A stretch of 35,283 nucleotides of DNA, from contig JAGHSB010000124.1 of NCBI GenBank assembly GCA_018066075.1, positions 1-35,283 on the forward strand, in the 5' to 3' direction. The stretch is from Candidatus Treponema scatequi (GTDB taxonomy: Bacteria > Spirochaetota > Spirochaetia > Treponematales > Treponemataceae). The position numbers were made by a program, and so were the translations under genes. The notes under the pieces were generated by a model. It did not search any database and had not been told where the DNA came from. It saw nothing but the letters and a program-made list of their open reading frames with translations. This document shows, in pieces, positions 1 through 35,283 of the stretch (positions within the stretch are counted from its first letter, which is position 1; every line of letters begins with the position of its first letter).

Positions 1-1659
1 GTCTGATAAGAGTGGAACACTTCCATAATCGTTTCCTTTTTCTTCGATGTTGTATGTTCCAGAACTTGAATCGATTGAATGATACATATATTCAGCTTCT
101 GCGCTTGTAAATGAATTGTTTCTGATAATTAAATTTGTTCCGGTGGTTGAAGTGCTGTTGATACAGAATACATATTTTTCATACTGAACATTGATGCTTT
201 TATCAACTTCCATGTTGTCAGAAATAATGTTGTTTGTAAAATTGATTTTTGAGCCGTGGTTACCTTTGTCAGTGAGGTAAAGAATGGCATACCCTTTTCG
301 GCTCTGTTCACCGTTAACATCACAGCGCGCACCTCGTGCAAAAGTGGAATTAGTAAATGTAATGTTATTCATTGCAGGAGAAGCAACTGCACCCCCTTCG
401 TTGTGAATCAATACCTGGCTGATTGTCGCTGTATCATAAATACAGCCTTCAAATGAAATGTCTTTTCCACTTCCGATTACCATTGCATGAATAAAATTAA
501 ATTCAAAACGGCATTTGTTGATCTGTACATTCTGACAGTTTTCAAGATAAACACCTCCACCAACTTTATACATTTTTTCGCAGTCTTTTTCTAAGATAGG
601 ACTCCATTTTCCTGCATCTTTTGCTTTTGTTGACTGATAATCTGCATCATATTTGAAGAAATTAAAGTTAAGTTTGTTTGTATTAAAACGACAGCCTCTG
701 CATTCAAAACCATTTGTGTCTTTCGCCCACAATCCATAGCGACAGTCACTGCAATAACTGTTTCTGATTAAACCGATTGTACCGCCAATGCTTCGGATAC
801 CGTAAGTGAATCCTGTAAAACTTGAATTGATGATTGTATTTATTTTTCCACCTTGCTGAACATCAAGTCCGCACATTTCCAAAGGTTTTGATAATATCGC
901 TCCACTTGAATATTCTTTTTCCCAGGTAAACTGACCGATATAAAAATTTATATCTCTAAGCACTGTAATACCTGTCATGGAAAGTTCACCGCCGTTTTCA
1001 ATAACAAAACCGCTGATATAACCGTTTGTCGCAAAACCGTATTGAAAGTTATTTAATAAGGTTGCGTATATTCCTTCGTTATTATCGAGACCTTCAAATG
1101 AAATTTTTTTGTTGATAGTAAGTGGAGCAGAAATAACATATTGTTTGTCTACAATAATTTTTGCACCAGATTTACAGCAGTCGATAATTTGTTGAATTTT
1201 TGTAGAATCAGAGTATGGCAATTTGGTTGTTAAGTAAGCTATCGAATATAGCTGTCCTTCTTTTGATTTTAAAGAAAAATCAAACCATTCAAATTCCACT
1301 GTATCATTTGAAAGAGATCCAGAATATGAACAGTTTGTAAATTTTGCATAACCATCAATTTTTGTATTGTTAAAATTAATTGTTCCGTTTGAAATGCTTC
1401 CACCTAAAAAATATAAAGTCGAACCGCTTGCGATGTTTACTGTTTCATTTTGTAAATCAAAGCTGTCACGAATAATATAAGTTTTACCGCTGCTGATTAC
1501 TTGATTTGTAAATGTTTCTGCTGGATCCAGAATGATATCGCCGGCTTTAGGATTATATCCTGTGCTGGAGTTTTTTAAGACTATAGTTGCACTTGGATTA
1601 CTGCACGATGCAATAATCAAACCGATTGAAATGAAAATTAATAAAAACTTTTTTTTCAT
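1..1659 (-). CDS. Right-handed parallel beta-helix lipoprotein (3' end outside window)
   Basis: This open frame runs off the left edge, which is why the ORF track misses it; about 553 codons are visible. The start ATG is preceded by a clear ribosome site (AAGGTGAG). The N-terminus is a lipoprotein signal: a lysine-rich start, a hydrophobic stretch and the lipobox IIASC, so the mature protein should be lipid-anchored at a surface or periplasmic membrane. The rest is rich in short N/G/S/T repeats typical of parallel beta-helix proteins. An early GSTLYFLGGSISNGTI segment resembles the N-terminal module of beta-helix proteins common in gut Bacteroidetes. Such proteins are often glycan-binding or glycan-cleaving, but no catalytic motif is recognised here. 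Family assignment is good; function is unknown. The short plus- and minus-strand ORFs listed here are shadows. Confidence 0.8.
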   Translation of the reverse strand, partial: MKKKFLLIFISIGLIIASCSNPSATIVLKNSSTGYNPKAGDIILDPAETFTNQVISSGKTYIIRDSFDLQNETVNIASGSTLYFLGGSISNGTINFNNTKIDGYAKFTNCSYSGSLSNDTVEFEWFDFSLKSKEGQLYSIAYLTTKLPYSDSTKIQQIIDCCKSGAKIIVDKQYVISAPLTINKKISFEGLDNNEGIYATLLNNFQYGFATNGYISGFVIENGGELSMTGITVLRDINFYIGQFTWEKEYSSGAILSKPLEMCGLDVQQGGKINTIINSSFTGFTYGIRSIGGTIGLIRNSYCSDCRYGLWAKDTNGFECRGCRFNTNKLNFNFFKYDADYQSTKAKDAGKWSPILEKDCEKMYKVGGGVYLENCQNVQINKCRFEFNFIHAMVIGSGKDISFEGCIYDTATISQVLIHNEGGAVASPAMNNITFTNSTFARGARCDVNGEQSRKGYAILYLTDKGNHGSKINFTNNIISDNMEVDKSINVQYEKYVFCINSTSTTGTNLIIRNNSFTSAEAEYMYHSIDSSSGTYNIEEKGNDYGSVPLLSD

Positions 1660-1673
1660 AAACTCACCTTTTT

Positions 1674-1700
1674 ATGTTAGTATATATAAATGCTAGTCAA
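1674..1700 (-). promoter_or_regulatory. Possible promoter of the beta-helix lipoprotein
   Basis: On the minus strand a TTGACT -35-like hexamer is followed 15 nt later by TAACAT, just before the ribosome site. The spacing is short and the -10 is poor, so this is tentative. Confidence 0.3.
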
Positions 1701-1740
1701 TAATATTTTTTATGCATAGTATCAAAGAGTCTATCTTAGA

Positions 1741-1763
1741 AAACTCTTATGATTTTAGAGTTT
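1741..1763 (-). terminator. Weak hairpin downstream of the thioesterase gene
   Basis: AAACTCT and AGAGTTT form a 7-bp stem with a 9-nt loop, about 50 nt past the thioesterase stop. There is no clear U-run, so termination is only a possibility. Confidence 0.25.
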
Positions 1764-1809
1764 ATTGAGAAAATAGAATGATTGGATATTTTATTGTTAG
1801 ATGAAAAAA

Positions 1810-2523
1810 TTATTCTTCAAATAAAATCTGTGTATTCAATTTGTCGGTGCTGATTGTAACAAGATGCTGAGGGGCAAGGTTAGTGTAGCTTGCAGTGATT
1901 TCGCATTCTGTTGTGATCGGCGCTTTGTATGTTATTCGAAGTGAACGGAAATTCTTTTCTGCAATTTCTTGAGGCAGTGCTTCGAATGCGTAATCGATGT
2001 ATGTCAGATTGTGAACATGATCATTAAAATCAAAATCAGTTTTTCTTGTTTTAAATTTTATTTCTGATGTTATATTTTCTGCAAGTGGAATTTTATCAAG
2101 CTTCTTTTCTTCAAATAGAGATTTTTCTTCAGGCTGATATTTTTCAATGAGTGACGGTTCAATTTTACATGGACGACCTGTCTGTAAATCGAGAATTACC
2201 CAGCGTGTTGTTGCCTGGCCGATTAATTTATTATCTGCATAGATTTCAAAATCTCGTGCGACGTTAAAAATCTGATTAACAGTCTGGCTCCAGGTGATAA
2301 CTTTGATTTCTTGTCCGTAGCTTGCAAATTCCATCATCTTAACTTTCCAGTCAGTAAGCACCCAGACCTTCTGACTTTTTACAGCATCAAGAACTCCGTC
2401 ACCTGCGCGGTCAGAATGTGCGTTGCCTGCGTTTTCTAAAAGCTTGACGATAGTTGAAAGCTTGAGTGTTTTGTCTTTGTTGTAATCTTCGAGTAAAGGT
2501 TTGTAAGAAAATTCTACGAACAT
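1810..2523 (-). CDS. Acyl-ACP thioesterase
   Basis: A 237-residue protein of the bacterial FatA/FatB-like acyl-ACP thioesterase family. Members hydrolyse acyl-ACP to release free fatty acids in the cytoplasm. The family consists of two hotdog folds. The second shows the characteristic active-site segment DFNDHVHNLTYIDYA near residue 165, with the Asp/Asn/His residues of the D-x-N-x-H-V-x-N-x-x-Y pattern. The first hotdog contains GNAHSDRAG and the ITWSQTVNQ strand. Length is typical for bacterial members. The start has a strong AAGGAG site. It is transcribed alone, divergently from the YhhN gene. Chain-length preference cannot be read from the sequence. Confidence 0.87.
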   Translation of the reverse strand: MFVEFSYKPLLEDYNKDKTLKLSTIVKLLENAGNAHSDRAGDGVLDAVKSQKVWVLTDWKVKMMEFASYGQEIKVITWSQTVNQIFNVARDFEIYADNKLIGQATTRWVILDLQTGRPCKIEPSLIEKYQPEEKSLFEEKKLDKIPLAENITSEIKFKTRKTDFDFNDHVHNLTYIDYAFEALPQEIAEKNFRSLRITYKAPITTECEITASYTNLAPQHLVTISTDKLNTQILFEE

Positions 2524-2654
2524 TAAAAGGCTCCTTTTTACGAGAAACGCGTTTTATTATTGAAAGTATCTTGTTAAGATTGATTTAATATTTATTGTGA
2601 CATTATATTAAATAATGTCATTTTGAACAAGGGCAGAAATCGGGAATAGAGATA

Positions 2655-2682
2655 TTGAAGATTATTAAAACTGTGCTAAAAT
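2655..2682 (+). promoter_or_regulatory. Promoter of the YhhN gene, leaderless type
   Basis: TTGAAG, 16 nt, then TAAAAT, with an extended -10 TG at 2674-2675. The -10 ends only 6 nt before the ATG at 2689 and there is no Shine-Dalgarno, so transcription should begin at or next to the start codon. Confidence 0.6.
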
Positions 2683-2688
2683 TAGAAT

Positions 2689-3393
2689 ATGGTATTATCA
2701 ATAGTTTTAGGAATCTGCTGTTATATTTTTCTCATCACCAATCATTTTTTAAGATTGACTGGAAATGTTAATCTTGCGGTTGTTTTTAAGGGATTTGCAA
2801 GTCTATGTTTTCTTTCGCTTGCAATTTATTCTTTTGTGAAATGCAAAAAGAAGAGCGATGCATTTCGAAGACTTTCTGTTTTTGTACTAACTGGAATTTC
2901 TTTAGCATTTATAGCAGACATAGTTTTAGAAATTAATTTTGTTTTTGGATTTGTTCTTTTTGTTTTGGCGCAGTTCTTTTATTTTTTTGCATTCATTGGT
3001 TATGGAAAGTTAAAGCCGAGATTTTTTATTATTTCTGCCGCAATTATTATTACACTTATAATTTTTGATGTTGCTTCTCCATTTTTCAATTTTGAAAAAG
3101 AAGGAGAAAGTTTATTTTTGCCTTCAGTAGTGTATATGATTTTTTTAACGATTGTTGTTGTTCAGGGATTTGAAAGTTTTGGATATAAGGACATACGTGC
3201 AAAATTGATGCCGGTTGGAACTTTGCTTTTTGCATTGTCTGATCTGCTTTTGGAAACATATGTTTTTCCGTCTGGAATTATTCCCAAAAGTCTTGCAGAA
3301 GTAATTTTTATCTTCAGTAATTTTATGTATTATACAGGGCAGCTTTTTGTGGCTTTCTCTTTGAGCAAAGATTATCTGGTTGAAAAGAAATAG
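2689..3393 (+). CDS. YhhN/TMEM86-family membrane protein (lysoplasmalogenase-like)
   Basis: A 234-residue protein made almost entirely of hydrophobic helices, about eight. The helix order and conserved polar positions fit the YhhN family: an early lysine in a helix (VVFKGFASLCF), an aspartate in LAFIADIVLEI, and a late ALSDLLLE. Eukaryotic relatives (TMEM86) hydrolyse lysoplasmalogen vinyl ethers; bacterial members are mostly uncharacterised, so the substrate is inferred. It is monocistronic, ends at a strong shared terminator and lies divergent to the thioesterase. Both neighbours touch lipid metabolism, which may be coincidence. Confidence 0.7.
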   Translation: MVLSIVLGICCYIFLITNHFLRLTGNVNLAVVFKGFASLCFLSLAIYSFVKCKKKSDAFRRLSVFVLTGISLAFIADIVLEINFVFGFVLFVLAQFFYFFAFIGYGKLKPRFFIISAAIIITLIIFDVASPFFNFEKEGESLFLPSVVYMIFLTIVVVQGFESFGYKDIRAKLMPVGTLLFALSDLLLETYVFPSGIIPKSLAEVIFIFSNFMYYTGQLFVAFSLSKDYLVEKK

Positions 3394-3401
3394 TCAGGTG
3401 C

Positions 3402-3440
3402 AAAAAAAAAATCTGCTGCAGTTGCAGCAGATTTTTTTTT
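3402..3440. terminator. Bidirectional rho-independent terminator
   Basis: ATCTGCTGCA and TGCAGCAGAT form a perfect 10-bp stem, flanked by about nine A on the left and nine T on the right. It serves the converging YhhN gene and the purF-like gene. Confidence 0.92.
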
Positions 3441-4854
3441 ATTCTTCACCGTTCCAGCAGTAAGTACACATCTTGTCTGGAGCAATTCCTACGCTGTCGA
3501 GCATATCGTCTAAGCGATGAAAGCGGAGTGTCGTGAAGTGAAGCTGCTTTCTGATTTCTTCGCACATATTTGCGTATTCTTTTGAATCTGGATCACAGTA
3601 TTTTTTGATTGTTTCTTTACTTACGTTTTCGCCTTCAAACTGTTTGATTATGCGTCTTGTAATCAAATCCATTTCTGAATTTGAACGTGAGAAGTTTAAG
3701 TATTTGCATCCGAACATAATCGGAGGACATGCAGGTCGAACATGAACTTCTTTTGCACCACTGTCGTACAAGAAGTCTGTTGTTTCGCGAAGCTGAGTTC
3801 CGCGAACGATTGAGTCATCAATCAAAAGAATTTTTTTACCTTTAATTAACGGCTGAACAGGAATGAGTTTCATGTGGGCAATTAGATTTCTCATGTTCTG
3901 ATTTGTCGGCATGAATGAGCGTGACCATGTCGGTGTATATTTGATGAACGGACGAGAGAATGGAATTCCTGATTCGTTTGCATATCCGATTGCGTGTGCT
4001 GTTCCGCTGTCTGGAACTCCGGCAACGCTGTCAGGCTCGATTGAATCTTTATCGCGGCGTGCGAGAAATTTTCCGCAGTTGTATCTCATCTGTTCTACGT
4101 TTACGCCTTCGTATGATGATGTTGGATATCCGTAGTAGCACCAGAGGAATGTACTGATTTTCATTTCTTTGCGAGGTGCCTGAAGTGTTTCAACTTTATC
4201 AGGAGTTACATAAACGATTTCTGCAGGTCCGAGTTCGTGATAGTCTTTGTACCCGAGGTTTACATATGCAAAGCTTTCGAATGAGAGACAGTATCCGTTG
4301 TCTTTTTTACCAACCTGAAGAGGAGTTCTTCCCATCTTGTCGCGGGCTCCGTAAATTCCATCTTCTGTCAAAATGAGCATCGTGATGGAACCTTTGATTT
4401 TTTCCTGAACAAATTTGATTCCTTCTACGATTGATTTTTTATGATTGATCAATGCTACGATTAATTCTGTCTGATTGATTTCGCCGCCGGACATTTCAAG
4501 AAAGTGTGTGTATCCGCCGTCGAGGATTTCCTGTTCGAGTTCTTTTTTGTTTGTTACGATTCCGACTGTTGTAATTGCAAAACTTCCGAGATGCGAGTGA
4601 ACCAAAAGTGGCTGAGGTTCGTAATCAGAAATACATCCGATTCCGAGATGACCGTGCATTGTCTCGATGTCTTTTTCAAACTTTGTTCTGAACGGAGAGT
4701 TCTGGATGTTGTGAATTGAACGATGAAACTTTTTATCGTCTGTTAATACAGCAAGACCGCCGCGTCTTGTTCCAAGGTGAGAATGATAGTCTACACCAAA
4801 AAATAAATCTAAAGAACAGTCTTCTTTAGATGCTACGCCAAAAATGCCGCCCAT
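3439..4854 (-). CDS. purF: Amidophosphoribosyltransferase-family protein lacking the N-terminal catalytic Cys
   Basis: A 471-residue PurF-family protein. PurF makes phosphoribosylamine from PRPP and glutamine, the first step of purine synthesis. The C-terminal phosphoribosyltransferase domain is intact, with a PRPP loop LLIDDSIVRGTQLRE and the flanking GVPDSGTAHAIGYA and SRPFIKYTP segments. The N-terminal Ntn-type glutaminase fold is also present. However, it begins MGGIFGV where canonical PurF has a processed Cys1 (CGIFG), so the nucleophile for glutamine hydrolysis is absent. I recall the same Gly substitution in a PurF-like subfamily of gut Bacteroidetes and spirochaetes. A terminal CTYCWNG is conserved. 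The start has a GAGG site and no alternative start restores Cys. Its nitrogen donor or true reaction is uncertain. Confidence 0.85.
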   Translation of the reverse strand: MGGIFGVASKEDCSLDLFFGVDYHSHLGTRRGGLAVLTDDKKFHRSIHNIQNSPFRTKFEKDIETMHGHLGIGCISDYEPQPLLVHSHLGSFAITTVGIVTNKKELEQEILDGGYTHFLEMSGGEINQTELIVALINHKKSIVEGIKFVQEKIKGSITMLILTEDGIYGARDKMGRTPLQVGKKDNGYCLSFESFAYVNLGYKDYHELGPAEIVYVTPDKVETLQAPRKEMKISTFLWCYYGYPTSSYEGVNVEQMRYNCGKFLARRDKDSIEPDSVAGVPDSGTAHAIGYANESGIPFSRPFIKYTPTWSRSFMPTNQNMRNLIAHMKLIPVQPLIKGKKILLIDDSIVRGTQLRETTDFLYDSGAKEVHVRPACPPIMFGCKYLNFSRSNSEMDLITRRIIKQFEGENVSKETIKKYCDPDSKEYANMCEEIRKQLHFTTLRFHRLDDMLDSVGIAPDKMCTYCWNGEE

Positions 4855-4885
4855 TTTTCGTCCTCGAAAAAAGAAATATGGGGTT

Positions 4886-4891
4886 ATTATA
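4886..4891 (-). promoter_or_regulatory. -10 box of the purF-like gene
   Basis: A perfect minus-strand TATAAT lies 31 nt upstream of the ATG, giving a short leader that contains the GAGG ribosome site. No good -35 box was seen and no purine riboswitch-like structure is evident. Confidence 0.5.
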
Positions 4892-4953
4892 CAGAGTTTT
4901 ACGGTTTTGTTCCATACGGTGCGGTATTTTGCAGATGGGTTTTTAAGTGGAAT

Positions 4954-5373
4954 TTAGTGCTTGCAGCACTCAGAGCAGCCAGTTACCATCACATGTTTTT
5001 TGTTATTCTTGTAGTTGAAAAGACGGGCAATGAGATAGCCGTTTATCGGAACTTCCTTTTTGCAGCACGGACACTGGCGTTTGATTCCAGGTTCTGGCAT
5101 CGGGTAACAGTGCGGACAGCCGCTTATTGTACATCGCTGGTCAGGAACATTCATCGGGCGGTAAACTTTTGAAACGAGGTTTTCGCCTTTCGGGAGTGGT
5201 GTGCCGCACATCGGGCAAGTCACGAGTCCAGGTCCGTTTGAAGCGTTCTGGTTTGTGTTAGATTTTGTTTTTTTAGGTGGAACTTTAGAGCCCTGCTTTT
5301 TGAAAAGATTTGCGAAAAATGAAAGTGCGATTGCAATCACGATGACTGCGAGACCCAATATTAAATATTCCAT
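4954..5373 (-). CDS. Membrane-anchored zinc-ribbon protein
   Basis: The ORF track starts at 5409, but the internal ATG at 5373 (MEYLILGL) is preferred. It begins directly with the hydrophobic segment, and a perfect TATAAT sits exactly 6 nt upstream; neither candidate has a Shine-Dalgarno. The resulting ~139-residue protein has one N-terminal transmembrane helix, a basic linker (KVPPKKTKSN) and a cysteine-rich domain. Paired motifs CPMCG, CTISGCPHC, CPCC and CSECC suggest two zinc ribbons. The function is not recognised. The stop codon overlaps one copy of the repeated octamer GTGGAATT. Confidence 0.65.
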   Translation of the reverse strand: MEYLILGLAVIVIAIALSFFANLFKKQGSKVPPKKTKSNTNQNASNGPGLVTCPMCGTPLPKGENLVSKVYRPMNVPDQRCTISGCPHCYPMPEPGIKRQCPCCKKEVPINGYLIARLFNYKNNKKHVMVTGCSECCKH

Positions 5374-5379
5374 AAAACC

Positions 5380-5385
5380 ATTATA
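5380..5385 (-). promoter_or_regulatory. -10 box directly upstream of the zinc-ribbon gene
   Basis: Minus-strand TATAAT is followed by GGTTTT and then ATG, a 6-nt gap that implies a leaderless message. The -35 is weak (TGGAAT at 17-nt spacing). Confidence 0.45.
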
Positions 5386-5455
5386 GAAAAACTTTGGAGA
5401 AAATTCCATTGGAAAGTGCCTGTATGTTACATAATCTATAGTTCATGAATTTTGC

Positions 5456-5484
5456 TTTACTTTTCATGTAATGTGCATTATACT
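5456..5484 (+). promoter_or_regulatory. Promoter and likely operator of the toxin-antitoxin operon
   Basis: TTTACT, 17 nt, TATACT. A short palindrome, TAATG-TG-CATTA (5469-5480), overlaps the -10. This is the expected position for autoregulation by a ribbon-helix-helix antitoxin. Operator identity is inferred. Confidence 0.6.
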
Positions 5485-5501
5485 AGTAACAGAGGTCAAA
5501 T

Positions 5502-5780
5502 ATGGCAATGTTACAAGTTAGAGATATGGATGATAGATTATATGATAGATTGAAATTTTCTGCAAAGCAAGATAATCGCTCAATCAGTCAACAGGTAATT
5601 ACAATTTTACAAACTTATTTCACTTCTGTACCTGCTAAAAATAAAAATGCAACTGAAGAATTTTTAAAATTGGCAGGTTCGTGGGAAGATTCTCGATCTA
5701 CTAAAGAAATCATAAATGATATTTATGAATCAAGAGAAAATTCTTCAAGATTTGAGGTAGCAGATGGCTTATTTGATTGA
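5502..5780 (+). CDS. FitA-like ribbon-helix-helix antitoxin
   Basis: A 92-residue protein. Its first ~45 residues match the FitA/Arc-type DNA-binding antitoxin pattern: a short strand (MLQVRDMDD), then helices with RLKFSAKQDNRSISQQV. The remaining part is the expected toxin-neutralising tail. It overlaps the downstream PIN toxin gene by 17 bp, the usual translational coupling of type II toxin-antitoxin pairs, and would repress its own promoter at the palindrome noted upstream. The start is supported by GAGG about 8 nt before ATG. Base composition matches its neighbours. Confidence 0.82.
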   Translation: MAMLQVRDMDDRLYDRLKFSAKQDNRSISQQVITILQTYFTSVPAKNKNATEEFLKLAGSWEDSRSTKEIINDIYESRENSSRFEVADGLFD

Positions 5781-6162
5781 TACTGATACAATTGTTTTTG
5801 CTCTTCGTAATGAAAAATCGGTTTTAGAAAAATTTAATGAAAATAAGAATATTCCAATTTCAATTTCTATGATTACTTACGCGGAGCTTGTTTTTGGAGC
5901 AAAACGTTCTCAGAATGAACAGAAAAATATGATAAAAGTAAATCATATTCGAGAAATCTATCCTATCGAGGAATTGAATGAAGGCGTTATGGAAGTATTT
6001 GCTGATATAAAAGCAAAAATGCTTTCAAAAGGAATAAGAATTGAGGATATGGATTTGCTTATTGCTTCTACAGCAATTTATAATGATTTGACTTTAGTAA
6101 CAAATAATACAAAACATTTTGAAAATGTTCCTGATCTTAAAATTGAGAATTGGTTGAAATAG
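5764..6162 (+). CDS. vapC: VapC/FitB-type PIN-domain ribonuclease toxin
   Basis: A 132-residue PIN-domain protein. VapC-type toxins are Mg-dependent endoribonucleases that cut tRNA or rRNA and are held inactive by the partner antitoxin. Acidic active-site residues are visible: D6 in LIDTDTIVF, E41 in ITYAELVFG and D97 in MDLLIAS. The VTNNTKHF end motif is also present. Length is normal and the frame is intact. It is the second gene of a two-gene operon immediately upstream of the flaB control region. The RNA target cannot be predicted. Confidence 0.87.
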   Translation: MAYLIDTDTIVFALRNEKSVLEKFNENKNIPISISMITYAELVFGAKRSQNEQKNMIKVNHIREIYPIEELNEGVMEVFADIKAKMLSKGIRIEDMDLLIASTAIYNDLTLVTNNTKHFENVPDLKIENWLK

Positions 6163-6169
6163 TTTTGTA

Positions 6170-6202
6170 AAATTCCATCTAAATTCCCCTTAAATTCCCC
6201 CT
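6170..6202 (+). repeat. Three tandem 11-bp AAATTCC repeats upstream of flaB
   Basis: AAATTCCATCT, AAATTCCCCTT and AAATTCCCCCT follow each other without gaps. The 11-bp period is about one helical turn and is in phase with the A-tracts that follow. Confidence 0.85.
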
Positions 6203-6241
6203 AAAAAAAACTCAAAAAAATCCACAAAAACGTAAAAAAAA
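6203..6241. promoter_or_regulatory. Phased A-tracts (candidate curved DNA / UP element) before flaB
   Basis: Four A-tracts (6203-6210, 6214-6220, 6226-6230, 6234-6241) have centres about 10-11 bp apart, the spacing that produces intrinsic bending. They end directly at the sigma-28 -35 element, where alpha-subunit contacts or bending could raise flagellin transcription. The effect on expression is inferred. Confidence 0.65.
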
Positions 6242-6244
6242 CGC

Positions 6245-6271
6245 TAAACACTTTTTTTATATCTCCGATAG
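6245..6271 (+). promoter_or_regulatory. Sigma-28 (FliA) promoter of flaB
   Basis: TAAA, 15 nt, TCCGATAG is a near-perfect match to the sigma-28 consensus TAAA-N15-GCCGATAA. It lies about 130 nt upstream of the flagellin start, with the predicted transcription start near 6279. Confidence 0.9.
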
Positions 6272-6278
6272 TTAAAGT

Positions 6279-6399
6279 AACGGGTGGTTAAACCCCACAT
6301 GGATGTCGGTCCTTGCGAGGTTTGATAATTACTACCAAATCTTACAAGGGACAGGCTGAAAATGTTCAGTTTGTTTAACAGATTTATAGGAGATACACT
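6279..6399 (+). promoter_or_regulatory. Long structured 5' leader of flaB with CsrA-like sites
   Basis: The ~120-nt leader can fold into three hairpins: GTGG/CCAC (6284-6298), a long wobble-rich stem with a one-base bulge (6309-6352), and CTGAA-AATG-TTCAG (6356-6369). Between the first two lies ACATGGATGT (6297-6306), close to the CsrA consensus core ACARGGAUGU. A second partial site TACAAGG is at 6343-6349, and the Shine-Dalgarno itself (AGGAG, 6388-6392) contains GGA. CsrA/FliW control of flagellin translation is known in Bacillus, Campylobacter and Borrelia; here it is inferred. Confidence 0.6.
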
Positions 6400-7260
6400 A
6401 TGGTTATTAATCACAACATGAGCGCTATGTTTGCTCAGCGTTCACAGGGTCTCACAGACCTTAACAATCAGAAAAACATGGAAAAACTCTCATCTGGTAT
6501 GAGAATTAACCGTGCTGGTGATGATGCTTCTGGACTTGCTGTTTCAGAAAAAATGCGTGCTCAGATTCGCGGTTTGAATCAGGCTTCAACAAACGCAGAA
6601 AACGGCATCTCATTCATTCAGACAACAGAAGGTTATTTGCAGGAAACATCTGACATCGTTCAGCGTATTCGTGAATTGGCTGTTCAGTCATCGAACGGTA
6701 TCTACTCAGATGAAGACCGTATGCAGATCCAGGTTGAAGTTTCATCTTTGATCGATGAAGTTGACCGCATTGCTTCTGCTGCTCAGTTCAACGGTATGAA
6801 TATGCTCACAGGACGCTTCGCTCGCCCTACAGGTGAAAACACTGTTACAGGTTCTATGTGGTTCCACATTGGTGCTAACATGGACCAGAGAACACAGGTT
6901 TACATTGGAACAATGTCAGCTACAGCTCTCGGACTTAAGAACCTCGGAGACGAAACAAAAATGTCTCTCGCAGCTCCAGATGACGCTAACCGCGCAATCG
7001 GAACTTTGGACGAAGCTCTCAAAAAGATCAACAAACAGCGTGCAGACCTTGGTGCTTACCAGAACCGTCTCGAAAAGACAGTTGTTGGTTTGGACATCGG
7101 TGCTGAAAACCTCCAGGCTTCAGAATCACGCATCCGCGATACAGACATGGCATCAGAAATGGTAGACTTCACAAAGAACCAGGTTCTCAGCCAGGCTGGT
7201 ACAGCTATGATCGCTCAGGCAAACCAGACTTCACAGAACGTTCTTTCACTCCTCCGCTAG
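6400..7260 (+). CDS. flaB: Flagellin FlaB, core filament protein of periplasmic flagella
   Basis: A 286-residue flagellin with the conserved spirochaete FlaB N-terminus ([14 protein letters not shown]) and [20 protein letters not shown] segment, plus the conserved C-terminus ending NVLSLLR. Only a short variable middle is present, as is normal for FlaB. In spirochaetes FlaB proteins form the core of the periplasmic filament and are exported by the flagellar type III system. AGGAG lies 7 nt before ATG. The gene is preceded by a sigma-28 promoter with a long leader, followed by a strong terminator, and so forms a single-gene unit. Spirochaetes usually carry several flaB paralogues; which one this is cannot be told here. 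Confidence 0.97.
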
Positions 7261-7285
7261 TTAATGCTGCTTAAGTAAAGAATAG

Positions 7286-7319
7286 AAATCGCTCTTCGTA
7301 AGAAGGGCGATTTTTTTTT
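7286..7319 (+). terminator. Rho-independent terminator of flaB
   Basis: AAATCGCTCTTC and GAAGGGCGATTT pair around a GTAA tetraloop, followed by a run of nine T. Confidence 0.93.
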
Positions 7320-7353
7320 GTCCTGTGGAATTTAGTGCTATATGTGATTTTTG

Positions 7354-7362
7354 TGATATAAT
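7354..7362 (+). promoter_or_regulatory. Extended -10 promoter, leaderless type
   Basis: TGATATAAT (extended -10) is followed by CGTGTT and the ATG at 7369. No Shine-Dalgarno is present. The upstream position expected for -35 (AGTGCT) is poor, consistent with an extended -10 promoter. A copy of GTGGAATT lies 22 bp upstream. Confidence 0.6.
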
Positions 7363-7368
7363 CGTGTT

Positions 7369-8514
7369 ATGAAGAAATATGGATTAAAAAAGAAGATTAA
7401 TGTCATTATGTCTGTTTTGATTGCAGTATTTTCCATTGCTTCTGCAGTCGGTGTGTTTTTCTATTTAAAGGGAAGTAAAGTTCAGCATTCAATAGTTCTT
7501 GATGTTATTATATGTTTTATGATATTTTTCCCGGAAATTCTGATGGGAGTTTTACTCATCATCAGTAATACGGTTTATTTTATTTTTGACAAAGATTATT
7601 TTGAATATCATAAATATGGCAAATGCACAAGAGTAGAACCGAATGATGTAAGATATTATTCATTTCATGATAATACTTTCAAGATTTATTATGCAACTTA
7701 TTATCAGGATCAGGCTTACGATGAAGACGGCGAACCGATTGAAAATGAATTTGAAAAATATGAACAGATTAATATAATCGCTATTAATAATTTTTTTGAA
7801 CTTGAACAGTGGGAAAAAATAATTGAGTGGTTTGATGAAAATGTTGAATGTGTTTATGATGAGCAGGAATATAATGATGTAGTTGAAATCAACGAAAAAT
7901 TTTCATATATGCAGGATGACACGATGAGTGAGGCTTTTCATAAATCACACAGATATGTGAAATGGGTAAATATCATTGCTGTTATACTTGCTGTCTGGCT
8001 TTTTGTTGATTCAAGCTGTAATCCGCTTCCTATTTTGATCGGGATTGCATATCCATGGGTCTGTTTATATATTTTGTTCTGTTCACGCGGCATGATCAAG
8101 ATTGATGCAGATTCAAAGTCTATTTATCCAAAGCTTAGTATTGCCTTGATAGCTTCTGCTTTTGGAGTTTTTATCAGAAGCTTGTTTTCAATTAGAGTAT
8201 GTGCTTATAAGCCTCTATTGATTTATGCTGCAATAATTACAGTTTTGTTCATGATCCTTTTGATTTTCTATCAGTTAAAATATTTTCCGAAAAACAAAGA
8301 TACAAACACTATAATTATTTATCTGTTTGTATTTATGTATCTTTATTCTATAGGAACTGTGCTGACTTCAAATATGATTTTTGACAAATCTGACGGAGTT
8401 GAACAGACTGTACAAATCGAAAAAAAAGATTTCGATGTCAAAGTATATTCCGGGGCTTTGGGAATAAAGTGGTATTTTAATCCTGAAGAAAGAAAGCTTT
8501 TTGAAAAAATCTAA
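7369..8514 (+). CDS. Unrecognised multi-pass membrane protein
   Basis: A 381-residue protein with no family I recognise. It begins with a basic segment and two hydrophobic helices (about residues 10-32 and 42-70). A ~120-residue acidic soluble region follows, rich in D/E/Y and including YDEDGEPIENEFEKYEQ. About six further membrane helices run from residue 200 to 345, ending in a short C-terminal domain. The acidic loop after the second helix resembles a PH-like strand-rich module, but this is a guess. The start is set by an extended -10 box 6 nt upstream with no ribosome site. The next gene's promoter overlaps this stop, so it is probably monocistronic. Confidence 0.6.
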   Translation: MKKYGLKKKINVIMSVLIAVFSIASAVGVFFYLKGSKVQHSIVLDVIICFMIFFPEILMGVLLIISNTVYFIFDKDYFEYHKYGKCTRVEPNDVRYYSFHDNTFKIYYATYYQDQAYDEDGEPIENEFEKYEQINIIAINNFFELEQWEKIIEWFDENVECVYDEQEYNDVVEINEKFSYMQDDTMSEAFHKSHRYVKWVNIIAVILAVWLFVDSSCNPLPILIGIAYPWVCLYILFCSRGMIKIDADSKSIYPKLSIALIASAFGVFIRSLFSIRVCAYKPLLIYAAIITVLFMILLIFYQLKYFPKNKDTNTIIIYLFVFMYLYSIGTVLTSNMIFDKSDGVEQTVQIEKKDFDVKVYSGALGIKWYFNPEERKLFEKI

Positions 8515-8529
8515 GTTTCGTAGTATAAT
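8501..8529 (+). promoter_or_regulatory. Sigma-70 promoter of the GPH symporter
   Basis: TTGAAA, 17 nt, TATAAT. The -35 lies inside the last codons of the upstream membrane protein. The leader is about 25 nt and carries a GGGAG ribosome site. Confidence 0.78.
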
Positions 8530-8561
8530 TATAGCAATAACAAAAACGGGAGCGTATTAAA

Positions 8562-9992
8562 ATGGAAAAACTTGATGCACGAACAAAGTGGTGCTATACA
8601 ATCGGTGCCACAGGCCGCGATGCAGCATATGCACTTATCAGCATGTTCTTAATGAACTACATTCAGTACACAATGAAGTTGACTGCACCTCAGTTTGCAG
8701 CGATTTCTGCAATCATGATTGTATGTCTCATCTGGGATGCTATCAATGACCCTATGATGGGAATCATCATTGAAAACTGTCACTTTAAGTCAGGTAAATA
8801 CAAGCCTTGGATTTTTACGGGTGCAATATTAAATGCTGTTGTAATTTTCCTTTTGTTTACAGTTCGTCCAAGCGGATGGGGATTTGTAGCATTTTTTGGT
8901 TTGAGCTATCTTTTGTGGGGAATGACTTATACCATGAATGATATTGCTTACTGGGGAATGTTGCCAAGTCTTTCTTCTGATCCAAAAGAAAGAAATACTC
9001 TCGTAACGATGATGAGTATTTTTATCAGTGTAGGTCAGTTTGCAGTTGCAGGTGTTGTTCCTGTTATCGTTGCAGGAAATGCAGTTAACAACTATCGCCT
9101 TATTGCACTTTGTGTCGGCCTTGGATTGATTGCATTTCAGCTTCTTACTACATTCGGTGTACGCGAAAGACATCACGCTGCAGAAGATAATGTTGATAAA
9201 CTTTCACTCAAACAGATGTTCCAGATTTTTGCAAGAAACGACCAGCTCGTTGCTGCAGGAATTGCCGCTGTATTGTTCTACATCGGGCAGAATCAGATTT
9301 TCCTTTTCGGTATGAACTTCTTCTATTTTGAGTTCGGTTATTCTGCTGCAGGTAATCTTGTATTTTTGTTTACTGTTGTTTATGGTGTTGCAACTTTGCT
9401 TGCTCAGTTTGCATTCCCATTTATTTCAAAACTTGCAAAGAGACAGAAGATTGTAAAAGTTCTCTCAATCGTTTTGTTAGCTGCATATTTGCTTTTCCTT
9501 TCTGTTGGATATGTTCTTCCAAAAGAACCTGCAATCATCTTTACTCTCGGTGGAATCATCTTCTTCTGCCAGGGACTCTTCGGACTTGTAATGATTGTTA
9601 TGATCAACAACACTGTTGAATACGATGAATACAAATATCACGAAAGACATGACAGTGTAATTTCTACAGTAAGAAGTTTTGCCGTAAAACTTGCAAGCGC
9701 AATGAACCAGGGAATCATCAACCTCGTTTTGATTTTCAGCGGACTTTTCGCAATCAGCCAGAAAGTATCTGCCCTTGAATCAGAAAAAGAAATCGGAACA
9801 ATGACAGCAGCTCAGGTTCTTGAACAGGCTGACTCATTCCTTCAGTCAACAACTCCATCTCAGCTTTTAAGTTTGAGACTCGGAATCGTACTTGTTCCAA
9901 TCATCGGAATTACGATTGCTGCAATTATCTTAAACACAAAGTATAAGATCACAGAAGAAATGTATGACGAAATGAGACAGAAGTTAAACTAA
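8562..9992 (+). CDS. GPH-family (MelB-like) sugar:cation symporter
   Basis: A 476-residue, 12-helix transporter of the glycoside-pentoside-hexuronide:cation symporter family within the major facilitator superfamily. Family marks are the N-terminal YTIGATGRDAAYALISMF, the cation-site region IWDAINDPMMGIIIE with conserved Asp residues in helix 2, SGKYKPWIFTG in the first loop, and MTYTMNDIAYWGMLP in helix 4. It should import a sugar or glycoside with Na+ or H+ across the inner membrane. There is no glycosidase or regulator beside it, so the substrate is unknown. It has its own promoter and terminator. Confidence 0.88.
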   Translation: MEKLDARTKWCYTIGATGRDAAYALISMFLMNYIQYTMKLTAPQFAAISAIMIVCLIWDAINDPMMGIIIENCHFKSGKYKPWIFTGAILNAVVIFLLFTVRPSGWGFVAFFGLSYLLWGMTYTMNDIAYWGMLPSLSSDPKERNTLVTMMSIFISVGQFAVAGVVPVIVAGNAVNNYRLIALCVGLGLIAFQLLTTFGVRERHHAAEDNVDKLSLKQMFQIFARNDQLVAAGIAAVLFYIGQNQIFLFGMNFFYFEFGYSAAGNLVFLFTVVYGVATLLAQFAFPFISKLAKRQKIVKVLSIVLLAAYLLFLSVGYVLPKEPAIIFTLGGIIFFCQGLFGLVMIVMINNTVEYDEYKYHERHDSVISTVRSFAVKLASAMNQGIINLVLIFSGLFAISQKVSALESEKEIGTMTAAQVLEQADSFLQSTTPSQLLSLRLGIVLVPIIGITIAAIILNTKYKITEEMYDEMRQKLN

Positions 9993-10004
9993 CTGATATC
10001 GAAT

Positions 10005-10069
10005 AAAAAAAGGTCCGGAAGTTGTGAAGTGTACAGATGAAATGCACACCATTGCTTCCGGACTTTTTT
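10005..10069. terminator. Bidirectional terminator between the GPH symporter and MATE genes
   Basis: GTCCGGAAG (10013-10021) pairs with CTTCCGGAC (10055-10063), flanked by A-run and T-run. The 33-nt interior contains further complementary stretches. It can stop both converging transcripts. Confidence 0.88.
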
Positions 10070-10091
10070 ATTTTAAATAAATTGAATTATT

Positions 10092-11450
10092 CTATCTCGT
10101 CAAATCTTTAACCCATTTATATTTTTTGAAATGGAAAATTACCCATGGAATTTTTCCGACTTCATCAAGACAGGTGCATGCATATACCAAAAAAATCGGC
10201 CAATGGAAGAAGTAAGTACCAAGTGCTGCAAGCGGAATTGCAATTCCCCACATCGTGATTGCAAGAGAATACATATCAAACATTGTGTCTCCACCTGCTG
10301 CAAATACACCGTTGATTACAATCGTGTTGAAATATCTTCCGAACATGTAAACGCTCATAACGAGCATCATCTGAATTAAATATTTATCTGCTGTTTCAGA
10401 AAGTTTTCCAAAGTGAATTGAGAATGGTGTGATGATGAAGCATAATGCGACAACTAAAAGTCCTGAGATTGATGCAAGAACGAGCATTCTGTTTCCGTAA
10501 ATCTTTCCTTTCTCGAGGTCGCCTTTTCCAAGTTCGTTTCCTACGATGATTCCGGCTGCTGTACAAAGACCGTTACAAACACAGCAGAGAAGGTCGCGCA
10601 ATACGGCTGTAATGGAATTTGCTGCTGCTGCATCTGTTCCGAGGTGGCCCATGAAAGAAGTGTAGGCAGAAAATCCTATTCCCCAGAAAAGAGCTGCTCC
10701 TACGAGCGGAAAGAGAGTCTTTATAAAGTCGAGTTCCAAAAGTTTATGGAAAGAAAAAAGAAACCTGATCTTTGGATGCACGTAATTTTTCTTGTAAGAA
10801 ATGATTATACACCATGTAAACTCAATGACTCGTGAGATTACTGTAGCAAGGGCTGCTCCTTTTACATTCATCTGCGGGAGTCCGAAAAATCCGAAAATGA
10901 AAACTGCATTCAATATGATGTTGATTACAACTGTGCAAGAACTGATGAAGGCTGTTCGTTCAGGGTGATCAGAGATTTTCATTATGCAGAGATAGCTCTG
11001 AGAGATTCCTGATAAGAGATAAGAAAAGCCTGCAATTCTGAGATATTCAATTCCGTATGGGATGAGATCTTCTGAGTTTGTATAGATGCGCATCAGTAAG
11101 CGCGGGCAGAATTCACACGCGAGGAAAAAGAGAAGAGAAACTGCTGCTGACCATTTTAATCCGATACAGAAAATCTTGTTAACTGAATCTTTGTCGCCTT
11201 TGCCCCAGTATTGTGCTCCGAGAATCGATTCAACAGAAATGATTGAAAAGATAATCATGTTCTGAATAAACTGAACCTGTGTTGCAATTGAAACGGCAGA
11301 CATTGAGTTTTGATGAATCTGTCCGAGCATGACGGCATCTGCTGCTGCAACTGCTGCGAGCATAAAGTTCTGGAATGTGATTGGCAGAGTGATGTGAAAA
11401 AGTTTTGACAGAAAGTCTTTGTCTTTTCGCATCGACATTGTGTTAATCAT
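10092..11450 (-). CDS. MATE-family efflux transporter (downstream copy)
   Basis: A 452-residue, 12-helix protein of the multidrug and toxic compound extrusion family. These use Na+ or H+ gradients to export organic cations or other small molecules. MATE features: ITLPITFQNFMLAA at the start of helix 1, ADAVMLGQI in the first repeat, and two homologous six-helix halves, the second starting near FPLVGAALFWGIGFS. The ATG at 11450 has GGAG 5 nt upstream. The gene follows another MATE gene by 42 bp on the same strand, so the two are probably co-transcribed. They differ in sequence, so this is not a recent duplication. Substrate unknown. Confidence 0.87.
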   Translation of the reverse strand: MINTMSMRKDKDFLSKLFHITLPITFQNFMLAAVAAADAVMLGQIHQNSMSAVSIATQVQFIQNMIIFSIISVESILGAQYWGKGDKDSVNKIFCIGLKWSAAVSLLFFLACEFCPRLLMRIYTNSEDLIPYGIEYLRIAGFSYLLSGISQSYLCIMKISDHPERTAFISSCTVVINIILNAVFIFGFFGLPQMNVKGAALATVISRVIEFTWCIIISYKKNYVHPKIRFLFSFHKLLELDFIKTLFPLVGAALFWGIGFSAYTSFMGHLGTDAAAANSITAVLRDLLCCVCNGLCTAAGIIVGNELGKGDLEKGKIYGNRMLVLASISGLLVVALCFIITPFSIHFGKLSETADKYLIQMMLVMSVYMFGRYFNTIVINGVFAAGGDTMFDMYSLAITMWGIAIPLAALGTYFFHWPIFLVYACTCLDEVGKIPWVIFHFKKYKWVKDLTR

Positions 11451-11492
11451 AATGACTCCGGTAAAAAGTTATAGTTATATTATCTGTGATTA

Positions 11493-12851
11493 TCAGTTAT
11501 TTGCAAATTGCTTTCTGATGTTTTTCTTTACTACAAGATATCGCCAGTATGCGGTAATTCCTGCAAGTGACCATACGACACCTACAGACCACCAGATTCC
11601 CCATACGCCGATTGCTGGAATTGCAGTAAGGATGAATGGAACTGTAAAGCGACCGATTACTTCGACAATTCCATTTAACATAGAAAAGAATGCATCTCCG
11701 ACACCATTTAGTATACCACGAACTGTGTAGATTGTACCTAAGAAAAGGTAGAACAAACTTGTAATTCGAAGTGCGTGAGCTCCCATGATTACGACATCAA
11801 CTTCTTCTTTTTTGACAAACCAGCCTGTGATAGCTTCACCAAAAATCTGAATTATCGGGAACATTATCAGAGTAAAGATTGCCATGATGAGCATTCCTTT
11901 TCTGTAGCCTGAAATTACGCGGTCAATTTTTTTTGCGCCGTAGTTCTGACCGCAGAATGTTGCAAGTGCTGCATTGAGAGTCTGGTACGGCATGTGAATG
12001 ATCTGTTCGATTTTACTTGTCGTTGTAAAAGCTGCAGTTGCAAGAGCACCGTATCCATTTACGACAAACTGAAGTCCCATGCATGAGATTGCGATTAACG
12101 AAAACTGAAATGAAAGCGGAAATCCGATTTTAAGTGTCTGTCTTATGATTTCTGGATTTCGCTTGAGATGCTGTTTTTCAAGTTTGAAATATGGATTGAT
12201 TCTGAATGCTAAAAAGAGTGAAAGGGCAGCGGAAAGAAACTGAGAAATTACAGTTGCAAAACCTGCTCCGAATACACCCATGTGAAAATATTTAATGAAG
12301 ATTATATCAAGAAAAATGTTGAGTACACATGTGAATATCAGACAATAAAGTGGAGTCTTTGCATCTCCAAGTGCCCTGAGCATTGATGAAGCATAGTTAT
12401 AAATTGAAACAAATAAAAGTCCGAGGCAGAGAGTTTCAAGATATTTTTTTGCATCGATGAAACTTTCTGGAGGAGTCTGAAGTAAAGTTAAGATTGGTCC
12501 TGCAAGAAAAAATGAAACAAGTCCTATGATGAGAGGAAAAATTATCATGATGTATCCTGTGTTTGCGATACAAGTCTTTACTTTTGATTCGTTTCCTTCT
12601 CCAAAGAATTGTGACGTAACGATTCCACCGCCTGTTGCAATGCCGTTGCACAATGCGAAAAAGAAAAATGAAACTGAGTTTGTTGCACCGATTGCAGCGA
12701 TTGCGTTTTTACCAATCAGCTGGCCAACGATAATGATGTCAGCAAGATTATAAATCTGCTGAAAGATATTTCCGATGAGCATCGGTACTGAAAAGATTAA
12801 CAAAAGTTTGACAGCGCTTCCCTCTGTCATATCCATTGTAGTTTGTTTCAT
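11493..12851 (-). CDS. MATE-family efflux transporter (upstream copy)
   Basis: The ORF track begins at a TTG (12860); the ATG at 12851 (MKQTTMDMTEGS) is the likely start. The ~452-residue protein shows clear MATE motifs: MTEGSAVKLLLIFSVPMLIG at the N-terminus, YNLADIIIVGQLIG in helix 2, and GIATGGGIVTSQFFGE. The second half begins near KIGFPLSFQFSLIAIS. It should be an inner-membrane cation-coupled exporter. No Shine-Dalgarno precedes the ATG, and a TGCTATATT extended -10 ends 8 nt upstream, so the message may be leaderless. It heads a two-gene MATE operon; no regulator gene lies beside it. Confidence 0.87.
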   Translation of the reverse strand: MKQTTMDMTEGSAVKLLLIFSVPMLIGNIFQQIYNLADIIIVGQLIGKNAIAAIGATNSVSFFFFALCNGIATGGGIVTSQFFGEGNESKVKTCIANTGYIMIIFPLIIGLVSFFLAGPILTLLQTPPESFIDAKKYLETLCLGLLFVSIYNYASSMLRALGDAKTPLYCLIFTCVLNIFLDIIFIKYFHMGVFGAGFATVISQFLSAALSLFLAFRINPYFKLEKQHLKRNPEIIRQTLKIGFPLSFQFSLIAISCMGLQFVVNGYGALATAAFTTTSKIEQIIHMPYQTLNAALATFCGQNYGAKKIDRVISGYRKGMLIMAIFTLIMFPIIQIFGEAITGWFVKKEEVDVVIMGAHALRITSLFYLFLGTIYTVRGILNGVGDAFFSMLNGIVEVIGRFTVPFILTAIPAIGVWGIWWSVGVVWSLAGITAYWRYLVVKKNIRKQFANN

Positions 12852-12859
12852 ATAATTCA

Positions 12860-12868
12860 AATATAGCA
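12860..12868 (-). promoter_or_regulatory. Extended -10 promoter of the MATE operon
   Basis: Minus-strand TGCTATATT ends 8 nt before the ATG at 12851. No ribosome site lies between them. Confidence 0.45.
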
Positions 12869-12983
12869 GAAGAGTATGAATAGATAAACGGTTAAAATTG
12901 ATAATTATAGGTTAATTTTGACTTTCTATTGTGAGTATTTTGTATAAACTGCCGGCGGTTAATATTATGAAAATTGCGCTTCT

Positions 12984-13634
12984 TTACATGAGGTTTAATA
13001 GTTCTGCCGGATTCTTGATTATGAAATCAGCGCCTGCTTCTTTGAACTCGGACTCGCTTCCGAAGCCCCAGAGGACACCGCATGTCTTGAGATTTGCTTT
13101 GTGGCCGCCGATGATGTCATAGTTTCTGTCGCCGACCATGAGTGTTGTCTGAGTGGAATTTTCAAGCCCGTTTTCTTTTATGAGATAATTGATTACATCG
13201 ATTTTATTTATTCTGTCTTTTTCTTCCATGTCGGCACCTGCAATAAAGTCAAAGAGGTAAGAAAGATTTTTCTTTTCTGCAATCTGTCTTGTGTAAAGTT
13301 CAGGCTTGCTTGTTGCGACATAAGTTTTGATTCCGTTTGAGCGGAGGGCTTCGATTGTTTTTATTATTCCGTCGTATGGAGTGCATTCGAACATTCCTTT
13401 TGTGGAATAATAGTCGCGGTAAACTTTTATTGCGTTTCTGATTTCTGATTGCGGTAATTTGAAAAATGTCGTAAAGCTTTCTTCGAGTGAAGGCCCGATC
13501 ATTTTAAGAAAAGTGTCTTTTTGGTATGGAAGGGAATAGTGATCACAGACATGCTGCATCGAAGCGCAGATTCCGGGAGCGGTGTCGCAGATAGTTCCAT
13601 CAAAATCAAAAAAAATATGTGTAAAAGATTTCAT
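12984..13634 (-). CDS. HAD-superfamily phosphatase, phosphoglycolate phosphatase-like
   Basis: A 216-residue haloacid dehalogenase-type hydrolase with all four core motifs: FFDFDGTICDT (nucleophile D10, general acid D12), VATSKPE (motif II Thr/Ser), a lysine in the following helix, and MVGDRNYDIIGG (acidic metal-binding motif). A helical cap lies between motifs I and II (about residues 18-85), placing it with phosphoglycolate phosphatase/beta-phosphoglucomutase-like enzymes. The precise substrate cannot be assigned. It follows recR by 73 bp on the same strand, but a hairpin with a T-run separates them, so it is likely its own unit or expressed by read-through. Confidence 0.83.
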   Translation of the reverse strand: MKSFTHIFFDFDGTICDTAPGICASMQHVCDHYSLPYQKDTFLKMIGPSLEESFTTFFKLPQSEIRNAIKVYRDYYSTKGMFECTPYDGIIKTIEALRSNGIKTYVATSKPELYTRQIAEKKNLSYLFDFIAGADMEEKDRINKIDVINYLIKENGLENSTQTTLMVGDRNYDIIGGHKANLKTCGVLWGFGSESEFKEAGADFIIKNPAELLNLM

Positions 13635-13661
13635 TTAAGGTCCCCGGATTTTGAATTGACA

Positions 13662-13697
13662 ATCAGTAAAAAACTGATCTCAATTTCTTACTGAGAT
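13662..13697 (-). terminator. Probable terminator downstream of recR
   Basis: On the minus strand ATCTCA and TGAGAT form a stem, followed by CAGTTTTTT. An overlapping ATCAGT/ACTGAT hairpin is also possible. Confidence 0.5.
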
Positions 13698-13707
13698 TTT
13701 TTCGAAG

Positions 13708-14301
13708 TTAAACTTCTGTTCTTCCTCTGAAGCTTCTGGCGAGGGTGAGTTTGTCGGCGTATTCAAGGTCACCGCCTACTGGTAAGCCTGATGCGAGACG
13801 GGTTACTTTTACATCTGGAGCGGCTGTCTGAATGATGCGCTGCAGGTAAAGGGCTGTCGTGTCTCCTTCGACTGTAGGATTTGTTGCGATGATAATTTCT
13901 TTTACAGAGCCGTCTTTGATGCGCTGCAAAAGGGAAGCGATGTTGAGCTGGTCTGGACCGATTCCTTCGAGAGGGGCGATTACACCGCCGAGAACATGAA
14001 AGAGGCCTGAGAACTCGTGTGCGCTTTCTATTGTTGAAACGTCCTGAGGCTGTTCTACGACGCAGATGATCGAACGGTCGCGAAGTGAATCTGTGCAGAT
14101 AGGACACGGATCGCTTTCTGTCCATGTTCCACATACTGAACAAGGTTTGATTTTATCCTGAAGTGTTGAAAGCTGAGTTGCAAATTTATTAACGTAAGTT
14201 TTGTCGGCTTTTAAAATAAAGTTTACGAGGCGGCCGGCACTTTTTTTACCGATGCCTGGTAAGCGGGAAAAACTTTCTGTCAATTCATCAATAGCATTCA
14301 T
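13708..14301 (-). CDS. recR: Recombination mediator protein RecR
   Basis: A 197-residue RecR, the standard size. Visible in order: a helix-hairpin-helix (SRLPGIGKKSAGRL), a four-cysteine zinc finger (CSVCG and CPIC, about residues 54-70), and a Toprim domain (IICVVEQPQDVSTIE, then IATNPTVEGDTTALY). The C-terminal SGLPVGGDLEYADKLTL is conserved. RecR works with RecO (and RecF) to load RecA at single-strand gaps. It is the third gene of a dnaX-ybaB-recR operon, the common bacterial order, 31 bp downstream of ybaB. Confidence 0.97.
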   Translation of the reverse strand: MNAIDELTESFSRLPGIGKKSAGRLVNFILKADKTYVNKFATQLSTLQDKIKPCSVCGTWTESDPCPICTDSLRDRSIICVVEQPQDVSTIESAHEFSGLFHVLGGVIAPLEGIGPDQLNIASLLQRIKDGSVKEIIIATNPTVEGDTTALYLQRIIQTAAPDVKVTRLASGLPVGGDLEYADKLTLARSFRGRTEV

Positions 14302-14332
14302 ACTTTTGACTCTTTATAAAATTAATTTCTTA

Positions 14333-14638
14333 TCAAAGACCCGGGATTCCCATTCCGCCGAGAAGAGGGCCGTATTTTGATTTGATTGTTTCTGCGATTT
14401 TTGCCATTGCGTCGTGATGTGCTGCGATGATTAAATCCTGAAGCATTTTAACGTCACGAGGATCAACGCATACTGGATCAAGCTTAATGTCTATAATTTC
14501 AAATTTTCCGTTTACTGTTACGTTTACGATGTTACCGCCAGAAGAACCAGTTGCTGTAACTTCTTTTAGTTCTTCCTGAATGTTTCCAAACTGGTCTTTA
14601 AGCTGATTAATATTTTTTAACATATCAAATGGGTTCAT
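14333..14638 (-). CDS. ybaB: YbaB/EbfC nucleoid-associated protein
   Basis: About 101 residues when started at the second methionine (MNPFDMLKN). The track's first ATG abuts the GGAGG ribosome site with no spacing, whereas the ATG at 14638 lies 6 nt from it, so I prefer the latter. The protein matches the YbaB/EbfC family of small dimeric DNA-binding proteins; the Borrelia homologue EbfC is a nucleoid protein. Features are the helical N-terminus, the central GGNIVNVTVNGKFEIIDIK strand region and the LLGGMGIPGL tail. It sits between dnaX and recR and is translationally coupled to the dnaX stop. Confidence 0.93.
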   Translation of the reverse strand: MNPFDMLKNINQLKDQFGNIQEELKEVTATGSSGGNIVNVTVNGKFEIIDIKLDPVCVDPRDVKMLQDLIIAAHHDAMAKIAETIKSKYGPLLGGMGIPGL

Positions 14639-14640
14639 GA

Positions 14641-16461
14641 TCATCCTCCAATAATATCGCCTTTAAAAACTTTGCACAAAATATTTACCTGTTCAGGAAT
14701 CTCTCTTGGTGCAGTTTCTTTTTTTTCTTCAAGAAGATTTACTTTGAAAGTAATTTTCTGTCCGAGTATGTTTGAAATGCATGATGCAATTTCTTTGTTC
14801 TTTGCATCAAGCTGTGACTTTTGAAATGAAGACTGAATTGTTGTTTCAATTGAATCTCCGTTTCTAATCCACTCTGAAGTCTGCATGAGTCCTGCGCTGA
14901 TGAATGCATCATCAAGTGATATTGTCGCAATTACTTTTGCTTTTAAATTATCAAGTTCGCTGTTTCCAGATGGTGTAATCTGAACGTTTGCGAAATCTTC
15001 TTTTGCTGTTTCTGTGGCTGCCGCTATTGTTTTAGGCGGCAGGGCACCGCCATTATCAAAAGGGTCTTCTTGTGGTTCCGGAGGAGGTGGTGGATCCTGA
15101 TAGTCCTGACCTCCTGCATTTAATCCTTCAAATGTTGCCATCTTTGGCGATGTCGGATCGTTAAACTGTAGAGCTGCATTCTGTGGTGCAGCTTGTTGTG
15201 CAGCTGACTGCTGTGCAGTTTGTGAAAAATTATTTTGAGTGGAATTTGCGTTTTGCGAAATTCCATTTGCAAAATTATTTACGTTTGAAACACCAGATCC
15301 ATTCGAAGCTCCGGCGCCGTTCATCAAAAGTGCGTGAGCGGCATCGACTGCTTTTTTAACTTCTGCAGGACTTACATATTCTTTTAACCAGCAGAGTTTG
15401 CTGAAGAGAAGTTCAATTTCGTAGCGAGGTGAAAGTGAAAAGCGGATGTCGCGATAGAGATTTAAGAAAAGAGAAAGTGCTCTTTCAATCTGAATCGATG
15501 ACCATTCTGTCAAAACTTTTTTGCTGTAGCGTTCGACTGATTGGCCGAGAAGTGATTCTTTTGTAACTCCGTTTTTGATGAGGAGACAGCTTCTGAGATA
15601 GTCTGCGCTGTTTGTGATGAGCTGGTCGATTGAGATTCCTGACTGCAAGAAGTTGTCGAGTTTGTCTGTTACTGCAACAGGAGATGCGTCGACACAAGCG
15701 TCAAAGATTTCATTTAAGCGTTCTGTTCCGACAAGCCCGAGCTTGTCACGGATTTTTTCATATGTGATGTGACCTTCACTGAATGCTGCAACCTGGTCAA
15801 AGAGAGTATATGCATCGCGCATACTTCCTGTTGATTCGCGTGCAATCCAGTAGAGTGCTTCGTCTTCTGCAGTGATTCCGATTTCGCTGCATGCGAGAGA
15901 AAGCTGTTCTTTGACTTTTTCGATTGGAACAAGTCGAAAATTAAACTGCTGGCAGCGGCTTTTGATTGTAGCTGGAACTTCGTGAAGTTCTGTTGTTGCG
16001 AAAATAAAAATTACATACGGAGGTGGTTCTTCGATTGTCTTGAGAAGTGCATTGAATGCGTTTGTTGTAAGCATATGAACTTCGTCGATGATGTAGATTT
16101 TGTAACGGCAAGAGTTTGGCGGAAACATGACTTCGTCTTTAATCTGACGGATGTCGTTGACACTTGTGTTTGATGCACCGTCGATTTCGATTACGTCGAG
16201 ACTTGAGCCTTTTGTGATTTCCTGACATGTGGAACATTCTCCGCATGGAGTCGCTGTCGGACCGTGCTGACAGTTGAGCGCTTTTGCAAGGATTCTGGCT
16301 GTAGATGTTTTACCGCATCCGCGTGGTCCTGTGAAAAGGTAAGCGTGAGCAATCTGTCCGTTTTCGATTGAATGTTTGAGGGTTGCCGCAACAAATTCCT
16401 GGCCGATGAGGGCGTCAAATGTCTGCGGTCTTCTTCTTGTCGCTGTTACTTCGTATGCCAT
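14641..16461 (-). CDS. dnaX: DNA polymerase III subunit gamma/tau
   Basis: A 606-residue clamp-loader ATPase. The AAA+ module shows Walker A GPRGCGKTSTAR, a zinc-binding insert with CQHGPTATPCGECSTC, Walker B IIDEVHMLT, and the sensor/arginine region ATIKSRCQQFNF. A collar domain follows. A low-complexity linker rich in N, Q, A and P (about residues 385-480, with DPPPPPEPQEDP) leads to the tau-like C-terminal domain. DnaX loads the sliding clamp and bridges polymerases at the fork. A TATAAT box ends 7 nt before the ATG with only a weak AGG between, suggesting a leaderless start. The gene heads the dnaX-ybaB-recR operon. No convincing programmed frameshift site was found. Confidence 0.96.
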   Translation of the reverse strand: MAYEVTATRRRPQTFDALIGQEFVAATLKHSIENGQIAHAYLFTGPRGCGKTSTARILAKALNCQHGPTATPCGECSTCQEITKGSSLDVIEIDGASNTSVNDIRQIKDEVMFPPNSCRYKIYIIDEVHMLTTNAFNALLKTIEEPPPYVIFIFATTELHEVPATIKSRCQQFNFRLVPIEKVKEQLSLACSEIGITAEDEALYWIARESTGSMRDAYTLFDQVAAFSEGHITYEKIRDKLGLVGTERLNEIFDACVDASPVAVTDKLDNFLQSGISIDQLITNSADYLRSCLLIKNGVTKESLLGQSVERYSKKVLTEWSSIQIERALSLFLNLYRDIRFSLSPRYEIELLFSKLCWLKEYVSPAEVKKAVDAAHALLMNGAGASNGSGVSNVNNFANGISQNANSTQNNFSQTAQQSAAQQAAPQNAALQFNDPTSPKMATFEGLNAGGQDYQDPPPPPEPQEDPFDNGGALPPKTIAAATETAKEDFANVQITPSGNSELDNLKAKVIATISLDDAFISAGLMQTSEWIRNGDSIETTIQSSFQKSQLDAKNKEIASCISNILGQKITFKVNLLEEKKETAPREIPEQVNILCKVFKGDIIGG

Positions 16462-16468
16462 AAAGCCT

Positions 16469-16497
16469 ATTATAGCCGAAAAAGGCCTTATGGTCGA
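16469..16497 (-). promoter_or_regulatory. Promoter of the dnaX-ybaB-recR operon
   Basis: Minus-strand TCGACC, 17 nt, TATAAT. The -10 ends 7 nt before the dnaX ATG. Confidence 0.6.
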
Positions 16498-16508
16498 GTG
16501 GAGTTTTA

Positions 16509-17195
16509 TTAGATAATTTTATAGACTGGATTGCCGTAAAAGTCGTTTTCGATTGTCAATGTACCCTTAACGGCGAATGGCTCGTCTTTCTGAACGTCCA
16601 TTTTTGAAGAAAGGTAGCAGTGAACATTGATTTCGCTGTCTTCTTTTTTATTATAAACATAAACAATCTGTGCAAATCCGTTTGATTCAATGTTTTCTGT
16701 ATGGTGAACAAAACCAGAGAGCTGGATTTTTTTGTCTTTTGATTCTGTGAGAAACTTTAAGGCTTCTTCATTATCGCAGGTGTCAAGATCGATAACAGGA
16801 GTCGGAGCTTCTTCGCTCATGTAATTTGTATTGAAATAGAAGAAAAGGGATTCTACTATTATAAGAACTATGCTTACGCCATAACAGAAGAAAATGAAAG
16901 GTTCGTCATCTTCTGCATTGAAATTGCTGGCGATTACAAAACCTACGATTTTCAAAGCAACAGCACCGAGAAAGAAAAGCCAAGAAACTTTTGGAAGAAC
17001 GATTTCTTTTCTGTTGTTGTATCTGTCGCATGCAATATAAATCTGAATTGCAACATCAAGACAGATTGCAAATCCTAAAATAGTTTTACCTAATTCCCAG
17101 AACATGTTTTCACTGTTTATGGCATATACGATTAATGCCATTAAACCATAACTTGCAGCTGCAACTAATCTTGGAAAATATCTTGTGTGTCTCAT
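16509..17195 (-). CDS. Four-helix membrane protein with a possible OB-fold C-terminal domain
   Basis: A 228-residue protein with about four membrane helices in the first ~125 residues. A ~100-residue soluble tail follows. The tail (about residues 155-228) has the strand pattern of an OB fold: IQLSGFVHHTENI, AQIVYVYNKK, then DEPFAVKGTLTIENDFYG. This resembles tRNA_anti-like domains, but the assignment is tentative and no catalytic residues are seen. A strong AGGAG precedes ATG. It follows the cyclase gene by 36 bp on the same strand, so it is probably co-transcribed and could act with it. Function unknown. Confidence 0.6.
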   Translation of the reverse strand: MRHTRYFPRLVAAASYGLMALIVYAINSENMFWELGKTILGFAICLDVAIQIYIACDRYNNRKEIVLPKVSWLFFLGAVALKIVGFVIASNFNAEDDEPFIFFCYGVSIVLIIVESLFFYFNTNYMSEEAPTPVIDLDTCDNEEALKFLTESKDKKIQLSGFVHHTENIESNGFAQIVYVYNKKEDSEINVHCYLSSKMDVQKDEPFAVKGTLTIENDFYGNPVYKII

Positions 17196-17231
17196 TGTTA
17201 AATTCTCCTAAAACTTTGTACTTTTTTTGGT

Positions 17232-19463
17232 TTATTTAATTTTCATTTCAAAAACGCCGTCCCATTTTGCTGGTGGTGGAACATGTTTAAAATGTCGTAG
17301 TCTTTCTAAGAATACCTGGCTTGGAAGGTCATAGTATTTGTCATTGCAGTCTTTGAAATACTGTGCTGCTTTTTCCCAGTTCTGTCTTCTGTAGAAGTGA
17401 AGTCCTTTTTCAAAGAGAGATTTGATTTCATCGAGTTTGTCAGAAGCCTGTGATTTGAGCTGTAAGATTTCGTAAATGCGGACTGGTTCTGATTTTCCTT
17501 TTACTTTGATAAAGTCGAGTTCTCGGCAGATGAACATGTCATTTAATTTTTCGTACACAGCTTCAGTGATGATTGCCTTTGAACCGTATGCCTTGTTTGC
17601 TCCTTCGAGTCGTGCTGCAAGGTTTACTGTGTCACCGATTGAAGTAAAGTCCATTCTTGATTTAGATCCTACAGAACCAAAGACAACGTTACCTGTATTG
17701 ATACCGATACCCATTGAGATGTAGTCGCTGCCTTTTTCTTTTGAGAGCTGCTGCTGTTCTTTCATTGCGGCGCGGATTTCCATGGCGGCCTTACATGCAT
17801 TGATTTCTTTTCTCGGGCCTGCAAAGAATGCCATCATTTCGTCGCCGACAAACTTATCGATGTCGCCGCCATTTTTCAAAATGATTTCAGTTTCAATGTC
17901 GAGGTAATGGTTGAGGATTGAAACGATGTCTTTTGGAGCGCGTCCTTCGCAGAGTGTCGTAAACCCGCGGATGTCAGTAAACAAAAAGCAGAGTTCGCGT
18001 GAAACAGATTTTTTTGTTTCTGCATCAGCATGTTTTAATGTAGAGAATGAAATATATGGAACGATTCCACGGATTAAAGAAACCATGTCACCGATTTCTG
18101 TCGAGAGGTCTTTGATTTCATCTTTTGTTTTGATTGTATCTTCAAAAGTGATTGTATCTGCATTGATTTTACCTCGTCCCGAAAGAAGAACAGAAAGTGA
18201 GTCAGAAGTTTTTCTTACGTTTGTTCTCAAGAAGAGAAGAGGATTTGCAATGTAGTCAGAAAGGAACAAAGTCAAAATCACAGAAAGATAAAGGAATACG
18301 CATGAAAGTGCAAATACAGAAACCTTTGTCTTAAAATATGCCTGCATCAAAACATCTTCGCGATATGTTACGATTGCAAAACCTAAGAGCTTTGATTTTT
18401 CTTTTCTTGAGAATGTAATCGGGTGAACATATTTACATGTGCGTCTTGCTTTGTTGTAAATAGGAGTTTTTCTGTATGCACCAGTCTGATAGCGCTTGAT
18501 GTATTCGTGGGCCTTGTCAGGAGAGATTGTGAGTTCGTCTTCTGGAATTAAGGCGCGTTTTGATGTTGTATATGCAAATACATTGTATGCCGGAAGCTTT
18601 GTGTTTGATTCGATGTCTTCAAGATAGATGTTAGTTCCTGCATCTGTAATGATGATGTCGATTCTTTCGAAAGGAGTATCAGCAAAAGAGTTTGATTTTT
18701 TCTGCTGGTTAAAGAAGTATAAAATCTTTTCGTATTTTCCTTCTGCTGTTTCGTAGATAGCGGCTGTCTGTTCTGCCTGAGTACGACCTGTTTCACTTAC
18801 AGTTTCTGTAATCAAGTTTTCGTATCTTCTTAAAATCAAAACCATGAAAGTAATGAGGATGATTGCAATTGTTGAAATGATTGAAAGAGTAAGTTTTGTC
18901 TTGATGTTTCTTTTCTGAACTTTGTCTGCAGAAGTTCTGCTTTTGAGAAGTTCTTCTTTGCGAAGTTCTTTGTATTCTGCGTATTCTGGGTTTGAAATTC
19001 TTGTATAGATGATTCCAGTGATTGAAAGGGCGAGATGTGAAAGGAATGCAAGTACGAAGAAGAAATAAGTAGCTCGTGGAACTTTCGTAAACCAGAGTGA
19101 AGTGTTTGCAGAGATGATCATGCTCGAAACTGCACAGAAGATGTAAATTGTAAGGCTTACGAGAACAAGATAATATAAAGATTTGTTTGTAAACTTTTTA
19201 ACGAAGATAGATGTAATGAGAATTGCAACAGTTGCCGGAAGAACATAAATAAGGAAAAAGAAAACGTGTAGGACAGGAGCATAGAAATTTGCACCTGATG
19301 TAAACGGAAGTGCAAATGCATAAATCTGTTCAACGACTTCTTCTGTATCGTAAAGACTGACTGGCTTTATGCAAATCGGAAGCAAAAATAAAGTTACAAG
19401 CAAAACTGCAGGAAGAATTCTGCATACATAAAAGTAAATCTGTTTTAATAATCTGTTTTCCAT
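17232..19463 (-). CDS. Membrane-bound class III adenylate/guanylate cyclase
   Basis: The ATG at 19463 (MENRLLKQ) is preferred over the track's GTG; AGGTGG lies 11 nt before it. The ~743-residue protein has about five membrane helices, a helix near residue 200 and an extracytoplasmic sensor-like region (about 220-370). Another helix near 385, a HAMP-like linker (LFLSDYIANPLLFLRTN) and a class III cyclase domain follow. FLFTDIRGF carries the first metal Asp (about D497), DKFVGDEMMAFF the second, and MDFTSIGDTVNLAARLE the nucleotide-binding segment. The DKF lysine and the SIGDT pattern favour ATP and cAMP. The last ~70 residues contain a TPR-like helical pair. The gene follows pfk after a terminator and precedes the OB-like membrane protein. 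Confidence 0.88.
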   Translation of the reverse strand: MENRLLKQIYFYVCRILPAVLLVTLFLLPICIKPVSLYDTEEVVEQIYAFALPFTSGANFYAPVLHVFFFLIYVLPATVAILITSIFVKKFTNKSLYYLVLVSLTIYIFCAVSSMIISANTSLWFTKVPRATYFFFVLAFLSHLALSITGIIYTRISNPEYAEYKELRKEELLKSRTSADKVQKRNIKTKLTLSIISTIAIILITFMVLILRRYENLITETVSETGRTQAEQTAAIYETAEGKYEKILYFFNQQKKSNSFADTPFERIDIIITDAGTNIYLEDIESNTKLPAYNVFAYTTSKRALIPEDELTISPDKAHEYIKRYQTGAYRKTPIYNKARRTCKYVHPITFSRKEKSKLLGFAIVTYREDVLMQAYFKTKVSVFALSCVFLYLSVILTLFLSDYIANPLLFLRTNVRKTSDSLSVLLSGRGKINADTITFEDTIKTKDEIKDLSTEIGDMVSLIRGIVPYISFSTLKHADAETKKSVSRELCFLFTDIRGFTTLCEGRAPKDIVSILNHYLDIETEIILKNGGDIDKFVGDEMMAFFAGPRKEINACKAAMEIRAAMKEQQQLSKEKGSDYISMGIGINTGNVVFGSVGSKSRMDFTSIGDTVNLAARLEGANKAYGSKAIITEAVYEKLNDMFICRELDFIKVKGKSEPVRIYEILQLKSQASDKLDEIKSLFEKGLHFYRRQNWEKAAQYFKDCNDKYYDLPSQVFLERLRHFKHVPPPAKWDGVFEMKIK

Positions 19464-19485
19464 TTTTATAAGTTCCACCTAAAAC

Positions 19486-19514
19486 AAAAAAACCCCCGTG
19501 AAATGCACGAGGCT
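19486..19514 (-). terminator. Rho-independent terminator of the phosphofructokinase gene
   Basis: On the minus strand CCTCGTG and CACGGGG pair around CATTT, followed by a run of seven T. It separates pfk from the cyclase gene 23 nt further on. Confidence 0.85.
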
Positions 19515-19524
19515 ATTTGATTAT

Positions 19525-20925
19525 TTATTTTTTCTGTTCAGAAGGTTTTTTCTTTGCTTCTGCAACCGCTTTAGCCATCTTAGCTTTAGCAGCTTCCATA
19601 TCGTTTACCATAAGAATTGGCTGTCCTGTTGCATCGAGTGTATCGCGCCACAAAGATCCCTCAGGGTTAACTGCATTTCTGTGCTGTGTAACAACTTTGA
19701 TAGGAAGGTGAACAAACTTGTCATGAACAAGACCGATAACGAGTTTTGTTTTTCCTGCCATTGCTGCGTGAACAGCATTGTTACCAAGACGTTCGCAGTA
19801 AACAGAGTCAGATGCAACTGTAACAGATGCACGAATCTGATATCCCGGGTCGATGTATTTAAGGTTGATTTCAATTCCTTTTTCTTTGAAATATTTTTCA
19901 ATCTGAGCTTTGAGGTAAACACCGATGTCTGCAAGTTTTTTGTTTCCAGATGCATCAGTTGCATTTGTAGATGTCAAAAGATCCTGACCGGCACCTTCTG
20001 AAACTACGATAACTGCGTGGCCGCGTTTTGCAAGTCTTCTTTCAAGGCATGCTAAGAATCCTGTATCTCCTTCGAGTTCGAATGGAACTTCAGGAATCAA
20101 ACAGAAGTTTGTTTCGTGTGATGCAAGGGTTGCAGCTGTTGCAATGAATCCTGCTTCGCGTCCCATGAGTTTTACAAGACCGATACCGTTGATCTGTGAA
20201 GCAGCTTCCATGTGAATAGCAGCGATAGCTTCTTTAGCTCGCTGAACTGCAGTTTCAAATCCGAATGAACGGTCGATGAACATAAGGTCGTTGTCTACTG
20301 TCTTTGGAATTCCAACTACAGCACATTTGTAACCGCGTTTTTCAACTTCACAAGCGATGTCGTATGAACCGCGCTGTGTTCCGTCTCCACCAATGATGAA
20401 GAGCATGTTGATGTTGTCGCGTTCGAGACAGTCTACGATTTCTCCGACTCTCTGTCCGCCACCACGACTTGTGCCGAGGTAAGTTCCACCAATCTTATGA
20501 ATTTCATCTATCAAATAACGGTCGAGATCGATTGGTTCGTATCCTTCTTCAGAGAAGAATCCGTGGAAACCAAACTGATAGCCTTTAATTGTCTTTACAC
20601 CATAGCGTGTATTCAAGCAGCGTACGATTGCACGGATAACGTCGTTAAGTCCAGGACAAAGACCACCGCAAGTACAGATTCCAGCTTTAACATGTTTTGG
20701 ATCAAAGAAAATCTTTTCACGAGGACCTGCTTTTTCCATAAGGTTTGTCATGTCCAAAGTGTCAGGACTTGTGCTTCCTGAAACATAAATATTATTTCTG
20801 ATGAACTGATCATCACGAACATAGTTAGCTCTGTTCTGTCCGTCAACGCGAGAAAGCTCGATTGGTGAATTAACAGTGCAAGGTCCCAATGATTCAATTG
20901 TAAAATCTAATGTATCGCCAGTCAT
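19525..20925 (-). CDS. pfkA: 6-phosphofructokinase (long spirochaete type, probably ATP-dependent)
   Basis: A 466-residue phosphofructokinase resembling the shorter of the two spirochaete paralogues. It phosphorylates fructose 6-phosphate in glycolysis. Motifs: [16 protein letters not shown] at the phosphoryl-donor site, [10 protein letters not shown] (residues 178-186), [10 protein letters not shown] (205-214, catalytic D211), and the MGREAGFIA substrate segment. Glycine in GGDGT is the ATP-type residue (PPi enzymes have Asp). The lysine in PKTVDND is usually PPi-type, but it also occurs in plant and trypanosome ATP enzymes. ATP use is therefore likely but not certain. AGGAG precedes ATG. 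It has its own promoter and terminator. Confidence 0.9.
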
Positions 20926-20965
20926 AGAAAACTCCTGTTTCTACTATAAATTGTGTAGTTCTTTT

Positions 20966-20994
20966 AGGATATCGGTTATCCGGGTTTTTGGCAA
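20966..20994 (-). promoter_or_regulatory. Promoter of pfk with an overlapping inverted repeat
   Basis: Minus-strand TTGCCA, 17 nt, TATCCT. A perfect GGATA-N5-TATCC inverted repeat (20967-20981) covers the -10 and could be a repressor site. No regulator is identified. Confidence 0.45.
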
Positions 20995-21025
20995 GGGGAA
21001 TTTGGATAATTCGGAATTGACGGGA

Positions 21026-21057
21026 GTGGAATTGTTGACGATTGGGGAAAATTCCAC
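21026..21057. repeat. Inverted pair of the GTGGAATT octamer in the lemA promoter
   Basis: GTGGAATT and AATTCCAC face each other 16 nt apart, able to form an 8-bp stem. The -35 box lies in the loop and the right arm abuts the -10. Confidence 0.75.
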
Positions 21058-21063
21058 TATTTT
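21035..21063 (+). promoter_or_regulatory. Promoter of the lemA-TPM operon
   Basis: TTGACG, 17 nt, TATTTT. The right half of the octamer palindrome occupies the end of the spacer, so the palindrome is well placed to act as an operator. Confidence 0.55.
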
Positions 21064-21101
21064 TTCCTTATACATTCTATATTACTAATGGAGGGCTTAA
21101 T

Positions 21102-21698
21102 ATGAAAGCTTTGAAAAAGATTGTTTTGGCTGCTTGTGCAGTACTTGGAATGTCTGTTTGTTTTACAGGTTGTAATTATAATGCAATGGTTGCAGCTGAT
21201 GAAGCAGTTGAAAATCAGTGGGCTCAGGTTCAGAACCAGTATCAGAGACGCTATGACTTGATTCCTAATCTTGTTAATACAGTAAAAGGATATGCTTCTC
21301 ATGAAAAAGAAGTTTTCGAAGCAGTTACAGAAGCTCGTTCTAAAGCAGGTGGTGTAATCAACATCGATTCTTCAGTTTTGAAAAATCCTGAAGAGTTTGA
21401 AAGATATCAGAAAATTCAGGATGAACTCGGATCAAGCTTGCAGCGCCTTATGGCTGTAACAGAAGCTTATCCACAGCTTAAGGCAGACCAGAACTTTCTC
21501 GCACTTCAGGATGAACTTGAAGGAACAGAAAACAGAATCGCAACAGAAAGAAAACGATTTAACGATATGGTTAAATCTTACAACAGCATGATAAGAAGAT
21601 TTCCGGGAAATATTTTTGCAAAGATGTATGGATTTGAAAAGAGATCTTATTTCACTGCAAATGAAGCTGCTCAATCAGCTCCAAAAGTTGAATTCTAA
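21102..21698 (+). CDS. lemA: LemA-family lipoprotein
   Basis: The track starts at 21042, but the ATG at 21102 has a strong GGAGGG site and begins a proper lipoprotein signal (MKALKKIVLAACAVLG, lipobox FTGC), giving 198 residues. The mature part is a helical LemA bundle with the conserved VENQWAQVQNQYQRRYDLIP segment, then VKGYASHEKEVFEAVTEAR, and near the end MYGFEKRSYF. LemA proteins are membrane-anchored four-helix bundles of uncertain role. They are commonly encoded with TPM-domain proteins, exactly as here, where two TPM genes follow at 14 and 8 bp. Confidence 0.93.
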   Translation: MKALKKIVLAACAVLGMSVCFTGCNYNAMVAADEAVENQWAQVQNQYQRRYDLIPNLVNTVKGYASHEKEVFEAVTEARSKAGGVINIDSSVLKNPEEFERYQKIQDELGSSLQRLMAVTEAYPQLKADQNFLALQDELEGTENRIATERKRFNDMVKSYNSMIRRFPGNIFAKMYGFEKRSYFTANEAAQSAPKVEF

Positions 21699-21712
21699 TT
21701 AAAGGTCTTTAC

Positions 21713-22402
21713 ATGAATACAAAGAGTGTCTTAAAAAAACTCGGACTTAATGAAGAAGGTTTTGATAAGATTAAACAGGCTGTAGTAGATGCCGAGAAAA
21801 AAACTTCCGGCGAAATTGCAGTCTGTCTTGCCCCAGAAAGCAATGACTATTCAATCTGGGAACTTTCTGTAAGCCTTTTTTTGAGTCTTATCGTTGCATG
21901 TGACCTGCTTAAGTTTTCTTCAAAGATTAAAGCAATCATTGAAAACAGATGCTGGGTTTATCAGGAATGGTATTTGCCGCTTATTTTTGTTTTGATTGTT
22001 GGAATTTTTACTTTGATTTTCTTTGCAGTCTGCAACATTCCATTTATCGACAGACTTATAATTCCTCTAAAGTTTCGAAGAAGAGTAGTTTCTGACAAAG
22101 CGTTTTCTCTTTTTGCAAAGACAAATGTTTACTGCACAAAAAATCACAACGGTATTTTGATTTTCGTTTCATATCTTGAACGAGAAGTTCGAATTATCGC
22201 AGATAAAGGAATCTCAGAAAAGATTTCTAACGATGAGTTTAAAGAAATTACAGATAAACTTTCAAAAGAAATCAGTAAAAATGGTGTTGATGCTTTCTGT
22301 AATGCAATCAGACAGTGCGGCGATTTGCTTTCAAAACATTACAAGATCAGAAAAAATGACGTCAACGAACTTGCTGACGGACTTATTATTGTTGAAAACT
22401 AG
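21713..22402 (+). CDS. TPM-domain membrane protein (COG3762-like)
   Basis: A 229-residue protein in which a TPM domain is interrupted by two membrane helices (about residues 48-66 and 84-106). The N-terminal part carries the family motif KKTSGEIAVCLAPES. The C-terminal part continues with NGILIFVSYLEREVRIIADKGISEK. TPM domains form a small alpha/beta fold linked with membrane-protein quality control or photosystem repair; the bacterial role is not established. It is the middle gene of lemA-TPM-TPM. AAAGG precedes the start. Confidence 0.82.
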   Translation: MNTKSVLKKLGLNEEGFDKIKQAVVDAEKKTSGEIAVCLAPESNDYSIWELSVSLFLSLIVACDLLKFSSKIKAIIENRCWVYQEWYLPLIFVLIVGIFTLIFFAVCNIPFIDRLIIPLKFRRRVVSDKAFSLFAKTNVYCTKNHNGILIFVSYLEREVRIIADKGISEKISNDEFKEITDKLSKEISKNGVDAFCNAIRQCGDLLSKHYKIRKNDVNELADGLIIVEN

Positions 22403-22410
22403 AGATTGCC

Positions 22411-23196
22411 ATGAAATATTCTAATTTGAAAAAAATATTTTTATCTTTATTTGTTTCTTTTGTTTGTGGAACATGCATGTTTGCACTTTCCGTTCCAGAA
22501 CTTACAGGACCTGTTGTTGATAATGCTCATCTTCTTATTGAAAATGATTTTCAAACTTTATCAACAGAACTTGTAAACATAAGTGAACAGACAGGAACAC
22601 AGATTGCGGTTTTAACAGTTGCATCTCTCGAAGGAGAAGCGCTCGAATCATATTCGATGAAAGTTTGCGAAAAATGGAAACTCGGTTCTAAAAAAAATGA
22701 TGACGGCGTTTTACTTTTGATTGCATTTAACGAAAAGAAAATCAGAATCGAAGTAGGCTACGGACTTGAAGGTCAGCTTACAGATACAAAGTGCGGTTTA
22801 ATCATCAGACAGATTATTGCTCCTGCTTTTCAGAGAGGAAATTACAGCGAAGGAATCGTAGAGGCTGTTAAGACAATTGAATCTTTTGTTCTTGGTGAAA
22901 ATCCTGTTGAATTAAATTCAACACCTGCAGAGTCAGAAAATTCTGCAGCTTCAACAATAATTGTAATTATTTTCATGCTCTTTTACTTTTTTGTATTTAC
23001 AGGTTCGCTTTCGAGAAAATTCAGATTCCTCAGATGGCTTCCGTGGTATTCACTTTTTCAGGGGAGTTCAAGAAGTCATTATTCAAGTCATCACAATGAT
23101 CACTTCGGCGGCTTTGGCGGCGGAGGATTTGGCGGAGGCGGTTTCTCCGGTGGTGGCGGAAGCTTTGGTGGCGGTGGAGCATCAGGCGGCTGGTAA
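22411..23196 (+). CDS. YgcG-like TPM-domain protein with Gly-rich tail
   Basis: A 261-residue protein: signal peptide (about 1-27), an extracytoplasmic TPM domain (about 30-155) with LTGPVVDNAHLL, TGTQIAVLTVASLEG and RIEVGYGLEGQLTD, and one membrane helix (about 175-195). It ends in a tail of glycine/phenylalanine/serine repeats and GASGGW. This architecture is standard for the YgcG/DUF477 family, which accompanies LemA. The Gly-rich codons create long shadow ORFs on the other strand (the Pro-rich 23100-23303 track entry), which are not genes. It is the last gene of the operon. Confidence 0.88.
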   Translation: MKYSNLKKIFLSLFVSFVCGTCMFALSVPELTGPVVDNAHLLIENDFQTLSTELVNISEQTGTQIAVLTVASLEGEALESYSMKVCEKWKLGSKKNDDGVLLLIAFNEKKIRIEVGYGLEGQLTDTKCGLIIRQIIAPAFQRGNYSEGIVEAVKTIESFVLGENPVELNSTPAESENSAASTIIVIIFMLFYFFVFTGSLSRKFRFLRWLPWYSLFQGSSRSHYSSHHNDHFGGFGGGGFGGGGFSGGGGSFGGGGASGGW

Positions 23197-23360
23197 ACGC
23201 TAAAAATATGAAATATAAAACTTCGGTGCCTTCTACCTCTACCGCGACATCCTCGGTTTGGGTGCATGTCTGGTATATGGAATTTGGGGTTAGCTTTGTA
23301 CATTGTCCGTCACTGGTTGAGTGAGCCGGGGGCATCGAAATTCCACATGACCAATTTCAA
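23197..23360. other. Unexplained GC-richer intergenic segment with hairpins
   Basis: This segment between the TPM operon and prfA is visibly richer in G+C than its surroundings. It contains CATCC-TCGGTTT-GGGTG nested in GACAT/ATGTC (23246-23270) and TCACT-GGTTG-AGTGA (23310-23324), and ends at an AATTCCAC octamer. No protein or known RNA family is recognised. A small RNA or a degenerate repeat is possible. Confidence 0.35.
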
Positions 23361-23389
23361 TTGAAATTTAAGGGTTTTCTCTATATAAT
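23361..23389 (+). promoter_or_regulatory. Promoter of the prfA operon, near-leaderless
   Basis: TTGAAA, 17 nt, TATAAT, with the -10 ending 9 nt before the prfA ATG. There is no Shine-Dalgarno in the gap. Confidence 0.75.
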
Positions 23390-23398
23390 AGTCCTATT

Positions 23399-24490
23399 AT
23401 GGATTTACTTAAGAAACTTGAACAGTGTGAAGCTCGGTTTAAAGTCGTTTCGGAGCTTGTTCAGTCACCTGACCTTGTTAAAGACGCTAAAAAGTATAAG
23501 GACACTATGCGTGAGCATGGATATTTGTCTGGCGTTTGTGATTTATATGAAGAATACAAGAAGGTTTTATCTGGAATTGAAGACGCAAAAGTTTTGATTA
23601 CAGAAGAAGATGACGTTGATATGAAAGAAATGGCTCGAGAAGAGTTAAAAGAATTAGAAGAACGTCAGCCAAAACTTGAAGAAGAAATCAAGCTTAAATT
23701 AATTCCACCAGATCCACTCGATGAAAAGAACATCATTCTTGAAATCAGATCGGCAGCCGGTGGAGATGAAGCATCGCTTTTTGTCCGCGACCTTTGGGAA
23801 ATGTACTGTCATCTTGCAGAACGCAAGGGATGGAAAACTGAAACAATGGAAGCTCAGGAAACAGAAGTCGGCGGCTTCAACAAAATCGTAACTAATATTT
23901 CAGGTAAATTTGTTTACGGAACATTGAGATGGGAATCAGGTGTACACCGTGTACAGCGCGTTCCACAGACAGAATCTCAGGGAAGACTTCAGACTTCGAC
24001 AGCGACAGTTGCCGTATTGCCAGAAGCAGATGAAGTTGATATTCAGATTAACCCTAATGATGTTCGCGTTGACGTAATGCGTGCCGGCGGTCCTGGTGGT
24101 CAGTGTGTAAATACAACTGACTCAGCAGTTCGTTTGACACATATTCCGACTGGACTCGTTGTAATTCAGCAGGATCAGAAATCTCAGATTAAGAATAAAG
24201 AAAAAGCATGGTCAGTTTTGCGCGCTCGTCTTTTTGATCTCGAACAGAGTAAAAAAGATGCAGAGCGTTCTGCTGCCAGAAAGAGCATGGTCGGTAACGG
24301 AGACCGCTCTGAAAAAATCAGAACATACAACTATCCTCAGGACCGCGTAACAGATCACCGCATCAACTACAGCGCCCACAACCTTCCTGGCTTTATGATG
24401 GGAAACATGGACGATATGCTCGATGCATTGAACGTATATGCAAAAGAGGAACAGTTGAAAGCTGATATCACAGAAATGGGAAATCAGTAA
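23399..24490 (+). CDS. prfA: Peptide chain release factor 1
   Basis: A 363-residue class I release factor, the normal size for RF1. It shows the catalytic GGQ loop (MRAGGPGGQCVNTTDSAVR) and the RF1-type tripeptide region RVPQTESQGRLQTS, where the P-x-T pattern reads UAA/UAG; RF2 has SPF there. The start ATG is placed by homology of MDLLKKLEQ and has no ribosome site; the promoter -10 lies 9 nt upstream. It is first in an operon with a c-di-GMP protein, prmC, pth and mazG. PrmC methylates the glutamine of this GGQ motif. Confidence 0.97.
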   Translation: MDLLKKLEQCEARFKVVSELVQSPDLVKDAKKYKDTMREHGYLSGVCDLYEEYKKVLSGIEDAKVLITEEDDVDMKEMAREELKELEERQPKLEEEIKLKLIPPDPLDEKNIILEIRSAAGGDEASLFVRDLWEMYCHLAERKGWKTETMEAQETEVGGFNKIVTNISGKFVYGTLRWESGVHRVQRVPQTESQGRLQTSTATVAVLPEADEVDIQINPNDVRVDVMRAGGPGGQCVNTTDSAVRLTHIPTGLVVIQQDQKSQIKNKEKAWSVLRARLFDLEQSKKDAERSAARKSMVGNGDRSEKIRTYNYPQDRVTDHRINYSAHNLPGFMMGNMDDMLDALNVYAKEEQLKADITEMGNQ

Positions 24491-24502
24491 TTAAAAGAGA
24501 GA

Positions 24503-27500
24503 ATGAATAAAAGAACAGTCTTAATCATAGACGAAGATCAGATCAACCGAAGTGTACTCGCAAAGATTTTACAGGAAGAATATTTACTTATTCTTGCAGT
24601 GAGTGAAGGTGAGGCACTTCGCATTTTAAAAACAAATTACAAGAGAATCTCTGCAATTGTTCTTGATCTTGATATGTCTTTTTCAAACGGTTATGACGTT
24701 CTTAAAAAAATTCACGCAAACGATAATTACGCAAAAATTCCAATCATTGCATCAAGCAAGACAAGTTCTGAAGAAGATGAAGAGAAAGCTCTTGCATTTG
24801 GTGCACATGACTTTTTTCAGAAACCGTATAATCCGCAGATAATCAAGCACAGACTTTCAAACACAATTGAACTCATGGAAGCAGTTAAAGTTGTTGGTCT
24901 TGTCTCACGCGACGATTTGACTCCTGTTTACAACAAGCAGTATTTCATGACAAAAGTTCGCGAAGTTTTGACTGAACATCCTGATGATGAGTTTGATGTT
25001 TTGTGTCTCGACGTCGAACAGTTTAAAATGGTTAATGATTCATATGGAATTGCAACCGGCGATAAAATTCTTTTTAAGCTTGGAGAAATTCTTGAGTCTG
25101 CAACTCGTGATATTGCAGTTTGTTCGAGATTCAGTGCAGATCGATTTTTTATTGCGATTAATCATAAAGAAGAAGGTTATGACGTTTATCTTGAAGATAT
25201 ATCGCAGGCACTTCATAAATATCTTCCGAAAGTCGGTGTAAAAATTAAATTAAAACTCTGTCTTGGTATTTATTATATTCATGATAAATTAATTCCTATT
25301 CAGGCGATGTGCGACCGTGCAGAGCTTGCAACAGACAGTATCAAGGGAAAATACAATTCAAACACAGCATATTATCAGGATGACATCCGTAAACATATGC
25401 ATGACATTCAGGCTATTACAAATACAATGGAACATGCGCTTAAGAATGGTGAGTTTAAAGTTTACTATCAGCCGAAGTATGAACTTTCATCAGAATGTGT
25501 TGCAGGTGCCGAAGCTTTAGTCCGCTGGGAAAACCCGGAACTTGGTTTTATGTCGCCTGGCCAGTTTATTCCACTGTTTGAAAAAAATGGTTTTATCACG
25601 CAGGTTGATATGTTTGTTTGGGAGACTGTTTGCCGTGATATGCACGAATGGATTGAAAACGGCGGTAAGCCGTTTGCTGTTTCATTGAATGTATCGCGTG
25701 CAGATATTTTTAATCCTAAACTGATTAAGATATTAACAGACTTGAGTGATAAGTACGAAATTCCACGAAAATATTTACATCTTGAAATTACCGAAAGTGC
25801 ATATACAGATAACCCTGAACAGATTATCAAAACAGTAACTGATCTTCGTAAAAAAGGATTTCCGATTGAAATGGATGATTTTGGTTCGGGATATTCTTCA
25901 CTTAATATGCTTTCAGAAATTCCAATCGACATTTTGAAACTCGATATGGGATTTGTTAAAAACGAATTGGAAAAATCAAGCGGCAAGGGAATTTTGGGAT
26001 TTGTCATCAGTCTTGCAAAGTGGCTTAATCTTGCTGTTGTTGCAGAAGGCGTTGAAACTGTCGAGCAGATAAAGATTTTGAGTTCAATGGAATGTAATTA
26101 CGTACAGGGATTTTATTTTGAAAAACCTTTGTGCAAAGAAGATTTCTTTGAACTTATGAAAACTGGTAACATCAAGGAAATGTACCTTACAAGTTCCAGC
26201 GTGACTTACCTTGAAAAGAACAAGATAAAAGTTAACAAGGCAAAAGGAAATAAAGTTGGAACAATGCTTGTCGTTGATGACATTGAATTGAGCCGTGAAA
26301 TTATAAAGGGAATTTTCGCAAATGATTATGATGTTGTAGAAGCCGGCGACGGAAAGCAGGCGTGGGATTACATTCAGGAACATCCGGAAGATATCTCAAT
26401 TGTATTGATGGATCTTTTGATGCCTGTAATGGACGGTTACCAGCTTTTGAAAGCAATCCGTGGAAATGAAAAGACTCAGAATATTCCTGTTGTTGTAACT
26501 TCACAGGGCGATGAAGAATCAGAAGAAAGGGCACTTGCGATGAGTGCTGATGACTTTATTTCAAAACCATACAACTCTGTAATCTTAAAGCATCGTGTAA
26601 GAAATGTTGTCCTCAACTCGCATGTTCAGAAACTTGAATTTGAAAAGCAGCTCAACAGGGAACTTCTCGAAGCAGAACTTGCAGTAAACAAAGACGGACT
26701 TACAGGTCTTGCAACAAGAAAAGTTCTTGAATCAAAAGTAAATGACTTCTTTGCAAGTGAAGATGATAAAGGTGCCGTATTCGTAATGATTGACCTTGAT
26801 AATTTTAAAGAAGTTAATGATACCTACGGACATATCAAAGGTGATGAAACTTTACAGAAAGTTGCATCAATATTACAAAAATCATTCAGAGATGAAGATA
26901 TCATCTGCCGAATGGGCGGTGATGAATTTGCAATTTTCTTGCCGAAAGGATTTGAGAGAAAACAGCTCGAATTAAAACTTACAAAGCTTTGTGATAATCT
27001 TTCATTTTTAGTTGAAAAAATAAATGTCACATGTTCAATCGGTGCGTGTCTTGCTCCTGAGTTTGGAAAAGATTATCAGACGCTTTATAATAATGCCGAC
27101 ATGGCTTTGCTTGCAAGTAAACGCTACGGAAAAAATCAGTATCAGATATATAACGGACAGACTGTTCTTCCATCATATATTTTCTATAGAAATATGGACT
27201 GGCTTTTGGATGAGTTTAATGACGCGGTAATGGTTTGTGCAAAAGATACTTATGAGCTTTTGTATATCAACCAGAATGCGTGCGCAATTGCTCAGAAAGA
27301 AAAACGCGATTGTATGGGTAAAAAATGTTACGAGGCTTTGTGGAACGAGAAAGAACCTTGCAAACATTGTCCTAAAAACCTTAAGCCTTCAAGCGAGTTT
27401 GTTGAAATTGTTGCCGATATCAAAGGCGAAAAATATGTAATGAGAACAAAGTTGATCAGCTGGGGTGGCGCTCCTGCCCGAGTTCAGTATATTCAGAAAG

Positions 27501-27556
27501 AGAACAACGGCTTTATCGATAAGCTCATGAACAAAGATGACTTTACAGACAATTAA
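24503..27556 (+). CDS. REC-GGDEF*-EAL-REC-GGDEF-PAS cyclic-di-GMP response regulator
   Basis: A 1017-residue multidomain protein. Domain order: REC1 (about 1-120, phospho-Asp D55, K in FFQKPYN); a degenerate GGDEF (about 130-300, SADRF at 211-215 in place of GGDEF); an EAL phosphodiesterase (about 305-545; EALVRW, DDFGSGYSSL, AEGVET and QGFYFEKP intact); REC2 (about 590-710, D637); and an intact GGDEF cyclase (about 720-885, MGGDEF near 805). An RDED I-site precedes that cyclase motif by five residues. A C-terminal PAS-like domain has cysteines 937, 942, 953 and 956 (CMGKKCYE, CKHC). It should both make and degrade c-di-GMP under two phosphorylation inputs. GAGAG precedes ATG; the 3' end overlaps prmC by 20 bp. 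Confidence 0.92.
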   Translation: MNKRTVLIIDEDQINRSVLAKILQEEYLLILAVSEGEALRILKTNYKRISAIVLDLDMSFSNGYDVLKKIHANDNYAKIPIIASSKTSSEEDEEKALAFGAHDFFQKPYNPQIIKHRLSNTIELMEAVKVVGLVSRDDLTPVYNKQYFMTKVREVLTEHPDDEFDVLCLDVEQFKMVNDSYGIATGDKILFKLGEILESATRDIAVCSRFSADRFFIAINHKEEGYDVYLEDISQALHKYLPKVGVKIKLKLCLGIYYIHDKLIPIQAMCDRAELATDSIKGKYNSNTAYYQDDIRKHMHDIQAITNTMEHALKNGEFKVYYQPKYELSSECVAGAEALVRWENPELGFMSPGQFIPLFEKNGFITQVDMFVWETVCRDMHEWIENGGKPFAVSLNVSRADIFNPKLIKILTDLSDKYEIPRKYLHLEITESAYTDNPEQIIKTVTDLRKKGFPIEMDDFGSGYSSLNMLSEIPIDILKLDMGFVKNELEKSSGKGILGFVISLAKWLNLAVVAEGVETVEQIKILSSMECNYVQGFYFEKPLCKEDFFELMKTGNIKEMYLTSSSVTYLEKNKIKVNKAKGNKVGTMLVVDDIELSREIIKGIFANDYDVVEAGDGKQAWDYIQEHPEDISIVLMDLLMPVMDGYQLLKAIRGNEKTQNIPVVVTSQGDEESEERALAMSADDFISKPYNSVILKHRVRNVVLNSHVQKLEFEKQLNRELLEAELAVNKDGLTGLATRKVLESKVNDFFASEDDKGAVFVMIDLDNFKEVNDTYGHIKGDETLQKVASILQKSFRDEDIICRMGGDEFAIFLPKGFERKQLELKLTKLCDNLSFLVEKINVTCSIGACLAPEFGKDYQTLYNNADMALLASKRYGKNQYQIYNGQTVLPSYIFYRNMDWLLDEFNDAVMVCAKDTYELLYINQNACAIAQKEKRDCMGKKCYEALWNEKEPCKHCPKNLKPSSEFVEIVADIKGEKYVMRTKLISWGGAPARVQYIQKENNGFIDKLMNKDDFTDN

Positions 27557-28562
27557 AAAGAACACAGTCAAAGCCCTCGAAGAGTCCGGCTCTCCGACGA
27601 GCTCACTCGACACTGACTGCCTTCTTCAATTCTTTTTACAGAAAGACAAAACATTTATTTTAACTCATCACGACCTTGAACTGACTGACGCTCAAATTTC
27701 TGATTTTAATCTGCTTGTCGAAAAACGCAAGACAGGTTTTCCGATTGCATACATCACCGGTGTGAAAGAATTTTACGGTTACGATTTTTTTGTGACTCCA
27801 GATGTTCTGATTCCAAAGCCTGACACTGAAATTTTAGTTGAAGACGCAGTTAATGAGATAGTGGAATTTTATAATGCGAAGCTCAATTTGATTAGTGACA
27901 TCTCTTCAAAGACAAGTGCAAACAAAAATGACATCTCTTCAAATGCCCGCAGGGTTAAAATTGCTGACATCTGTTCTGGAAGCGGATGCATCGGACTTTC
28001 TGTTTTGAAATCTCTTGAAGAAAAAGTTTCTGACAAAAATATTTTTGATTTGACGATGACAGATTTGAGTGACAAAGCTCTTGCGATTACAAAGAAAAAT
28101 GCAGAATCACTTTTTAAAAATGATTTTTCAAAAATAAAATTTCTCAACGGCGATCTTTTGTGCGGCGAGACTTGTTTTGATTTTATTTTATCAAACCCTC
28201 CGTACGTTCCGCATGAGATGACAGAAGAACTTTTGACTGACGGCCGCTCAGAACCGCGACTTGCTCTTGACGGCGATAAAGATGCCGGGGCAAAAGTGAA
28301 TGGCGATGAAGGAAATTCAATTTGTAAAAATATCACTGACGTTACAGACATCCCTTGCAATACACGCGACGGTCTTGCAATCATTCGCCGTCTGATTCCA
28401 CTTGCGTTTGACGCGCTTAATTGCGGCGGAAAGTTTTTGATGGAATGCGGGGAGTATCAGACGAGGGAAGTGAAGGTGCTATTTGAAGATGCAGGTTTTT
28501 CTGATGTGAAGATTTTGTGTGATTTAAGTGGTCAGGAAAGAGTGGTAAAAGGAGTAAAATAA
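27537..28562 (+). CDS. prmC: Release factor glutamine methyltransferase PrmC
   Basis: A 341-residue SAM-dependent methyltransferase that methylates the GGQ glutamine of release factors. Visible: an N-terminal helical domain (about 1-75), the SAM loop IADICSGSGCIGLSV, and the signature FILSNPPYVPHEM. Length exceeds the usual ~280 because of two insertions. One lies before the SAM loop (about residues 115-140, including DISSKTSANKNDISS, from a duplicated 15-bp sequence). The other (about 245-280) follows LALDGDKDAG. The start overlaps the upstream c-di-GMP gene by 20 bp, indicating translational coupling, and pth follows 4 bp downstream. Confidence 0.92.
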   Translation: MTLQTIKKNTVKALEESGSPTSSLDTDCLLQFFLQKDKTFILTHHDLELTDAQISDFNLLVEKRKTGFPIAYITGVKEFYGYDFFVTPDVLIPKPDTEILVEDAVNEIVEFYNAKLNLISDISSKTSANKNDISSNARRVKIADICSGSGCIGLSVLKSLEEKVSDKNIFDLTMTDLSDKALAITKKNAESLFKNDFSKIKFLNGDLLCGETCFDFILSNPPYVPHEMTEELLTDGRSEPRLALDGDKDAGAKVNGDEGNSICKNITDVTDIPCNTRDGLAIIRRLIPLAFDALNCGGKFLMECGEYQTREVKVLFEDAGFSDVKILCDLSGQERVVKGVK

Positions 28563-28566
28563 ATTT

Positions 28567-29214
28567 ATGATTCAATTAGTAGCATTTCTAGGGAATTATG
28601 GACGCGAGTATGAAAAGACTCGACATAATACGGCTTGGCAGTTTGCAGAAAAATTGCCTTTCTATTCTAAATTAAATTTTTCTTCAAAGTTTCAGGGACA
28701 GATTGCAAATCTTGATTATGAGCAGTTTGTTAATTTTGCGCAGAGTGCTTATCCCGATCTTTCTAAAAGCGGTGAAATAAAAATTCCTGCTAAGGCTCCG
28801 AAAAAAATATATTTTCTCAAACCGGAAACTTACATGAACCTTTCAGGTCAGAGTATCGGTGAAGTGTGTCAGTTTTATAAAATTAAACCTGAAGAAGTTT
28901 TGGTAGTTCACGATGAACTTGAAATGAAGCCGGGGTTTTTCTCACTCAAATGGAGCGGCGGACTTGCAGGACACAACGGACTTCGTTCCACTAAAGCAGT
29001 TTTAAATACAGCGGATTTCTGGCGCCTCAGATTTGGAATCGGAAAGCCTGCAAATGTTGATATTGCAGATTATGTTTTGAGCAATTTTTCGAAAGACGAC
29101 GCAATTTTAATGGACATCGTTTATGAGAAAGCAGGATTTTTACTTGCGAAAATTTTGCTTTCAAGTGATCCGAACAGATTGCTTTCTGAATGGGGAAAAG
29201 TAAATGTCAATTGA
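28567..29214 (+). CDS. pth: Peptidyl-tRNA hydrolase
   Basis: A 215-residue Pth, which releases peptides from stalled peptidyl-tRNA. Catalytic landmarks: LGN near the start, His20 in KTRHNTAW, KPETYMNLSGQS, Asp in VVHDELEM, and Asn in GHNGLRS. A ~30-residue insertion (about residues 50-80) makes it slightly long. GGAG lies 12 nt upstream of ATG. It is coupled to prmC (4-bp gap) and to mazG (11-bp overlap), keeping translation-rescue functions in one operon. Confidence 0.94.
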   Translation: MIQLVAFLGNYGREYEKTRHNTAWQFAEKLPFYSKLNFSSKFQGQIANLDYEQFVNFAQSAYPDLSKSGEIKIPAKAPKKIYFLKPETYMNLSGQSIGEVCQFYKIKPEEVLVVHDELEMKPGFFSLKWSGGLAGHNGLRSTKAVLNTADFWRLRFGIGKPANVDIADYVLSNFSKDDAILMDIVYEKAGFLLAKILLSSDPNRLLSEWGKVNVN

Positions 29215-30115
29215 TTTTGATAGTGTGATGTCTGGTGATTTTGGAAGTGCTGAAAAGGCGTTTAACAGATTGTTGAATGTGATTAAGATTCTGCGGTCTG
29301 AGAATGGGTGTCCTTGGGATAAGGAGCAGACGCCGCTTTCTATGAGACGCGATTTGATTGAAGAGGCGTTTGAGGCGGTTGATGCAATTACACAAGCGGA
29401 TGCACCTCACGCAAAAGAAGAACTTGGCGACGTGATGCTCAATGCGACTATGATTTCTTACATGTACGAACAGTCCGGGGACTTTAAAGTTGCAGAAGTT
29501 TTCAATGAGCTTTCTGAAAAATTAATCAGACGACATCCGCATGTTTTTCCTGACAGTGAAGGAAAGGTTTGCGCAGAAAAAGAAGTCAAAGATTCGTCAC
29601 AGGTTTTGTCTCAGTGGGATAAAATAAAAGAAAATCTTGAAGGCAGAAAAACAGGATGCATTCTCGACGAAGTTCCTGAGGGATTTCCGCCTTTATTAAG
29701 GGCTTATAAATTACAGAAGAAAGCGGCAAAGAAAGGTTTTGACTGGGATAACATTGAAGATGTGAAAGCCAAAATTTTTGAAGAACTTGATGAAGTTGAA
29801 GAAGCGAGGGCTCTGGCAGAGAAAGCAGTTTCAAAACAACAGGCCAAAGCTTTTGAAAGAAAATCTGGCGCTGACGCAAATTCCACTCAGTTAAAGCTTG
29901 AAGAAGAAATCGGCGACCTTTTCTTTGCTGTCGTAAATTACGCAAGAAAGCTCGGCGTAGATCCTGAAACGGCTCTCAATTCTGCAAACTCGAAATTTTA
30001 CCGCAGATTCTCTTATGTTCAGAAAAAGATGGAAGAATCGGGCGAAGAAATTGTACAGGGAAAGCTTTCGGTAATGGACAAGTTCTGGGACGAGGCAAAG
30101 TCGCGCGGGCTTTAA
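29204..30115 (+). CDS. mazG: Nucleoside triphosphate pyrophosphohydrolase MazG
   Basis: A 303-residue MazG with two tandem MazG domains. It hydrolyses NTPs and dNTPs to monophosphates. The first domain has NGCPWDKEQTPLSMRRDLIEE and KEELGDVML, giving the E-E-x-x-E and E-x-x-D metal-binding pattern. The second has KIFEELDEVEEAR and EEEIGDLFFAVVNYAR. It is the last gene of the prfA operon. Confidence 0.92.
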   Translation: MSIDFDSVMSGDFGSAEKAFNRLLNVIKILRSENGCPWDKEQTPLSMRRDLIEEAFEAVDAITQADAPHAKEELGDVMLNATMISYMYEQSGDFKVAEVFNELSEKLIRRHPHVFPDSEGKVCAEKEVKDSSQVLSQWDKIKENLEGRKTGCILDEVPEGFPPLLRAYKLQKKAAKKGFDWDNIEDVKAKIFEELDEVEEARALAEKAVSKQQAKAFERKSGADANSTQLKLEEEIGDLFFAVVNYARKLGVDPETALNSANSKFYRRFSYVQKKMEESGEEIVQGKLSVMDKFWDEAKSRGL

Positions 30116-30132
30116 ATGGAATCAGGGTTTTT

Positions 30133-30176
30133 GGACGGCGAAATCTGTCCGTAAGTCTGAAATCTGCATTTACGGG
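30133..30176. other. Two overlapping, mutually exclusive hairpins after mazG
   Basis: GGACGG-cgaaat-CTGTCC (30133-30150) and TCCGTAA/TTACGGG (30148-30176) share the TCC and cannot form together. No U-run follows, so this is not a classical terminator. Confidence 0.4.
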
Positions 30177-30208
30177 AAGGTGGCGGGGTAAGTTCCACTA
30201 AAATCTCA

Positions 30209-30237
30209 TTTACTTTTTGACGGTTTTTTACTATATT
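30209..30237 (+). promoter_or_regulatory. Promoter of clpP, leaderless type
   Basis: TTTACT, 17 nt, TATATT, then AATAGT and ATG. The 6-nt gap and lack of a ribosome site indicate a leaderless start. Confidence 0.6.
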
Positions 30238-30243
30238 AATAGT

Positions 30244-30849
30244 ATGAATAATATTTTTTTGAACGACGAAAAAGAAGACGAAAAAAAGGACAAGGGACCA
30301 GACGCTCTTGCCGAAAAATTTCTTAAAACTCGTCAGATTCTTTTGTCTGGAGAAATCAACAAAGATTTAGCTGAAAAATTTAACAAGCAGCTTTTGCTTC
30401 TCGAAGCAGATTCGAGCGATCCTGTTTATGTTTACATTGATTCACCTGGTGGTGATGTAAGTGCGGGATTTGCAATTTATGACATGATTCGTTTTGTAAG
30501 TTGTCCTGTAATTCTCGTGGGCAACGGACTTATTGCAAGTGCAGCAGCTTTGATTCTTCTTGCTGTTGATAAAGACCACCGCGTCGGATTTGCAAACAGT
30601 GAATATCTCATTCACCAGCCGATGAGCGGAATGCGCGGAACTTGCAGCGACATTCAGATTCATGCAGAAAATCTTGCTAAGACAAAAGCAAAAATCAATA
30701 AAATCATTTCAGAAGCAACTGGAAAAGATCTTGCGACTGTAGAAAAAGATACTGACCGCGATTACTGGCTCAATGCAGAAGAAGCAATTGCGTACGGTCT
30801 CATCAGCAAAGTGATTTCCAATCGCGATGAATTGAAAAAAATTAAATAG
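30244..30849 (+). CDS. clpP: ATP-dependent Clp protease proteolytic subunit
   Basis: The track begins at a TTG (30217); the ATG at 30244 gives 201 residues, the normal ClpP size. The serine-protease triad is visible: S99 in NGLIASAAAL, H124 in YLIHQPMSG and D173 in TDRDYWLN. The substrate-binding SPGGDVSAGFAIYD strand is also present. ClpP forms a barrel that degrades proteins unfolded by ClpX or ClpA. The IASAAA sequence replaces the more common ASMGA, as in a divergent second ClpP; spirochaetes often have two. No tig or clpX lies beside it. Confidence 0.92.
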   Translation: MNNIFLNDEKEDEKKDKGPDALAEKFLKTRQILLSGEINKDLAEKFNKQLLLLEADSSDPVYVYIDSPGGDVSAGFAIYDMIRFVSCPVILVGNGLIASAAALILLAVDKDHRVGFANSEYLIHQPMSGMRGTCSDIQIHAENLAKTKAKINKIISEATGKDLATVEKDTDRDYWLNAEEAIAYGLISKVISNRDELKKIK

Positions 30850-30880
30850 TTTTTTATTAAGTGGAATTTATTAAAGCGCT

Positions 30881-31786
30881 ATGACTTTCGAACTTACTGA
30901 TGAACTTGTAGATTCTATTATCTCGGCACTTGATAATCAGGAAAAGAAATTTGTCGTAGCAGCCGAAGAAAATTCACTTGTAGAAATAACAGATGACATC
31001 GCCGTTGACGATGAAGCGTATTACGAAATTCCATCATGGACAAGCAAAGACGGTTTTTCTCTGATGGAACGTTTTGTAAATGATCTTCATTCGCCGATGG
31101 CCAGAACAGATTTACTTAATGTACTTCGTTCTGGAAGGGGGGTATTTCGAGGATTTAAAGACGTATTAAAGTCATATCCCGAAGTTGAAAAGCGCTGGCA
31201 CTTTTTTAAGAACAAGGAGCTCGCTCTTTACATTAACTCGTGGTATAACTCTTTGCGTGAAACATGGGGTCTTGAACAGATTGATTGTGAAGTTGAAGAA
31301 ACAGAGGAACTTCTTCACGATGACTTTATGTTTACGCCATTTAATTTTAAAAGTGACAGAGATGATATTTTAAAATGTTTAGATTCTGCCACATTTGACA
31401 ATGTAGAAAACTGGCCGAAAGAAGTTGAAGCGGCTTTATCAGATTTAGTAAAAGATAAAAATCAGAGACATTTATCAAAAGATTCTTGTGGTTTTGTCTG
31501 CCGTTCTCTTTCAAAAGATTTTATCGGCTCTGCAGTTTTTTCTCCTTGTCTCAGTAATGCACCGAATACTGTATTACTCACCAGTTTTTTCGTGCAGCAA
31601 AAATTCCGCGGTCTTGGAATCGGAAGCGAACTTTTAGAACAGTCGATTGAAGAATTGAAGAACCGCCATTTTAAGTGGGTATTGATAGCAGACACTTTTA
31701 TCACAGACACGCTTACACCTTTATTGATCAGAACAGGTTTTAAGAAATTAGGGTCTGGATATATTTTGTCATTGTTTGCTGAATAA
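30881..31786 (+). CDS. UPF0158-GNAT fusion protein
   Basis: A 301-residue protein of two parts. Residues 1-140 match the UPF0158 family (IPSWTSKDGFSLMERFV, then RSGRGVFRGFKDVLK and WHFFKNKELALYINSWYNSL), whose function is unknown. Residues ~195-301 form a GNAT acetyltransferase domain with the acetyl-CoA loop FRGLGIGSELLEQS. A small-molecule or protein N-acetyltransferase activity is plausible; the acceptor is unknown. It lies 31 bp after clpP. There is no clear ribosome site, and a TATTAA box 6 nt before ATG hints at an independent leaderless transcript. Confidence 0.75.
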   Translation: MTFELTDELVDSIISALDNQEKKFVVAAEENSLVEITDDIAVDDEAYYEIPSWTSKDGFSLMERFVNDLHSPMARTDLLNVLRSGRGVFRGFKDVLKSYPEVEKRWHFFKNKELALYINSWYNSLRETWGLEQIDCEVEETEELLHDDFMFTPFNFKSDRDDILKCLDSATFDNVENWPKEVEAALSDLVKDKNQRHLSKDSCGFVCRSLSKDFIGSAVFSPCLSNAPNTVLLTSFFVQQKFRGLGIGSELLEQSIEELKNRHFKWVLIADTFITDTLTPLLIRTGFKKLGSGYILSLFAE

Positions 31787-31813
31787 TTTTTTAATTTAGA
31801 AGAGGTATTTTTT

Positions 31814-32569
31814 ATGTCATTCAGAAGAGAAAACGAAATTGATTTGGATCAGCTTGCAGCATTTTTACAGGACGCAGTTGATAAAGTAAAAACACAGGAA
31901 AATCCAGATTTATTAAACGACATCAAAAAAGTTTACAAGAAGAATGTTCCATTCTCACTCAGAATGTATGTAGCAGCTTATCTTACAAAACAGTGCGGTT
32001 CACACTTCAAGCCAAGAAGAGATTTCAATAACGACAGAAATAACCGCCGTGACTTTAGAAAAGACAATCAGAGAAATGAATATCGCCAGGACAGAAACCG
32101 CGATAATACAAATGACAATTCTGAAAACACAGAAGCACGTCAGCCACATCCAAGAGTTCAGATTGATGAATCTCTTGCAACAACAATCTTCGTAGGAATC
32201 GGACGCAACCGCCGCGTATATCCAAGAGACCTCGTTGGCCTTTTGATCAGCGTTGCAGGCCTTGACCGCGACAGAATCGGTGACATCAGAGTCCTTGCTA
32301 ACTATTCTTTTGTTCAGCTCTTTACAGAAGATGCAGACAAAGCAATCAACGCATTGAACGGTTATGACTACCGTGGAAGAAAACTTTCTGTAAGCTATTC
32401 ACGCCAGAAGGGAGAAGGTTTAGAAGAAGAATCAATTCCATCAAACGTTGATTCTGGATACACAGATCCACAGTCAGAAGCAGCTAAAGACGATGCAGCA
32501 GCTCTTGCAGCAGCAGAAAGAAACGCAACAACAGAAGCTGTAACAACTGATTCAAACTATTTAGTTTAA
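31814..32569 (+). CDS. Orphan DbpA-type RNA-binding protein
   Basis: A 251-residue protein. An N-terminal helical region (1-65, VPFSLRMYVAAYLTKQ) is followed by an R/N/D-rich disordered linker (about 70-115). Next comes a DbpA-type RNA-recognition domain (about 120-200; TTIFVGIGRNRRVYPRDLVGL, then YSFVQLFTEDADKAINALNG), and then an acidic, alanine-rich tail. In DbpA and CsdA helicases this domain follows a DEAD-box motor, which is absent here, so the protein probably works as an RNA chaperone or partners a separate helicase. GAGG precedes ATG. It is followed at 13 bp by the hydrolase gene. Confidence 0.78.
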   Translation: MSFRRENEIDLDQLAAFLQDAVDKVKTQENPDLLNDIKKVYKKNVPFSLRMYVAAYLTKQCGSHFKPRRDFNNDRNNRRDFRKDNQRNEYRQDRNRDNTNDNSENTEARQPHPRVQIDESLATTIFVGIGRNRRVYPRDLVGLLISVAGLDRDRIGDIRVLANYSFVQLFTEDADKAINALNGYDYRGRKLSVSYSRQKGEGLEEESIPSNVDSGYTDPQSEAAKDDAAALAAAERNATTEAVTTDSNYLV

Positions 32570-32582
32570 TTAAGGACAACTA

Positions 32583-33311
32583 ATGGATTTAGAACCCATA
32601 CACACCGGTATTCTTGGAGTAAACACTTACATCGTTCCACTTGCGGGACAGGCAGTTTTAATTGTCGATCCTGCATGCTCGGAATTGACAGGCGACGAAA
32701 ACGTAATCATCGATTATCTTGAATCAAATGATCTCGTCGCCGTCGGTGTTGTTCTGACACACGGTCACTTTGATCATGTTGCAGGCCTCAGGAGTCTCAA
32801 GGCAAAATGGCCCGAGCTTTGTGTTGCAATTCACGAAGACGACGCTGAGTGTATAGGTTCTTCGTCTGGTTTTACTCAGCAGAAATTTTTAGGCCGTATG
32901 GGTCCTGGTGCAATGGAACTTATACAAACAGTTTCCAATTTACCGGAACCCGACGTTCTCTTAAAAGACCAGATGACACTCGATAAAGTAATCACACCAG
33001 AAATGATTGTCTCAGCTTTCAACGGATCAGACAAAGCTCCTGATGTTGAAGCTGTAACAAATGCACTTTCACACTGGAAAGTTTATCACACACCGGGACA
33101 TTCAAAAGGATGCGTCTGCTATTTTAACGACGCAGAAAAAGTTTTGATTTCAGGTGACACAATTTTTTACGGTTCATACGGCCGCACAGATTTATACGGC
33201 GGAGATGAACTCACAATCAAAAAAAGCATCTGCCGCATCGCCGAATCCCTTCCGAAAGAAACAAAAGTCTACCCGGGCCACGACATGTACGGTTTCGAAC
33301 TTGAGAGATAA
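32583..33311 (+). CDS. Metallo-beta-lactamase-fold hydrolase (glyoxalase II-like)
   Basis: A 242-residue hydrolase with the complete zinc-binding set: LTHGHFDHVAG (H-x-H-x-D-H), HTPGHSKGCVCYF, ISGDTIFYGSYGRTD and YPGHD. This places it with the glyoxalase II/YcbL-like branch, which hydrolyses thioesters such as S-lactoylglutathione, though many members have other substrates. There is an insertion of about 50 residues between the first and second zinc motifs. AAGGA precedes ATG. Its stop overlaps the start of the next gene (TAATG). Confidence 0.88.
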   Translation: MDLEPIHTGILGVNTYIVPLAGQAVLIVDPACSELTGDENVIIDYLESNDLVAVGVVLTHGHFDHVAGLRSLKAKWPELCVAIHEDDAECIGSSSGFTQQKFLGRMGPGAMELIQTVSNLPEPDVLLKDQMTLDKVITPEMIVSAFNGSDKAPDVEAVTNALSHWKVYHTPGHSKGCVCYFNDAEKVLISGDTIFYGSYGRTDLYGGDELTIKKSICRIAESLPKETKVYPGHDMYGFELER

Positions 33312-33880
33312 TGCAGGTAACTTACAAAATTAAAAAATCTTTCAGACGCTCAATTTCAATGACAATTTCAGACGACGGCACAGTTCTCGTCAAAGCTCCG
33401 CACTTTGTTTCCGAAAAAGAAGTTCAGGATTTTATCGTTTCAAAAAAATCCTGGGTTACAAAGCATATCGAAAAAACTTTAGCCACAAATGAAAAAGTAA
33501 ACGAACTAGGTATTCTCACAAAAGACGAAATCAAAAAAATAAAAAAAGAAGCCAAGAAAATAATTCCCGAACGCGTAAAATATTATGCATCGTTAAGTGG
33601 AATTACATACGGCACAATTTCCATTCGCTTGCAAAAGACCTGCTGGGGAAGCTGCACTGCAAAAGGAAATTTAAATTTCAACTGTCTTTTGGTTTTGATG
33701 CCACCCGAAGTTCTGGACAGTATCGTGGTTCATGAACTTTGCCACAGAAGACACATGGATCACTCGAAGGATTTTTATGCAGAGATTGACAGGATTTTTC
33801 CTGAGTATAAGAAGTGGAATAAGTGGCTGAAAGATAATGGAGATGTTTATTTGAAGAGAGCAGAAGGAAAAAATATATAA
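33311..33880 (+). CDS. YgjP/WLM-type zinc metallopeptidase
   Basis: A 189-residue protein of the YgjP-like metallopeptidase family (DUF45). The active site is VVHELCHRRHMDHSKDFY, an H-E-x-x-H helix with a downstream histidine ligand. It is preceded by the family hallmark TCWGSCTAKGNLNFN. The N-terminal half is a basic strand-rich region. The biological substrate is unknown. Its ATG overlaps the stop of the MBL hydrolase, so the two are translationally coupled. It is the last core gene before the degenerate integron region. Confidence 0.87.
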   Translation: MQVTYKIKKSFRRSISMTISDDGTVLVKAPHFVSEKEVQDFIVSKKSWVTKHIEKTLATNEKVNELGILTKDEIKKIKKEAKKIIPERVKYYASLSGITYGTISIRLQKTCWGSCTAKGNLNFNCLLVLMPPEVLDSIVVHELCHRRHMDHSKDFYAEIDRIFPEYKKWNKWLKDNGDVYLKRAEGKNI

Positions 33881-33910
33881 TAAAATATCAGGCGCTGTTT
33901 GTGATATCGG

Positions 33911-33938
33911 GCTGTCCGCATTTGAGGGCAGTTTTTTT
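33911..33938 (+). terminator. Rho-independent terminator after the metallopeptidase
   Basis: CTGTCC pairs with GGGCAG around GCATTTGA, followed by seven T. Confidence 0.8.
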
Positions 33939-33947
33939 ATTTTTTAG

Positions 33948-34041
33948 GTGGAATTTTCGTAAACGCGCGTATATTAAAGGACATCTTAGACGGATGGGGC
34001 AAGGTGTTTATGCCACAGAGTGCGGTTCGAAGAAATTCCAC
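33948..34041. repeat. Octamer pair in inverted orientation around the integrase remnant
   Basis: GTGGAATT at 33948 and AATTCCAC at 34034 face each other. Both also lie in or beside the integrase fragment, so they may be chance members of the window-wide octamer family. Confidence 0.5.
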
Positions 34042-34111
34042 TTATGCAAAAGAATTCGGATGGCAATGGCTTTTTCCGCAGAAAAATCGCTGGGGTAATA
34101 GTGTAATATAA
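33953..34111 (+). pseudogene. intI: Integron integrase (IntI) remnant
   Basis: The frame beginning ATT at 33953 and ending TAA at 34109 contains, from about 33971, ILKDILDGWGKVFMP, then KEFGWQWLFPQKNRW (ending at 34093). These match, in order and spacing, the IntI segment of the type D-L-x-D-G-Y-G-x-V-x-L-P, then K-E-F-G-W-Q-W-L-F-P. This is the integron-specific patch that separates IntI from other tyrosine recombinases. Nothing of the N-terminal domain or of the catalytic HxxR/Tyr end is left, so it is a fragment of a ~320-residue enzyme. It points toward the cassette-like genes on its right. The track's 65-aa ORF here is in another frame and is a shadow. Confidence 0.85.
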
Positions 34112-34215
34112 AATTGTATCCGGCAGGGAATTCTTAGATGGACAGGTTTGTGTAGTATCTTGGATTTTGATGGATGAGTAGAAGATAAAGAATTAAAAGA
34201 ATAACTACATGGTTA

Positions 34216-34332
34216 ATGTGTTACGGAATAATTTATGGTATTTTTTATGGAATCATGTTTGCAAACGATTTGGATGACGGGGCAAGCCCGCCTATTTTTA
34301 TAGACAAAACAATTTTGAGTGTGGTAAAATAA
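34216..34332 (+). CDS. Possible 38-codon small ORF
   Basis: ATG to TAA encodes a 38-residue peptide with an aromatic/Ile/Gly-rich start (MCYGIIYGIFYG) and a polar end (FIDKTILSVVK). It lacks a ribosome site and no family is recognised. It may be the tail of a decayed cassette gene rather than a working gene. Confidence 0.2.
   Translation: MCYGIIYGIFYGIMFANDLDDGASPPIFIDKTILSVVK
34322..34330 (+). promoter_or_regulatory. Extended -10 of the Phd/ParE unit
   Basis: TGGTAAAAT (TG-N-TAAAAT) lies about 20 nt upstream of the antitoxin ATG. No clear -35 is present. Confidence 0.4.
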
Positions 34333-34350
34333 TCCCACAAAGAGAAACAA

Positions 34351-34610
34351 ATGCCAAGAATCGTTCCAATAAGGGATTTAAAGAACACAACGCCATTTCA
34401 ACTCTGTGCCATGAAGATGAGGAACCTATTTTCGTAACAAAAAATGGCTATGGTGATATGGTTTTAATGAGCATGGAAACTTACGAGAAAAATCTTTTTC
34501 TTGCAAATGTATACGGAAAACTTGAAGAAGCTAAAGAAGATATGAGAAACGGCAGGTATTCTTCTGTTGAAGATGCAATTTCCAGAATACGAGAAAAACA
34601 TGGCTTATAA
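34351..34610 (+). pseudogene. Frameshifted Phd/YefM-family antitoxin
   Basis: The ATG at 34351 starts MPRIVPIRDLKNTT, the classic Phd/YefM N-terminus. The frame then breaks at 34393-34394 (one base missing after ACG) and hits TAA at 34435, giving only 28 codons. In the +1-shifted frame the family sequence resumes at once: ISTLCHEDEEPIFVTKNGYG, then GDMVLMSMETYEKN, and it runs to REKHGL and TAA at 34608. An in-frame internal ATG at 34458 could still make a ~50-residue C-terminal piece, the half that normally binds toxin. The gene overlaps the intact toxin by 11 bp. A sequencing error cannot be excluded. Confidence 0.85.
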
Positions 34611-34908
34611 TGTAAGGATTATGGAAAAAGCAGAAGAAGATTTATCAGAAGATTACATTTCTGATACGCTTAAAAATCCAACAGCGGCAGACAATCTTCT
34701 CATAGACTTTCTTGGAAAAAAAGAAAATCTGGCGGATAATCCATACATGTATCCACTTAGCGATAATCAAGTATTACAGAACGATGGGTATCATCGTTTT
34801 CTTTTTTACAAAAATTTTATTGCATTATACTTAATTGATGATGAAGAAAAAATTGTCTCAATAATGCGTATTTCCTATGCAAAAAGAGATTATGCGAATT
34901 TGATATAG
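34600..34908 (+). CDS. parE: RelE/ParE-family toxin
   Basis: The track starts at a non-ATG codon (34567); the ATG at 34600 gives 102 residues. It shows the RelE/ParE superfamily pattern: an N-terminal strand and helix (YNVRIMEKAEEDLSEDYIS), a mid-region NPYMYPLSDNQVL, and the closing strands GYHRFLFYKNFIALYLID and ISYAKRDY. Such toxins cleave mRNA on the ribosome (RelE) or inhibit gyrase (ParE); which applies here is unclear. Its reading frame is intact although the partner antitoxin upstream is frameshifted. Only 6 bp after its stop lies an attC-like site, so the pair looks like an integron gene cassette. Confidence 0.87.
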   Translation: MAYNVRIMEKAEEDLSEDYISDTLKNPTAADNLLIDFLGKKENLADNPYMYPLSDNQVLQNDGYHRFLFYKNFIALYLIDDEEKIVSIMRISYAKRDYANLI

Positions 34909-34914
34909 AAGAAA

Positions 34915-34981
34915 ACCTAACAAAGCTTCGTAGCCGACAAAAACTTTGTCACAAAAGTTGCGGTACAACCAATTGTTATAC
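34915..34981 (+). other. attC-like integron cassette recombination site
   Basis: This 67-bp imperfect palindrome starts ACCTAAC (matching RYYYAAC) and ends GTTATAC (close to GTTRRRY). Outer arms TAACAA/TTGTTA are followed by middle arms GCTTCGTAGCCGAC and GTTGCGGTACAACC, which pair imperfectly with an extra base. An inner AACTTT/AAAGTT stem closes on GTCACA. Length, end motifs, imperfect symmetry and position directly after a small toxin gene all fit attC. The penultimate bases of the right core (TAC) deviate from the strict consensus. Confidence 0.68.
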
Positions 34982-35015
34982 GGACAGTCTGCACTGGGGC
35001 GCTTTTGGAGAAATA

Positions 35016-35283
35016 ATGAATTTAGTAATTGAAAGCTTAAAATCAAGGCATGAAATTATACAAATTCTTAAAGATAATACACACGAAGATATACCTATAT
35101 TAAAAGCTGTGTTCTCTGAGAATGTATTTAATAAATTCTTTCGTGGAAAAATTTCAGAAGATTCATTTAAAATCCAACGATGTGTAATAGGTCAAATGGG
35201 TTTCGTTCCATTAGCATATGGAACTATTACTGAAAATGAAAAAGGTACTACAATTAATATAACTATAAAACGAATGAAAGGAA
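35016..35283 (+). CDS. Partial hypothetical protein (second cassette-like gene)
   Basis: An ATG at 35016 with GGAG 6 nt upstream opens a frame of 89 codons that runs off the right edge. The visible part starts MNLVIESLKSRHEIIQILKD. A strand-rich region containing FRGKISEDSFKIQRCVIGQ follows, resembling the N-terminal part of small hypothetical proteins seen in gut bacteria; I cannot assign a function. It begins 34 bp after the attC-like site on the same strand, as the next cassette gene would. Its AT-rich codon use differs little from its neighbours. Confidence 0.7.
   Translation, partial: MNLVIESLKSRHEIIQILKDNTHEDIPILKAVFSENVFNKFFRGKISEDSFKIQRCVIGQMGFVPLAYGTITENEKGTTINITIKRMKG

Follow-up and report, generated by a model that had tools for sequence, protein, structure and literature searches.

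A conserved, helically phased array of A/T tracts upstream of the Treponema flaB promoter, a candidate extended UP-type element for sigma28 RNA polymerase

The flagellin gene flaB of Candidatus Treponema scatequi is preceded by a row of short A/T tracts at close to helical spacing that ends just short of the -35 element of a sigma28-type promoter, and the flaB promoters of the genus keep the phase of this row. Sequence comparison shows the array to be real and conserved, and it very probably functions as a promoter booster. Our preferred reading, which we regard as probable though well short of certain, is that it acts as an extended UP-type element for sigma28 RNA polymerase, on which the C-terminal domains of the alpha subunits (alphaCTDs) would dock and the upstream DNA would wrap. 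The stretch analysed, hereafter the window, is the 35,283 nucleotides of contig JAGHSB010000124.1 (positions 1 to 35,283, forward strand).

Results

The flaB promoter and its upstream array

The flaB promoter lies 155 bp upstream of the gene and has a spacer of 16 bp. Its sequence, TAAA-N16-CCGATAG, fits the sigma28 (FliA) pattern of TAAA, a spacer of 15-16 bp and (G)CCGATAA, the -10 element departing from the consensus at the last base and at the preceding G. FliA itself is encoded in the genome (TIGR02479 match above cut-off, 291.8 bits). The features of the region are as follows, with tract centres counted from the T of the -35.

5502-6162, + strand: genes for a FitA-like antitoxin and a PIN-domain toxin, directly upstream of the array
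6169-6196, + strand: distal part of the array, AAAATT / AAATT / AAATT (the AAATTCC repeats), centres -73.5, -62 and -51
6203-6210, + strand: A-tract 4, A8, centre -38.5; genus peak -37, about -72 from the start; 46/84 promoters, p = 7e-10
6214-6221, + strand: A-tract 3, A7T, centre -27.5; genus peak -26.5, about -61.5 from the start; 68/84, p = 9e-29
6226-6230, + strand: A-tract 2, A5, centre -17; genus peak -16, about -51 from the start; matches the distal UP subsite; 79/84
6234-6241, + strand: A-tract 1, A8, centre -7.5; genus peak -6, about -41 from the start; matches the proximal UP subsite; 84/84
6245-6248, + strand: sigma28-type -35 element, TAAA
6252-6258, + strand: spacer T7, a conserved spacer tract about 1.5 turns from tract 1, outside the phased series
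6265-6271, + strand: sigma28-type -10 element, CCGATAG (E. coli consensus GCCGATAA)
6280, + strand: transcription start as predicted from the mapped start of the homologous T. denticola promoter PflaB2, 35 bp past the T of the -35
6282-6295, + strand: predicted hairpin at the 5' end of the flaB mRNA, GGGT-GGTTAA-ACCC
6400-7260, + strand: flaB, flagellin core protein, 286 aa (Flagellin_N, Flagellin_C)

The array occupies 6169-6241 and comprises seven tracts centred at 6171.5, 6183, 6194, 6206.5, 6217.5, 6228 and 6237.5, with successive steps of 11.5, 11, 12.5, 11, 10.5 and 9.5 bp (mean 11.0 bp). An earlier note on this DNA described three 11-bp AAATTCC repeats that run into four A-tracts, and this is what the sequence holds, the heptamers starting at 6170, 6181 and 6192, exactly 11 bp apart. 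The note also had seven phased tracts ending at the -35 and extended the series to a T7 in the sigma28 spacer. There are seven tracts, the last of which ends 3 bp before TAAA, and the T7 does lie in the spacer at 6252-6258, but its centre is 17.5 bp from that of the last A-tract, about half a turn out of phase, and we rejected it as a member of the series. A spacer tract is conserved throughout the genus at +7 to +12 from the -35 (occupancy 0.89 at +8 to +10), on the face opposite to the upstream array and about 1.5 turns away. Across the whole window there are 35 copies of the heptamer AAATTCC compared with 11.5 expected, a count reached in 0 of 100 shuffles, and thus the word is not specific to the flaB array.

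Chance and predicted curvature in the single sequence

Considered alone, the seven-tract chain is moderately improbable, which is suggestive. Of 1000 dinucleotide shuffles of the whole window, 27 held a chain of at least seven tracts spaced 9-12.5 bp, as did 6 of 5000 shuffles confined to the local 100 bp, and the flaB chain is the longest in the window. Curvature was computed with three dinucleotide wedge models, and each placed the maximum 70-bp bend of the whole window at the flaB array (114, 89 and 93 degrees), as expected from the strong curvature that had been predicted. Relative to 400 kb of one related genome, used as background for both bends and chains, the window values fell within the top 0.007-0.08%. 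The array therefore shows both marks of curved DNA, tracts at the helical period (10.5 bp in the genus; mean 11.0 bp in the window) and predicted curvature well over background in all three models. It is the comparison across species, however, that settles the reality of the array.

Tract phase is conserved across the genus

The comparison drew on 80 loci from named genomes, some 30 loci in 98 genomes of the same genus and some 80 more that belong to other genera in the family. The -35 and the CGA of the -10 served as the sole anchors, and the tracts played no part in the alignment. Promoters at least 75% identical over 50 bp were removed to leave 84-85 genus promoters, depending on the upstream length required. 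Tract occupancy in the genus promoters rose to five peaks, at -6, -16, -26.5, -37 and -47.5 from the T of the -35, where tracts were present in 84, 79, 68, 46 and 36 of 84 promoters, respectively. Between successive peaks the counts were 4, 8, 16 and 12 of 84 against a background (-105 to -62) of about 19.6. This depletion was significant in the first two gaps (p = 7e-6 and 0.002), not significant in the third (p = 0.44) and marginal in the fourth (0.053). No tract excess was seen at -58 in the 84 promoters.

The best period was 10.5 bp, with an amplitude of 0.184 compared with maxima of 0.106 upon jittering (0/2000 as high) and 0.051 upon shuffling, and the periodicity persisted when the set was reduced to 42 promoters less than 58% identical (0/3000 jitters as high). 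As a dense row of tracts could mimic periodicity by packing, we also permuted the tracts and spacers within each promoter with the first tract held fixed. This null was as high as observed in 0 of 2000 trials for the intervals -55 to -3, -55 to -12 and -55 to -22, and in 1 of 2000 for -55 to -32. The lengths of tracts and spacers compensate one another (rho -0.33; -0.13 in background). The earlier expectation that phase would be kept in homologous Treponema flaB promoters was therefore borne out, though the sequence is not kept: A-runs, T-runs and AnTn tracts are all common at each position and so interchangeable, which indicates that helical phase and tract character are conserved rather than sequence. 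TpA made up 0.095 of the steps in A/T runs of the array as opposed to 0.18-0.20 in controls, and the genus median bend in the three models was 75, 60 and 72 degrees, compared with 46, 38 and 46 for shuffles of the same DNA and 43, 38 and 43 for intergenic controls.

The second flaB promoter of the window's genome (locus L002) has eight tracts from -6 to -80 with a mean spacing of 10.6 bp, in a sequence that differs from that of the window array and combines A and T runs in another way. Among the other genera of the family, conservation is seen for the first two tracts, and the phase of tracts beyond -23 was not significant by the Rayleigh test. As only the two nearest tracts are clearly conserved outside the genus, the distal part is not universal.

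Set against the genus grid, tracts 1-4 of the window (6203-6241) lie within 1.5 bp, whereas the AAATTCC centres at -51, -62 and -73.5 are 3.5-5 bp away from the grid positions -47.5, -58 and -68.5. With this offset, and with no conservation seen at -58, the inclusion of the repeats in one functional series, as in the earlier note, is not supported. They are phased with one another, but may lie outside genus-wide selection, and this part of the window array may have arisen by chance. A close relative, locus L006, has tracts at -50.5 and -61, near the AAATTCC positions, and those of the paralogous L002 promoter, at -49, -59.5, -70 and -80, match them more loosely.

Tracts at other promoters

Other sigma28-type sites preceding genes in five genus genomes mostly had one tract near the -35, or none; a few (L230, L236) had more. 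Among FlgM promoters, nine of which were usable owing to a strict start-codon pattern, the -6 tract was present in 8/9, the -16 tract in 4/9 and the -26.5 tract in 4/9. The rRNA promoters inspected (SSU loci, too few for statistics) were without the array. All three of these specificity controls are small samples. The RNase P RNA promoter was dropped as a control because the gene closely trails an upstream gene in the genus and the position of its promoter is uncertain. In a related genome, a ten-tract chain at helical spacing was found in intergenic DNA that is not beside a flagellin gene (L314, G043:C1:323055-323157); it adjoins a 143-aa gene of uncharacterised role.

Register against the UP element and known systems

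To place the array relative to RNA polymerase, we set the T of the -35 at -35 from the start by the geometry of a T. denticola-like locus (L167), the start of T. denticola PflaB2 having been mapped according to PMC9481697. Counted from that start the genus peaks fall at about -41, -51, -61.5, -72 and -82.5. UP subsites are described in PMC4496709 as centred at -42 and -52, with upstream DNA wrapping from about -60 to -80. The two nearest genus peaks, at -41 and -51, thus sit at the subsites directly upstream of the -35, and the tracts, judged by sequence, have the narrow minor groove and scarcity of TpA steps expected of such an element. The alphaCTD encoded in the genome carries by sequence match the conserved DNA-binding motif (VRSSNCLK...NFGKKSLTEIK, aligned to solved alphaCTDs), which corresponds to the region of R265, N268, G296, K298 and S299 in E. 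coli. The array is not confined to two subsites downstream of -60, as phase selection is seen at about -61.5, -72 and -82.5, and for this reason we class it as an extended UP variant rather than a plain UP element.

The array therefore resembles the UP elements of E. coli rrn P1 and others in having tracts immediately before the -35 that share a single helical face, the first two of them on the two alphaCTD subsites (about -42 and -52), and in the conserved motif of the genome's alphaCTD. It differs in having five tracts (locally seven or eight) rather than two subsites, in extending to about -82 or further, and in serving a sigma28 rather than a sigma70 promoter, with a putative dependence on alphaCTD. 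Another parallel is the UP element of the B. subtilis flagellin promoter hag, which uses sigmaD (Fredrick et al. 1995 and Caramori and Galizzi 1998, cited in PMC4495994). That too is an AT-rich upstream element at a flagellin promoter read by an orthologous flagellar sigma factor, although it belongs to another phylum and the likeness is drawn from the description in PMC4495994. Promoter stimulation through alpha by A-tracts that lie upstream of the -35 was described by Aiyar, Gourse and Ross (1998, cited in PMC4081817), and the array may act likewise; according to PMC4081817 no effect was shown beyond -60, whereas phase selection in Treponema continues beyond that point. The H. pylori sabA promoter, as described in PMC4081817, likewise has several A-boxes in phase, for which roles as alphaCTD sites and as a bend have been proposed, but these boxes lie beyond a variable T-tract that serves as a length rheostat, and no variable repeat tract separates the flaB array from its -35. 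A related promoter with a mapped start, T. denticola PflaB2, is also a sigma28 flagellin promoter, and it outperformed two other flagellar promoters when tested with lacZ in E. coli (PMC9481697); T. denticola-like promoters differ from the array in keeping mainly the proximal tracts. PMC9481697 gave no match for A-tract or AT-rich, and among the titles and abstracts listed there was no earlier report of A-tracts, curvature or UP elements at flagellin promoters of Treponema or other spirochaetes. With hag, one flagellin promoter is already known to have a UP element, and the new part is a long array conserved in phase only.

A proposed mechanism and its alternatives

In the proposed mechanism, A/T runs free of TpA, and hence with a narrow minor groove, recur once per helical turn along a single face of the DNA, starting at about -41 and reaching about -82. 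Tracts 1 and 2 (-41 and -51) would be the docking sites of two alphaCTDs, and the next two or three tracts on the same face would bend the DNA upstream and so wrap it back on the polymerase; alternatively or in addition, the distal tracts may provide further minor-groove contacts. The net effect would be to speed the binding and opening of the promoter, for a gene whose product the cell needs in many copies. The earlier suggestion of a bend or multi-copy UP element agrees with this geometry and with the position of the two nearest tracts on the alphaCTD subsites, but is not supported for the spacer T7, which is out of phase, or for the AAATTCC repeats, which are off the grid. As there are only two alphaCTDs per polymerase, tracts 3-5 require the extra assumption of wrapping. 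We also count against the extended UP reading that a transcriptome study of B. subtilis saw no drop in hag, fliD or motA upon removal of alphaCTD (PMC4495994), together with the -60 limit stated in PMC4081817 and the clear conservation of only the two nearest tracts outside the genus.

That the array acts mainly by intrinsic curvature, as a fixed bend by which upstream DNA is presented to RNA polymerase or wrapped on it while alphaCTD makes little specific contact, we consider unlikely. The predicted bend is the maximum of the window and lies far above shuffles genus-wide, TpA is avoided in the tracts and phase is selected to about -82, further than two alphaCTDs require. Yet conservation peaks exactly at the two UP subsites and declines with distance, other genera retain just the two tracts at those subsites, and the review PMC4496709 notes that not every UP element is curved. 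Slightly less likely is that the phased narrow minor grooves are read by a nucleoid or regulatory protein bound there, either one of the HU/IHF type or a flagellar activator. The presence of the full array at flaB and its absence from the other sigma28 promoters examined would suit gene-specific control, and phased A/T tracts are good substrates for such proteins. No motif was seen besides the A/T tracts, however, tract type is free, and the register is fixed relative to the -35, its first tract at the proximal UP position, all of which fit such a protein poorly.

A feature common to every strong or sigma28 spirochaete promoter, not flagellin-specific, is very improbable: the -6 tract of FlgM promoters would be expected from it, but the -16 and -26.5 tracts are found at fewer than half of those promoters, most other gene-preceding sigma28-like sites have a single nearby tract or none and, small as these samples are, the rRNA promoters inspected have no array. 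Least credible is the absence of any function, with the periodicity due to chance or packing in AT-rich intergenic DNA. Shuffles of the window do yield seven-tract chains, and a related genome has comparable ones at other places, but neither accounts for the cross-species registration to the promoter, seen in 0 of 2000-3000 trials of the jitter and packing nulls, or for the depletion of tracts between the nearest phases. For the proximal four to five tracts, these several nulls refute an origin by chance or packing.

The array hints at how spirochaetes may drive flagellin synthesis. Earlier arguments on whether A-tracts beyond about -60 matter at all, and on whether upstream A-tracts work by bending or through contact with alphaCTD, drew mostly on a handful of model promoters. 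By keeping phase alone, dozens of diverged natural promoters amount to an evolutionary experiment that separates sequence from geometry, and the natural variants with two to eight rungs provide a ready set for the study of dose, phase and alphaCTD dependence on a sigma28 promoter. A bolder generalization, which we offer as doubtful speculation, is that spirochaete flagellin promoters might form a distinct upstream class, a helical ladder of five to eight minor-groove sites reaching beyond -80 and selected for phase alone, that wraps DNA on sigma28 polymerase in the absence of an activator and sets promoter strength by rung number.

Neighboring genes and flaB leaders

The stop codon of the toxin gene upstream of the array is just 6 bp from the first tract. 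At L006 there is no trace of toxin-antitoxin genes in the examined DNA just upstream of the array, and hence these genes may be a recent insertion in the window. The array was set aside as a terminator of the toxin-antitoxin genes, as A-runs rather than T-runs follow the stop codon.

An Rfam search of the array and flaB region of the window found no known RNA. The predicted flaB mRNA opens almost exactly with the short hairpin GGGU-GGUUAA-ACCC (6282-6295, + strand), and a 5'-terminal hairpin is predicted at most flaB leaders of the genus that follow a 16-bp spacer, L057 and L119 being among those in which the stem has changed yet still pairs. Such a hairpin could protect the 5' end of the flaB mRNA. 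The second flaB leader of the same genome (L002, about 1275-1421) belongs to a separate class with homologues among L055-L084 and no match to an Rfam family. It has three hairpins, two with varied, covarying stems, and two-sided changes in 15 of 25 pairs overall. One loop holds an invariant AGCCTTGT and another AAGGA, and the Shine-Dalgarno GGA lies within an ATTCC..GGAAT hairpin with an almost invariant stem. The arrangement resembles CsrA sites. A third conserved type of flaB leader, apparently structured, is built around GATCGGCAGGGATGCCGCGA...GAAAATCGCCAAAGGAGTAGC in L062, L069, L072 and L075.
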